This document shows, piece by piece, positions 1 through 64,000 of a stretch of 64,000 nucleotides of DNA. The translations under genes and the position numbers were made by a program. Positions within the stretch are counted from its first letter, which is position 1, and each line of letters starts with the position of its first letter. The stretch covers positions 25,148,792-25,212,791 of the forward strand of contig JAJLRJ010000011.1 of the NCBI GenBank assembly GCA_024195265.1, given 5' to 3'. The notes under the pieces were generated by a model, which was given only the letters and a program-made list of their open reading frames with translations, did no database searches and was not told where the DNA came from. The stretch is from Dendrophyllia cribrosa (taxonomy: Eukaryota > Cnidaria > Anthozoa > Scleractinia > Dendrophylliidae).

Positions 1-162
1 CTGTCAACACTCCATGGTGAACACAGTTTGTCCAGTAACGCTCAGAGCTGACTGATACACTTTCAGCGGTTAATTTAGTAAATTTGGTTTCTCTGTTGAC
101 AATTGCTCTTTTTCCATCTCCATAAAGCGATATTCTTTTTTAAAAATCGTCATAAATGCTGC

Positions 163-310
163 TATCTTGTTGTGAAACAGGTCCCAGCGTGTAAACCCTT
201 CAAGGGACTGGTTCCCGCGACTCGTCCCATCGTGTAAACTCCGACAGGGGACCAGTCCCTGCGACCGGTCCCTGGGACTGGTCCCCTCGTGTGTGCCGAC
301 CTTTAACCGT
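163..310. repeat. Palindromic GGGACYGGTCCC-rich repeat segment
   Basis: Positions 246-286 form an inverted repeat built from GGGACCAGTCCC and GGGACTGGTCCCC with a small GACCGGTC centre. The phrase CGTGTAAAC occurs twice just upstream. The minus-strand open frame over this stretch is low-complexity (GTSPRDRSQGL-like) and is explained by the repeat. Probably a fragment of a dispersed repeat. Confidence 0.5.
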
Positions 311-327
311 CTAAAACAAGAAGACAC

Positions 328-1581
328 AGTACACTAAGCGTGCGAGATCGCACGTAAATTATTAAAGTAGCGTGTCCACTGTGTCAAAAGACGAGTACAT
401 ACTGAAAAATACAAATCGATGCCTACTTTGTACTTACCGTTGAAAAAAAAAAGGCCGTATGTCAGAGTTTCCCGATGGTTGTTATTGGTTTTAGCTAAAT
501 CTTGTAGCTAGCTGGTCTGTGTTTCCGACACTTTTGAAGTGAAAGCAAATGTAGCCGCAAAGTGGCCTTTCGAAGCCATGATGTAATTCTGGTCCGGACC
601 CGAGGTCAAAACAACTTTTCCAATTGAAAGTTTTGCTGGAAGTATTCCCGCCGTTATTATAATAAAGTTTGAATGAAACTTATAAATTTAATCAAAGTTA
701 ACGACAGAAGTGATAATTTAGGAGGAGAGAAACAAATTTAGCCCTTTGAAATATATTTTTTCAGTTGAGGTAAAAATGTTGTAATTTGCATATTTGAAAG
801 TAATTTGAAACCTTTCCAGTAACGCATAACGCAGCTGTTTCATAAAACATCTCGCAATCAGACACACGAAAATATATCCAGTTTTTATTCCTCTGTATCC
901 GAAACACAGAAAAGAAAAATAAACGATAAAGTGATCGCTTTAAGGTTATTTTCGCCCGAGAAACATTCACTAGCGGAAGCGAAACTCGCAAGAAACGTAT
1001 CGCAAGACACCGCGTGCATTGTTTACATCTTCTCTCGGTGGTGAATTTTTGCACCCAAAGTTTCAGTTGGCTGTTTTGTTCTTTCAACTTCACGAAATAA
1101 AAATTAATGAAAGGCAAACAACCGAAAGAAGTGAAATTAATTGGGATTCCTACTACGCTTATATTTCTTCCTTCGCTGTCCACTGTTCGCGCACTTCAGT
1201 TATTAAATAAACGCTATGTATGTATTCGTCTAAATTATCTTCTTCATGTTCGTTTAAACATGTTTTGGCGGGTTTCCGTCATGAAGGTATCGTAGAATTA
1301 ATCGCGAGTGTCAAATACTTTCGCAGTGTCTTCTTGAGTAATTTCCTTACGCATATTGAATATGAAACTGTTAGATGCAACAGAGAAAACACAACTCGCA
1401 CTTTGTGACGTTCGCCTCGCGTCAACAAACAACAGGTATGTATTCCACCGCGGTCAAACGAGAGAAATTTGCAAAAGTTAACAAAAGTACTTCAAAGTTA
1501 AAGGAACACTGTCACGAGGGCGCATGCGCGAGTTTTTCGAAGTTCAGCCTGAATTTTTCAAGTTGAACCGTCAATTTCAAA
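328..1581. other. No gene recognised; 5' flank of the exon at 1582
   Basis: AT-rich sequence with several short overlapping open frames on both strands (e.g. 761-1183 minus) that lack recognisable domains or splice context. The last ~80 bases before 1582 are more GC-rich and contain GCGCATGCGC, consistent with a promoter/5' UTR, but no TATA box is evident. Confidence 0.5.
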
Positions 1582-1811
1582 ATGGCGTCGACTAGTGGCG
1601 GCGGTGGAAGGAAAAGAACCAATTCGGGACGGAAGAGGAAGTTCGAGGATCAAGCAGAATATAAGATAGCGTGGTCTAGAAACCACAAACGAATATATTT
1701 GGAAAATCGGATATTTAGGTCGTGGCTTCAGGCAAAATTCGATGCCGGGTATGAAGCTTCCAGTGACAGCGACTTCGTCGCCCATTTGTTGTCCTTGAAA
1801 TATCGTCGAAG
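1582..1811 (+). CDS. Putative first coding exon, unknown protein (exon 1 only)
   Basis: The ATG sits in AAAATGGCGTCG, a good Kozak context. The exon ends at GTCGAAG with the donor GTATGC at 1812, giving 76 codons plus two bases. The protein starts MASTSGGGGRKR, has a basic patch (GRKRKF), then an apparently helical segment containing IFRSWLQAKF and SSDSDFVAHLL, and ends near KYRRR. I do not recognise the family with certainty. The helical segment resembles N-terminal regions I associate with multi-copy cnidarian proteins (inference). No downstream exon was found before the 5S-like element and MITE that follow, so the gene may be truncated or have a long intron. The minus-strand frame here is a shadow. 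Confidence 0.45.
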
Positions 1812-1891
1812 GTATGCTATGTTTTCATGACTTTGGCCTCAGTTTGCCCTCCTCAGGACGAGTGGCTCCTTGACGGAACCAAAAAAATGAT

Positions 1892-2010
1892 GAGCCAACG
1901 ACACGAGGTATTCCCAGGCGGTCACCCATCCAAGTACTAACCTCGCCCGACAGGGCTTAACTTCGGTGATCGGACGAGAACCGGCGCATGTCAACCCGTG
2001 ACAGTGTCCC
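1892..2010 (-). rRNA. 5S rRNA-like gene or 5S-derived element
   Basis: Read on the minus strand, this is about 119 nt, the length of 5S rRNA. It has the highly conserved blocks TCGTCCGATCACCGAAGTTA, GTTAGTACTTGGATGGGTGA and CCGCCTGGGAATACC in the right order and spacing, covering the internal control region (box A/C). A T7 run follows the 3' end (A7 at 1881-1887 on +), a Pol III terminator. The 5' ~10 nt and the GCCCTGTCGGGCGAGG region differ from typical animal 5S, so it may be a divergent 5S, a pseudogene or a 5S-derived SINE. It directly abuts a MITE at 2011. Confidence 0.7.
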
Positions 2011-2420
2011 TTTAAGGTTACAGTGTACCTTCAGATCAAAAATTTATGGAATTTTTTTTTTTGGCGTCAAAATAAAGTTTACAGAATGAACTTTCATCCC
2101 ATAAAAAAATATCAAAAAAAAGTGAAAATTGACGGAGAAATGACGGTATAACTTTTGTGGGTGGAGTTTGTTTATGAAGCGATATGTTTTTTTAAGCGCT
2201 GTTTTCTTAAAGTTAATTTTTCGCTTGTAGGGGACACTTTAAAAAGCTACAACTCAAAGGAAATTTGTTCGATTTTCCTCAAATTTGGACAGAAGCTAGG
2301 CTAACATATAATCAACAAAAAAGCTTTAATTTGATATCTGGGTTTAGGTATATTAAGTGTAATCTTAAGACGCTAGAGCTGTTATACTGGTGACACCCCC
2401 GAAGGTACACTTTAACCTTA
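2011..2420. mobile_element. MITE with ~21-bp terminal inverted repeats
   Basis: The left end, 2011-2032 (TTTAAGGTTACAGTGTACCT...), is the near reverse complement of 2400-2420 (GAAGGTACACTTTAACCTTA). The interior is AT-rich and non-coding. The element lies against the 5S-like sequence. Confidence 0.6.
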
Positions 2421-3239
2421 AGGTTGTCATTTTCACTGTTTATTAAAAGTTTCATATATTAACAATACACTGTCAACTCACTAAACGTTTTGAAAGTTTA
2501 CTAAAAAAAGTTCTAAGCGTTTGAAAACTATGAACCGCAGAACTGTCGGCGTCATTTGCCAACACAATTTTGCTCAGGCACGAAGCGTTTTGATAAGTTT
2601 TCAACGATCGAAAAGAAGCTCATTATTTTGAGCCGGAAAGATGAAAAGATAGTTACACAAACTAATTATTTTATACATCCTTGCCCACGTTTCCACTTAA
2701 TACTAAATGAATCCCACCAAATAAAACGAAAAACGCCTCGGACGTGTGACCGCGATGAAGGTTTGAACAATCCCGCCGTCCCCAGGGTTGCGCAATACTG
2801 CACATTTGTGGACGACCAAACTGCATTTTAATACTTGGTCGCTACGCCCAAGTAATAAGTAAACGGACAAGGAGAGAAGAGGATGATTATCTCCCTTCTT
2901 GCATGCGGCCAGAAAGTGCCCGTAATGTCAGTGGCAATCACAACTAAGCTGTCCTACGTCATCAGCCATTATATTGTACATTTTTACTGTCGACTAAATG
3001 AGGTAGCTATCGAAATTACATTGTTTATGGTACTCGAGAGGGACTCAATAATAGCACATTTATGGAAAAATGATAAGCCTGTCCTTATGTTTCTTACCTC
3101 ACAGCTTTCGAGTTTACTTCATCAATAATCTGCCAACAGCGCTTCAAATTGCACAAAGTAAAACGTGTGTGACGTCACACCATGGCAAAAAATTGGATGA
3201 CATTTGCCTCTAATTTTTTAACTCGTTCATAGATCCCCA
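2421..3239. other. No gene recognised
   Basis: Contains open frames at 2556-2831 and 2883-3128 (+) with no recognisable domain, no splice support and no codon pattern suggesting selection. I see no repeats here. Confidence 0.4.
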
Positions 3240-3640
3240 ATTTCATTGTATTTTTTAGTACATTCGTTTTCTACATACTGTGATCTGACATTTGAATCTT
3301 ACCATCGATACATGACCGATCGACCGGAATGAATAAAGCTCCATGGAGATGTAAACAACAGAAAAAGCTCAAAACTTCTCGGCTCGTTGGCGGTGTCGTT
3401 TTTGCCAACATCTATGTAAAATATTCCAAGGAAGTTAAAGGAGGATTTTCCCGTCCCTAGCCGTCGAGTTTTTTTTTTTCGATGCAAAGTTTTGAAGCCG
3501 ATAAAACTTCCTCCGCCAGCGGAGCTCACTAGTTATGCCCGATGCAAATCAGATACGCTGACAGAACAGCCCCGTACAAACACTTCTCGGCTCGCTGGAA
3601 GTTCGTTTTAAGCGGCATCGACCTTAAACTTTCGGTAAAA
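3240..3640. repeat. Dispersed repeat, copy 1 (second copy 11100-11498)
   Basis: Co-linear with 11100-11498: both run from ACATTCGTTTT...ACATACTGT through CATGACCG(A/G)TCGACCG, CTCAAAA(C/T)TTCTCGGCTCG and TATGCCCGATGCAAATCAGA to AAACTTTCGGTAA. The minus-strand 76-residue frame over it is interrupted differently in the second copy, so it is treated as a repeat. Confidence 0.65.
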
Positions 3641-3773
3641 TTATCAGGAGGTTTTCCGCGTTCCTCGACGTGAAAATGTTTTCTATGCGATCTTTTGAAA
3701 CGGAGGAAGCTACCACCGTGACTGGAGCTACACTAAGGCGGGTTGAGCGGCCCCAGACAAAACGTGAGACATG

Positions 3774-3986
3774 TTATACGGGCTTTTGATATCTAACAGG
3801 ACCGTTTCTTGGTACTAATAAATTAATGTCGAACGAAATTTCAAACGCAGTGTTCATTTCTTCTTCGAGATGAGAGGCCAAAAATTCACTTCGCGAGAGA
3901 TCGCATTTATCTGGATCCAAATCAAAATAAACAATGCGCGGTGCATCACGGTCAAGTGACAATGGATATTTAAAAGCCTTATGCAT
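3774..3986 (-). CDS. Unrecognised 70-residue open frame, possible exon fragment
   Basis: The minus-strand frame has protein-like composition: charged, with blocks IVYFDLDPDKCDLSRSEF and EEEMNTAFEISFDINLLVPR, ending QKPV-stop. The sequence is not low-complexity and does not coincide with any repeat seen in this window. No clear splice acceptor or poly(A) signal was identified nearby, and the upstream part in the same frame is closed. It could be a decayed exon of a gene or of a transposon protein. Confidence 0.3.
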   Translation of the reverse strand: MHKAFKYPLSLDRDAPRIVYFDLDPDKCDLSRSEFLASHLEEEMNTAFEISFDINLLVPRNGPVRYQKPV

Positions 3987-4766
3987 CGAATTTCCACGAA
4001 GATTTCACACGTGTAACTTTTTACATATGGGATGAATATCCTCGATTTGTATTTGTGAATAATCCTTAAAATTTATTTGAGGAAACAACGAAGATCATCT
4101 TCACAAGGGAAAGCTGGTAATAACTAGAATATGTCCGAACACTAAAAAATTGTCAAAATAAATAATTAAGACAACAATTAATCCTCTTCAATCGCGGGGA
4201 TTGCTAGTTCATAAGGAGCATACAGCTTTGTGTTCGGTCCATCTTGTTTTGTTCACGCTTCGGTTCGACGTTTTTTTTTTTTTTATAAAACCACTGACAA
4301 CTCGTCAAAGTTTGCTATTTTTAAACATTTCATCACAAGACGGTAACGGGACCTATGGGAAGGTCTGTTGCCAGAAATATCACGAATAAATCTTTTTTTT
4401 CTGGCTAAAGCTCTTGACTCAGCCCTTAAACTGCTAGACAATAATTTGTGACTGTTCTAGATTAGGTTGTGCGTAGTTCCCTGGCATACCTCATATCCCG
4501 ATTCTTTATGATAATAGCACAAACGAGAGAGTTCCCTGTGATGTTTAAGATGATAAGTAATGACTGCACCGTTGCTATGGAGATCTGAGCTGCTTCCGAA
4601 TCCTTGTACACAGACATGATTCAACCAAGCACTTTCGTCTTATCTGGAAATACAGCTATTAAAACACACTACTAGAAGTTTCCTTTAGTAAAATTCCGCC
4701 CCAAACTTTCGTAACATCGGGAAATTTAACGCCTTTTGTTTTCGGAGGGATACAAAATGTCGTGTC
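3987..4766. other. No gene recognised
   Basis: AT-rich with several T-runs. The 4201-4389 open frame has no domain or splice support. Confidence 0.4.
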
Positions 4767-5140
4767 GGGTACGAAATAAGGTCAGCTAGGATTATGGGTA
4801 CGAAATAAGGTCGGCTAGGATTATGGGTACGAAATAAGGTCAGCTAGGATTATGGGTACAAAATAAGGTCAGCTACGATTATGTGTACAAAATAAGGTCA
4901 GTTATGATTATGGGTACGAAATAAGGTCAGCTAGGATTATGGGTACGAAATAAGGTCAGCTAGGATTATGGGTACGAAATAAGGTCAGCTAGGATTATGG
5001 GTACGAAATAAGATCAGCTAGGTTTATAGGTACGAAATAAGGTCAGCTAGAATTATGGGTACGAAATAAGGTCAGTTAGGATTATGGGTGCGAAATAAGG
5101 TCAGTTAGGATTATGGGTACGAAATAAGGTCAGCTAGAAT
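4767..5140. repeat. 29-bp minisatellite, about 13 copies
   Basis: The tandem unit contains GGGTACGAAATAAGGTCAGC followed by TAGGATTAT. Copies differ by a few substitutions (e.g. GTCGGC, ACAAAATAAGG). The unit is not a multiple of three and carries stops, so it is non-coding. Array edges are set by the first GGGTACGAAAT and the last copy running into TTTTCGG. Confidence 0.9.
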
Positions 5141-5767
5141 TTTCGGAAAGATGAACATTTTCTGCTGCTGGAATATTCAGTAAAAAGAACCGAAAAACCC
5201 AAACTGTATTAATTAGCCTTTACATTGTGTCGCTTCATGATTAAGCACTAAAATGGTATGGAAAAGCAATAGAACGCTATTCCAGGTGGCCCTAGTTTGT
5301 AAGGCGACGTTGTTATCACTTACAGTGTTTAAATGCTCTTGAGTTATGTGACTAACTAAATTGAGTGGACACAAGTAAACCAAGTAAAAACTAAGATAAT
5401 ATAACTTACCTCGAAGATGAAGATAGACAGAAGATGACCATTACCAAAGGAAGCATCTCTGAATGCACACACAGAAAGTCAAGCCTTATATGGCTATTGG
5501 TTTATAAAGCGAAAACAAAACATAAAAGGCTCGCTAATTCATCTCACGTCACTTTAACAGTGACGTTATTCCGTTTATTTGTTATTTATTTATATTTATT
5601 TTGAAATAATAGGCAATAGACAATGTCTAGTATATCAATAGAACTGTCTCCAGCAGCTATATTATTAACAAAACCTCAAAACGTGATAAATGTTTCCTCT
5701 TTCGGATAAAGTGGGAAAACGTTAATTCATCTCACGCAATGTTCAGTGCACTTCAACAGTGAACTTA

Positions 5768-5799
<32 letters not shown>

Positions 5800-6600
5800 T
5801 TGGAAAACATTTGGCTCGAAGTCATGGCGTATGGACCGAACGCAGCGAGGTCCGTGCTCCATGGCGCGTTTAAACCTAATTTTCTCTCGATTATATATGG
5901 TTAATCCTAGATGTAAGCTGTCATCAGAATTGTTTGCAAAAGCATTAACCGAGCTGTTGTTTTCACATGGAAATTTTCTTGGATATTTGACTGCAGTTAC
6001 AAATTTATTCGTTAAGCCACCTCTCTCAAATAAGCCACCCCTCTTTAGAAGAAAACATTATTCGGCCCTCCCCCTTCCCCTCTCTCTTTAAGCCACCTCA
6101 CCCCTCCCGCTTTAGAAAAATACACTGCATGTGAACAAAAGTACGGTAGTATGATTTATTCACGTCTTCGAAGTTTAGTTTGTAATGTGATTGATTGGGC
6201 GAATGCTTTGCATGTAATAATGTGTTACAAGACTGTAGGCATCGATCAGGATCGATTGTATGCAAAAATTACAAAGCGGTATTCAGAATAAAACGAGGCT
6301 AAACAACGTGACCCATTTCAATCACACCAATTTGTTCTCCATCTTTGGCTGCATGACCTCCAACTTCATATGCTTCAGTTTTTCCAACGGATAGAATATC
6401 ATTTAATGTTATCCGAGATCTCTATATTATCTGAGATAGTCAGCACTCTTGAACCGTGATAAAGTGGCTTTTGTTATTGGTATAAACCATATAGGGAAAA
6501 ATGATGAAATTGTAACATTTAAGTTTAATCCTGACATAACGATGCTCGAATAAAGTTCATATCATAGGATATCCTGATAGTGTACATCGTGCTGCATCTT
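5141..6600. other. No gene recognised
   Basis: Unique-looking AT-rich DNA. The 5786-6091 frame (+) has no recognised domain. From 6005 to 6110 there are three AAGCCACCYC motifs resembling the internal part of the element that ends at 6782. Confidence 0.4.
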
Positions 6601-6601
6601 G

Positions 6602-6782
6602 CTATAAAATCAATAAGCCCCCCCCCCCCAACCCCCCTCTCCCCACCCCCCTCCCCCCACCCCCCCTCCCCCCACCCCCCCTCCCCCCACCCTTATTAAA
6701 ACCCCCTCTCCAATAAGCCACCCATCGAAAGGTCCTTATATAAATAAGCCATCCGGGTGGCTTAATAGAGATTTTACGGTAG
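6602..6782. repeat. C-rich minisatellite plus element end with GGCTTAATAGAGATTTTACGG
   Basis: 6610-6692 is a run of CCCCCCTCC/CCCCACC units. It is followed by repeated ATAAGCCA motifs and a terminus GGTGGCTTAATAGAGATTTT ending at 6782, which looks like one end of a transposon; the matching opposite end was not found. The glycine-rich minus-strand frame is a shadow of the C-rich tract. Confidence 0.6.
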
Positions 6783-8462
6783 TTCATTACATGAAAGACT
6801 TCTGATCAAAAGCTTTTTAAAATATACATCGACTAGTTTTTAAAGAAACGCTTCTCTAACGAAAGTGTTACTTGTGTGAGTAAAATGAGCATATTTAAAA
6901 CATTGCTTCTGTGAACCAAAACTGGATGAAACCTTGAAGGAAAGTAGTTTTATGCTTTTATAATATATGGTAAAAAGAATTGTTTCTATCTCTCAGAAAA
7001 ACAATGGCATCGACAAATTGACAGAAGGTATGGGGAATGTTTAATTTTATTGATGGAAATATTCAACTCAATTTTTTTTCCAAAACGCTCTCATGCATTT
7101 TTGTTTTCAAATTTTGCAGTCTTTTTAAGATCTAAACTAGTAGACTATAAGAGCCGTAAGGTCATTTTGGGTCGATTAAACTAAGTTTAGAAAGTCGTGG
7201 TCTAAACCGGGTTTCAGTTCACAATTTCAATTTTTTAAACGCAGCTTTTCCTAAACCTCGTCCAGGCGGCGTCTAGCAGTCAACTAACAAACAATGAATA
7301 GCAATTTAAACCAGATTAAAGGCTGAGGTTTAGACCTCGTTTATAGTCACAATGTATTTAGTCATGAATAGGATTGCGACAATGAGTTTATAGTCGTCAA
7401 CGTGGAAGACGTATTTCCACTTTCTGCGCCTACAAGGCAATACAGACAGTTTCTAAGCGGAAAGCTAAGCGGAAAGCTTAAAAAGTTTCAAAGCGGAAAG
7501 CTCAGTTCATCTTCTTACATCTGATTATTTTCATGAAACTAAGAGAACGTGCACTCTCCAACGTAACTTTCACAGGCTCGCAGGTGTAAACTAATGGCAT
7601 TTCTGTGCGATTCGGGTGGGAAATTTGCTATCATTTCCCCAAACTCGCCACCAAGTTGCATCAGGTTTCAAATATGTTCGATTATTTTGTGACATCTCGT
7701 GACAAATTGCGCCCAAATCGTCACTAGTTTACGCACTCGATTTGATGCTGCAACTTGCTACAAAAGTTGTATCAAAAACCGCACGTGTAAACTAGCCTTA
7801 AAACAATATACGCAAGTTCAAAACATTCTGAATCCAAGTTTCAGGTCGTTTTGAATCAGTCCAAGTTGGGCGCTTTTACAAAACGAGGATAGGATATTCG
7901 GTGAAATGTATTATTAACGTTACAAGACATGCTTCAACTTTTCTTTAAAGCCTATACTTTTTATAAAGTTACAAACGGAATTTTGTTTTTCATGCATACA
8001 TTTTTTTCGTCTTATTCGAGGTGTAAATTGGTATTCCGTGGGTGGGAACCAATATATTAATGACGTCAATAAAGACCTAAAAACAATCTGTGTGGTTGTT
8101 TAAAGATAATTATTGTCATTAAAATGCGTGATATTTTTGTGCACCGTCAGGCGTCCAACATCAGATATATCCACTGTGTATTTTTAGCAGTCTATAAGTT
8201 GTTGTTGTTATATACTACATAACTGTTACCTGCTGATTACGGTTCTCAGATCCTAACTCAGAGGTTTTAAATATTTTCTATTCACCTCGAGTATGACAGC
8301 TTGGGTCTCTAAAGGATATAACTACACAAGCGTTTATAATAAGTAAGAGATCTAAATAAAGGCATATCAATCAATATCAACTTCTCTGAAATAACGAGAA
8401 CGTGATACATGCAGTTGCAGGGCAATATCTACTATCCAACGTATTAGAATAAACCGGAGTTT
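6783..8462. other. No gene recognised
   Basis: No long open frames and no inverted repeats that I could confirm. There is a small local repeat of GCGGAAAGCT at 7457-7503. Confidence 0.4.
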
Positions 8463-8825
8463 CATTTTCTGTAATCGTCAGTTTTACTTTGTGGAATAAA
8501 TACTAAACGATAATCATGACGTGAAATTGCAAATGACTGGGACGAATACTACAAATTTCGTTATAACGTGAGATTAAAACCTGCAAAAGTCATAGCTCAT
8601 ATAGCAGCAATTCTTAATTCTTTTATATTAGAATCTGGTCTACCAAATCTGTCAAAAATCCTTCTAATCATTTTGGCGGAAACGGGGTATTTCTTAGATA
8701 CTGGTTTCGATCTAATTCCTTTAATTGATTCAACCATATGAGCAAAATCTCGATCATCAAGAGGGTCACGTTCAGAAACAACGTGCAAGTACTCTGAAAG
8801 GACAACGTCCTCAGCCTGGCTAAAA
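8463..8825 (-). pseudogene. Decayed tyrosine recombinase fragment (DIRS/Crypton-like)
   Basis: Read on minus from a splice-like acceptor (TATTTTAG) near 8825, the first frame gives AEDVVLSEYLHVV, then IRSKPVSKKYPVSAKMIRRI and FGRPDSNIKELRIAAI. The pattern is that of the helical N-terminal/core region of tyrosine recombinases of cnidarian mobile elements. After an in-frame TGA, homology continues in other frames as YNEICSIRPSHLQFH and then VFIPQSKTDDYRK, which correspond to the conserved FRYNEI...I..SHL.F and F.P.SKTD.YR blocks. At least one stop and two frameshifts show it is dead. The catalytic R-H-R-Y part downstream is missing. Confidence 0.65.
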
Positions 8826-9082
8826 TATCATGTTTTCATTCTTGTGAAAAGTACCTTACTTTAAGCTTGAAAGTAGCTTACTTAAAGCCGGCTTGCTTTC
8901 GTATCTTAAAATAGGAACAAAAATTCGCCAAAAGTGATGAACGCAAAGGAATATGAACTAAAAAGACAAAATAACGACTGAAAAACTCAAAATTTCACCA
9001 GAATGGAAACTTTGATTCACGAAATCAAAATTGATGAACAGTAATCTACTTCCATTCTTGCAATCCTGTACAGTACTGTGAC

Positions 9083-9300
9083 ACTTCGCTAAGTCAAACG
9101 AAATATCGCCAAAATGTCGGCGATATTTCGCCAAGCCCAAACGAACTTTCGCCTAGCCGAAACGAAATCTCGCCATAACGGCGACGAAATTTAGCTAGGT
9201 CAAACGAAATATCGCACAGGCGAAAGTTAAGGCAGACGAAATATCGCGGCGGCGAAGCAAAGCCTGACGAAATATCGCAGGCTAACGCAGCTACCAAACG
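9083..9300. repeat. Degenerate ACGAAATATCGC repeat
   Basis: The words CGAAATATCGC, CGAAATCTCGCC and CGAACTTTCGCC recur every 15-30 bases across the block, giving repetitive minus-strand peptides (ISFDLAKF..., ISFRLGE...). Looks like an old minisatellite. Confidence 0.6.
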
Positions 9301-9488
9301 TAATCGTAAGCAAAAGCTAGTTCATTTTCGCAACACTAGTCCGGAGGCCAGATAATATTGTGCAGCCAGCAAAACAGCAAAATGTTTAATAATAGTCGGG
9401 CGAGAGAAATCATTAACTTTGCCTCGAGAATAAATATTGTGTCAGTTCAGAAATTTGTTTACCGACCGCGTAAACTTGCGATAAAAGA

Positions 9489-10043
9489 GATTCATACCTT
9501 CAGTAGTAGTCTTTAATAATAGAAAACACACAAACGGGAGAGAATGAATTCGAAGGTTTTTAATTATACGAAAAGTAATTTTTTTGTCACACGCGCATCC
9601 TACAAACAAATTCTAGAGTTTGGCGGTCTTGGAAAGGGAATCAACAAACAACATAGAACGAAAGTGCGAACTTAGAACCTATTCACAAATGGCGGTCGAT
9701 TTATTATTTTTTTATATTTATGCTAATCATCTCAACTAGCCTCGTTAGCATGTGTAAAATTCAAGAGAAGTTTTGCTCTAAAATGAGGCTAGTTGGTCTA
9801 ATTAGCATGTATATAAAATAATAATAAATTGGCCGCCATTTGTGAAAAGAGTCTACAGTATGTTAATTTAACTTTTGGTGACTGACAAAGGAACAGTTTT
9901 AGGCATTGCGCGCGTGCTATGAAAGTGATTCATACCTTCGGTAGTCTTATAATAGAAAAAACACAAACGGGAAGTGATAATTAATTCGAGGTTGTTAAAT
10001 ACGAAAATTATATTTTGTCAAACGCGCCCTGCAAAAACATTCT
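9489..10043. repeat. Direct duplication (9489-9612 and 9930-10043) around a MITE
   Basis: Both segments share TTCATACCTTC.GTAGT, TTATAATAGAAAA, ACACAAACGGGA and GTCA.ACGCGC in order. The material between them contains the palindromic element at 9676-9855. Confidence 0.6.
9676..9855. mobile_element. Short foldback MITE (~180 bp)
   Basis: The ends are reverse complements: TTCACAAATGGCGGTCGATT at the left and a matching GGCCGCCATTTGTGAA at the right. The inner halves also pair (CTAGCCTCGTTAGCATG with GCTAATTAGACCAACTAGCC-like). No coding capacity. Confidence 0.7.
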
Positions 10044-10324
10044 ACTTCTGTTTTGCTCTATAGAACCAGTTTTTTTTACCAATTTAGTTGCATATTTTGT
10101 CGGATTTGGCGATTAAAAATCGAAATAATCTGTGGAACAGTGTCCCTCTAATATACGCTATAGTAATGAATGCTAAGGTGGGTGAGCCATAAAAGGGATG
10201 ACTCAAAATGACCTCATTAAATAGTCTTGACACTGCAGTCTTCGGATCAAGGAAATCATTATTTGATGTTAGTGTTGAATATTTAATGTGGTCCTTTTGA
10301 ATCATCCCTTTTAGCCGCGACCGC

Positions 10325-10573
10325 TAAGGTGCTCGTTTCTCGAAAGTCCTGATAACTTTTCGGGCCCGGAGCTATATTTTAAAATCAGAATCTACGGAAC
10401 GGTGGTGTAGTTTTTAGCCCGTAAATCAGCCGGACTTGTTTCGTCAACTTATAATTTGATTGCTTAGCTTTTAGAACCAGCAAAATTCGAATCTTTAATG
10501 TAAACATGACGTACCGTGATAAAATAGCTTCCCGGTCCGAAAAGTTAGTGGGACTTTCGAGAAACAGGCCCCA
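10325..10573. mobile_element. MITE with ends GTTTCTCGAAAGTCC
   Basis: 10333-10380 (GTTTCTCGAAAGTCCTGATA...) pairs with 10520-10568 (...AGTGGGACTTTCGAGAAAC). Both arms also contain the CCGG(A/T)C.GAAAAGTTA block. The 10385-10579 minus-strand frame is a shadow. Confidence 0.7.
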
Positions 10574-11099
10574 GAACAAGCCTTTTTTTATTTATTATTT
10601 AATAGTTGCCATACAAATACAAATTTATACAGTAAAAGTAAGGGAGAGCAAATGGGGTTAGAATTGAATCTGAAGAGGAAGTATATGATTGTCACTCCTA
10701 ATGTAAACAAAATGTAACAGTTAAAGGCCCATCGTCACTTACCGTGATGCATTGCGGGCGTTCTAGAATTTCTGGGGCCACGAAAATCTGTTTTGTGGCG
10801 AGAAAGTTTGATTCCTAAAATAATCCGTTTACATCGGGGAGTCTGTATCGTCTATTAACTTCAAGATGATTTTGTTCAAATATTTAGTTCATATTCAAGG
10901 CATTGCATCTTGTTTTTGTGTGTTTTCTTTTATTTTCCGTCGTAACTGATACGTTTTTTGAGCAACGCCGCCGAAGGCTCGAGGCGGCTGTCAAGAAACG
11001 AGAACCTTCAGAAGGTTTGGCTCAGAAATTCGGTCGTCCATGGAAAGGAAATAGGTATATTAGATTGCCTACTAGTTAAGATTTATCTTTGAATCTTTT
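10574..11099. other. No gene recognised
   Basis: No domain-bearing open frame and no repeat found, apart from short T-runs. Confidence 0.4.
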
Positions 11100-11498
11100 C
11101 ATGGTAATTTTTTACAACATTCGTTTTGCACATACTGTCAGTTGACATTTGAATATTATTACCGTTGATGCATGACCGGTCGACCGTATAAACGAATGCT
11201 CTCTGGAAATGTAAATAACGGAAAAAGCTCAAAATTTCTCGGCTCGCCGGCGGAGTCGTTTTTGCCAGCATCTATGTGAAATATTCCATGAAAGTTGAAG
11301 GGGGTTTTCTCCGTCCCAAGCCGTCGAATGTTTTTTGATGCAAACTTCTGAAGCCGAGAAAACGCCCTCCGCCAGCGGAACTCATTAATTATGCCCGATG
11401 CAAATCAGATACGCCGAAAGAACAGCCCACAAAATACAAACACTTCTCGGCTCTCTGGAGGATTCGTTTTAATGGGCATCGACCATAAACTTTCGGTA
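11100..11498. repeat. Dispersed repeat, copy 2 (see 3240-3640)
   Basis: Same block order as copy 1, with many substitutions. It contains CATGACCGGTCGACCG and TTCTCGGCTCG twice, as in copy 1. Confidence 0.65.
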
Positions 11499-11847
11499 AT
11501 ATATATAGATAGGCTTAGCCTAACAGCGTCGCACTTTGAACAAGCTTACCTAAGGTAAAACTTAACTAAGATGAAAGGTCGGAAGCAAAAGAATTAAGAT
11601 TGACGACCGGGCTATTTTTCAATTTTACCAATTCGCGAAAACAGTATTACCCGACCGTTTGCACAGTACATTTAGACCGTACAAAAGTTAACAAAAACAA
11701 CTTTTCTCTGTCTAGAATAACTAGTACGACTACTTTCCGAATAAAATACAGTTGTTGTTTGTCAAAAATTGCCCGAGAAACTGATTTGGAAATCAAAATT
11801 GCAAAAACACACAAACATATTTGCATAGGGCGACGCGAGTGAAGACA

Positions 11848-12296
11848 GAAAATCTATGTCTTGTTTTGTTTACATAAAATCGCTTTTCAATCTAGGTAAT
11901 GAATGAACAAACACATAAAAATGGACAACACAATCTTCTTTCGAAACATTTTATTCAAACCTTCATTAGTTTATGTTTAAAAGCAAAACACGTACCATTT
12001 ATAGCGAATTAAGGCAGAGCTGTCCTCGATGAAATTCAAGATAACAACACGACATAATTTGAGCACGTTTTATAAACATGTCATGAGTGAAGTTTAGAAC
12101 TATAAAATCCAAGTCTTTTTTGTTTACATAAAATCGCTTTTCAACCTAAATCTTATTTTGAAAAATTTTATTCAAATATCTATTAGTTTATGTTTAAAAG
12201 CAAAACACGTACCATTTATAGCGCATCAAGGCAGCGCTGTTCTTGATGAAATTCAAGATAACACGACTTAATTTGAGCACGTTTTATAAACATGTC
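11848..12296. repeat. Tandem duplication of a ~200-250 bp segment
   Basis: 11848-12092 and 12105-12296 share TTTGTTTACATAAAATCGCT, TTAGTTTATGTTTAAAAGCA, AAACACGTACCATTTATAGC and GAGCACGTTTTATAAACATG in order. The first copy holds ~40 extra bases. Confidence 0.8.
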
Positions 12297-12959
12297 TCCA
12301 AAACTAAAGAGAACACAAAGGAAAAGAAAATCAAAAATTAATATCAACATAAATTTCCATCGAAAAATGTGATTTATTTTACCTTTAAGTCACTGGACTG
12401 CTTGGAAATTCGTTAAAACTCCACTTTTTCGGTTCTGAAATTCGTAATAAAAACAAGGCATCTCCCAGCATTGCTCCTGCATTGATTAAAACGTACGAGA
12501 TTCCTCGAAGCAAGATTTTATCCCTGAAAGCTCTTCTTTTTCCACTAAAGCGGCTTCTGAGTATTCCTTAAATAGTATCCCAGTCTTGAGTAGCAAACCG
12601 CGAAAAAATGCAGGGAAATAACGACTTTACTCTCCGCTAAACACTGCGAAAGTCTAACTTTTAAAGTGTTTACCGAGCTGACGTCTGTGTAGCCGCGCGA
12701 AAAACAAAGCCTCGCCTTGCTTTCAAAATTACTAAGATCCCGGATGTTGTGTGGCGTCATACACGCATGTTTTGCGACGTCATATGCGCTCGCGAGTTGG
12801 CCTTGCGCGACGCACCGACACACATGTCACGGTGGCGCGCCCGCGAAATATTCCGCTAGCCATGACCATGAAAAATGACGGACCACGTGGGCATAGGTTC
12901 TATGTGTATAGGGCTTCGCAGCGGGCCTTCGGCCCGCGACTGCTCCGCTATAACGCCAG
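12297..12959. other. No gene recognised
   Basis: Contains a 92-residue minus frame (12545-12823) and overlapping + frames without recognisable motifs. The 12730-12960 part is relatively GC- and CpG-rich, with GCGGGCCTTCGGCCCGC forming a strong 7-bp hairpin near 12919-12935. Confidence 0.4.
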
Positions 12960-13085
12960 TAACTTGTGTACAACTTAGTCAGTTGTGTACAACCTCAGTA
13001 AGTTGTGTACAACTCAGTCAGTTGTGTACAACAACAGTAAGTTGTGTACAACTCAGTCAGTTGTGTATAACCTCAGTAAGTCGTG
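12960..13085. repeat. Minisatellite of palindromic GTTGTGTACAAC units
   Basis: Seven copies of (A/G)TTGTGTACAAC spaced by CTCAGTA/CTCAGTC give a 17-18 bp period with a two-unit higher-order alternation (CAGTAAG versus CAGTCAG). Each unit is a near-perfect palindrome around TGTACA. Confidence 0.85.
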
Positions 13086-13264
13086 CTATACCCTAGAGAA
13101 GTTAAAATCTGTTTGTCGACACCACAAATATTAGATGAGAATGACATTTTGAATTTTGAAGCACTTGGAACATTTGCCGGTCTCTTGACAACGCGCCACT
13201 GCCAAAGAGCCTCTCCGTTTATTTGGAGATAGAACATCTGATCGTAGCCTTGCAGCGTTGTAGA

Positions 13265-13384
13265 TACAGCTATTTCAATCAACGTTGTCGAATGAAAAGG
13301 GTGAAAAGCTAAGACCGCAAGGTAGTATGGGATTGCGGTCTTGGCTTTGAGCTTTCATTCGAAAACGTTAATGAAATAGCTGTA
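13265..13384. repeat. Long hairpin, arms ~55 bp
   Basis: The left arm (TACAGCTATTTCAAT...AAGACCGCAA) pairs with the right arm (TTGCGGTCTTGG...ATGAAATAGCTGTA), separated by ~10 bases. A second hairpin follows at 13401-13445 (GTTGATCGGG...GAGCTC / GAGCTCCCGATCAAC). Together they look like a small foldback element. Confidence 0.75.
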
Positions 13385-13445
13385 TGTGCAATAAAGCAGG
13401 GTTGATCGGGGATTCAATGAGCTCTGAAAAGAGCTCCCGATCAAC

Positions 13446-14534
13446 GCATTGCATTTCTAGCGCGGAAGACATTTCAAAGGATGATATTTCGAAGAAAACG
13501 CACTTGTTGAGACTGTGTCGAAGAGTTTCCTGCCAGCGACGCGCGAAACGTTGTGTAATTATAGTGTCTATGAAATGTATTTTTTCTTCGTTTTTCAGTA
13601 GTTTATTATGTCCAAAGAACGAAAATAATAATCATTTCCCGAGAAAAAGAAGGAAAATCGTTTATTTAGCGCTTAAAGATGCGTCACTTCAGTTGAAAAG
13701 TGGCTCCAATTTTTGGAGAGTCTGGGGAGAGTTGGAGTGAGTGATGACGTAAATTACGTAGAAACGATGACACATAGGTTTGTTTACGCTATAATTTCCT
13801 TGGAATTCTTTTGCGTGATGGTAATTTTGCGAACGCTGTTGGATCTACAAATGTCAGACAGCGCCTGAAGGTGAAAAGGATCAGGTTCGGATCGTGTCCA
13901 CTGTAGTTTTGCCGTAGCGAGGCGAACCGACTGTGCCGCTTGAGCGAAGGAAGTGAACATGAAGAAGACGGGCTTTAATTTAGATTATTGAACGTGAAAG
14001 TTATATATTGTAGTAGCATAGCGTCTCAGTGCTTCGCCAGTTGAATAATTGAAAGAGTATTTAACGCAGAGGCTTTATTGTTTTTTTTTTGGTAGTTCGG
14101 TGACAAGCGTTTATCGAACGCGAAAGATATATTTGTGGTACAAAAAATGTATATTACATGAAAACTGGTGGTTTCGCCCCGCAGTGAATTCGCCCCCCTC
14201 GAGTTCGCCTCGAAACTAAACGAGTTCGCCCCGTTGTTGAGTTCATAGAGTAACAAAATAGTTATTTTCCTAAACTAACTAATTCTTTTCCCTTCCAGAG
14301 TCAGACTTACCTGCCAGATATGCTATTAGACTTTAAGATACATCTGGAACACTTCGAATGACTGAGCATTTATTAATAAAGATATCCAATGATCAACGCA
14401 TTGGCCACTGATCACTGACCGCTGATACGCAATGTGCGCTGCATTTAAGGCCATGTTAGACAAGGCAATCCAGCAAGATAGTGAAGCGCGACTGAATATG
14501 TTCACTTTTAACTTGAAATGCATTTTCTTATACG
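13446..14534. other. No gene recognised with confidence
   Basis: The + frame 13384-13740 begins inside the hairpin above and has no recognised domain. On the minus strand, a frame (14326-14523) lies just before a strong donor-like CAG|GTAAGTCT near 14310, but the two are in different frames and no family is recognised. TTCGCC/GAGTTCGCC words recur at 14170-14235. Confidence 0.35.
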
Positions 14535-14944
14535 GCAGTTGTAATAATTATGTTGGCACGCTAGAAACTGAGAAGAAATGATTGTTGTAAAACAAGAAGT
14601 ACTTTAAAGCACGCGCGTATGCGCGTCTGTGAAAGTTGTTATAATTATGTTAGCACGCTAGAAACTGAGAAGAAATGGTTTTTGTAAAACAAGAAGTATT
14701 TTAAAACACGCGCGTTTGTTAAAAGTGTCCTAAATAAAGTTCATTGTTTACTACACTCATTATAATATGAATGGGGAGTGAAGAATCCGGAGTGAACTTT
14801 ACAAGTTTATTTATTTCTTTTTGTTCGCTTTAAGCTTGAAATGCCTTTTCTGATGCGACAGTTGTAATAATTATGTTGGCACGCTAGAAACTGAGAAGAA
14901 ATGATTGTTGTAAAACGAGAGGTATTTTAAAACACGCGCGTCTG
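14535..14944. repeat. Three direct copies of an ~80-bp segment
   Basis: Copies at 14535-14615, 14632-14712 and 14862-14944 each contain TAATTATGTTGGCACGCTAG (or TTAGCACG), AAACTGAGAAGAAATG and TTGTAAAAC(A/G)AGA, ending in ACGCGCGT. The spacing is irregular, suggesting local duplication followed by insertion. Confidence 0.85.
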
Positions 14945-15655
14945 TTAACTTTATCAGTATTCATGACCTGAGGTGAGAACATGTCTCACCTCGGTCTCAT
15001 TAGTCAAGCGTATTGTGTTTACTTGACCTTACGAAATATCCCGAGCTACCACACACACAAAACAAAAAAGAAATAGAAATAAAACGCCCTCTCGCCCGAC
15101 TACAGACCCTTAGTATTCATGTTTAAAATGACAAAATATTATCGTTGCGATGAGCACGTCAAAAACTGAAAAACAATGAAGTATCACTAAAATTACATAA
15201 AGGCAAAAGTGGGACGAACACAATGTTGTCTATGTTTGTCCTGGATCCTAAAAGCCACACTTTAGCCTGTTTTAATTCATAGTGCTCTGTAACCTAAAAC
15301 AACCCAAGGGTTAGCCGACGAATGGAAGCTAAAAATCTGCCTTAATCGATCCCAATCGCTCCAAAACTTCACTCGAGTGTAGATCGAGAACGAAACTTTT
15401 TCAACAAAATTGAAATAAAGCTATAAATAAAAAAGACGGCAACTGAAATAATAAAATAGAAAGCTCTACAGTTATGACTGTTGTGGGGTATTCTACATTT
15501 GTAACTTGAAGAAAGAAATGGGACAGGCCGTTGCTTCTTTGTTGCTTCTCTTCTCCTGCTGGGGTGTGTAACTTTGACAGAGCTTTTGGCTGAACTACAT
15601 TGTAACTGGACATCAACGGAGAAAGAGTCAGCTGTAAACTGGGTCGTGTTAAAAC
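14945..15655. other. No gene recognised
   Basis: The 156-residue minus frame (15369-15839) runs into the MITE at 15656 and shows no domain. No exon-like signals found. Confidence 0.4.
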
Positions 15656-16160
15656 TAATAGACCTTTTCACGGTTTTTGGCGCCATCTTGGTTGGGGGGC
15701 AAACATGGCTACAATTACAGTAAATGAATGGGATTTTGGCGGACTTTGATTTCAATTTTTTCGGATCTTGACTAAGAATACATATTTTAAAAGGTATTTT
15801 CACGAGATTCTTTTCGTTAAATATAGTGAACAAAACCAATTTATTACAGCCGCAAACAAAATTTTAAAACTTCACACAAACCCTTGTAATAAAAACTGCA
15901 AATTTGCCGCGAAATTACAAGTGACATGAAAATATTTTTAATTCAGTTTTTACAAACGTTGTAGCGTTTTTAATGATCTAATTTTCGATCAGTTTAATAG
16001 CATAGATAAGATGCACCTTTAAATTTTGGAAGTCCGTCGATGTGGAGTGGAGTTACGGAGGTTTAAAGTCGGCAAAAATCCCATACATTTACTGTAATTG
16101 TAGCTATGTAGCTATGCCCTCCAACCAAGATGGCGCCAAAAACTGTGAAAAGTCTAATAA
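15656..16160. mobile_element. MITE (~505 bp), ends carrying AAGATGGCGCC
   Basis: The left arm, TAATAGACCTTTTCACGG..., is the reverse complement of the right arm ending GTGAAAAGTCTAATA. The arms extend ~90 bases (GGCGCCATCTTGG / CCAAGATGGCGCC; ACAATTACAGTAAATG / CATTTACTGTAATTGT). The interior is AT-rich and non-coding. Confidence 0.8.
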
Positions 16161-17784
16161 ATATTATTAGCATTAAAGTCATTAACATTTGAGCCATGCC
16201 ATGATTGCTCATTATAAAATGCAAATTTTACTATATTTTTCTTTTGCCAACAAATTCGGAAGGGAGCTTCTGTAGAGTCTGTAGCGTCTTATTTTTTTTT
16301 TTTTAGTACCAACATTTAGCTAATACGTTTTGAGAAAAAGGAAAAAAAAGACCTTTTTTTCTGGCTGCCTAACTGACCACTCTAAAATCCTCGCAAAACT
16401 CGAACGAAAATGGCATGACAACTTTGACTGAAGTTACATGTAACTTAATTTCGTCTGTATCACGTGCACGTTTATAAACATTTTATTGAACTAGCTTGCT
16501 CGGTCCGTGTTTGTAAAAAATATTAGTCTTGTTATTGTCTTTTTTGCTGGTAGTCGCTTTTGCCCCCGTCTCTTGCACTGAACAAATCAGTCGATAACAT
16601 CTGTGTATATCTCTCAGGATTTTGTTCAATTTTTAATATCGTTAAGATTTGTGATTTGATGATTTACATGTCTCTGCGTTAAATGAGGCCAACTGTAAAC
16701 GATAGACCGATTAAGAACTGATCTCGATGAACCGTGTTAATGAATCTGAAATCATATGTTAAATAGAAAACCGTTTTTGTAAAGTAGAACCCTTTTCCTA
16801 CGAAATTGATTTTCCGTTAGCACTGAACTGAATGTCATTACCGTGAAACCGTTAATTGACTTAGCATTATCACTAGAATGACATGAAATCCAAACAGATA
16901 AAAACTGAAAGTGGGACAAAAACAAAAAGCCTTGCCGTTATAAAATAATGACTTTTGTTAAGAGGGTTTTCACATTTATCAGACGTCCAACAAATTTATG
17001 TTTTGTCCGAAAAATTATTATGGTGAATAAAATGTCTACGAAACGTCAATATGTCAACGGGTGACCACCTTATTTCTTCCGCTTTATTGTAAATTAACCA
17101 AGTCTAATTGGGAACGGTTCAGTCCACGGTTCCAAGTACAGCTGTATGAAAGGCTGTTGTTTCTCCGTGTCAGTACTATTGCTGGCCGATGTTGTTTGGG
17201 GCGCTTGACTGAACTGCATTGCTACTTCACATCAAGGTAACAAACAACTATAGCTTATATACACAAAATCTAGCTCTACTTGGTATGTTATTTTTTTCAT
17301 GATGCTTTAAAAAAATATAATAGTCATATTAAATTCGGTCGATGTTTTAACCGAGAGAGAATAAAAGTGTTATTTATCGATGAACCTGAGCCCGTTCAAG
17401 AAAACAAAAACATGCTCTCTTTGTCGGTGACATATGTTTCCATGTTACAAATGCGAATCGTATAATTATGATCGTTCGAATCACTTTAAAAAGTTGAAAA
17501 AGGAGAGCGTATTACGACTTTTTACATCAACTCGATGCGCATCATCTTGACTTGCGTTCTTTCTCTCTAGCCTCGTACCAGTTCGACCGAGTTCTTACGT
17601 AAATAGGAACAAAAAACAATAATGAGCCTTAACGAGCTTTTAATAATTTCAAGAAAGAAGATAACAGTGCACGAACATATTTTACTAAACTGCTTTTTTC
17701 AGAACTAATAATGTTCAATGAAAACTGCATTTTTTAGTTTGTATAGTAGGAACCTTTTAATGGTTGTCCAACTGGTTTACAATA
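16161..17784. other. No gene recognised
   Basis: AT-rich. The 17280-17465 open frame has no recognisable domain. No inverted repeats were confirmed. Confidence 0.4.
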
Positions 17785-18172
17785 TAGTGGAACCTCGATT
17801 TAACGAACCTCTATATAACGAAGTCCTCGGTATAACGAACGATATTCTCCAGCCCGGCAAAATTACAAGTAAAATGTATAGAACAGGGCCCGGTTGTTCG
17901 AAAGCCGGTTAACGCTAACCCAGGATTAAAACTTAATCGAGGATTGAATTTCTCTTGTTAGAAATGTTTTCAAAAGCTAATTTTAAGTTACATGGAAAGA
18001 CAAGTCAGAGACGAAACTAAAGGGAAAAAATACTTTGGAAAAATCTTCATTGAGAAATTATTTAACTGGAATCAAAATTGATGCTAACCCTGCGTTAGCT
18101 TAACCGCGCTTTGAACAACCCGGCCCAGAACCTCAATAAAACGAAATCCTCGTTATAACGAAGACAATCCGG
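17785..18172. mobile_element. Pogo/mariner-type MITE interrupted by another MITE
   Basis: Begins TAGTGGAACCTCGATTTAAC, then repeats of (T)ATAACGAA. After the nested element at 17886-18126 it resumes with CCTCAATAAAACG and CTCGTTATAACGAA. A relative occurs at 23675-23818. The terminus type is typical of Tc1/mariner-superfamily (pogo-like) non-autonomous elements. The right terminus appears truncated. Confidence 0.65.
17886..18126. mobile_element. Nested MITE with ends GGGCCCGGTTGTTC
   Basis: The left end (GGGCCCGGTTGTTCGAAAGC, then GGTTAACGCTAACCC) is the reverse complement of the right end (...GCGTTAGCTTAACC, GCTTTGAACAACCCGGCCC). It splits the pogo-like element at 17785-18172, so it is the younger insertion. 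Confidence 0.75.
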
Positions 18173-18590
18173 CAGCCCAAACGCAAAATCTACCCAGAAA
18201 TAAGGAATAAATGTCAACGCGCGGCAAAAGATGAATGCGAACAGACCAACAGAAAGAAAGAATACTTATAAAATACTTGTTATAATCACACTTAGCAAAG
18301 ATGATCTTATAAGCATGACCAGATGAGCGTGTGGAAGAATATGCTACTGGCTGAAGTTCAGCATTATCGACATACGCTAAATTATTTCTGAATTTGTAAA
18401 GTAAAGACAAGCGGCCAATTGTTCTACGGGTTTGCAAAATCTTCCAGCCCAGGCCATTCAGTATGTCAGCCACACTGTCCTGACGATTGTAACGCGAAAT
18501 GACCCATCGAGCTGCTCTCCTCGAAACCATTTCCACTTGCGCGATGGTCTTGACTGTCCCATACAGAAGAGCTAGACTCGTACCCAGTCG
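18172..18590 (-). pseudogene. LINE reverse transcriptase C-terminal fragment
   Basis: The minus frame reads AQVEMVSRRAARWVISRY, then SVADILNGLGWKILQTRR and GRLSLLYKFRNNLAYV. This is the signature of the region after the RT domain in Jockey/CR1-type LINE ORF2 proteins (LE.VQRRAARWV...S.T.ML..LGW..LE.RR...RL..LYK). The frame degrades after KCDYNKY, where the family motif YSFFP...WN.LP would follow. Only this 3' end of ORF2 is present; a small foldback element interrupts the 5' side. Confidence 0.7.
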
Positions 18591-18664
18591 TCACTTATTT
18601 ATTTTATTCGCAAGTAATTTGGGAAGGAAAATTGACGCGCGCGAAGGCGCTTGGGAAGGAAGGA
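18583..18664. mobile_element. Small foldback element with CCCAGTCGTC end (copy 1)
   Basis: Starts with GTACCCAGTCGTCACTTATT and ends in GCGCTTGGGAAGGAAGGAG. Related to 23526-23612 and 59742-59812, which share CAGTCG(T/C)(C/T)TCTC and GGGAAGGA. It breaks the LINE fragment next to it. Confidence 0.5.
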
Positions 18665-18686
18665 GAAAAAGTAACGAGGTTATGTC

Positions 18687-19008
18687 AAATTAACATCGAC
18701 CTACAGGAGGTCGGACACCTTATTGAGACTTATATAACGGAGTAACTGGTTAGCTTTCAGTTGAGGTTAGGGGTAGCAGTTTATATAGTTAAATTTAGGA
18801 CTAAACAACCCGAGAAGCTAGGTGGTACAGTGGTACGGTAGGCTATGTAAGCCTAAGCCTAGCTGAGGTCGCAGGTTCAATCCTGAGTGGGGATTTTAGA
18901 TTTTCTTTTTTACACTTAAACATTTATTGAAAATAAAGTTCTAAGTGTCGACATTACGTTATATATTCTCAATAAGGTGTCCGACCTACCGTAGGTCGAT
19001 GTTAATTT
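18687..19008. mobile_element. MITE with 41-bp inverted ends and a tRNA-like interior
   Basis: The left end, 18687-18727 (AAATTAACATCGACCTAC...GGACACCTTATTGAG), matches the reverse complement of 18968-19008 at all but two positions. The same three bases, GTC, lie immediately outside both ends, a possible target duplication. The interior includes the tRNA-like segment at 18814-18893. Confidence 0.8.
18814..18893 (+). ncRNA. tRNA-like / SINE-head sequence inside MITE
   Basis: Shows a Pol III box A-like TGGTACAGTGG (18823-18833) and box B-like GGTTCAATCC (18874-18883), about 40 bp apart, with a T-arm-like CAGG-TTCAAT-CCTG stem. An acceptor stem cannot be closed cleanly, so it is not a functional tRNA. 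Confidence 0.5.
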
Positions 19009-19018
19009 GTCGTGACCA

Positions 19019-19040
19019 AGTAACGACTGGCAGATAACAA
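19019..19040 (+). promoter_or_regulatory. AAGATGGCGGC core-promoter-like motif
   Basis: ATCCAAGATGGCGGC is the YY1-type motif found around animal start sites. It lies ~170 bases upstream of the 19199 start codon. Its own ATG opens a short frame that closes before 19199, so it is more likely 5' UTR/promoter. Confidence 0.4.
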
Positions 19041-19198
19041 ATCCAAGATGGCGGCTTGTTTTACAGACAAAAGTTCGTCACACAAAGAAAGGCCATTTCA
19101 CGCACGCTTTTAGTTGGAAATCTCCCCCTGCCTTGTTTAAACAGTCCCTCTACCTATTCTTGGGATGGAATCGATCACCATTATCGTGCTATTCACAA

Positions 19199-19818
19199 AT
19201 GCCAATAACACAGAGCGAATTCGACAAGGCCAAAGATCTGCTAAAAGAAAAACATTCCGAAGAAACTCTTTTATGTCTGAAGAAGCTCTCTGATGAGTAT
19301 AAATCAAAAGTATTTTCATGTTATCTGTCTATTACAATGTAAAGTAAATGCCGTGAAGTACATTAATTTCCTTTCTTTTCTAAATGGGTGCAGAACATGA
19401 GTTCGAAGTTCAGCAATGGTTGTTAGCTCATTTGCATCAATTTCTCCTCCCCACTCTGCTCAGTGGTTTTTCTTCCCCTGCCGCTCAGTCACCCACAGCA
19501 TGACTGCCATGTCTTCCCTCTGGACTCCTGATGAGACAGGGAATACATATTTCGTCGTTTTCAAAAGACATGGTTTGATCTTCAAATAGTGAGCTCACTA
19601 ATTAACTTTTATTTTCCTTGTATTATCTCATATTGAAACTTAATGATAGATGTCGTCGCTAAGACAAAAATCCTTGCTCTATATAGGAAATAAAAATTCA
19701 GAAACAGAAGAGAACCTCAAGGAAAACAGTGGGAGCAGCCAAAAGGAGGAGAACCAAGAAAATGAGCCAAACCTTACTGAAGGAAATGATTAAGGCCAAG
19801 CAGCTAGTGCGCAGCTGA
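19199..19818 (+). CDS. Small two-exon gene, 80 residues, possible TFIIS N-terminal-like helical bundle
   Basis: Exon 1 (19199-19309, 37 codons) starts MPITQSEFDKAKDLLKEKHS and ends ...DEYKSK at the donor GTATTT. Exon 2 (19687-19818) follows a pyrimidine-containing acceptor (CTTGCTCTATATAG) and reads EIKIQKQKRTSRKTVGAAKR to KEMIKAKQLVRS-stop. Both junctions are phase 0, and possible AATAAA-like poly(A) signals begin about 30 bases after the stop. Exon 1 is acidic/helical and exon 2 strongly basic. The order LLK..LKKLS ... KTV..AK ... LLK.MIKAKQLV resembles the TFIIS/elongin A N-terminal domain (inference). The upstream sequence has CCAAGATGGCGGC at 19024-19036, a YY1-type start-site motif, as does the neighbouring divergent gene at 23337. 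Confidence 0.5.
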
Positions 19819-20219
19819 CTTGCAGCTCAAGGAAGTTTATTCAAATAATAAAAATATCGAGAAAAATTAAAAAAGAAATAAAAACAAATTGAGGATAAAT
19901 AAATGGTGAACATGTCTTGTGCGCCCAAGCATTATTCTCTAAAACATTTTTTTTTTATTTGGCTCTTTATTACAAATAAGAGTTTTATTCTGATTTGGTT
20001 GCTACCGGCGAAATATGGTGTTTGGCCCGAATTTCATGGGCCCTTTGATTTTCACTACAGACAAGGTTGCGGTGGAATTGACGCAACGCGTATGAATTTT
20101 GAATTGACTTAGGTTTTTAAAAAATTGTTCTTGGGGTCCTCTTGCTTCTTGTACCAATCTCTCCGTTGGTCTTGTCACATAATGTAACCTAATGCAAAGA
20201 AAAAACAGCATTATTATTA
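19819..20219. other. 3' flank of the 19.2 kb gene; no other gene
   Basis: Begins with possible poly(A) signals (AATAAAA, then AATAAA twice up to about 19902). No further coding signal. Confidence 0.5.
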
Positions 20220-20530
20220 ACTCCCCCCTTTTTATCTCGTTAATGCACATGCGCGCAAACGAAATATAGGTATCAGTATAAAAAAGGGACAAAAGTTGTT
20301 AACAAAGGTTCTTTGTTAAGTTTTGTGGACTTTTGTCCGGGGGGGGGGGGGGGGGGGGGGGTTACTTCTTTCTTTTTTTATAGAAGCTATATTAGGGCAT
20401 TGAGGATATGGTTGGTTAAACCAGTTAGGATTTCAAGAAGGGCGTCACATACCGCCACTAAAATTTTTAAGGAGCACCCCGGACCTATTGTTAATTTCCC
20501 TAGGGTATTGAAATGTCATGAACTTGTCAT
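20220..20530. repeat. Dispersed repeat with poly(G) tract; empty-site relative of 33818-34770
   Basis: In reverse orientation this matches 33818-34018 plus 34678-34770: ACAAAAGTTGTTAACAAAGG, TGTGGACTTTTGTCCGG, the G21 run at 20340-20360, GCATTGAGGATATGGTTGG and AAGAAGGGCGTC. It lacks the Penelope-like insert present in the other copy. Confidence 0.8.
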
Positions 20531-20669
20531 GTCTTACGCTACGTCATCACAAAGGTATTACAGTTCTTATTGAGTTTCGATATCTCACGTTAACTATCAA
20601 TCTTTCAAATTTGTTTTTAAGTGGATGTGTCCGAGACGTTCTACGCTCTTTGCGTCTTATGGTTTTTGT

Positions 20670-21290
20670 TTCCTGTCGAGTTGCGCACCGCAGTTGGGCC
20701 TCTTTTATTGTTTCTGTCTTATTCATCATGACTTTTGTTGTATCTTTGTCCGCTTTTTGAGGTTTATAGTAGAGTTGTTTTTGAATTATTTTAGAGCTAT
20801 GACCTCATCGCCTGACAGATTGTTTCTAGGCTTAGTTACAGTGATCTGCGCGAGTTGCGCTTTGACATTTTCCGCGCTCGACGAAGCTAAGAAATTTCAC
20901 CCTGTATCTTTGTCCGCTTTTTGAGATTTATAGTAGAGTTGTTTTTCAACTGTTTTAGAGCTATGACCTCATCGCCTGACAGATTGTTTCTTATCTAGGA
21001 TTTATTGTTTCTGTGGTTTTAAGCACAGATAAAATCTACACATGTTAAATAAAAAACACGAACTTTTTGCCTCTTTTTTGTTTCCTGTAGAGCTGCAGTT
21101 GGGCCTCTTTTATTGTTTCTGTCTTATTCATCATGACTGTTGTTGTTTCTTTGTCCGCTTTTTTGAGGTTTATAGTAGAGTTGTTTTTGAACTCTTTTAG
21201 AGCTATGACCTCATCGCCTGACAGATTGTTTCTAGGCTTAGTTACAGTGATCTGCGCGAGTTGCGCTTTGACATGAGTTTGACGCGAGTT
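20670..21290. repeat. Three direct copies of a ~100-150 bp segment
   Basis: TTTGTCCGCTTTTTGAG followed by TTTATAGTAGAGTTGTTTTT, TTTTAGAGCTATGACCTCAT and CGCCTGACAGATTGTTTCT recurs at about 20745, 20908 and 21150. The preceding TTGGGCCTCTTTTATTGTTT block also recurs (20694, 21095). Overlapping + frames are shadows of this array. Confidence 0.85.
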
Positions 21291-21905
21291 GCGCTCCCGA
21301 CAATTTAAGATTGGTCTGTGCCGCCAAGGTTCGAGATTTGATACCCTTTGCGTGTAGTACAGTTTTAACAGACCATATCTTTTTTGTTTTGCGCGTTAAG
21401 GTGGATACTGCAATTTAGTGAACCTATCTAAGGAATATCTAAGGATCACAATATCAAAAATACCAAAAAGGATACCCTGTTTAAGGACAGAGCACCTCAA
21501 AAATCCTACCCTATCGCACTATCGTCGGGATACCTATATAGTGTATATAAGGGATTAGGCTGCGGTTAGCAAGACTTGCGAGATTGCGAGATTGTGTTCT
21601 TCATCACGGCTAAACGATTCTATAAAGATCCAAGTCTTATGCGATAATCACGGTCTATATTGGAATAATGGCATCTTAAAACCGTTAATTCACAAAAATG
21701 CTGCGCGTGTTGACTTCTGTTATTTACCTATTCGTTAATACACAGTTAATAGAACAAACTGGTTATGAAACCCAGTCAGTCCTTTGTTATATGTTTTTGT
21801 TCTCTGGCTTTAAGAGCCCTTTGATTAGATTTTCTTACTAATTAAATTTCTACTTAGTTAACTGACAAGAATTTAATCCTAATAAAAATCAAATATTTTT
21901 AAAAT
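21291..21905. other. No gene recognised
   Basis: Contains TATATAGTGTATATAAGGG at 21535-21553, TATA-box-like but with no gene attached that I can see. Confidence 0.4.
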
Positions 21906-21911
21906 TTTATT
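21906..21911 (-). terminator. Poly(A) signal AATAAA for the minus-strand gene
   Basis: TTTATT on + reads AATAAA on the minus strand, about 110 bases downstream of the stop codon at 22020-22022. Confidence 0.6.
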
Positions 21912-22019
21912 CAGTCAATTATACCTTATACAAAAGACTAATGAAATTTTTTTCTGATCAATTCAAACTCATAGAAGAGCTCCCAACTACTGCAGCAAAC
22001 ATCCCTTTCTTACATGCAA

Positions 22020-23337
22020 TCAATTACTACATATCATGGGTTCCACTAGGTTGGAATTCACAAATGTGCTCCAATGTCCTTGATATTCTTTCTGAGCCTC
22101 CCAGTGAGAGAAAAAAATTTCCCTTACTCTCCTCTTAAGAAATATGGTTACTTTGTTTTCCTGGGGTTCTGCATTTTATTTACCAGTTCATAAATAACTC
22201 AACACAATAGACCATTTTACAGTTGTGTGTTTGGTGACCTGGCCTTTGAATGGAAGCAAGGCTGGAGGTGACCTTGTTTTGATACAGACCTTAGTGCTTT
22301 TCATATGTTAATAATGTTTTTCTCATGCTAACTAGCTGAATTTACATATGAAAAGCACTAAATTATGTATCACAACAAGGTCACCTCCAGCCTCACTTCC
22401 ATTCAAAGGCCAGGTCACCAAGCACACAACTGTAAAATGGTATATTTTAAGTTCCCCTATCTATCTGACTCTTTCTCTCTCTCTCTGATCTATAATACTA
22501 ACCTCTCCTTCAAAAGCCCTATGAATTTCTTCCCATACACTTAACGTGATTTCTTCAAGGTCCCTTATTGTTTTTGTTTTCGTACTGTCTGCAACAGTAT
22601 TAATTGCCAAAGGCCATTTACAGTTTAATTTGATGTTTTAATTTGAGGTTTGTATATATGGTGCTAGTCAAATGTTAAGGATTCAAGCAAGCCATTTCAT
22701 GACAGCTATTTAAAAAGTGAAAATAATTATTTGATTGCTGTTATGGAAAGGATACATTTGTTTGGAATCTTTGAGCACTCGTTTTTTCAGCTGTTGGAGA
22801 AAACCGATGACACAGCTCTTGACAGTCTACTTTTGGCACTCCAGTCATCCCGAATTCCCAAAACGTCGATCAATTCTTCTTACACCACTGAGCTATTATC
22901 TTAATCGACGCACACATCCTCCAGTATACGTAACGTGAAGATTTGCAGTTGTCTCACCTGAAATCGTAAATAATCTTGTAAGCTTATAAGTCAAAGTGTT
23001 CAATATTGATGACTCCAGCAAATGTTGTTGCTTGTTCATTCACAAATTCTTACCTTCTACTGTCTTCCTGAATTTAAATTGTGGTAAACCCTGCTGTTTA
23101 GAATTTGGTGTCAAATCATGCTTCTCGAAGCGCAGCGACCTCCTCGACTTGCATTTGGGTGTTTTTCGAGCTTCATCCCCTTCATCTGTAGAAATACAAG
23201 ACCCGATCGTCAATTCTTTTTCTTCATAATTTACCCAACAATCAACTCGATTACAAATAAACGTGAAAACATCCCTACTTACCCTCTAAATTAAGTTCGT
23301 GGAATGATAAGTTCAAATCGTCTGTGTCGTCCGCCAT
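22020..23337 (-). CDS. Four-exon gene, 116-residue unrecognised acidic/helical protein
   Basis: Exons (minus): 23283-23337, 23054-23185, 22503-22588, 22020-22097. All introns are GT-AG, and phases agree (1, 1, 0). The start ATG lies in TCCAAGATGGCGGACGAC, overlapping a YY1-type motif. The protein begins MADDTDDLNLSFHELNLE, has a basic middle (RKTPKCKSRRSLRFEKHDL), then QQGLPQFKF (loosely PCNA-box-like but lacking the second aromatic). It ends in a predicted helix, IRDLEEITLSVWEEIHRAFE, with tail HWSTFVNSN...ICSN-stop. An AATAAA lies ~110 bases after the stop. I recognise no family; nuclear location is a guess from the basic patch. The intron before exon 4 holds a MITE (22208-22443). An alternative exon start GGTGAGACAACTG (near 22964) also fits the phase after exon 2 but hits a stop. 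Confidence 0.6.
22208..22443. mobile_element. MITE with ~75-bp inverted repeats, intronic
   Basis: TAGACCATTTTACAGTTGTG...GGTGACCTTGTTTTGATAC pairs with GTATCACAACAAGGTCACC...CACAACTGTAAAATGGTATA. The loop is ~70 bases. Lies in the last intron of the minus-strand gene. No coding capacity. Confidence 0.85.
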
Positions 23338-23525
23338 CTTGGATTTCCCGGTGGATTTTAAAATTTTCGAAAAAAGCCCTAAAATACTCAAATCACAAGT
23401 CGAGGCTTGAAGGGTGACCGTAAAAATAATCAATAACGATTAAGAAATCCAAAAAGTACAAAAAACTATAAAATATTGATGCTTGCAAGATATTTCGAGA
23501 TCGTTCAAGAAAATTTTGGTTTTCT

Positions 23526-23612
23526 GCCAGTCGCTTCGCCTTTTATTTCCTTCCTTCCTTTGTTGCACCGCGATCTTAGAAAATAAAGAGAAGCGACTGA
23601 GTACGAGTCTGC
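23526..23612. mobile_element. Small foldback element with CAGTCGCTTC ends (copy 2)
   Basis: CCAGTCGCTTCGCCTTTTAT at the left pairs with AGAGAAGCGACTGAGTACGA at the right; a GAAGGAAGG-type tract lies between. The next ~60 bases on minus read like a LINE fragment (YKALVLPTIKYCS), mirroring the arrangement at 18.58 kb. Confidence 0.6.
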
Positions 23613-23674
23613 AGAAGAGCAGTATTTAATTGTAGGCAGGACAAGAGCTTTGTATGTCTTCAATCGTTAACTAT

Positions 23675-23818
23675 ACCTCGATATAACGAACATTTTGGTT
23701 GTTTTTCCGCAAATTCGTTATAACGAGGTTTTCGATATAACGAACCCTCGATATAACGAACCAATTTCCCAATCCCTTGGCACTTCGTTAAATCGAGGTT
23801 CCACTGTATTTGCAAAAC
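23675..23818. mobile_element. Pogo/mariner-like MITE relic
   Basis: CCTCGATATAACGAA occurs repeatedly in direct and inverted form. The right end is AAATCGAGGTTCCACTGTA, the reverse complement of the left end type seen at 17785. No coding capacity. Confidence 0.7.
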
Positions 23819-24058
23819 TTTTCTGGAAAAATATAAAAATAACGTTAGTAGAAAAATCCCTCCGTCAAAAACCTTGTGTATGCAGCGCACGTTTGCTGAT
23901 GTGCTATCCTGCGACAAATCAAAAAGCTATATACTGTAATAATAAACATTTTCGCAATTATTATAAAAACGCCTTTTTGAACTAGTTTGTCCGCGCCTTA
24001 TACTGGAATAATATTATATTCTTCACTTTTGTTTCCATGCGATAAGTAGATCTCGCCT

Positions 24059-24362
24059 TGGCCAATGAACTTGAAAAGCAGACAAAATTAAGCCAGTTTT
24101 TTTTTTCATACGGCAGGAGCTGGTAGTAAAGAAAAAACATCCATCAACCGATGAGTGCATGTTAGGCCCTAATAAATTGCTTGTGCTATCGTCACCAGTA
24201 AATACTGGGCTTAAAGGCCTTCGAGCAGATATTTTCTCCATCGAACAAATTGTTTTGTTGGCAAAGAGCAAATGCATTATGTGTATTACATTTATTATGA
24301 GCGAGGTCTAAAAAGAACGTACTGCTGATTACTGCACTTATTCTTTTTTCACTGCCGTTAAA
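24059..24362. repeat. ~300-bp direct repeat, left copy (right copy 28622-28926)
   Basis: Nearly identical over ~300 bases to 28622-28926 (shared CCAATGAACTTGAAAA, AGGAGCTGGTAGTAAAG, GGCCTTCGAGCAGATATTTT, AGAACGTACTGCTGATTACT). The two copies bracket the truncated GPCR duplicate. Confidence 0.9.
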
Positions 24363-25176
24363 ATTATGCCGCTTTTCAGAGCTCTCTGTCTTAACTTACA
24401 AAGGGTTCCTATGAATAATATATCTAGGTAGTTTTTTAGTTAAAAAACACTTATGTATTTCCATCAGACGGAAAAATTATCAAATTTTGTGTGATTTTGT
24501 GCGGTCATTTTGATTAATTTGATATGTTTCAGTATTATAGATAAACTCAGTTTTAACTTGGCATCGTGGAGAAACTGTTATAAGCTAATAAGTTAAAGGA
24601 AACTTATCCAAGATATGATATTTATTTCGATAGCACATTCAATGAATATGGTAAATTAAGCGAAATTGATGGTGGACGTAACAGGCGAATTTTGACCATT
24701 AATTTGCATTTACATGTAAACCTTTCAAGGTATTAGCAATTGGTGTCTACAAAAAGAAAGTCGAAGTGCTAATGCTTCATGTTAGAGTAGGCTTGAGGTT
24801 TGTAGCTAACCAAAAGTTGATATTTCAATACTGTGGTTAGTCTTATAATTCCGATTTTAGTGGTAGACCATGTCGGTTTGCATAATCAATGCTTATATCA
24901 AATCTTCATTCTTATAACTGCGAGTTTATATCATCACCTATTCATCTAAAATAGCCAAATCTAAACAAAACATAGGGACCGCGGAGCAAGGTGAAAAGTG
25001 AGAGGGCTGACAATTGAAAATATTTTTTTTCATATTGAAATAGCGCAAAAAGTGGGGGCGGGGCGCAAAAAAGTGGTGGGGCCGCGGCCCTACCAGCCCC
25101 TCTCCCTCCGCGGCCCCTGATTAACAACAACAGTCATTTACACAATTCTTCCCTAAAGTAATAAGTTCTAAAATGA
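24363..25176. other. No gene recognised
   Basis: AT-rich spacer. The short proline/alanine-rich minus frame at 24942 comes from a GGGGCGGGGC tract. Confidence 0.4.
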
Positions 25177-25496
25177 TATGTTGACCGTGTGTTGCACTGT
25201 TTTTTTTTCCTTATCTCTTCTTGAGGGTTGAGCGTGTGTTTCTTTGAGAAACATTTTCTTAAACGCTTAGGCTAGCCTTCTTGTGGAGTAAGCTTTATTA
25301 ATTAACTGCTTTCATCCAACTATATTTCTACCTGTTTGACTTTGCTGTAATTCTGTAACCTCTTATATCCTTATTCCTTATAAAGTCATTGAGCAGGGCT
25401 GTTTTATGTAAATAATTCTCGGCCACCTCCTAAAGTTTTAAACAAATGAGAAACCACATGATACATTTTACGTGTTATCATTTTAGGTGATTATGT

Positions 25497-25740
25497 CTTG
25501 TTCCTGGATCTTTGGAGTATTTATTCATATCCCATGGCTCCTAGTTACAAAGTATTCGAAGGAATTGGGACACTGCAGTGAAATGTGGCCAGAAAAAATG
25601 GATGGGGAAGGCTGAAAGTTTAGTTTGGTTTCTGTTGATGGCACTTTTTCCAGTCTCTTTGATGGCTGCTCTATACATCCGAGTAGTCTACACTTTATGG
25701 TTCAACCATGGAGAGCCTAGTCAACAATAGGTTTGAAATA
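25497..25740 (+). pseudogene. GPCR pseudo-exon 3 (TM4-TM5)
   Basis: Preceded by TTTTAG and beginning CSWIFGVFIHIPWLLV. A single-base insertion in the GAAAAAATGG run (244 versus 243 bp in the intact gene) shifts the frame, and the last codon before GTTTGA is TAG where the intact gene has CAG. Splice sites are preserved. Confidence 0.85.
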
Positions 25741-25929
25741 AGCCCTTTAAACGGCTTAAAACCTACATATCTCTTCATCATTGTACTTTTTGTTATAATA
25801 TGGACGCTATGTTTTTCCTGATTTAATGGCAAATGCCGTGTTAGTAATCTTCTTAATCATTTTTGCTATGGACTAATTAAAAGTGCCCAACAGTAGACTC
25901 TCGAGTTGCGAGCCTTGTCGATTATTATT

Positions 25930-26105
25930 TGAAATTATTTGGGAGGATATAATTACGGACTGGTCATTATTTAGCGGGGTAGGGTTATTTCGTTTCGGGG
26001 GACGGTCACAAAATTTTACGCACGATTTTTGGGAGGGCCACAATTTTTTAGATTGGATTTTGGGAAGCTCGCGATTTTTTTTTACCATAACTTTTCGTCA
26101 AGAGT
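25930..26105. repeat. Insertion present only in the GPCR pseudogene copy
   Basis: After the shared CGAGCCTTGTCGATT.TTATT, this copy has ~175 bases (TTTGGGAGG..., GGGGGACGGTCACAAAATTT) that are absent from the intact gene, where a different element sits (50985-51400). Homology resumes at AGTGACTTGAATG. Confidence 0.6.
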
Positions 26106-27426
26106 GACTTGAATGCTTTGCGAAAGTAGACACTTTTGGCAGATTTTCATAATTTTGTTTAATATTACAAATGCGCTTTGAATGGCACGGACAACGAATC
26201 ATTTAACAGTGATGATGGCTGCACTAGACAGCAGTTCATAATGGCCAGAAAGTTCCACTTTTCAAAGCAAGTTTTAGAAGAAAAAACCAGACAGCTTCGT
26301 CAATCCTGTATTGGCAAATGTCTAAATAAAGCACAAAGTTTAACTGAAGTTTATCTGGCTTCAAAACGCCAGACGCACTAATCTTTACTTTGTGGTGGGT
26401 TTTAAACGTTATTAACGTTTCTGTGGTGGGAGTTTAAACTCCATAAGCGACATGATGAAGACCATGGTAGCAGATAGGTATCCTTGAAGAAGGTGAGAAA
26501 AAGTTCACAAATCAACGTGCAAGAAAATCGATTTGAAGTGAAGTCACAGGCCACAGAAGCGTAAAGTCCCTTGACGACTTCGACGAAGCCGACGGGCAAG
26601 AGCAACAGCGACTCTTTCTGGTGACATCCACATTCAATTGCACATCGACTTTTGTTGATTTTTTCTTACATTTCCGAGTTTATAGTTTAAGTAATGCTGC
26701 ACATAAGAACTACCGTAAACTTCATTGTTCTGCCGCATTGGCTCTTTCCCACATAGAATATCTTTGGTTTCAAGAATAGAGGAGAGGATGATGGTTCATA
26801 ATTATATTTCAGTATAAAAATAAAGAAAATCCATTTGCGTCATATAAATTTTAGGAAATGTTCGTGCCTAACCAATCAGAATAGTAGAAGACAATAAATA
26901 AATAATTTTGCTTGTTTGATGAAGTTTCCCAAATACAATATATTTTAAAAATTGCATGTTGTGCGATTGGGTCTCAAATTACTTAAAACCTTAAAAAGAA
27001 TAGACAAAATGCACCTTGAACCTTAACTTTTTAGGGATTTTGAGTCTAGGCCAATGAGATCACTAGTTGTAACAATGAAAAAAAAAACAGTTGACATTCC
27101 ATCGTGCATTGCCGTTCAGTACTTTCCTTCTGATGGGAATCATTACTTAAAATCGTTTGCATTGTATGCCAACTCAGAATCAGTTGAATGGACATCTAAA
27201 ATGCGCGCTGTGTCGCGCTGAAGTTAGAGTAGCTTTTATTTTCTGTTTTTCGTTCGTAATGACTCTATTTTTCATGTATATTATTAACAAGTGATCACAT
27301 GATTTTTTCTCATGTAATTTGGTATAAATAAGTACTTAAATAATTTAGAAGGCTGTATTTACTCGTGCTTATTCATTCTAAATTGCACGAGAAGCATTAT
27401 CTGTAGTAATTATGTTTTTATTGCAG

Positions 27427-27771
27427 GGTGTGATGAAAGTTCGAAAGCGAGTCACCTTGACGGTTGTCATCGTCAGTGTAATCTTTACTGTGTGCTACCT
27501 GTCTACCACATCTAACTATCTCATGCGCAATTATCAACCTTCACGTTTATTTCTATCATGGAAAGCAAGTTCCAAGATGGTCTTGTTCAATTCTGCCATC
27601 AACCCGATTGTGTATGCTTTAGTGAACGAGCGATTCAGGGAGAAGTTGAAGAGAATGATGAGCTGCACTTGCATTGTGCATCCTGCCAGGGAACATCATG
27701 ATCATATGATGGACGTTGTTACTGACCCCACCCACCCGACCCAGGAAACAGTTGAAAGCTACAGGGAGTGA
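27427..27771 (+). pseudogene. GPCR pseudogene exon 4 (TM6-TM7 and tail), still open
   Basis: Follows an intact acceptor (TTATTGCAG). Reads GVMKVRKRVTLTVVIVSVIF, then the TM7 signature NSAINPIVYALVNERFREK, and a cytoplasmic tail ending ESYRE-stop. It lacks six residues (RPATN region) of the intact paralogue. An AATAAA occurs near 27960. Any transcript would start outside the receptor fold. Confidence 0.8.
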
Positions 27772-28621
27772 AGTACATGTATATGTTTTGGCCTTTATCA
27801 CATATTTGTCACACTTGACACTTGACACTTTTTAGAAAGAGGATTAACATTAGTATCAGTACAAATAGCAGTACTATAAAAATAATGTTGAAATAGCTAT
27901 ATATCGGCTATAATTTATTTCAATTACGTTGACAATTTTGATTCGTACAATTACAGAATTAATAAAGTGAAATCGTGTGTCTAACGATGTATCACTTTGA
28001 ATGTTAATCAAGACCTTAAAACACAAAATTAAAGCTTTGTGCTAGAATTTATCACACGACGAGGTCGACTGGTTACTTGTCAACAGTTAATTAAAGAGGG
28101 GTGGGGGAGTTGGGGAGTTCGGGGTGGGGGTGGTGGGTACGGGGTGATGGGGAGGGGGGATGGGGATTGGCGGCATGATGGTGTGACGCTTCCATGACGT
28201 TGTTTTGGTGGCGTTACTGTTTAAGTCATTCCTGAAAACCAGAAGTCAAATATGTACTGTGTTGACCGAGGGATAAGCGGTAACCTGGGAATAATAAATT
28301 AAAATATGCGTGCATAAATTGTTGAAGGAAAGTTCGCTGTGCTCGATAATTCGAGCGATAATTCGCGCGTCAACAAATTTTCGGGCAAACTTTTGTTCTG
28401 TTCTCCAAGCGTTTTCGAGGAAAGTTCAAACGCCATGAACAGTGAATACAAACACACAATGTTTCCCGTTATAACCTCAGTCACCCAGGTTTAAAGAAGG
28501 CGTTTAAACGGGTAACGAAACGGCTTAGTCAGCGTTAATAACGTCAAGTAATTTGAATGGCCTAAGTTTGGATTCAAAAAATATATTCGGAAAGCTGTTG
28601 GCATGAAATATGGAGCAAATC

Positions 28622-28926
28622 GACCAATGAACTTGAAAAACAGACAAAAATATTAAGCCAGCTTTTTTTATCATACGCTAGGAGCTGGTAGTAAAGGAAA
28701 AACATCCATGAGCCGATGAGTGCATGTTAGGCTCTAATAAATTGCTTGTGCTATCGTCACTAGTAAATACTGGGCTTAAAGGCCTTCGAGCAGATATTTT
28801 CTCCATCGAACGAATTGTTGTGTTGGCAAAGAGCATATGTATTATGTGTATTACATTTATTATGAGCGAGGTCTAAAAAGAACGTACTGCTGATTACTGC
28901 ACTTATTCTTTTTTCACTGCCGTTAG
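28622..28926. repeat. ~300-bp direct repeat, right copy
   Basis: See the left copy at 24059-24362. Differences are a handful of substitutions and short indels in T-runs. Confidence 0.9.
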
Positions 28927-28929
28927 GCC

Positions 28930-29065
28930 TACTGTGGGACCTTAAGTCGCAGTAACTTTAGGCGACTTAAGCGATTTAAGGCGACTTAAGGCGACTTAAG
29001 AAAAAAATATTTCAAAATATTGGCGACTTAAGGCGACTTAAGACGACTTAAGGCGATTTAAGTGG
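28930..29065. repeat. GGCGACTTAA decamer repeat
   Basis: About ten copies of GGCGACTTAA or close variants (GACGACTTAA, GGCGATTTAA) lie in two clusters around an AAATATTTCAAAATATT palindrome. Flanked by GTGGGACCTTAAGTC and AAGTGGCAGTCCCGC, which are partly complementary, so the block may be a small foldback element. Confidence 0.8.
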
Positions 29066-29532
29066 CAGTCCCGCTAAAAGCGGTCCACTCGATTTCGCGA
29101 CCAAAAATAGTTTCCGTTTATTTTTTGCTGGTGAAAAGGCTTTGGTACACATGTATGAAATACACAATTCTTTTTTTCAAATTCTTAATTTTCGCCCTGC
29201 TACAAGCAAAAAAACGAATTCAGGCCGTCTCGGCCTTTTCGACGGTGATCGGAAGACTAAAATTGATGGTTTTTGAGAGGCGCTCTACGCAGAAACAAAT
29301 GCAGTTGAAGACATTTTGTTTAGGTCATGTTTCTAAGCTAAACTAGAGTAGTTTGCAGACAAAGTGTAAAAAATTTCAATAAAATGTTAAGCAAGCTGAG
29401 GCAACTTAAAGACAACCCACTCTGAAGCCTATATTCAGACACTGAAAATGGGGCAAGAACGAAAAAATTTCTCAAACGTTGCGGCCTAAACTTGGTTTTA
29501 AAACCACGTCACAGTAAAGTTCTTACCTTATT

Positions 29533-29845
29533 TTATCGAGTTATAAGCTCAAACGTATGGGTATCCTCCGGGATCGCAAGCGAGAAGAGATTATAATCAG
29601 CCATTGACAGTGTGTTTACATAATTATCGGTCGTGCCAAAGGTCATTTGCATTACTCTTCGGCTCTTCCAAAATGTTTCTATTGAGGCTTGAATTCGATT
29701 GTAGTTCTCCAAGATAAATGTCGACAGCTTCTTTAATACTTCTGCGTCAGAATTAGATCGAGAACAGATGTAAAAGTTACAATAAGTTGAATAATCTTCA
29801 TGTATAAAATCGTGGATCAGTCTTCCTTACCGATAATCCGTTCAT
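29533..29845 (-). CDS. Unrecognised coding sequence, ~95 codons
   Basis: The minus frame is open from 29826 to a TAA at 29533-29535. It reads GRLIHDFIHEDYSTYCNFYI, CSRSNSDAEVLKKLSTFILE, NYNRIQASIETFWKSRR, MQMTFGTTDNYVNTLSMADY and FSLAIPEDTHTFELITR. The composition is convincingly protein-like, and no repeat is seen here. An upstream ATG (MNGLSVR, 29845) is one frame off, so either a frameshift or an unseen splice joins them. Six bases after the stop is a strong donor AAG|GTAAGAAC (29526), and a further minus frame after an acceptor (TTTCTGCGTAG, near 29290) reads SASQKPSILVFRSPSKRPRR in matching phase, suggesting a larger gene broken by the TAA. Family not recognised. Confidence 0.45.
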
Positions 29846-30383
29846 TACGCATGCGCTTATTCACGGGTTAAAAATAGTAGATTTGCATTGTACTCTCCTG
29901 TTTACAGTCGTGGTGGCTTGAGACTGCTCTACAAATGTTTACAACTTTAATGTACCATATTTTTAGATTAAAAGTGGACAAGGTATTCGATTTCAACTGA
30001 CAGCGTTGTCGGGGCTTCGAAAGCAAAAGGAAACAAAAACGCCCGTGGCCGAAGTCCGAAGTCCGAAGTCCCTCCTCGGCTTTCGTACATGGTAAACCAA
30101 CGCATTTTTATCAAAAAGTTGACATTTCGTATGCTAAGCAACAAACATTTTCAAAAGTAACCGTTACAGAGTTTGAAAAACTGTTTATATAGTTCAAAAT
30201 AGGGGTCTGGAAAGAAGATTAAGAAAAAAAAATATTAACGTCTCTTAACAGTCGTTCTTCTGTCATGAGAAAGGATGAAGGGCATAAAGATTAAATAGAA
30301 AATATAGTGTTGAAACATAAGTGCAATATGCTATCATTCATGAAGTCAAATCAATGCATGGATGATCTAGACTACATCATGTG
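29846..30383. other. No gene recognised
   Basis: Includes a triple GAAGTCC repeat at 30053-30071. Otherwise unremarkable. Confidence 0.4.
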
Positions 30384-30500
30384 GATGGGGGTGGGGGGAA
30401 TGGGGGTAGGGGGAATGGGGGTAGGGGGAATGGGGGTAGGGGGAATGGGGGTAGGGGGTGGGGTGGAGTTGGGGGTGGGTTTGGGTTGGGGGAAAAGGAA
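30384..30500. repeat. G-rich minisatellite (GGGGGAATGGGGGTA)
   Basis: Five copies of a 15-bp unit GGGGGAATGGGGGTA and degenerate G-rich sequence after it. Potential G-quadruplex. The glycine-rich frames here are shadows. Confidence 0.9.
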
Positions 30501-30676
30501 AGTAAAAATGTTATAGACTGGGCCTTGTCATCATTATTTTTTTTTTTTGCAAAAGAAGGGGAACCCTTGCCCCTCTGCTAACAACTTCGCGATAAGGCTT
30601 ATAGGTTTTTACCCTATAAAAAGCTTTGCCATTGGTTTTAGTAGTGTTCTGTACAGTATTGGGCTGTTGTTTGTAC

Positions 30677-30838
30677 TCCAACAATAGACAAAATTCATAT
30701 TCTCAGTATTGAACTGGAGGCTCATGTGGTACAATGTTTTCACATGCAAATATTTTTACAGATATCCCTCTGCATGAGCCTCCATTGCAAGCTAGTTCCC
30801 GTTTAATACCGAAAATACATTGTTGTCTATTCACACAA
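30677..30838. mobile_element. Short MITE
   Basis: CCAACAATAGACAAAATTCA...CTGGAGGCTCAT pairs with ATGAGCCTCCATTGCAAGC...ATTGTTGTCTATTCACAC. The interior is ~20 bases plus partial pairing. Confidence 0.65.
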
Positions 30839-31139
30839 ATAAAATTAATTGATTTTTTTTATTTTATGTTTGATATTGTCACTAGTAGTTCAAGTTTTCT
30901 TTGCTGGGCCAAATCTTTGACAAATCAATTTTGTCTCTGGTAGGCCACAGATTAAAATCAACGACTGGTTTTTGTTCCTTAGCATTCAATGCAATAACCT
31001 ATTTAATATTGATTGATATTCGGCTATATCTCTGAACAAAATATAGTCAGTTTACATTCATTCAATATCAATCAGCACTATAAGTTGCACAGCCCAGGCA
31101 TCAATTCATGAAAAAAAACAGTTGTTAGAAATACACTCG

Positions 31140-31250
31140 AGGGAGGGGGGGGGGGGGGGGGGGGGGGTACTTCCTAGTAATAAGAATGGGAATGTGTGGC
31201 TCGATGGGGTCGGCTTTTTTTGTGGGGGGGGGGGGGGGGAAAGGGAGGGG
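31140..31250. repeat. Two poly(G) tracts
   Basis: A ~25-base G run follows GAGGGAG at 31140, and a second G run lies at ~31223-31240. Simple sequence; the adjacent frames are shadows. Confidence 0.9.
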
Positions 31251-31389
31251 TAGTTTTGTTTTAGTGGAGATTTGGGGTTTTAAAAACAGCACATCAATAA
31301 GTTGGGATTGCAAAATTTACATTTTCACAAAAGTGACTAAGATGGGGTCTATAATTTGGTCACAGAATAGACTATAAAAGGGTCAGTGC

Positions 31390-31540
31390 TCTGAGAGGCC
31401 AGCGCCACATATCCAGCAAAAGTTGATTGCAGTACCCCCTCGGGGCCAGTCACTTAACAGAAAACTCTGAGAGGCCAGTGGACCCAGCAAAAGTTGATTG
31501 CAGTACCCCCCTCGGGGCCAGTCATTTAACAGAAAACCCA
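31390..31540. repeat. ~72-bp tandem duplication
   Basis: CTCTGAGAGGCCAG..., CAGCAAAAGTTGATTGCAGT, ACCCCCTCGGGGCCAGTCA and TTTAACAGAAAA occur twice back to back. Confidence 0.9.
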
Positions 31541-31672
31541 GAATGCTTTGGGTTTTTCTGAGTAAAAATATTAAAACTCTGAATGGCTATCTTCAGAAGA
31601 AATCACTTGCCCTTGAAACAAAAATTGAACTTTGGTCAAATCATTCACAAGTAAGTTAGTGTCAAATACTCT

Positions 31673-33421
31673 TATTCAGGCCTGTAACCCATATACACCC
31701 CAGTGTGTGAAGGATAATGCTTTCTTATAGTCTTGACAATGCATGATGGGCACATGTTTCTATTTCCCTTCCCCAAGTGGCCATCCATATCAGTCCAAGA
31801 TAAATTGACGATAGGCTGCCTTCTTAAAGGCCTTTGTATTATTGTCATCTCTGTCTTTACGAATATCTGCTTGATTTCTTATGCAGAGTTGCAGAACATC
31901 CGGATCTATAAAACACAGTTTTTTAATCTAGTAAAACTTGTTACGCATCTCCTCTGGCCACAGCATGTTTTCTATTTCCTGTGGCATAATTACACAAACA
32001 TTGCACTTGCACCATGGAACTGGTGTTTCAGAATGGGAGTGACACTCAGGAACTGGGGGATGGGGCTGCTGCTCCTACCAATGTTTGGTGGATCAGTTTC
32101 AGGAACAACCTGGGTATCCTGATCACCACTTTCATCATCATCGCGGTCATTGTCTTCCATAATGAGTAACCCATGAATGTAGTCCATACTACCCACCCCA
32201 TGCTGAAGTTTTCTCACACACAGGTTTTTGATCATTCGATTGTCTAGTGTTGTATGAAATCCTGCAACAAATAATATAACAAAGTTTATGAACCAAGCCT
32301 TTATAAACAAACTCAAAACTATATTTCCATAATTTCATCTGCTGTCTTTATATTGGGAGAGGTGTCTGCTAAATAAATTAAATTTTGTGCCATGGATGAC
32401 AACAACAGTAAACATGTGTATTACACAGAATCTTTAGTCCATATAATAGCAAAATACCCCAAAATATATATCAAGGTAAGTACGGTATGAGATTTATATT
32501 TCATCCACCCGAATTCATTTGTGAAACATACATATAAGAATAGAAATAAACACTAACTTGAAATATATTCCAATGGCAGTTATCAACACGAGTATATACT
32601 TGTCAAGTTTCTACCAAAAAAAATCAATTTCATCTTACATGTAACTTATAATAAAGAGAAAAGGCAAAACAGCGATTTGGTTTGAAATTGTAAAATTAAT
32701 ACGGTGCAATTTCGATAACTCGAATTGTTATTGTAAACATAGAATAATCGAAGGTTTCATTCAAGTGGAAACCATTCATTTGGTTTGTGTGTTCACAAAT
32801 TTTATGAACCAAGCCTTTATAAACAAACTCTAAACTATATTTCCATAATTTCATCTGCTGTCTTTATATTGGGAGAGGTGTCTGCTAAATAAATTAAATT
32901 TTGTGCAATGGATGACAACAACAGTAAACATGTGTATTACACAGAATCTTTAACCCATATAATAGCAAAATACCCCAAAATATATATCAAGGTATAAAGT
33001 ACAGTATGAGATTTATATTTCATCTACCCGAATTCATTTGTGAAACATACATAAGCTTATAAGAATAGAAATAAACACTAACTTGAAATATATTCCAATA
33101 GCAGTTATCAACACGAGTATATACTTGTCAAGTTTCTACCAAAAAATTTCAATTTCATCTTACATGAATAACAAAGAGAAAAGGTAAAACAGCGATTTGG
33201 TTTGAAATTGTAAAATTAATACGGTGCAATTTCGATAACTCGAATTGTTATTGTAAACATAGAATAATCGAAGGTTTCATTCAAGTGGAAACCATTCATT
33301 TGGTTGTGGCAACAAACCCGTTACTACCGAAATTACTGAACGAGCTTTGAACTAAGATACACATTTTCTAATATTGGAGATAGATGCGCGTGCATTATGT
33401 AAGCTTACCTTGTTTCGCCAT
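31673..33421 (-). pseudogene. P2X7 cytoplasmic-domain-like gene with several frameshifts
   Basis: Exon 1 is 33409-33421 (MAKQ, donor GTAAGC). Exon 2 runs from the acceptor TTTGTTGCAG at 32261 down to a stop at 31673, phases matching (1). Exon 2 begins GFHTTLDNRMIKNLCVRKLQ, has an acidic linker (MEDNDRDDDESGDQD) and then, in changing frames, WCKCNVCVIMP, TCCGQRRCVTSFTRLKNC, DPDVLQLCIRNQADIR, AFKKAAYRQFI and GHLGKGNRNMCPSCIVKTIR ending VYMGY. This is the Cys-rich zinc-binding ballast domain of the P2X7 C-terminus, known in cnidarians and fish as stand-alone proteins without the channel. Four single-base indels (in C5, A4, T4 and TT runs) interrupt it, but no independent nonsense codon was found, so it is either a young pseudogene or an intact gene with assembly indels. 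Confidence 0.65.
32285..33305. repeat. 516-bp tandem duplication in the intron
   Basis: 32285-32784 and 32801-33305 are near-identical copies (TTTATGAACCAAGCCTTTAT ... ACCATTCATTTGGTT), offset 516 bp, with few substitutions and short indels by eye, so the duplication is recent. The ~16-base spacer contains GTGTGTTCACAAA. It enlarges the intron of the P2X7-like gene. Confidence 0.9.
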
Positions 33422-34030
33422 GGTTTCGATAATTGCGAACCACACTTCCACTGCTCCGAGAAAATCACACCTTGTGTTTTGCAAGGCAACCACGATTTGT
33501 GTTTGTTGCTGTCCGAATCATAGATCTAGAACAGGTACATTGCTATAAGATGCAAAGATAAAAGTATTTTGGCGACATGATTTTAGTCACTGCTAGCTCA
33601 AACAATATAAGCTTTCTGTAAATCGACAAACCTCTGATTTTGTCACCTCCATGCCTTCAAACCACTTGAATAAGTTTCAAAGGGGTTTAAAAAAAAGTTA
33701 TACAAACACTTAAGTACGTGAAAATGTCCAATATCGGCGCTTACCAGCGCAAAATTGCCCCCGGTCTTGCCAAATTCAAAATGCCGACTGTTTGCAAATT
33801 TGACAGTTTCCATGCGGTGGGTATGACAAGTTCATGACACCCTAATACCCTGGAGAAATTAACAATAGGTCCGAGGGTGCTCCCCAAAAATTTTTGTGGC
33901 GGTATGCGACGCCCTTCTTGAAATCCTAACCAGTTTAACCAACCATATCCTCAATGCCCTAACATAGCTTGTATAAAGAACTAACCCCCCGGACAAAAGT
34001 CCACAAAGTTTACAAAACAAGCCTTTGTTA

Positions 34031-34539
34031 GAAATACAATACACACTGTGGTTATAAACATGACAAAACAACGCATGTTGTAAAAAACTTTGATTAATGA
34101 CTTGACGTTTCGTATGCTTTAACATACATCTTCAGAAGTGACGGTTGAATATAATACAATAAATTTAAATGCTACGGAGAAAGACTGGAACATTTTAAAG
34201 CACTCACGAAGGGTTGTCACGCATCAGCCATTGCAAATCATATGACTTCAATGGACCACAACATTAAATGGGATCATTTTGAAATTTTAACAACTGGGCG
34301 ATCGGATATCCATTGTAGAATTGAGGAGACGTTATTGATTAAGGATTTAAAACCAGCTTTAAATGAAAATGTGGGTAGTGAGAAACGTTTTCTTTACTAG
34401 CCTTGTATATATGTTTATATTTTCTAGCAGACTTTAAGATAGGTCTGTATATTATCTTTTTTTTCACTATTGTCATTTCTTTTAAATTAGGTTCCAGTCT
34501 TTCTCCGTAGCATTTAAATTTATTGTATTATATCCAACC

Positions 34540-34570
<31 letters not shown>

Positions 34571-34677
34571 GAAACGTCAAGTCATCAATCAAAGGTTTTT
34601 ACAACATGCGTTGTTTTGTCATGTTTATAACCACAGTGTATATTGTATTTCTGTTAAAGTTGAAATAGCCGAAGAAT
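34031..34677 (+). mobile_element. Penelope-like element fragment with inverted arms
   Basis: Exactly flanked by AAGCCTTTGTTA (34019-34030 and 34678-34689), a 12-bp target duplication. Arms 34031-34191 and 34491-34653 are inverted copies (GTTCCAGTCTTTCTCCGTAG...). Between them a + frame, ~34193-34400, reads KGCHASAIANHMTSMDHNIK, TTGRSDIHCRIEETLLI and LKPALNENVGSEKRFLY-stop. This is the C-terminal end of the GIY-YIG endonuclease region of Penelope-like retroelements (A..H....H.I.W......R...E...I....P.LN). Each arm carries a hammerhead-like motif (CTGAAGA ... GAAACGTC). Heavily 5'-truncated, as usual for this class. Confidence 0.7.
34545..34595 (+). ncRNA. Hammerhead-like motif of the Penelope-like arm
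   Basis: ACTT-CTGAAGA-T-GTATG-TTGAAG-CATAC-GAAA-CGTC-AAGT: CUGANGA core, 5-bp stem II, GAAA, a minimal stem III and GUC, and 4-bp stem I (ACTT/AAGT). One extra U between the core and stem II departs from the consensus. The mirror copy is on minus at ~34091-34140. Activity is uncertain. Confidence 0.4.
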
Positions 34678-34781
34678 AAGCCTTTGTTAACAACTTTTGT
34701 CCCTTTTTTGTACTGATTCCTAAATCTCGTTTATGCGCATGCGCATTAACGAGATAAAAACGGCAATTGCTTTCAGGTTGT

Positions 34782-34942
34782 TGCCGTTTTTCGTTATTTA
34801 TGTCAAGATTGACTGCGTCAGAAAATGTTCACCAAGATCAAATCTGACTACGCCACCGAAAGAGATCATCTTGCCCGCTGATTTAGAGGTTACGCCAGAA
34901 GAACTGGACGACATGCAAAAACTGCCTGTTCTCTCTCGCTGA
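34782..34942 (+). CDS. Possible terminal exon, unrecognised
   Basis: After an acceptor-like TTGCTTTCAG, the + frame reads VIYVKIDCVRKCSPRSNLTT, then PPKEIILPADLEVTPEELDD and MQKLPVLSR-stop. The second half (ILPADLEVTPEELDDM) looks like a genuine acidic helix. No start codon in context, no obvious poly(A) signal within ~150 bases, and upstream exons are not visible because the repeat/Penelope block precedes it. No family recognised. Confidence 0.3.
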
Positions 34943-35589
34943 AGATAGATACATGCTACTATGCTATAAAAAGTTGTTTCTTATATGTTTGAACGTTTGC
35001 ACTGAGTTTCTCTTAATTTGCGCCATTTAATTATGAAGTTTTAAATTGAGCTTTGAAAGTAATTTTGCGATTAGTTTGGTTTTCCATCGCTGTGCTTTTG
35101 ATTGGTTAAAGAATACTGCGTTACTTTCTCGACCAATCAAGAGCAAACCAATCGTGACTTGCTTCATGCTTATTTGCTTCGATTTCTGATTGGTTCATTA
35201 GATTGCTTTACGACATGTACAGTCAATTTAAAATCGCTTAACGAACGAAAACAAAATACTTTAGAAGAAAAAAAGAAACAAACAAGCGAAAAAAACAGTT
35301 CACGGTAGCACTTCCTGTTTCATATGTTTCACATGATATCGATATTTGGTCTTCTAAATAGGGCAGTGGATATTCGTGTTTAAATACAATGTTTCCTTTA
35401 ATGACAGTGGTGCCGTGCATTTTTATGAGTCCAGCATTTTTTCAAAAGCAGTACAAAAGGGTGGGTATTAAACTTTGCCCTCTTCGGGACCTGTTTACAT
35501 GGGTAGGTGACCCATTTCCCAGAGCAAGGACGAGATCCAACAACAAAGGCCTTCCACATATGACGCCAACTCCGAGATACAAACACCGG
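34943..35589. other. No gene recognised
   Basis: The four motifs ATTGGTT/AACCAAT (CCAAT-box-like) in 35090-35210 are clustered. Overlapping open frames have no domain. Confidence 0.4.
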
Positions 35590-35812
35590 GAAACATTGGT
35601 GGGAGAAGAATGCTGTTACCAAAGGTATAAATATGCAAATTTCCAAAAACATGGCTGTCAAAATCTTGTTGCCATGGAAACGTCAAGTCACGTGATCAAA
35701 AAATGTCATATGAAATTGTTGCCAGATAAATTTTAGGAAAAGTCACAACGTTTGAAGGCGTTTGAATGCATATTAAAGAAGTTATTAATGTTGAAAGTTA
35801 GCGCGGGCACTT

Positions 35813-35861
<49 letters not shown>

Positions 35862-35877
35862 AGGCCGAATAGGGTTA
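35590..35877. mobile_element. Right half of the poly(C)-ended MITE family (TTAACCCTATTC type)
   Basis: AATATGCAAATTT, CATGGCTGTCAAAATCTTGT, TGCCATGGAAACGTCAAGTC and GTTAGCGCGGGCACTTTGTG match the right half of the copy at 60754-61352. It ends in a ~45-base C run, then AGGCCGAATAGGGTTAA. From 35878 a short inverted stretch (TATTCAAACGCCATCAAACTTTGTG) continues. Confidence 0.8.
35817..35861. repeat. Poly(C) tract, about 45 bases
   Basis: Homopolymer inside the MITE end. The proline-rich + frame here is a shadow. Its exact length is likely unreliable in any assembly. Confidence 0.9.
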
Positions 35878-36529
35878 ATATGTATTCAAACGCCATCAAA
35901 CTTTGTGACTTTTCCTAAAATTTTTCGGCAACAATTTCATATGACAAGCTTTCAAATGTATGTTAAAGCCTGTTAGCAGTTTGCAACTGATGACAAGTTG
36001 GATTTTTAATTTTCTGTTGTATGGATTCTGCTGTAATGAAATGCAAAGGGTAGATAAGCACCTTTGGAGTAACCGACATTTTCTTTCAGTTCTCTTGTTA
36101 ATTTGCACACGACTCCGCATGCAAGCTTTTGCGTTTTATTCATTTATCGTGTATAAATAAAGATCGTTATTATTATCATTATTATAATATATTATTTTAA
36201 ATGTAATTATTGCCGTGCATATCTTTAAGCCCAATGACTTGTCTCTTAACCGTGCTGTTTACAAGGGCCATGTTTTATTTCACTTTTAAAATTATACGTT
36301 CCAGTGCGAATGTTATAATATGTACTGAACTTCTCCGCGACACTTGTATCTTTTCTCTCTCCCCTTCCTTCGAAGCATCCAATCAAAGCTCTGCTTATCG
36401 ATGTTTCTCGCTCGTTTTGCTGCGCCATTAAACTTGCTTAAATTTGAGCAAAGCGTGACCGAAATAAAATCTTATAGATGGTTACCCTGTACGTCTCTAA
36501 AGCCCACCGAAATTTACAATTATTCATAA
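35878..36529. other. No gene recognised
   Basis: AT-rich with short frames only; nothing with domain or splice support. Confidence 0.4.
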
Positions 36530-36720
36530 TAATAATAATAATAATAATAAGTTAGAAATTAAAAATAAATAAATCGAAATTTTGGCTCTCAACACGAAAT
36601 TTTGACTCGAACTCGAAATTCTAACTCGAACTCGAAATTCTAACTCGAACTCGAAATTTTAACTCGAACTCGAAATTCTAACTCGAACTCGAAATTCTAA
36701 CTCGAACTCATAAGTTTAAT
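36526..36720. repeat. AAT microsatellite and 19-bp CTCGAACTCGAAATT minisatellite
   Basis: (AAT)n at 36526-36551. From ~36580 to 36715 there are about seven units of a 19-bp repeat built on CTCGAACTCGAAATTCTAA. Confidence 0.9.
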
Positions 36721-37623
36721 ACACTCACAAAAATAATTTTATCTATCATTTAACTGTATCCACGGTATAGTCTGGGAGTTTTTGGGCAGGTATTTTAGGC
36801 CACCTCAAAGTTATTCAAACATAGTTTCAAAGTGGCTTCGAATAAAGGCGCACAACTTTTCTGTTAAAAGAAAATAACTTCTTTTTTAACGTCTTTAAAT
36901 TTACTAAGCAAATCTGTAAAGAAATCACAAAAAGGTTTTTAGCCTATTCATCGCTTATGTGATACCGCCATAAACAATACGAAATTCGGTCCTTCGTATA
37001 AGCAAATTTGGATCTATACGGACCCAACGGTTTTTATTTAATTACTCTTAAATAAGCGAATATTAGAACAAACTAACCATGTTTTATTTACAATACAATA
37101 GTGTATCAATCTAAAAAGTATCAAGGAAATCCAACTTTGAGCTGTGTCCGCGATTTTGATCATCATCTTTGATTTTTAGTGTTAAATACTATTTTATACA
37201 TTTTGTATTTAAAACTACCAACTTTTCCTGCACTTAGCAAAAGAACGTTCAAAAGGCCTACAGTTATGGACACCGCGTCAGTCAGGCCCAAGATCCATTT
37301 TATTGCCAAATATTATCGGTATTACAACATTCAGGAAAGACTCTCGGATGCATTATGTATGTACGTTTTATCCTAAACAAAACTACTTTTTCCTCAAAAT
37401 CTCAATTTACGATGACTTGATACACGAGGAAAACGGCACCTCGTCACCTTGATCCCCAAGAAACAGAGTACGATAGAAAAGGCAAAAAAAAAAAGAACTT
37501 CTAAACTTGAAGAGTTGAACAATCGCTTACAAACGGACTGCGGTTAGTACGGAGGACAAAAAAAAAAACGTGGGGGAAAACAACATTGCAGGAATTTTTG
37601 GTAGGAACACGCTCCTCCCATTC
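36721..37623. other. No gene recognised
   Basis: No domain-bearing frame. Short frame 37179-37376 unsupported. Confidence 0.4.
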
Positions 37624-38235
37624 TTAACCCTATTCGACCTGGGGGGGGGGGGGGGGGGGGCACAAAGTGCCCGCGCTAACTTTCAACATTCATAACTTCT
37701 TTAATATGTATTCAAACGCCATCAAACTTATTTATCAAAAAAATTTATCAAACAAATTTATCGGGCAACAATTTCATATGACAATTTTTTGATCACGTGA
37801 CTTGATGTTTCCATGGCAACACGATTTTGACAGCCATCTTTTCTGAAATTTGCATATCTACACCTTTGAACGAAGAAAAACAATGTTTATTGGTATAACT
37901 TTTGTATTTTTACGTCATTTAGCGTTTATTTATTGGTTTTGATTAATTTTGCGTCAATTTGGACGGTTTTTAAGAGGTTTAAAAAAAATTTCAGAAATCC
38001 AAGATGGCGGATCCAAGATGGCGGCCGTATAACTAATTACCTAATAACTACGTCATATGACGTCATCGTTCCATTGTGCGGACCGCAAAGGAGACAGTTT
38101 TGGACGTACTATGTACTCTCTAGGTTTCATTGTCATAGCCTTAATGTTCTTGAAGTTACGAGGGGGGGGGGGGGGGGGGCACATCCCCCCCCAGGCTCAG
38201 GAACTCAAAAAAAGCCTAGGCTGAATAGGGTTAAC
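37624..38235 (+). mobile_element. Full-length MITE, poly(G)-ended family (copy 1)
   Basis: Ends TTAACCCTATTCGACCTGGG and, inverted, CCTAGGCTGAATAGGGTTAA. A ~21-base G run lies just inside the left end, and a ~18-base G run followed by CACATCCCCCCCC lies inside the right. The interior carries tandem AAGATGGCGG motifs (38001-38025), TGACGTCA and the CTTGATGTTTCCATGGCAAC block. The same organisation, inverted, is found at 60754-61352. Confidence 0.85.
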
Positions 38236-39244
38236 GACGCTTTACAAATCCAAAACAGACAACTGCACGAACGCACTAACCATGATTTACTTTGTGCTTG
38301 CTCGTATCAGCGTCTTGAAGGAAATGTTTTAACTTCTCTAATTTTTCCTATCTGAAGTGATACGAATTGAAATGTGTTGACCGTGTTGTGCACTGTGGTT
38401 TTTAATCTCTGCTTGAAACTTGAGCGTGTGTTTCTTTGAGAGACAATTTCTGAAACTCTTAACTTCTTCTTTCCTTGGCCGATTTCACTCTTTGCATTGA
38501 TTGATTTTCTCTTCCGTAATGTTCTCGATCTCAGTGTTTATTTGCGCTAATCTCGCACAAGGTAAAAAAGGGCCAGCCTAAAAACAATAACTTTGAAAAT
38601 TCGGCTTGCAGGCCTTCCTAACTTTTACCTCATACTTTCCGATGCCGTTTGTTCCTTCCATATGCCGTGAACCGATATACATTTAGCGTGTATTTGGATA
38701 CTTTTATAGTTGCCTGAATTAGGCTTTCGCATGAAACGTGCGACGCACTTTTATCTCGAGATGAAATCTGTCTATGATGATTTACTTTCTGAGGCAACTA
38801 AACCTTCTGACGAAGCACGAGGTCAAGCCATTGATTAATAAAAATGCGTACTGTTTCCTTTATTTGCTAAAAAAGAGTAAAAACGCTGCCAAAATGCAGC
38901 AAAATGTTTAATTATATCATTAATTATACATTTCTAGCAGAAAAACATTCAATTTCTGAATTTTGATTCAAATCCAAGATATTGCCCAACACAAGTGAAA
39001 GAAAACTAAACAGTCATTGTAAAATAGATCTATTAAACCTCTAAATATCTTGGACATTTAAAAAAAAAGTTGAAAATGTCAATAACCTCAGCAATGAATA
39101 TTCTGAAGGTTAATATTTAATGTTCTTTTTAACAGGGAGAAGGTTGCAGATGTCAATACAGTTATTAACAATAACTAGGTTTGAAATCTATCCATAGATA
39201 ACAAAAGGATTGCAAAGTCACAAATCGATCCCACACCGGAAGCC
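38236..39244. other. 5' flank of the intact GPCR gene; repeat remnants
   Basis: 38370-38460 is the segment shared with the truncated GPCR copy. 38790-38990 resembles part of the repeat at 49690-49900 (AGGTCAAGCCAT, AAAATGCGT). 39135-39244 is a plausible 5' UTR. No TATA box seen. Confidence 0.5.
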
Positions 39245-39357
39245 ATGTCCGAAACAGCTCAAATAGCGACAACAACGGTACAGTCCTTACTCATCATCTT
39301 AAATATCGCAGGGAACTCTTTGGTTTGTGTCATCATAGTGAAGAATCAAGATATGAG
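39245..39357 (+). CDS. GPCR exon 1 (N-terminus and TM1)
   Basis: Starts MSETAQIATTTVQSLLIILN, followed by IAGNSLVCVIIVKNQDM. Ends ATATGAG with donor GTATGT. The two leftover bases join exon 2's first G to make Arg38. Chosen as the first exon because it encodes TM1 with the GN motif and joins exon 2 in phase. Confidence 0.85.
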
Positions 39358-42300
39358 GTATGTAACAACGAGGCACAAACGTTGAGGCATAGCGTTTCTT
39401 ATACAAATAATGTAATGCCCGAGTAGTAGGATAGCAGCTGCTCGTACAAGTCAGACGTGTTTTTTAAAGCTCCCTACATTTTTTGCTTAATATTTTGTCT
39501 CAAAATGACCGAGGGCGAGAAACTCAAAAAGGAGAATCAAACTCTACGTAACGAAATAGCCGATTTAAAGGAACAACTTGGGAAAATATCGAAAGAATTT
39601 TCGTTCAAGAAAGCAGAGCTATCGAAACCATGGCCACATGATGACACAGTATTACCACCAGATCAGGCCGCTTCAGTTAACTTCGTTTCAAGCAAATACG
39701 ACGAACTTTTGGCTTTCAAAACAGAAGCTATCAAGCAAATACAACAACTAACTAAAAGAGTCGCCGAAATTTCCTTAACGTGTGACAGAATCGCAAAAGC
39801 TATCGACGACCTAGAAGCTTATAGCTATGAATTTAACGTCAAAATAATTGGTATGCCGACAGTGGCCGACGAAACCTCTGATCAAACGGTCGAACTTTGT
39901 TTAAAATTGTTCAAAGCTATTGGAGTTCAAGATATAGCGGTAAGAGATATCGACATAGCTCACCGCGTACCAAGTCGTTCAGCGTCAAACAGGCCGAACG
40001 CCATTATCTGCAAATTTACCCGAGGATAAGCAAAGAATAAAGTTATGGCTGCACGAAGAAATGTCATTCACATCATGGCACAACAACTGGGCTTCACAGG
40101 CGAGACCAATCTGACCGGCCAAATTAGCCTATTCGACCATCTCACTCCACGACTACATGCAGGAGCTGTTTTTTGAGGCAAAAAAATATAAAGATGCATA
40201 CAATTTTAAATTCTGCTGGGATAAAAATGGAGCCATTTACCTACGCGAAACAGAAAGTTCTGATGTTATAAAGTTAGCGTGCCACAGTAGACGATCTGAA
40301 AGCTTTGACCGCGTTAAGCTAAGTATTTACAATATATGTTATTGTAGACGTTAAACTGTGAACTGTAATTTATTTTCATCGTTTACGTAAGTCTAATATG
40401 AAATTGCACAGATCTAGAAATAAGATCCGAGAAAAAGATTTACGATTAAGCTTTCAAGAACTACCTTACTTCACTTTTACCGGTAACTTATCTTTCTATC
40501 ATGGGCAATTTAACAACTCGATCCTCACGACTTCCCAGTGTCGGAAACATTTAGATAAATTATCTGGCTTATTTGATCTAGATATATTTAACGTATGCAC
40601 AAATCTTGATGGTTCACTAAATCTTAACGAAAACAACGGGTGCCACTGCAATCAGGGCAGATATTTTACTCCGCACAGCTTCAAATTATTTCATGAAAAA
40701 ATATCAAACAGTGAGGCTGAATCAAGCTTTTCAATCTTTCATAATAATGTTGTTTGTACCAATCGTAATCTAGAAAATTTAACTTTACTCCTGGATGAAC
40801 TCGATTTCCAGTTTAGCATAATTGGTGTCACAGAAACTAAAATTACAAAGTCAAATGACAATATGTCTTTTTCGCACATTCCTGGTTATGCTTTCGAATA
40901 CGTTCCAACACCTTTAGCCTCTGGAGGCGTTGGCCTCTTTATTCACGAATCCCTTAATTACACTGTTTTGGAAAAAAACTCAAATGAGGCATTCCAGGCC
41001 CTCTGGATTGAGATATCATTTGTTAATAATAAAAACATCATTTGCGGTATAATATATCGTCAACATAACTCTCCCGATAAGTTCATGACATATTTTGAAG
41101 AAACAATTGAAAACCTTACACAAGTTAACAAAAATATACATATAATGGGCGATTTCAATATAGATCTGTTGAGGTGTGAAACATATCAGTTTAGCCACGA
41201 CTTCTTATTGTCCCTTCAAAGTTGTTATCTCATTCCAACGATTGATAAGCCAACTCGTGTCTATAGAAACTCTGCCACGTTAATTGATAATATTTTTGTC
41301 AACAACCGTGAGCAAATTGTTGTCAGTGGGAACATCATCTCCGACATAAGCGATCATTTCTCTCAGTTTTGTATAACCAAAGCAGCAAGAGATAGATATC
41401 GAAGCAAACCTATCGAAATTCGCGATTTTTCCAATTTCTCTGCTAACCGGTTTAAAAATAGGTCCGCAATGCGAACGTGTGTGGGCTTCTATTAGAATCA
41501 TTGATCAAAATATCATTGTTCAAATATTAAACTGGAATTACTTTTGGCAAATTCATTTAGTACATTCAACTGTACACTTAGTAATAGTGATTGGACTGAG
41601 TGGAGTAGTCTTCAGGGAATAATCGGGCGAGTAATTTCAAATCAGCTGACCACTTAGTGAGAGGACAATTTGAAATTATGAGAACGATTACCCTGATTTG
41701 TACGACATGAAGTCCAATTACTAATTAACCGCATCAATAACAAAATTCGAGATTAAAAAGTCTTTGTGGAGTTTTTTGTACTATTCAATTACAAAAAGTT
41801 GTAATCGGATAGCTGTAATTGGACAGCCATGTGTGCTTACATCTATTACCTAACTAATTATATAGCAGTCAGTTAATCCAGTACTGTCAGCACGGCTATT
41901 ATCCTTTAATTTCTCAGAACTGTCCAATTTGGGATTTAATTTGGACAGTTTTCAATATGGAGTTTGAGTAAAAATGCAGAAACTGTCCTATTTGGGAAAA
42001 AATAGGACAGTTTGTTTCAGCCAATGAAATCCGAGAAAAAACAATGGATTGTGAAACCAACCAATCAGCAGTGAGCAAACGTCAGCACTGAAAGCAGGAC
42101 AGGTCGCCATTGTTGTTGACAACATGGAGGAATTCAGTGAAGAAAATTTGCCAAATTTTTCCATCTTTAGCAGTTCTAACACAAATGAGAGATTTCCATG
42201 GTTGCAGGAAGAGGAAATTAATACTCTTAGAAGCAGAAACGAAAACTCAAACACCGCCAAGAGCACAAAAACGTGGCTGAACGTTTTCAACGAGTGGAAA

Positions 42301-45300
42301 CTCCAGCGTAATAACGAAGCGAGACCGGCGTTTTGAAGATATCCCTTCAGAAGAGCTAGATGCAATTCTCTGCCGCTTCTTTGCCGAAATTCGAAAAAAA
42401 GACGGCGGCGAATATGAACCAGAAAGTCTGGCAGTGATGCAGAGCGCGTTGGACCGCCATTTAAAAAACGCTGGCAAAAAACACAGCATCTTGCGAGACC
42501 ACGAATTTGAAAAGTCAAGGCAACAACTTGAGGCGAAAGCAAGAGAATTGAGAGTGAAGGGTTACGGAAAGCGAAAAAATGCATCTCACGCTTTGAATGA
42601 AGAAGACGAAGAATTCCTCAGGCAGTCATGTCAGCTCGGTAAACATTCTGTTTTTTATCACAGACAGTTCCCATAGTTTTCCTTGCGAAGCTGTATTTCC
42701 TCACTAGCTATATAATTAATAAGTAATAGGACTACATGCTTGTCCAATTTGGAAATAATTGGATTCAAAAAATTCCTCTGACAGCCAAATTGTCCTCGGA
42801 ATTTTTTTCATCCAATTATTTCCAAATTGGACAGCATGTAGTCCTATTACATATACAAATGGGCACATCATCGTGATTATAGTTAAAGTAATTAACAGAG
42901 AGCTCATCATCTTCACCAGTCCTGAATTAGGAGTGTCAGTGAAATGGCCATTAGGAGTTGGGTGTTTAAAGTTATTTTTTCTGTTTTTATTTGTTCAAAT
43001 TCCAACTTCGGCTAAAAAGTAGATGAAATATTCCAACTTCCCGGGGTGCATAACGTTGTTCTGCAGACGCTCGTGAAATTGCTTCTTTTACGGTTGTTTT
43101 TCTCTTGCAAACATTTTGCAAGGGCCAATCTTGAATAGGCGGCTGAAATTGCCCGTTCCGAACTTTATATGAAGACTGGTGATGATGTTTTAAATTTTAA
43201 TTAAATTAAAAATTGGAGGCCATCACAAGAAAGATTGCATTAAAATTAGTTCGTTTACCAAGTTTGGGGTTGTTCAATTGTAGTTTAGCTGAGAAAAACC
43301 TGTTGAAGTGAATTTTGAAGAGACATAAATGGGCCATTGTTAGATGCCATAAACACACTTCCTGTTAATGAATCACTGTATTGTAATGTATGCACTTCGT
43401 CAAAAATTGAAACAATAAGTAAACAGGCATATCAGTTAAGAGCAAATAATCATTTGTTCGCACAGAATATCTTATAGAAGTGTACAGGTTATTTCCAATA
43501 ACCAAAATATTTTTCAAAGTGGAAGAAGTCCACAAATTAGTCAAATTAATATCTTCTATATGATGATAAATAATAGCAGTAAGTGACATTGGTACACATT
43601 GGTTACCAGCATTTTCTCCAAAAGAGCGATTTATTTCCTTGACTGGAGTGAGCACATACTGTTATTGTTGGGTCAATGACATCAAATATTGTAGGGCCTG
43701 GATTTTCCTCCACGTTATTCACTTGTCTTATAGTCAATGGAATATAAATATTGTAGAATGTCATTTGGGTGAACCAAAACTTCACTTCGTTCCACATTTT
43801 ATATTGTCCATCAACTTGTTTCAACTTTGGTAAGTAAAACACATTCAAATTAAACATCATTAACATCATGTTTCAAAATCGTCCTCTCAGACGTGATAAG
43901 ACGTGACTGCCGATCATGGACCGATATTGTTCAACTGACATCCCCATAATCTTTTGAATCTTCGGGTACGGTTTTTAAAATATAGGTGACTGAGCAAGTG
44001 TAATGCGACTCAGTATGATTTCCAGTGTCTATATCAGGCTGTATTAGTATTGCTTTTCAGTGGCTATTTAAGTAATATCACGGTGCTTCCTCAGTGAGCA
44101 TCAAGCCGAGCGAATATCGGCTTGCGTAAGCGTATTTATACCTTGAATTGAAGTGCAACCTGCACAGACTTCCATCCAAACGAAATGTTGGCCTGTAGTG
44201 TGACCTCAAGAGCTGCTGTAACGATGAGTACTACAGGAACAGCTGAAAATGTCAAAAACAACAAAACAAGCCTTTTTATCTCTAACGCAAACGCACCAAG
44301 ATTTACGACGCATGAAAACCAATTGATACGGTATAGAAAACCAAAACAAGCAATGACTTACCTTGAAAACTACAACGAAAATAAACGCCGTCAAATTCTA
44401 TGAAAACAGACCAAACGCCTTAATATAAACGAAAACCACGCCAGTGCGACACGCCAACATGGCCGATGTTCACTCTACACAAGCCCTCAAGCCCACACAA
44501 CAAAAAAACCTCGTTCCCAGGTTCTCTCTACGAACTCCTCCCAGAAGACGATGCGACACGCGATCACGTAAACCCACAAACATAAACCCTCAAACGTAAA
44601 CCCACAAATCATGCAACTGATCCAAATAGTTTATTCTCTGCGTTTTATAACAAATTTAATAAAATTGTAAATAAGCACGCTCCTTTTAAAAAGCTATCGA
44701 AGCGCAAAGCTAAACAGTTCTCAAAGCCTTGGATAACCAGTGGATTGAAAGCATCAATAAAAGTTAAAAATAAATTATATGCATCTGGTGACGAGCTCAA
44801 GTACAAATATCATAGAAACAAGATTTGCACCTTGATACGTCTAAGTAAAAAGAGATATTATTATGAATATTTGAATACCATAAAACGAACATGAAAAAAA
44901 CATGGGAAGGAATAAATGTAGTTTTGCATGGGAAGAAAAAGACAAAGCCCATAACTGCCCTAAAGGACCCGAAAAACAACAACAAAATTTGAAATGCCCC
45001 TTCACAGATTCCTAATGTTCTTAACGATCATTTTTCCTCTGTGGGAAATAAATTAGCCAGTAAAATTCCACCTCCACAACAACATCACCTTAATTTTATT
45101 AGTCATTACAAATCACCATCCTCATCTTTTCTATTTCATCCGGAAACACCTGACGAAGTGATATCGCAAATACTTTCCACGCCTAACAACAAATCGTATG
45201 GTCTATACTCTTCTCCAACAAACCTATTAAAATATGCAGCTAGTATTATAGCTCCTGTTCTCTCCGAAATACTTAACATGTCTGTAACATTAGGGAAATA

Positions 45301-48300
45301 CCCATCTGAACTTAAAATGTCCAAAATAACCCCAGTATTTAAAAATGGGGAAGAAAACGATTCGAAGTACTATAGCTCCATCTCTTTATTACCTAACTTC
45401 AACAGAATCTTTGAAAAGATCATGTACAATAGAATGGAAAACTATGTTGAGAAATAAACATAATTTACTGTACCCCTCCCAATATGGTTTTCGTAAAAGC
45501 CACTCGACGCAGCATGCAGTATTAGACATTGTAAATGCGATACAATTTAATATGAATCAAGGACTCATCTCATGTGGAGTATTCATTGACCTCAAAAAAG
45601 CTTTTGACACTGTTGATCATAATATTTTGCTTGACAAACTAAATCATTATGGCTTTCGTGGAATTGTTAATGACTGGTTTTCGTCATACTTAAAAAATCG
45701 TACACAGTCGACCCAGATTGGAACTCACATATCCGTAAAAGCCAAAATAACTTGTGGTGTCCCTCAAGGATCTGTCCTCGTGAGCATGCGATCCCGCTAT
45801 TTATTGACGCTGACATCTTACCTGTATCGTTCATGTATTACAAGTCTGTAGCTAGTATAATGCATGACATAAATAACAACATTTCACCACAAAATATCTT
45901 AAACCTATTTCAAAAAACTTCCAGTGTTCATTTATACGCGGTCATCGACCTCTGGGTAAATTTTATATGTGAGAAGCTCCAGGATAAATAAACTCAAAAA
46001 TTCACTCTCTCGATTTGGCGTTAAACTTTGGAATGAGATACCTCACTATATTAAAGATCTCCCTAGGAAAAAAAAATTAAAAACACTACACAATTTGCTA
46101 CTTGATATTTTACAAAACGAAAATCACTATATTGAAACGCCTATGATAATAAAAAAAATGATTTCTAGTTAAATTAAACAACAATTATTTTATTTATTTA
46201 ACTATTTATTCATTTTCTCTCAATTCTAATCTTTCTAATTGTAAAAAGTTAGAACTTTCTCCATGTACTTTTCTTTAATCTGCCCGCCTAGAATAGCCTT
46301 TGCTAAAATGTAACTGTTTTTTTTTTTTTAAATAAAGACTTTTTGTTGTTTTGTTGTTTTGTTCAAACTTCAAAAAAGGTAGTGGGTGGTCTATCTTCGG
46401 AGGCTTTAGCCATAAAAACATAAAACTTTGGAATACTGAAGTGTTTGCAAATGCAGTAATTTTAGCATATAGAAGATTTGCAAAGTAGGTCACGTGACTT
46501 GATACGGCCACAAAAACAAAAATCAAAGATGGGAACAGTTTATGACAACCGTAAATAATCTTCACTACTACCAGAAAAGTCCCAAGCGGAGCAACAAAAG
46601 ATCTGTGCTTGGAAATTTTTGAATAGTTCATTACGTTTGAAAATAAACGGTTCTTTGTACCAGTGCTCAGTCCCCCATAACAGTTACTTATTTTGTCTTG
46701 CCTTTATTTTAAATTATCTTAAAGTTGCCAAGCACAGAAATGATGTACCTTGTGGCCTTCAAATCATAAAGCTGATGGCAGACTCCAGGAAATAGTAAAA
46801 TGTGTTCCCATTTTGTGTGTAAGATTTTTCAGCTAAAAGTAACCCTGACAAGTCACTTGATTTAATTTCCGTATTTTCTGCGTGCGAAAATGACCACATT
46901 TGCAAACTGTTTATTCTGCCAAAGTTTTTTCGTTCTTATGGATTAAGACTCAAAAGATAGACCACCCCCTCACTTTTTGTGTGAAATGGCAGGAGATTCA
47001 TGCCAACAGTACAGGGAAACAAACAATACAACTTCACTCTCCGATAGAGTTCACTGTTAATGAAATGCATTGTCATCATTGTAAAATTCTATGTTTTACT
47101 TCTACATAATTATTTGTTTTATTTCCTTAGCAGGTATATTAAATATTAGAGGCAAAATCATATATGACACAAATATTCACGTATAAAACAATAACAGTAA
47201 AGAAGCATTATCCCAAGCTAATAAGTTTATATTATATCAACGACTGTAACAGGATATACAGATATTCATTAAATGTTATTTTCGTTTGTAATTTTCTTAT
47301 CAATTTTTAAGACATTTCAGAATTTTATTAAAGGCAATTGCACTTGCCGAGGTTACCACCAAGAAACTGGGCAGCCTCTCAGTCGAAATTACCTCTGAAG
47401 TAGGTTTAAAAAGTTAACAAATAATATGTGGACTCATATTCCATATGGATTGCTCATTTTTCTCAGGACATCAATCAACTACCTTCTGATGAACTTAGCT
47501 GTCGCAGACATGACCGTGGGCATATTTTTAGCACTGCGTGACATTTTTATGCAAACTTTCACCCATCCAGATGGAGTGACTGGTAATGTGCTATGCAAAC
47601 TATTGACGAGTGGAAGCTGGGGCTGGGTTGGAGCTTCCGCCTCTGTATTCTCTTTGGTTGTCATAGCAATTGAACGGTACTATGCTGTTGTGCATCCACA
47701 TGGAAATAAAGGAAGGCTATCTAAGCGCAAAATAAAGGTATTTGGAGTTTTCTGCATGTGTTATATTTTTATAACAATCGCTTACGTTACACGTTAATAT
47801 GATTTAAGAGATAAAACGTCCATTAAATAACTAGTGCAGTGCATGTGAGAGCTCAGTAGCTTAATTAACGCTGCTTGCTGTAAGAAGCCCATATGCTGTG
47901 TTCACACTAGGGCGAAATATGTTTAGTCTGATCACGAATGAAACATGTTTCACTAGAAAATTTGTTCACATCAGGCGACACATTGCGCGAATCATGATCG
48001 AAACATGTTTATTCTGAGCATGATTGAAACAACTTCACAAGGTACTTTCGATCTAAGCCAGACGAAACACGTTAGCGTAAATGCCGTCTCCTTGTTGAAC
48101 GCTGCAATGCCCTTTGTTCCAATTCATGCAACAGCGAGTTTAAAGTGTATATGACAGTAATTTTTTATTTGCTTGATCGAATCTACATGATGTTCTGATA
48201 AGAAAATGGAAAAAAAAAATCGATATCGATTTTCCTTCTCCGGAAATAGTCCGCTGTGACGTCAATACAAGAATGCCAGTGTCGCGATTTCTCAGTTCCT

Positions 48301-51300
48301 CCGTTTTTTGGTGCGTGTTGCTACAACCATAGACAACACACTTTAGTAGAACCATGTTTCTTCCTCAGGGCGCATCAAATAATGTGAAGAACTGAGAAAC
48401 CTCGACACCGGCATTCTTGTATTGACGTCACAGCGGACTATTTCCAGTCTTTCTTCTTGCGCGGTTTGTAACACACCGGAAGTGAAATTTCACGTTTTTA
48501 GACGGCTACAACGCAGAGAAGAAAAATCGATATCGGAAATTTTGTTTTCCATTTTCTTATCAGAACATCATGTAGATTCGATCAAGCAAATAAAAAAATC
48601 ACTGTCATATACACTTTAAGCTCTATTTTATTTCGGTTCGTGTGTAATTGTCAAGATTTTATGCGAGCTTTATTATAACATGCTTGTTTTGTAAAACAGC
48701 ATAAATTATAGAAGCAGGCGTGAACGAATGTTTACACGGGTAATTGTAAATTGTAATTGGATTTTATTAAAATTTAAATTATTCTGACACATACAAAATT
48801 TGAGAATATTTTTTGCTAAAGTTGTAAACTATGATATGAAAAGAAGGTTAATAACACGAAATTTCATTCAAAAATACCTTGACCTCATGCTACTTATGAC
48901 GTCATATCTCGTCACCATAGCAACAGATTCTCTCCCAACTTTACAACAATGTTTCTCAGCGATAAACGAATAGTTACTGATGTTAATAATAAATGGTTCT
49001 GAAGAAATTGGAGAATAACTTTCAGTGTGGGTGGCATCTATCCCCAACTCCTCGTGCGTCCGATGGCTAATGTAAATAGTTGGAATATATTCTTTGCCTT
49101 CGCAAAGCCAGACAGATTTAAAATCTTGCAAACAACATGATAACGGAGTTAATCATGGTATTGTGTTTGGAATAATCAGCTGGTCTCAGACCAAAGACAA
49201 TAGATTTATTATCAGTGTAGATATGAACAAAACATTTCGACGGTTTAAAAAGCAGGAAAGTGTTTTTGTTTCCGTGCAAGACCATATATATGTTCTCAGG
49301 TTCTTTGTGAAATCAGTAAAGCTTTGTAACCCTCGCTTTGAATAATAAGATACATGTGTTATCAAAGTTTGGCGAAGAAAATTTTTAAATTTTAAAAAGG
49401 GAAATTTAAAAAAATTGAAATTCGATTAATTTAGTGCTTTTGATGAAATCAATTGAAATCAAAAGCTTCCAGAGAATCTCTGCGCGTCCTGACTAGCAAT
49501 TACAGTTTGCTTCCACCAATTTTTGTTTTGTCCCAGATTCCCCCCCCCCCCCCCCCACCCCTCCTCTCTCGGATTTTTTCAAGAGCATTTATTGTTGGCA
49601 CATGTTGTCTTCAGTAGCTGTTCGAATATCCTTTTGACACATTTTGCTAAAGTTTGACGACAACCGGTTGCTACGGTAACAATATATGACGTCATAAGTA
49701 GCATGAGGTCAAGCCATTTTTGTATAAAAATGCGTGTTTTTCACCTGCTACTAAAAGCAGCCCAATGTTTAATTGTATCATATTTTCAACTCTAGAAAAA
49801 GATATTTGCAATTTCCACATTTTCCCGATAGGGTTTGAATTTTTGGTAAAATCCAAGATGGCGGCATATTGTCTGCCATTTTGGATGACGTCACGGACCC
49901 CAGCAGCGCTACAACCCATAACATTTACCCTATTTTGTAGAGCACATCACAGGCTATCTATTAGATGTGAAATATTTTCGAAATATTGTAACACCGCAAA
50001 AACCTAAGGGGGGGGGGGGGTGCAACAACCCCCCCCCCCCCCCCCCTTGTACCACGGTGGGGTATAAGTTTGTGTGTAGTCGTCCGAGGGTGAATGAATT
50101 AGTCATACATGCCATTAACCACTGTAATCCCTGGAAGCTTCGTAGTGAGGCTAGCATTCTCGTGACGTAAGCTTTATTAAATAACCCCTTTCATCCAACT
50201 ATATTTCTGCTTTTTTAACTTTGCTGTTACTCTGAAACCTCTTACTTCTGATTCCTTATAAAGTCATTGAGCAGAGCTGTTTTATGTAAATAGTTCTTTG
50301 CCACCTCCTAGTTTGGACATACGGCCTGGTCGCGCTACAGTCAAAAACAAAAATTAGCCGTGCAAAAATCGAGGAAAACAAAAGAAACCGCTCCGGTGGG
50401 ACACGCTTTTGTGTGTAGTTTTTGTTTTTATGTCATTTTGCACGGGCTAATTTTTGTTTTTGACTGTAGTGCGACCAGGCCCATAGTTTTAAACAAATGG
50501 GGAACCACGTGATACATATTACTTGATATCATTTTAGGTGATTATACCCTGTTCTTGGATCTTTGGAGTACTTCTGAATACCCCATGGGTCCTGGTTGAG
50601 AAGTATTGGAAGGAATTGGGACACTGCAATGGAATTTGGCCAAAAAAATGGATGGGCAAGGCTTATAGTATGACTTGGTTTTTGCTGATGGGATTTTTGC
50701 CAGTCTCTTTGATGGCTACTCTATACATCCGAGTCGTCTACAATTTGTGGTTCAAACGTGCAGATCCTAGTCAACAACAGGTTTGAAATAAGCCCATTAA
50801 ACGGTTTAGAAACTACATGTCTCTGACATTTCACATTTCTTATAGTATGAACACTATGTTTTCCTGATTTAATGCCAAACGCCGTTTAAGTAATCTTGTT
50901 AATCATTTTTGCTATGGACTAATTAAGAATGTCCCACTAAAGACGCTCGAGTTTCGAGCCTTGTCGATTCTTATTTTAAACTTTGGACGTACACGCAACC
51001 TTATACCCCAACTGCGCTACAAGAGGGTGGGAGGGGTGGTTGCAATCCCTCCCATGGGTTTTTGCGGTGTTAAAATTATCGGAATATTATACCTCTAATA
51101 GATAGTCTGTGATGTGCTCTACAAGATAAGGTAAATATCATGGGTTATGGCGCTACTGGACGTCATCCAAAATGGAGGCCTTACCAAAAAAAATTAACTT
51201 TATCAGAAAAATGCAAAAATTGCAAATACTTTTTGCTAAGGTTGTAAAATATGATACAAGTAAACATTTTTCTGCTTTTAGTAGCGTTTCATATGTTTTT

Positions 51301-52621
51301 ACGCCGAAAAAAGGTGAATAACGCCCATTGTTATTCAACCGATGGTCACCAAACCTTGCCAAAATGTGTCTGAACGATAAAAGAACAGCTGCTGAAGACA
51401 TGTGCAAAGTGACTTGAATGATTCGCCAACGTAGAGACTTTTGAAAAATATTTCGTAAGTTTGGTTAATTTTACTAATGCACTTTGAATGACGCGGACTA
51501 CGAACCAGACAGCTTAACAGTAATGATGGCTGCACTAGACAGCAGCTCATAAGAGGTAGATAGTTCCACTTCGTCAATCCGGTATGGCCAAATGTCTAAA
51601 TAAAGCACAAAGTTTAACTGACGTTTATCTGGCTCTAAAACGCCAGACGCACTAATCTTTACTTTGTGGTCAATTTTAAACATTATTAACGTTTTTATGG
51701 TGGGTGTTAATTCCATAAGCGACGAAATGAAGACCAATGTAGCAGATACTAGCCTTGAAGAAGGTGAGAAAAAGTTCTCAAATCACAGTGCAACGCTTAG
51801 AAATCGTTAAAGTCGCAGACCACAGAAGCGTAAAGTCCCTTGACGACTACGACGAAGCCGACGAGCAAGAGTAACAGCGGATCTCCCTGTCAACATCCAA
51901 CATCCAGTTCTTGTTAACGCCGTGCTTTTACAATCGAGGATGATTCAATTGAACATCGGCTTTTGTTGAATGTTCCTTACATTTCCGAGTTTATAGTTTA
52001 CAATCATTTGCATAGTATTTCAACAATCAGTTGAATTGACATCTAAAACGCGCTGTGTCGCGCTGACGTTAGAGTGGCTTTAATTTTCTGTTTTTCGTTC
52101 GTTTTCGCTCTATTTTACATGTATATTATTAACAAGTAATCACATGATTTTCGAATAAATAAGCACTTAAATTTTGAAGACTACATTTACTCGTGCTCAT
52201 TTATTCTAAATTGCACGAAAAAACATTACCTATACTGTAATTATGTTTTGTTTTTTTGCAGGGTGTGATAAAAGTTCGAAAGCGAGTCACCTTGACGGTT
52301 ATCATTGTCAGCGTAATATTTGCTGTGTGCTATCTGACTAACTCATCTAACCTCCTCATGCTCCATTATCACCCTTCACGTGCATTTCTATCATGGAAAG
52401 CAAGTTCCATTATGGTCTTGTTCAATTCTGCCATCAACCCGATTGTGTATGCTTTGGTAAACGGGCGATTCAGGGAGAAGTTCAAGAGAATGATGAGCTG
52501 CACTTGCCGCCCTGCAACTAACATAGTGCATCCTGCCAGGGAACATCATCATCAAGGGATGGAACTTGCTTCTGGCCCATCCCACCCGACCCAGGAGTCA
52601 GACAAAAGCTGCAGGGAGTGA
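39245..52621 (+). CDS. Class A (rhodopsin-like) GPCR, neuropeptide-receptor-like, four exons
   Basis: CDS = 39245-39357, 47467-47737, 50538-50780, 52262-52621: 328 residues, all junctions GT-AG with phases 2, 0, 0. Family hallmarks: N24 in GN (TM1), LAVAD with D52 (TM2), C81 before TM3, E107-R108-Y109 (DRY variant), W135 and P144 in TM4, C158 in loop 2 (disulphide partner of C81), FLPVSLM in TM5, and N268-P-I-V-Y272 in TM7. TM6 has VCYLTNS in place of the usual CWxP, losing the toggle tryptophan and proline. The N-terminus is short (~12 residues, no signal peptide) and the tail ~50 residues with CTC palmitoylation-like cysteines. Plasma membrane G-protein signalling is expected; the ligand is unknown. 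Intron 1 (8.1 kb) holds a LINE with nested insertions. A broken paralogue lies at 25177-28095. Confidence 0.85.
39505..40354 (+). pseudogene. LINE ORF1 (coiled coil + transposase_22-like), stop and frameshift
   Basis: MTEGEKLKKENQTLRNEIAD starts a heptad-rich coiled coil (~residues 3-40). A second helix region follows (KQIQQLTKRVAEISL). Then come LEAYSYEFNVKIIGMP and VRDIDIAHRVPSR, the RRM-like core typical of L1-type ORF1 RNA chaperones. A TAA after ICKFTRG interrupts AKNKVMAARRNV. A +1 shift is needed to read on into MQELFFEAKKYKDAYNF, KNGAIYLRETESSDVIKL. Role when intact: RNA binding and assembly of the retrotransposition particle. Confidence 0.75.
40398..41455 (+). pseudogene. LINE ORF2, endonuclease part
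   Basis: From ~residue 105 the frame shows the APE-type endonuclease: HNNVVCTNRNLENLTLLLDE, IIGVTETKI (catalytic Glu), GGVGLFIHESL, GIIYRQHNS, IMGDFNID (catalytic Asp/Asn), TLIDNIFVN and SDISDHF (terminal SDH). The open frame breaks at RFKNRSAMR, where the nested insertion starts. The preceding ~100 residues are an unassigned N-terminal extension. Function: nicks the target DNA to prime reverse transcription. Confidence 0.8.
42124..42638 (+). pseudogene. Crypton/KIAA1958-like first exon (tyrosine-recombinase transposon)
   Basis: MEEFSEENLPNFSIFSS..., then TAKSTKTWLNVFNEWKLQRN; after a +/-1 frameshift near 42333: FEDIPSEELDAILCRFFAEI, YEPESLAVMQSALDRHL, ILRDHEFEKSRQQLEAKARE and LNEEDEEFLRQSCQLG, ending at donor CTCG|GTAAAC. 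This is the SAM-like DNA-binding and linker region seen in Crypton recombinases and their domesticated relatives (KIAA1958, ZMYM, QRICH1). The catalytic exons (R-H-R-Y) are not found downstream. GGCAGAGAA-type 5' UTR with AACATGG context supports the start. Confidence 0.65.
42724..42849. repeat. 126-bp hairpin
   Basis: GTAATAGGACTACATGCTTG... pairs with ...CAGCATGTAGTCCTATTAC over ~55 bases. The loop is ~15 bases. Small foldback element. Confidence 0.85.
43255..43869 (-). pseudogene. 2A-like peptide plus OTU-like protease fragment of a mobile element
   Basis: The minus frame reads NNVEENPGPTIFDVIDP. NVEENPGP (43693-43716) matches the 2A ribosome-skipping motif D-(V/I)-E-x-N-P-G-P except Asn for Asp at the first position. 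After a frameshift: FGENAGNQCVPMSLTAIIYH (Cys box of OTU-type cysteine proteases), then ILVIGNNLYTSI and NDYLLLTDMPV. After another shift: VSIFDEVHTLQYSDSLTGS and FMASNNGPFMSLQNSL. In my knowledge of cnidarian genomes this 2A-OTU module precedes PIF1/Helitron-type helicases (inference). Two frameshifts, no catalytic His region: dead. Confidence 0.6.
44610..46172 (+). pseudogene. LINE ORF2, reverse transcriptase part with internal deletion
   Basis: Resumes with DPNSLFSAFYNKFNKIVNKH and KAKQFSKPWITSGLKASIK. RT blocks: NNKSYGLYSSPTNLL, MSKITPVFKNGEEND, then after a frameshift NLLYPSQYGFRKSHSTQHA, GVFIDLKKAFDTVDHNIL (motif A, catalytic Asp) and CGVPQGSVL (motif B). Motif C (F/YADD) and the thumb are deleted. 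The frame jumps to HAIPLFIDADILPV, HDINNNISPQNILNLFQ and, after another shift, SLSRFGVKLWNEIP to MIIKKMISS-stop, the C-terminus of this LINE type. A premature TGA also occurs near 44990. Confidence 0.8.
46370..46980. mobile_element. MITE in GPCR intron 1
   Basis: AGTGGGTGGTCTATCTT...GCCATAAAAACA pairs imperfectly with TCTTATGG...AAAAGATAGACCACC at the right. Inner sequences (TTTGCAAA, GTCACGTGACTTGAT / AAGTCACTTGAT) also mirror. No coding capacity. Confidence 0.55.
47467..47737 (+). CDS. GPCR exon 2 (TM2-TM3, DRY region)
   Basis: Acceptor TTTTTCTCAG, donor AAG|GTATTT. Encodes TM2 (NYLLMNLAVADMTVGIFLA), extracellular loop 1, the conserved Cys (VLCKLL), TM3 and IAIERYYAVVHPHG, then a basic start of loop 2 (SKRKIK). 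Phase 0 into exon 3. Absent from the truncated duplicate. Confidence 0.85.
48133..48625. mobile_element. Foldback element with ~190-bp arms and THAP-like coding remnants
   Basis: TTAAAGTGTATATGACAGT... pairs with ...CACTGTCATATACACTTTAA; the arms share TTGCTTGATCGAATCTACAT, CTTATCAGAACATCATG-type and GCGGACTATTTCC. The right arm has ~70 extra bases (48450-48520) reading CNTPEVKFHVFRRL. The centre, on minus, reads MVLLKCVVYGCSNTH. Both resemble the start of a THAP zinc finger (C-x4-C-x-N ... FH.F). Lies in GPCR intron 2. Confidence 0.6.
48860..49320. repeat. Partial copy of the intronic dispersed repeat
   Basis: CTTGACCTCATGCTACTTAT, GACGTCATAT and CACCATAGCAAC match 49680-49720 in inverted orientation. 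The remainder is diverged. No gene. Confidence 0.4.
49590..50085 (-). mobile_element. Dispersed element with poly(G)/poly(C) end (copy in GPCR intron 2)
   Basis: Read on minus: TTATACCCCACCGTGG, a ~25-base G tract and a second G tract, then TTTTTGCGGTGTTA, CTAATAGATAGCCTGTGATG, TGCTCTACAAAATAGGGTAA, ATGACGTCA-type and GCCGCCATCTTGGATTTTAC. The same order is found on + at 50985-51400. Carries an AAGATGGCGGC motif (49856-49866). Confidence 0.7.
50326..50484. mobile_element. Short MITE, absent from the duplicate locus
   Basis: CGGCCTGGTCGCGCTACAGT...AAAAATTAGCCGTGC pairs with GCACGGGCTAATTTTTGTTT...GTAGTGCGACCAGGCCC. The truncated copy has the unoccupied sequence CACCTCCTAAAGTTTTAAAC near 25425-25443, so this inserted after the duplication. 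Confidence 0.8.
50538..50780 (+). CDS. GPCR exon 3 (TM4-ECL2-TM5)
   Basis: Acceptor ATTTTAG, donor CAACAG|GTTTGA, 81 codons. Encodes TM4 (CSWIFGVLLNTPWVL), ECL2 with Cys158 (ELGHCNGIW) and TM5 (TWFLLMGFLPVSLMATLYI). The pseudogene counterpart at 25497-25740 is shifted by one base. Confidence 0.85.
50985..51400 (+). mobile_element. Dispersed element, opposite orientation to 49590-50085
   Basis: Begins AACCTTATACCCCAACTGCG with a diverged G-rich stretch instead of a homopolymer, then TTTTTGCGGTGTTAAAAT, CTAATAGATAGTCTGTGATG and CCAAAATGGAGGCC. With its partner it forms inverted flanks around exon 3. Missing from the truncated GPCR copy. Confidence 0.65.
52262..52621 (+). CDS. GPCR exon 4 (TM6-TM7, cytoplasmic tail)
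   Basis: Acceptor TTTTTTTGCAG. GVIKVRKRVTLTVIIVSVIF (TM6 with VCYLT in place of CWxP), then FNSAINPIVYALVNGRFREK (TM7, NPxxY and helix 8), RMMSCTCRP and a His-rich tail (HPAREHHHQ) ending SCRE-stop. An AATAAA at 52804-52809 is a probable poly(A) signal. Confidence 0.85.
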   Translation, partial: GVIKVRKRVTLTVIIVSVIFAVCYLTNSSNLLMLHYHPSRAFLSWKASSIMVLFNSAINPIVYALVNGRFREKFKRMMSCTCRPATNIVHPAREHHHQGMELASGPSHPTQESDKSCRE

Positions 52622-52803
52622 TTATATATATATATTCACATATTTCACATATTTGTCTCACTTGACACTTGACACTTTTTTAGAAAGAGTATTAACAGTA
52701 GTATCAGTACAATAGCAGTACTATAAAAATAATGTTGAAATAGCTATCGGCGAAAATTTATTTCAATTACATTGACAACTTTGATTCATACAATTACAGA
52801 ATT

Positions 52804-52809
52804 AATAAA
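52804..52809 (+). terminator. GPCR poly(A) signal AATAAA
   Basis: ATTAATAAAGTG about 180 bases after the stop; conserved in the truncated copy near 27960. Confidence 0.55.
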
Positions 52810-52897
52810 GTGAAATCGTGTGTCTAATGATGTACATTGTATCACTTTGAATGTTAATGAAAATGTTAAAATACAAAGTTAAAGCTTAGTGCTAGAA

Positions 52898-53084
52898 TAG
52901 GCCATTTGCACGATGACGTCATATGACTACAACTACCAGAATCCTTCAGTTTTTTGTTTTGTAGTGCAAATTAGGGCTATTGTTATTTAAACCGCACTGG
53001 GATTACAAAATTTAAATAAGAAAGGAAAAACGGAATGAATTCTGGTAGTTGTAGTCAAATGACGCCATGGTGCAAATGGCCTAT
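52898..53084. mobile_element. MITE with GGCCATTTGCAC ends, CRE palindrome
   Basis: TAGGCCATTTGCACGATGAC...ACTACAACTACCAGAATCC pairs with GAATTCTGGTAGTTGTAGTC...GTGCAAATGGCCTA. Contains GATGACGTCATATG. The duplicate locus has the unoccupied sequence CTAGAATTTATCAC near 28042-28055. Confidence 0.85.
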
Positions 53085-53129
53085 TTATCATCACACGATG
53101 AGGTCGACTGGTTACTTGTCAACAACTAA

Positions 53130-54030
53130 ATAAAAACCTAAATAAAATATGCTTCATGTAAAGTGTCTAATTTCAAATATATTATCTCGCTTGAAAGAGA
53201 ATGGCAAGCATGCAAGAGGACTTGGACACAGAAAATCTGTGCTTGCTGTGATACAAACTTTAGTTATGACAAATCAAAGAAATTTTAGCGCAACTGAAAA
53301 ATGGCATGGAAAGATAAATGGCAAACGTACAATGTACTTGTAGCAGCCGGCACCGTTTTTTATTTGTTATAGACCTAATTGCAGAAATGTTGTCATAGAA
53401 AATAAAAAATACCAAATAGGAATGAATTACTTCAATGGCATTCACAGAGGTATTATTAAAAAAAAAAGGAAAAAAAATATTTCGCATACATGACCTTTCA
53501 ACAGATATTTCTTCCGAACAAATTTCCATCAAATAAATGAATCAATTTTTATTTTAGAAATGAATATTTTTTTTTTATTTCTCAAAAATTTCTCCTCTGT
53601 GAAAATCATTCAGGTAATTAATTCCCATTTGGTATTTTATATTTTTGTATGGCAACGTTTCATCTGTAATTAAGTGTATGACTACAAATACTAAAGAGGT
53701 TTCATAAGAACAAGCTATAACTTTATAATGCGCAACTTATCTCCATTAGTAGAGTTCGAAAACAAGAAAATGGCAAGCCGACAGAATGTTCCTCAAAATC
53801 ATTAGATGAGTTGTTTAGAATTTTGGGCAACCATGCAAATTGAATGGAATGAAATCGGAAAGAAATGAAATGAAATGGATCAAAACTGGAATGAAGTAAA
53901 ATGGAATGAATTGGTTTTAATGGATTGAAACGATCTCAACGGATATCATGAACATCTCCTATCGTTACGGTATTTAGCCTGATTTTAAATCCAGCACCTT
54001 TTCTTAGATAAAGTGAACAACGATAAATAC
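53130..54030. other. No gene recognised; TGGAATGAAA-rich patch
   Basis: 53149-53343 is an unsupported open frame. From 53838 to 53920 there are repeated (T)GGAATGAA(A) words, an imperfect minisatellite. Confidence 0.45.
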
Positions 54031-54118
54031 AATAAACTGCAAGGGCTGATCTGACTACGTAAAAAAAGTTGACTTTGCGAGACACCAACACAACAGAAAC
54101 CGATAAAGTAGGGTTGCA

Positions 54119-54163
54119 ACCGTGGACAGCTGTTTCGTTCTTGTTGGAACTCGTCAGCACGGT
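54119..54163 (-). ncRNA. Hammerhead ribozyme (left arm)
   Basis: Minus strand: stem I ACCGTG, core CTGACGA, stem II GTTC-(CAACAA)-GAAC, GAAA, stem III palindrome ACAGCTGT, cleavage triplet GTC, then CACGGT closing stem I. Stem I is six perfect pairs and stem II four. Stem III is two pairs with an AGCU loop in a monomer, or an 8-bp palindrome in a dimer. All invariant positions of the CUGANGA/GAAA/UH core are present. Confidence 0.8.
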
Positions 54164-54609
54164 GTAGCAAACTAAATGACGCTTTCAAGAATGCCAGCGC
54201 AAATAGATTACCGTTCACCATATCAGGTTCCGTACTTTGTACTCACCAGAAAAACGCATGCCACATCACTTGTCCCGGGGAACAGGGAGCCCAAAATGTC
54301 ACAAAGGTGTCTCGCAAAGAAAAATGTAGATGAAAAAGGCCAATCTGAACATTGAAACGCATGGACAAAACCATGTTTAAAGAAAACACAGCATATCGGA
54401 TCTGTAAGGACCAACGGTCCCAAAATATATAGAAATAGAAGTAAAATCTGCTATGAAGCGCAAACGATAATGCTGCTAACGGTATGCGTGATGTAGCGCG
54501 CGTGATTTGGGTGACAAGTGAATACAAAGTACGGAAACTGATATGGCGAACGGGTCATTGTGTAATCTATTTGCGCTAGCATTCTTATAGGCGTCATTTA
54601 GTTTGCTAC

Positions 54610-54654
54610 ACTGTGCTGACGAGTTCCAATAAGAACGAAACAGCTGTCCACGGT
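54610..54654 (+). ncRNA. Hammerhead ribozyme (right arm)
   Basis: Plus strand: stem I ACTGTG / CACGGT (six pairs, one G-U wobble where the left arm has C-G), core CTGACGA (54616-54622), stem II GTTC-(CAATAA)-GAAC, GAAA (54637-54640), stem III ACAGCTGT, predicted cleavage after C54648. The stem I change preserves pairing and the loop II change is outside the core, consistent with selection or recent common origin. Confidence 0.8.
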
Positions 54655-54742
54655 TGCAACCCTACTTTATCGGTTTCTGTAGTGTTGTTGTCTTGCAAAG
54701 TCAACTTTTTTACGTAGTCAGATCAGCCCTTGCAGTTTACTG

Positions 54743-55368
54743 TATGTGTGTTCATTTTTTGCCTTATTAGGTCTCTCGCAGATCCTACGTATACATGTAC
54801 CGTTAGCAATATTATAGTCCGCGGTACTTTGCAGATTTTACTTTTAAACAAAGATACGAGTATGCAAACTTTAAAAGATCTACTAAAGGTCCATTTTTTA
54901 CCCTTTACAAAGCCATTTTTCCGATTTGAAGTCAAAGATGCAATCATTTTTGTTATATTTTTGAAATCTACCAGACATAGTAATTTTGAATTCAATTTTC
55001 ACTGAATAGTAGCTATATGATAAGATTTAGTGAGTATCACAAAATGAAGAGTTTGTGTGGATTCTGAGGACACTCTCTTAGAGACATTTTGAATGGATTT
55101 TGAACAATGTTTGAAGGCTCGTAACTTTGTTGCTATCCAACTAAACACCATCAAACTTGGCAACATTACTAATATGAACGTGGTCTTTTATGTGGTTCAT
55201 TTAGTTGATAAATTAAATTAAATTTGCAAATCGACCCTGTACAACGTTTGGTGGGTGCTGGTTGGATTTTAAAAGTTATCAGCGTTTCAAGCCAGCGTGG
55301 GTACTTTTCGACCACAGCAGCCAGCTTATTCTTGTCTTCCGCGTTATTGTCATGTTTCCACCCAAAGA
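54743..55368. other. No gene recognised
   Basis: Complementary open frames 54723-54995 (-) and 54730-55005 (+) lack domains. 55060-55320 is AT-rich unique sequence leading into the satellite. Confidence 0.4.
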
Positions 55369-57956
55369 GTAGGTCCACCATTCGATAAATAAAGTACGCT
55401 CAACGCAGTCACAATGGAGGCGCGGTGATGTACGCAGTAGGTCAACCATTCGATTAATAGAGTACGCTCAACGTAGTGACAATGGAGGCGCGGTGGTCTA
55501 CGCGGTGGGTCAACCATTCGATAAATAAAGTACGCTCAACGTAGTCACAATGGAGGCGCGGTGGTGTACGCAGTAGGTCAACCATTCGATAAATAAAGTA
55601 CACATAACGTAGTCACAATGGAAGCGCGGTAGTGTACGCAGTGGGTCCACCATTCGATAAATAAAGTACGCTCAACGTAGTTACAATGGAGGCGCGGTGG
55701 TGTACACAGTAGGTCAACCATTCGATAAATAAAGTACGCTCAACGTAGTCACAATGGAGGCGCGGTGGTGTACCCAGTAGGTCAACCATTCGATAAATAA
55801 TTTACGCTCAGCGCAGTCACAATGGAGGCGCGGTGGTGTACGCTGTAGGTCAACCATTCGATAAATAAAGTACGCTCAACGAAGTCACAATGGAGGCGCG
55901 GTGGTGTACGTAGTAGGTCCACCATTCGAAACATAAAGTACACTTAGCGTAGTCACAATGGAGGCGCGGTGGTGTACGCAGTAGGTCAACCATTCGATAA
56001 ATAAAGTACGCTCAACGTAGTCACAATAGAAGCGCGGTAGTGTACGCAGTGGGCCCACCATTCGATAAATAAAGTACACTTAACGTAGTCACAATAGAAG
56101 CGCGGTAGTGTACGCAGTGGGTCCACCATTCGATAAATAAAGTACGCTCAACGTAGTTACAATGGAGGCGCGGTGGTGTACACAGTAGGTCAACCATTCG
56201 ATAAATAAAGTACGCTCAACGTAGTCACAATGGAGGCGCGGTGGTGTACGCAGTAGGTCAACCATTCGATAAATAAAGAACGCTCAACGCAGTCACAATG
56301 GAGGCGCGGTGGTGTACGCTGTAGGTCAACCATTCGATAAATAAAGTACGCTCAACGCAGTCACAATGGAGGCGCGGTGGTGTACGTAGTAGGTCCACCA
56401 TTCGAAAAATAAAGTACACTTAGCGTAGTCACAATGGAGGCGCGGTGGTGTACGCAGTAGGTCAACCATTCGATAAATAAAGTACGCTCAACGTAGTCAC
56501 AATGGAAGCGCGGTAGTGTACGCAGTGGGCCCACCATTCGATAAATAAAGTACACATAACGTAGTCACAATGGAAGTGCGGTAGTGTACGCAGTGGGTCC
56601 ACCATTCGATAAATAAAGTACGCTCAACGTAGTTACAATGGAGGCGCGGTGGTGTACACAGTAGGTCAACCATTCGATAAATAAAGTACGCTCAACGTAG
56701 TCACAATGGAGGCGCGGTGGTGTACGCAGTAGGTCAACCATTCGATTAATAGAGTACGCTCAACGTAGTGACAATGGAGGCGCGGTGGTCAACGCGGTGG
56801 GTCAACCATTCGATAAAAAAAGTACGCTCAACGTAGTCACAATGGAGGCGCGGTGGTGTACGCAGTAGGTCAACCATTCGATAAATAAAGTACACATAAC
56901 GTAGTCACAATGGAAGCGCAGTAGTGTACGCAGTGGGTCCACCATTCGATAAATAAAGTACGCTCAACGTAGTTACAATGGAGGCGCGGTGGTGTACACA
57001 GTAGGTCAACCATTCGATAAATAAAGTACGCTCAACGTAGTCACAATGGAGGCGCGGTGGTGTACGCAGTAGGTCAACCATTCGATAAATAAAGAACGCT
57101 CAACGCAGTCACAATGGAGGCGCGGTGGTGTACGCTGTAGGTCAACCATTCGATAAATAAAGTACGCTCAACGCAGTCACAATGGAGGCGCGGTGGTGTA
57201 CGTAGTAGGTCCACCATTCGAAAAATAAAGTACACTTAGCGTAGTCACAATGGAGGCGCGGTGGTGTACGCAGTAGGTCAACCATTTGATAAATAAAGTA
57301 CACTTAACGTAGTCACAATGGAAGCGCGGTAGTGTACGCAGTAGGTCAACCATTCGATAAATAAAGTACGCTCAACGCAGTCACAATGGAGGCGCGGTGG
57401 TGTACGCTGTAGGTCAACCATTCGATAAATAAAGTACGCTCAACACAGTCACAATAGAGGCGCGGTGGTGTACGTAGTAGGTTCACCATTCGAAAAATAA
57501 AGTACACATAGCGTAGTCATAATGGAGGCGCGGTGGTGTACGCAGTAGGTCAACCATTTGATAAATAAAGTACACTTAACGTAGTCACAATGGAAGCGCG
57601 GTAGTGTACGCAGTAGGTCAACCATTCGATAAATAAAGTACACTTAACGTAGTCACAATGGAAGCGCGGTAGTGTACGCAGTAGGTCAACCATTCGATAA
57701 ATAAAGTACGCTCAACGTAGTCACAATGGAGGCGCGGTGGTGTACGCGGTGGGTCAACCATTCGATAAATAAACTACGCTCAACGTAGCCACAATGGAGG
57801 CGCGGTGGTGTACGCAGTAGGTCAACCATTCGATAAATAAAGTACGCTCAACGTAGTCACAATGGAGGCGCGGTGGTGTACGCGGTGGGTCAACCATTCG
57901 ATAAATAAACTACGCTAAACGTAGTCACAATGGAGGCGCGGTGGTGTACGCGGTGG
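55369..57956. repeat. 68-bp satellite array, about 38 copies
   Basis: The unit contains ACCATTCGATAAATAAAGTA, CGCTCAACGTAGTCACAATG and GAGGCGCGGTGGTGTACGCA, then GTAGGTCA. Variants (ACACATAACG, AAGCGCGGTAGTG, GTGGGTCC) recur in fixed order, and near-identical blocks repeat 476 bp (7 units) and 1088 bp (16 units) apart, showing higher-order amplification. The 64-residue minus frames are shadows (3 x 68 is a multiple of 3). The last unit runs directly into the tRNA-like head of the SINE at 57934. Confidence 0.95.
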
Positions 57957-58205
57957 TTGGCACGTTGGACTTCAGATCTGAAAGTCGGTGGTTCAAGGCC
58001 TTGTCGCGGCCGTCGTGTTGTTTCCTTAGACAGGAAACTTTATACTCCACATTTTCTCTCTGGTGTATAAATGGGTAACGGCGACAAAATGGTAGGGGTA
58101 GCCCTGCTATGGACAAGCTAGCATCCCATCCCTGGGGGAGTAGCAATACAGAAACCGGGTTAAGCTTCGGCCGAGTGGGTCACCTGTGGCTTGTGTGCGA
58201 CTTTA
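57934..58205 (+). mobile_element. tRNA-derived SINE
   Basis: The tRNA-like head at 57934-58011 has box A-like GCGGTGGTTGGCACGTTGG and box B-like GGTTCAAGGCC, with GACTT/AAGTC pairing in the anticodon arm. The body contains GACAGGAAACTTTATACTCC, GTGTATAAATGGGTAACGGC, CTAGCATCCCATCCCTGGGG and AGAAACCGGGTTAAG, the conserved body I associate with a SINE family common to marine invertebrates. No isotype is assigned. Confidence 0.75.
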
Positions 58206-58922
58206 CCTTTAATTACCAACCCACAATCCTTTTCTGATCCGCACTGACAAAGGGTCTTCTCTGCTGTCAAAATGGCGGGGCAGGCATATCCCAAGAATTA
58301 TGGCGTATTTTTTCACGTGACACACGGTGAATTGGCATTTTCGTAAGTTACTTCCAGCGATATGCAGCCATGTTTGTTTTCTAGTAATGTGAATCCGTTG
58401 TTTAAGCGAAATAAAGACATTTCATCATGTTTTACGCGACAGAATACTTCAGCATATTTGAAGTATTCCTGAAACCTTGTCCAGGGGTTTCTTCGCTTAC
58501 TATTTTATGAAAAAAAGAATTGTTACTGGAGACGAAGTTGGCAAGGAAAACGGCCAAGGATATTCAAATCCGCCGTAGACTGTTGGTTATTTATCTTTGT
58601 ATCCTTTTTCTGCACCGTCTAATCTCACTAATTGAAGGCCCAGTATCACCTATTCGGCTTTGCGGTCGTTTTTTTTGTTTTCAAATGACGAGTTCGCTCG
58701 TGATTGGCTCTTTTGGGAATTTTCGACTGCGTCGAGGCAGTGGACGCGCAATGTATTTTCGGTGATGCTGGTCCATTAAAGTTTATAAGAGCATATTTAA
58801 CCCACTACATACTCTACAATGGTGTGCAACCTCTGCGGACAATATCTAATGAAAAAGGGTGCAAACTATATATACAGTTAAATTAAGAACATAAATTTCA
58901 CAACAAAGATTAGATTAAAATG
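58206..58922. other. No gene recognised
   Basis: Short frames only (58520-58765, 58704-58886) with no domain or splice support. Confidence 0.4.
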
Positions 58923-58991
58923 TGCCCCAGCCGGGAGTTGAACCCGGGTCTCCTGATAACCGGACAGATGTCTTAACATTGACTCCTGCAT
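58923..58991 (-). ncRNA. tRNA-like sequence (pseudogene or SINE head)
   Basis: On minus: D-arm-like GTCAATGTTAAGACATC, then TGTCCGGTTATCAGGAGA in the anticodon position, a perfect T-arm CCGGG-TTCAACT-CCCGG (box B) and 3' CTGGGGCA. The 5' acceptor strand (TGCAGGAG) does not pair with the 3' strand, so the tRNA is defective. Confidence 0.55.
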
Positions 58992-59111
58992 TAGTTTTGG
59001 AGAAATGTTTATAAAACGCACTCAAATTCACTCGTAATAATATGTGATATTATGTAAACAAAACAAGACCCAATTTTATAGTTCTAACTTCACACGCGTC
59101 GCCTCCCTAAA

Positions 59112-59467
59112 ATTAAAAAAAAAATAGCTCGGTCGTTTACTGATTTCATTGCTTTTGAAAGTAGTCTTTTCAAATGTAACGGAAAGACGTCACGGTTTGG
59201 GAAATAAAATATGAGTGTGTATTTCATCGGGAATCAATAAATTAAATATTCAAAGCGAGTACAGTTGTCAACATACGGTCGCGTAGTACTGTTTTTAAGA
59301 ATTGCTAAAATTAAAAAAAATAGCCCAGTCGTTTACTGATTTCATTGCTTTTAAAAGTAGTCTTTTCAAATGTAACAGAAAGAAGTCACTGTTTGGGAAA
59401 TATTAGGTGACGAGTTTGGATTTGATCAGGAATCAATAAATTAAATATTCACGGCGAGTACAGAAAA
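59112..59467. repeat. Tandem duplication (~160 bp, two copies)
   Basis: 59112-59272 and 59310-59467 share GTCGTTTACTGATTTCATTG, AAAGTAGTCTTTTCAAATGT, GGTTTGGGAAATA-type and AATCAATAAATTAAATATTC in order. Confidence 0.85.
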
Positions 59468-59741
59468 CGTGTCTTGACGTGTTCTTAAGTGTGTCACGCA
59501 AAATTCGTTGAGGGGGAAGTGGTTCGTGACCCATTTAAATAAATCGTAAAACTTTCTTATGCAAACGCATGAGTATAGGCTACCACTGTAGCCTCTTATT
59601 CATAAAGCTGTGCGTAGAATGTTTGCGCTCCCACTAGTTTTCATAACTATACAGAGTAATTGGCACTGATTTTTTTTTATGGAGCAGACACAGAATTTTT
59701 GCGCCCTCGTTAGTTTTTGTAATTATACAGCTGACTCGTCC

Positions 59742-59812
59742 CCAGTCGTCTCTCAATTAACGAGAGGAGCGCGAGGTGTGATGGGAAGGAGGAAAGACGG
59801 GAGACGACTGGC
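59742..59812. mobile_element. Small foldback element, CCCAGTCGTCTCTC type (copy 3)
   Basis: CCCCAGTCGTCTCTCAATTA at the left and GAAAGACGGGAGACGACTGG at the right are inverted. GGGAAGGAGG lies between. Same family as 18583 and 23526. Confidence 0.65.
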
Positions 59813-59828
59813 AGATCCTGTTTTCAAG

Positions 59829-60470
59829 ATGGCGGACGAAATAATGGCGGACGGTGGTGAAATTTTAAATTTGGAAAATAGGCCGTTCCATCGGACCTTT
59901 TTTAGTCGAAATTACCTTGCCCTCATATGCTATGTAGAGCCGAGCTCGGTTAAGCATTTTATGAGAAAACAGGGCTTGATCAAAATGATGAAAAATTCGA
60001 ACGAGAAGCGTAGCGATCGGTGAGGAGATCAAAAATCACGTACAGTGGCTGTCCACTCATCGCCTGACCGAGGTTTGTAGCTGCTACTGTTATCTTAATT
60101 CGCATTTTCACGCTACATATTGGACGTTTTGAATAATTTATAAGCTTAAGCTTTATGATTTACATATGTTGCAATCTGAACAAGTGGTGTTATAATATTT
60201 TTTTAATATCAGTTCGTTTCTTTAGTATCTACTCAGAGTTACGAATGTCTAACGGTTGCGTAATGTGCTGGCCTTAAAATGCTCGCTAAAGATACAATGG
60301 AGTGTGCATGCCTTCGCGTCCTTTCAGCTCACACCAGAACATATATACATATAGTATGCGGTTATGAAAGAAAGAAGACAACGCTACAGTTGTACGTGTG
60401 CAGGGGATGTTGGGGGAGAGAAGTAAAGCACATGAAAATAGCTGCCATCGAAGCCAAAGGATGGACTTAA
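59829..60470 (+). CDS. Possible two-exon gene, unrecognised
   Basis: Exon 1 starts at ATG in CAAGATGGCGGACG, reads MADEIMADGGEILNLENRPF, then HRTFFSRNYLALICYVEP and KQGLIKMMKNSNEKRSDR, and can end at donor CG|GTGAGG (60019/60020). A phase-matched exon (acceptor GTGTGCAG at 60396) continues GCWGREVKHMKIAAIEAKGW-stop at 60470. The start site overlaps the YY1-type motif also used by the minus gene at 23337. No AATAAA follows closely and I recognise no family, so this could be chance. Confidence 0.3.
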
Positions 60471-60753
60471 TAATAAGGAACTCGAAGATAGTAAATGTAG
60501 TTATTTTTTTAAGAGATTCATCTTTCTCAAAGAAAGCAAATCAACTGTACTGTATGTCATGTTATTTTATTTTTTCATTAAATACAAGCTAATACAAGAG
60601 TGATTTCCGTTAACTGTTTAGTATTTCATATGTTGCCTTGTACACTGCTTTGATGCAGTGGGTTGTATGTCCCTCATCTGCCTAAAAAAAAAGCATTTAA
60701 AAAGCAAGACCATGTCAACATTGCTATTTTGCCCTCCAGTTGTTGAAATCTTT

Positions 60754-61352
60754 TTAACCCTATTCGGCCTGGGCTTTTTTTGAGTTCCTGAGCCTGGGGG
60801 GGGGGGGGGGCACATTATGCCCCCCCCCCCCCCCCTCGTAACTTCAAGAATATTAAGGCTATGACAATGAAACCTAGAGGCCACATAGTACGTCCAAAAC
60901 TGTCTCCTTTGCGGTCAGCACAATGGAACGATGACGTCATATAACGTAGATATTAGGTAATTAGTTATACGGCCGCCATCTTGGATCCGCCATCTTGGAT
61001 TTCTGAATTTTTTTAAAACCTCTTTAAAACCGTCCAAATTGACCTAAAATTAATCAAAACCAATAAATAAACGATAAATGACGTAAAAAATACAAAAGTT
61101 ACACCAATAAACATTGTTTTTTTCATTCAAAGGTATAAATATGCAAATTTTCAAAAACATGGCTGTCAAAATCTTGTTGCCATGGAAACGTCAAGTCACG
61201 TGATCAAAAAATTGTCATATGAAATTGTTGCCAGATAAATTTTAGGAAAAGTCACGAAGTTTGATGGCGTTTGAATACATATTAAAGAAGTTATGAATGT
61301 TGAAAGTTAGCGCGCGCACTTTGTGCCCCCCACCCAGGCCGAATAGGGTTAA
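60754..61352 (-). mobile_element. Full-length MITE, poly(G)-ended family (copy 2)
   Basis: Ends TTAACCCTATTCGGCCTGGG and CCAGGCCGAATAGGGTTAA. The interior is the reverse complement of 37624-38235 throughout, including paired AAGATGGCGG motifs (60970-61005), the GATGACGTCATAT site, and the G run plus C run near 60795-60835. The right-hand C tract is short here. Confidence 0.85.
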
Positions 61353-61369
61353 ATATTAAGTCAAAGCCT

Positions 61370-62812
61370 ATACATTTTTCTCTCTGTCTCAAATATTTTG
61401 TTTTTGTTTTGATTCTCTTTACACTGTGCCTTTGCCCTTGCCCTCTTGTTTTGTGGCTGATTTATATACAGGTTAAACAAAATCACAGTTTTGGTATCCT
61501 GACAACAATACAGACACCCTCGATGCAACACTGAACTGTATTTCGTATATTATCTTGTACACTGCTTTTCTGTATTGGGTTGTATGTCCGTCATCTGCCT
61601 GAAAAAGTTTTTCCTAGTCAACATTACTATTTTGCCTTCCAGATGTTATATACTGTAACTATTATAAGGACAAACCCTATATTATTTTTTCACATATTTT
61701 GTTTTTGTTTTGTTTTCTTTACCTTATGCCCTTGCCCCTACCCTCTTATTTTGTAGTTACTCTCTTCTACCATACTTATTGCAATAAGTGCCCTGGGTGC
61801 TTTTTTATTTTGGGACCTTGAGGTTAGGTGCTCACCATATTCAAGGTGGGTGGTTATTTGAGGGTTGGTGTTTATTATTTTTTCAACATTTTCATCAAAT
61901 GAGGACATTTTTACAGAATAACAAAACAAAGGACAACAAGTATTATTTCACTTCAACCAAATAAAACAAAACAGGACTCAGGCTCAATGAATAAGGCAAA
62001 AACAGTATAAACAGTTCATTAAAAATCTGAGCTTCGAACGGTCAGTCAAGGAATTAAATTTAAAGCCAATTTCGGTAACAGAATTGATGCTCCTCTTACT
62101 TTAAGCTGGACTAGTACAAAAATGTTTTTGAGGTGTGAGTGGGGAGGGTGGTAAGGGGTGGGCACTTAATTTTTTTCATGGTATACAAATTAAACAAAAA
62201 ATATTAAAACATAGTTTTTGTATCCTGACTGCAATACAAGCAACCTCAATGTAGTACCCTATGCCCTTGTGCCATACCCTCTTGTTTTATGGTTTTTAAA
62301 TCTGCCTGGCTCTCTTATATACAGGTCAAATAAAATGTAATAAAATGCAGTTTTGATGTCCAGACAGCATTACAGACACCCTCAATCAATGCAACATAAA
62401 ACATGTCCACATTGCTAGTCCACATAACTATTTTGCCCTCCAGTTGTTATACAATTTCATGCAAATACAAGAATAAACCCTTACATATATTTCTTCACTC
62501 TGCTTTCATATTTTTTGTTTTTGTTTTGTTTTTTCGCCTTATGCCCTTTGCACACTACCCTCTTATTTTGTGGTTTTCAAATCTACCTGACTCTCTTACA
62601 TAGAAATTAAACAAAATGACATTAAGACACAATATCCTGACAGCAATACAGACACCCTCAATTTTCAAAGACAAACCCTGTATAGCTTTTCTCTGCCTTC
62701 ACATATTTTGTTTTCTTCACAATATGCACATTATGCCCTCGTCCCTGCCCTCTTGATTTGGGTTTTTTAAATCTACCAGACTCTCTCATATACAAATTAA
62801 ACAAAATGAAAA
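61370..62812. repeat. Diverged tandem array, period a few hundred bp
   Basis: The sequence TTTTGGTATCCTGACAACAA followed by TACAGACACCCTC, together with CATATTTTGTTTTTGTTTTG, CCTCTTATTTTGTGGTTT-type and TATACAGGTTAAACAAAAT, recurs at about 61490, 62220, 62355, 62635 and again at 63975; TGCACTGCTTT-GTTGTATGTC words recur at 60640 and 61560. Copies have many indels. Open frames inside (e.g. 61738-61929) are not conserved between copies. Confidence 0.7.
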
Positions 62813-63958
62813 ACAGTCCAACCTCTCTATTAAGCAGCCCTTTATTTAGCGGTCACCCTCCATTAAGCAGTCACTTAACAAATCCCCGGAATTAAATCGC
62901 TCCTGATATTTACTGTAAACTTGACCTCTTTTAAGCAGTCACCTCTAAGTGGTCAGTTGGCTATTCCCAAAGGGTTACCACTTAACTCTATTCAGACTGG
63001 GTTTTTTTAGGCAATCTGTGACTGGGTGGGGGGGGGGGGGGGGGGGGGCGGGGGGGCTCCTCGGACACCCCCCCCCCCTCTATATCTCTGGAACCAGTAA
63101 GGCTAGGACCATGAAATTTTCACACAATGTTCACCTCCATACAAGGAAGCCTCACACCCAGTTTCAACCTGCCACACCCAATTATGACGTCACAATGACG
63201 TCATTTTTGTTTTTCCGACGTTTCTTTGATATTTTTCCATCCAGATACTTGAAATATCAAATATAACTGTAAAATCATATCTTTAATATTAAAACATAAT
63301 AAATACAAACAAGGACACACTTGTAAAACGAGAAAAAGCAATAAAAAGCGATAAAACTATAATTTTGAAATTATTGTCCGCCTTCTTGGATCCGCCATCT
63401 TGGATCCGCCGTCTTGGATTTTCTTTTTTTTTTTTGTTTAAATTAAAATTTAAAAAATATCTTAAAGAGAAAAGGATCAGAATGTATAAAACACGTATCA
63501 AACTAATGTCTGTTATCCAAACAATGAACTTAGAAGCGTTATTTAATAAATAGTACAAAATGTTTGTCTATAAGTAAAAGAGAGCAAAAAATTAACCTAC
63601 CCCTCCCCCCCAAATATTTGATGTTAAAAATTTTTGATGTCTTTCAAGAACTAGTCCCAAGAAAAAACTATTCTAACAAGATAATGCACTATAAGTCAAA
63701 GAACAAGATCTTAAAATAAAAAATTCACCTTATTTTAATATTTTGAAAACCTATGTGTCAAAAACCAGTTGCCATGGCAACATGGTTAATCACACTGACA
63801 TGTAATGGATACCAAAATGTCCCTAGATAAATTCTAGGAAAAGTCAGAAAATTTCAGCCTCATAGCTATTTAGGTGTAAGAGTTATCACAATTTTACTGG
63901 AGGGGGGTTCGAAAAGCCCCCCCCCAGTCTGAATAGGGTTAATAGAGGTTTGACTGTA
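62813..63958. mobile_element. Mariner/pogo-type MITE split by the poly(G) element
   Basis: ACAGTCCAACCTCTCTATTA at the left pairs with TTAATAGAGGTTTGACTGTA at the right. Inside the left end are AAGCAGTCAC repeats. The 62982-63942 element lies within it, 16 bases from the right terminus. Confidence 0.75.
62982..63942. mobile_element. Nested long member of the poly(G)-ended MITE family (copy 3)
   Basis: TTAACTCTATTCAGACTGGG at the left, CCCAGTCTGAATAGGGTTAA at the right. G run at 63026-63056 followed by a C run; a C run also precedes the right end. Carries TGACGTCA (63195 region) and three clustered GCC(A/G)TCTTGGAT motifs (63380-63420). Confidence 0.8.
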
Positions 63959-64000
63959 TATTTGAACACAGTTTTGGTATCCTGACAACAATAAACACCC

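Follow-up and report, generated by a model that had tools for sequence, protein, structure and literature searches.

Architecture of the inserted element

Positions 54027-54846 of the 64,000-nucleotide stretch of Dendrophyllia cribrosa DNA analyzed here (hereafter the window) constitute an inserted element made up of two 5'-truncated copies of one non-coding unit of approximately 514 nt, which are arranged head-to-head and overlap by 3 nt. Alignment with a 514-nt consensus unit, built from 12 full copies, decomposed the element with nothing left over and delineated the following features:

54016..54025, no strand: left target-site duplication AACAACGATA, 9/10 match to 54847-54856
54027..54489, minus strand: left block, unit 41-513 antisense, 85% to consensus, with a tail-less 3' end at 54027
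54119..54163, minus strand: left type I hammerhead ribozyme (Rfam RF00163, 41.4 bits), predicted cut 54125/54124
54487..54489, no strand: head-to-head junction, the 3-nt overlap (microhomology) given by the block boundaries
54487..54846, plus strand: right block, unit 256-514 followed by 1-94 of the next unit, 86% to consensus
54610..54654, plus strand: right type I hammerhead ribozyme (Rfam RF00163, 35.7 bits), predicted cut 54648/54649
54747..54846, plus strand: 3' tail, formed by the beginning of a following unit and confined to the right end; relatives likewise end in one of these two ways
54847..54856, no strand: right target-site duplication AACAAAGATA, the counterpart of the left one

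Both outer 3' ends point outward, the right one carrying a tail of about 95-100 nt and the left one being without it. The original prediction had described a foldback of two inverted arms around a separate spacer. The inverted arms are indeed present (54027-54246 and 54518-54745, 90% identical over 229 columns including gaps, with 13 substitutions in 219 ungapped columns), but 54247-54489 still belongs to the left unit. The right unit, which begins at 54487, is shorter, and the supposed spacer corresponds to the stretch of the left unit that is missing from it. Likewise, the bounds proposed earlier, 54031 and 54742, give way to 54027 and 54846, the right tail having lain outside them. The view of the element as non-coding holds for both blocks, as no RT/GIY-YIG ORF was found in the window element, for which these non-coding blocks account in full; an ORF opening at the ATG within the consensus hammerhead encodes 32 aa, and the GC content of the window copy is 42%.

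The element as a whole is flanked by an imperfect 10-bp target-site duplication (9/10), whose score was reached by 14 of 3000 random pairs with a tight window of +-2 nt and by 53 of 400 with a wide search window. Taken alone this is modest, and the case for a duplication thus rests mainly on the relatives described below.

Several other features were observed in the window. A little to the right of the element lies a tandem array (55368-57951) of 38 copies of a 68-bp unit with 91% matches. Further hairpin or palindromic stretches at 50326-50478, 52907-53074 and 53366-53682, perhaps unrelated MITEs, gave sub-threshold hits to miRNA models, and the last of these shows an inverted self-match of 68%. 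A 5S rRNA match of 68.8 bits at 1893-2014 on the minus strand has several outer pairs broken, and is perhaps a 5S-derived repeat or a pseudogene. For a GPCR assembled from exons in the window, the best matches that bear a name come from Oculina, Stylophora, Montipora, Porites and Orbicella, which identifies the host as a stony coral, with identities of at most 57% among the hits covering at least 80% of the query.

Conservation of the hammerhead ribozymes

Both arms score above the gathering score of 34 of the Rfam Hammerhead_1 model (RF00163), with 41.4 bits for the left hammerhead (54163-54119, minus strand; E 4e-7 for the 64-kb window) and 35.7 bits for the right one (54610-54654, plus strand; E 3e-5 for the 64-kb window). 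Each thus displays the core and three helices of a type I hammerhead above the gathering score, as had been anticipated. The finer points of that description also agree with the alignment: the invariant core (CUGACGA...GAAAC...GUC) is kept in both arms, a C-G pair of stem I in one arm is a U-G pair in the other, loop II differs by a single change, and stem III is palindromic. In the alignment with relatives described next, several positions of stem I and loop II outside the core are also invariant.

Covariation was assessed in an alignment of 32 hammerheads (20 distinct), comprising the two arms and 30 of the 37 relatives found, from which seven with indels or rearrangements were left out. In this alignment 95.9% of cells are paired, a value reached by none of 500 shuffles, and six pairs have changed on both sides, a number reached by one of 500. 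The covariation score is 0.198, the shuffles averaging 0.084; further pair types were no more numerous than in shuffles (232/500). The hammerhead appears to covary across subfamilies, although the shuffles ignore relatedness and this is to be taken as support and not as proof. The covariation in the relatives together with the many genomic copies indicates that the hammerheads of the window are not chance occurrences, and we infer from their sequence that both might be capable of self-cleavage. Only one of the 16 older relatives scanned exceeds the Rfam gathering score. Between the two arms the hammerhead has 2/62 substitutions versus 11/157 in the rest (p=0.36), which does not support extra conservation, and in the 12-copy alignment it is not more conserved either (mismatch fraction 0.058 versus 0.054 in the rest); such a lack of additional conservation within copies is expected of dead insertions. 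A search of viral contigs with the hammerhead pattern gave no matches.

Genomic relatives, their ends and target-site duplications

Searching the 627-Mb genome with the element recovered at least 162 matches, in keeping with the expectation of multi-copy relatives; these come from the best 40 of 2215 first-look candidates, and the copy number is accordingly a lower bound. The Rfam hammerhead model gave at least 73 matches in the same genome, 72 of them over the cut-off (74 scored of 97571 loose candidates). For comparison 40 loci were assembled, namely 35 of the 40 best-listed element matches (window included) and five picked by their hammerhead hits, three of the latter because the hits formed an inverted pair. 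All of these five align with the unit, at 80-90% per piece, and represent a younger subfamily, with pairwise identities that, among the pieces listed, are mostly 94-98% and in some cases 85-92%. The unit is 514 nt long in the older consensus and 527 nt in the younger one, as measured from the tandem spacing in L035; longer tandem runs are restricted to some loci (e.g. L013, L015, L035, L050 and L056).

The orientation of the units follows a simple rule. Head-to-head pairs occur at 24 of the 40 loci, a share that may be overestimated given that the element query itself holds both orientations, while tail-to-tail pairs are absent and the other 16 loci are of a single orientation; with the five hammerhead-picked loci excluded the head-to-head count is 21/35. 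Both ends could be classified at 19 of the 24 head-to-head loci, L010, L012, L022, L049 and L053 being truncated or unclear. In 17 of these one end is tailed and the other tail-less, in two (L025 and L028) both are tail-less, and in none are both tailed.

A duplication score of 10 or more was obtained at 18 of the 40 loci (12 head-to-head and six single-orientation) versus none of 400 random pairs. Several of the six single-orientation cases are doubtful: in L026 and L052 the unit itself supplies the repeated sequence, in L045 the repeat is a microsatellite, and L016 and L017 are near neighbours sharing one repeat. Perfect duplications of 11-14 bp, with an A+T content of 76%, flank 11 of the 24 head-to-head loci (L014, L015, L019, L021, L023, L024, L027, L033, L034, L037 and L046), and every one of these combines a tailed end (unit 602-625) with a tail-less one (487-529, in the two numberings of 514 and 527). 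A perfect 10-bp repeat is also present at L049, whose ends at 551 and 481 fit neither end class. Twelve of the 24 head-to-head loci, including the window, score below 10.

Coding Penelope-like elements of the coral

The same genome harbors coding Penelope-like elements. RVT_1 and GIY-YIG domains were recovered in three of the four ORFs tested, those of L029 (1111 aa), L031 (817 aa) and L032 (872 aa). The fourth, a 1331-aa ORF at L030:758-4750 whose place was listed by the GIY-YIG search, instead matches Pfam AAA_30 and Viral_helicase1 (SF1 helicase-like) with no RT, L030 being an element of another kind. In the list of 150 GIY-YIG matches, pairs within 10 kb comprise, by eye, 11 outward ('-,+'), no inward ('+,-') and one same-strand case. 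Three L029-family loci chosen from the 11 opposed pairs were examined, and the shared 3' parts of their head-to-head pairs are 98-100% identical. In all three, one side stops at ...AAAATTCTA and the other continues for 95 nt. At 65 nt ahead of the tail-less end there is a minimal hammerhead-like motif, which is exact in five of the six ends and changed in the sixth (C1R), and which was found by pattern, the Rfam model having given no hammerhead in L029 at E 0.5. The corresponding values in the non-coding unit are 96 nt from the hammerhead to the tail-less end and 95 nt for the tail. The coding Penelope-like copies L038-L043 have nearly identical 3' ends, and at the three loci examined their outer ends lie in (TA)n, which makes the duplications there unreadable. 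No convincing sequence similarity was detected between the unit and the coding Penelope-like loci examined (none at E 0.1; best E 0.46, to L030). Two families of one genome, the non-coding one with hammerheads and the coding Penelope-like one, share the head-to-head arrangement and the rule of one tailed and one tail-less end.

Mechanism of insertion

The window element is most probably the product of one insertion of a non-autonomous hammerhead retroelement by Penelope-type machinery priming both strands, rather than a DNA foldback transposon. The units, their ends, the duplications in the relatives, the orientation rule, the covariation of the ribozyme and the end rule of the coding family can be read from the genomic sequence, and they suggest both the priming on two strands and an enzyme acting in trans. 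In such a process an RNA of the unit (about 514-527 nt, sometimes tandem) would be reverse-transcribed twice at one target, once per cut strand, with each cDNA starting at one of two preferred sites approximately 95 nt apart near the 3' end of the RNA and running inward. The two truncated cDNAs would be joined head-to-head at a short microhomology, and the joining would leave a duplication of about 10 bp outside the pair. The likely enzyme, to judge by the architecture, would be a Penelope-like protein with RT and GIY-YIG domains. Both blocks of the window span an intact cut site, which means that the template was uncut or re-ligated there; it may thus have been either circular or an uncut multimer.

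The junctions bear on whether the two blocks arose as separate cDNAs or in a single reverse-transcription event, by self-priming on the antisense template or by template jumping. In 17 of the 24 junctions the gap or overlap is at most 21 nt, and in 16 of these the inner block ends lie 31-239 nt apart on the unit (215 nt in the window), as expected of two separately truncated cDNAs. Self-priming predicts nearly coincident inner ends, a condition approached by L015, where they are 9 nt apart, and by L022 and L027, in which the gap largely continues the minus block and nearly reaches the plus-strand sequence of the same unit positions; gaps of 53-159 nt occur in seven of the 24 junctions. Short palindromic stretches are present near the junctions of L021 and L022, and self-priming has been proposed, and is favored for rotifer Penelope, in the text of PMC3846280 dealing with head-to-head copies that have palindromes at the inverted junction. 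Against it, each of the two 3' sites is used by one outer end in 17 of the 19 classifiable loci. Most junctions are therefore compatible with two cDNAs that were truncated separately; a few are compatible with self-priming or template switching, which we consider an unlikely origin of the head-to-head arrangement. As a separate observation, the palindrome at the L022 junction (4751-4870) is made of hammerhead stem II and stem III sequence, as self-priming or template switching would give.

Predicted folding of the full read-through transcript of the window copy gave -450 kcal/mol, versus -209 for 20 shuffles, with both ribozymes inside the long duplex between the arms that had been foreseen; placed there, they would probably not cleave in this transcript. 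At hairpin loci such RNA would be largely double-stranded and could potentially be a natural source of silencing RNA. The arms were also considered as circular retrozyme monomers, a candidate that was discarded as their folds were no better than those of shuffles (z between -0.15 and +0.83 in eight folds, linear or circular); the arms are only a part of the unit.

A further reading, which we regard as improbable, assigns the hammerhead a role as dimerisation element for dual priming. The palindromic stem III (ACAGCUGU) would pair two element RNAs, a dimeric Penelope-like protein would bring both to one target, and one RNA would be primed per strand, one per start site, making the head-to-head arrangement the normal outcome. 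The inserts span uncut ribozymes, and on this reading the selected role may accordingly be the pairing of RNAs rather than cleavage.

Very improbable, too, is a DNA foldback transposon or MITE with hammerheads fallen by chance into its terminal inverted repeats, for example one with a TA duplication inside ATACARTAAACTG. The inverted arms are long and similar, and TA is present at both arm ends, but the outer ends are unequal, only one bearing a tail, the inner truncation points vary between copies, copies of a single orientation occur, and the duplications are 11-14 bp and of variable length. Neither the identical terminal inverted repeats nor the fixed-length duplication that would place the element in this class was found, and the TA-duplication transposon suggested by the arm ends was abandoned in view of the tail and the longer duplications in relatives. 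Two independent insertions side by side in opposite orientation can be given hardly any credence, since single-orientation units do exist at 16 of the 40 loci but none of the 24 opposed pairs is tail-to-tail, at 11 loci the duplication encloses both units together, and no host DNA lies at the window junction.

Comparison with known systems

Single insertion by Penelope-type machinery is also the reading towards which the closest published parallels point; statements on cited papers refer to the portions of their text considered here. The element had at first been contrasted with a plain Penelope copy, a distinction not supported at the level of architecture: the head-to-head arrangement, the one-sided tail and the duplication of about 10-14 bp match published Penelope insertions. 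PMC3846280 describes copies of Penelope that have an inverted pLTR beside them, with one pLTR tailed and duplications of 8-10 bp, and according to PMC11167929 both strands are cut and extended by a Penelope protein that initiates reverse transcription internally, which is linked there to the tails. The coral unit is reminiscent of Penelope-like elements with an endonuclease, such as Pen2a of Adineta vaga (PMC3846280) and PAc of Anolis (PMC11167929), in its head-to-head terminal repeats, optional tail at one end, target duplication of about 8-14 bp and A+T-rich targets, and, as stated for PAc, in the hammerhead within the terminal repeat. It thus has the head-to-head terminal repeats, one-end tail and target duplication typical of the Penelope-like elements. 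Unlike Pen2a and PAc, however, it is without the RT and GIY-YIG ORF by which that class is defined, and its hammerhead differs from the minimal Penelope form in its stem I internal loop and invariant loop residues; no sequence similarity to the coral coding elements examined was detected.

The unit also resembles the metazoan non-LTR retrozymes. In the text of PMC7229834 those of Acropora millepora, a genome with more than 6000 type I hammerheads, are non-coding, of low GC, sometimes tandem, multi-copy in a stony coral and flanked by duplications of more than 4 bp. The coral unit shares with this class a non-coding multi-copy repeat with a type I hammerhead and a GC content below 50%, but its length of 514-527 nt departs from the 150-450 bp tandem unit published for the class (220-240 bp in Acropora; PMC7229834), as does its head-to-head arrangement at 24 of 40 loci, the word 'inverted' being absent from the main text of PMC7229834.

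Telomeric Penelope-like elements have been reported to carry hammerheads at their 3' end (PMC6431247), inverted repeats and target-site duplications are described within the Schistosoma W-elements, which that paper treats in connection with hammerheads (PMC8490949), and a review names Penelope-like elements and Terminons, but only as likely helper candidates, for the hammerhead retroelements of animals that lack any protein (PMC7761336). No description of a head-to-head non-coding hammerhead element was found in the portions of PMC11167929, PMC7761336, PMC4918200, PMC6431247 and PMC8490949 considered. In those of PMC3846280, PMC11167929, PMC7229834, PMC7761336 and PMC6431247, we did not encounter a Penelope-type insertion signature borne by non-coding hammerhead elements next to coding ones that obey the same end rule. 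For protein-less animal hammerhead retroelements, a shared signature that can be counted makes the helper hypothesis directly testable. Its presence in both coral families suggests what moves such ribozyme elements in animals.
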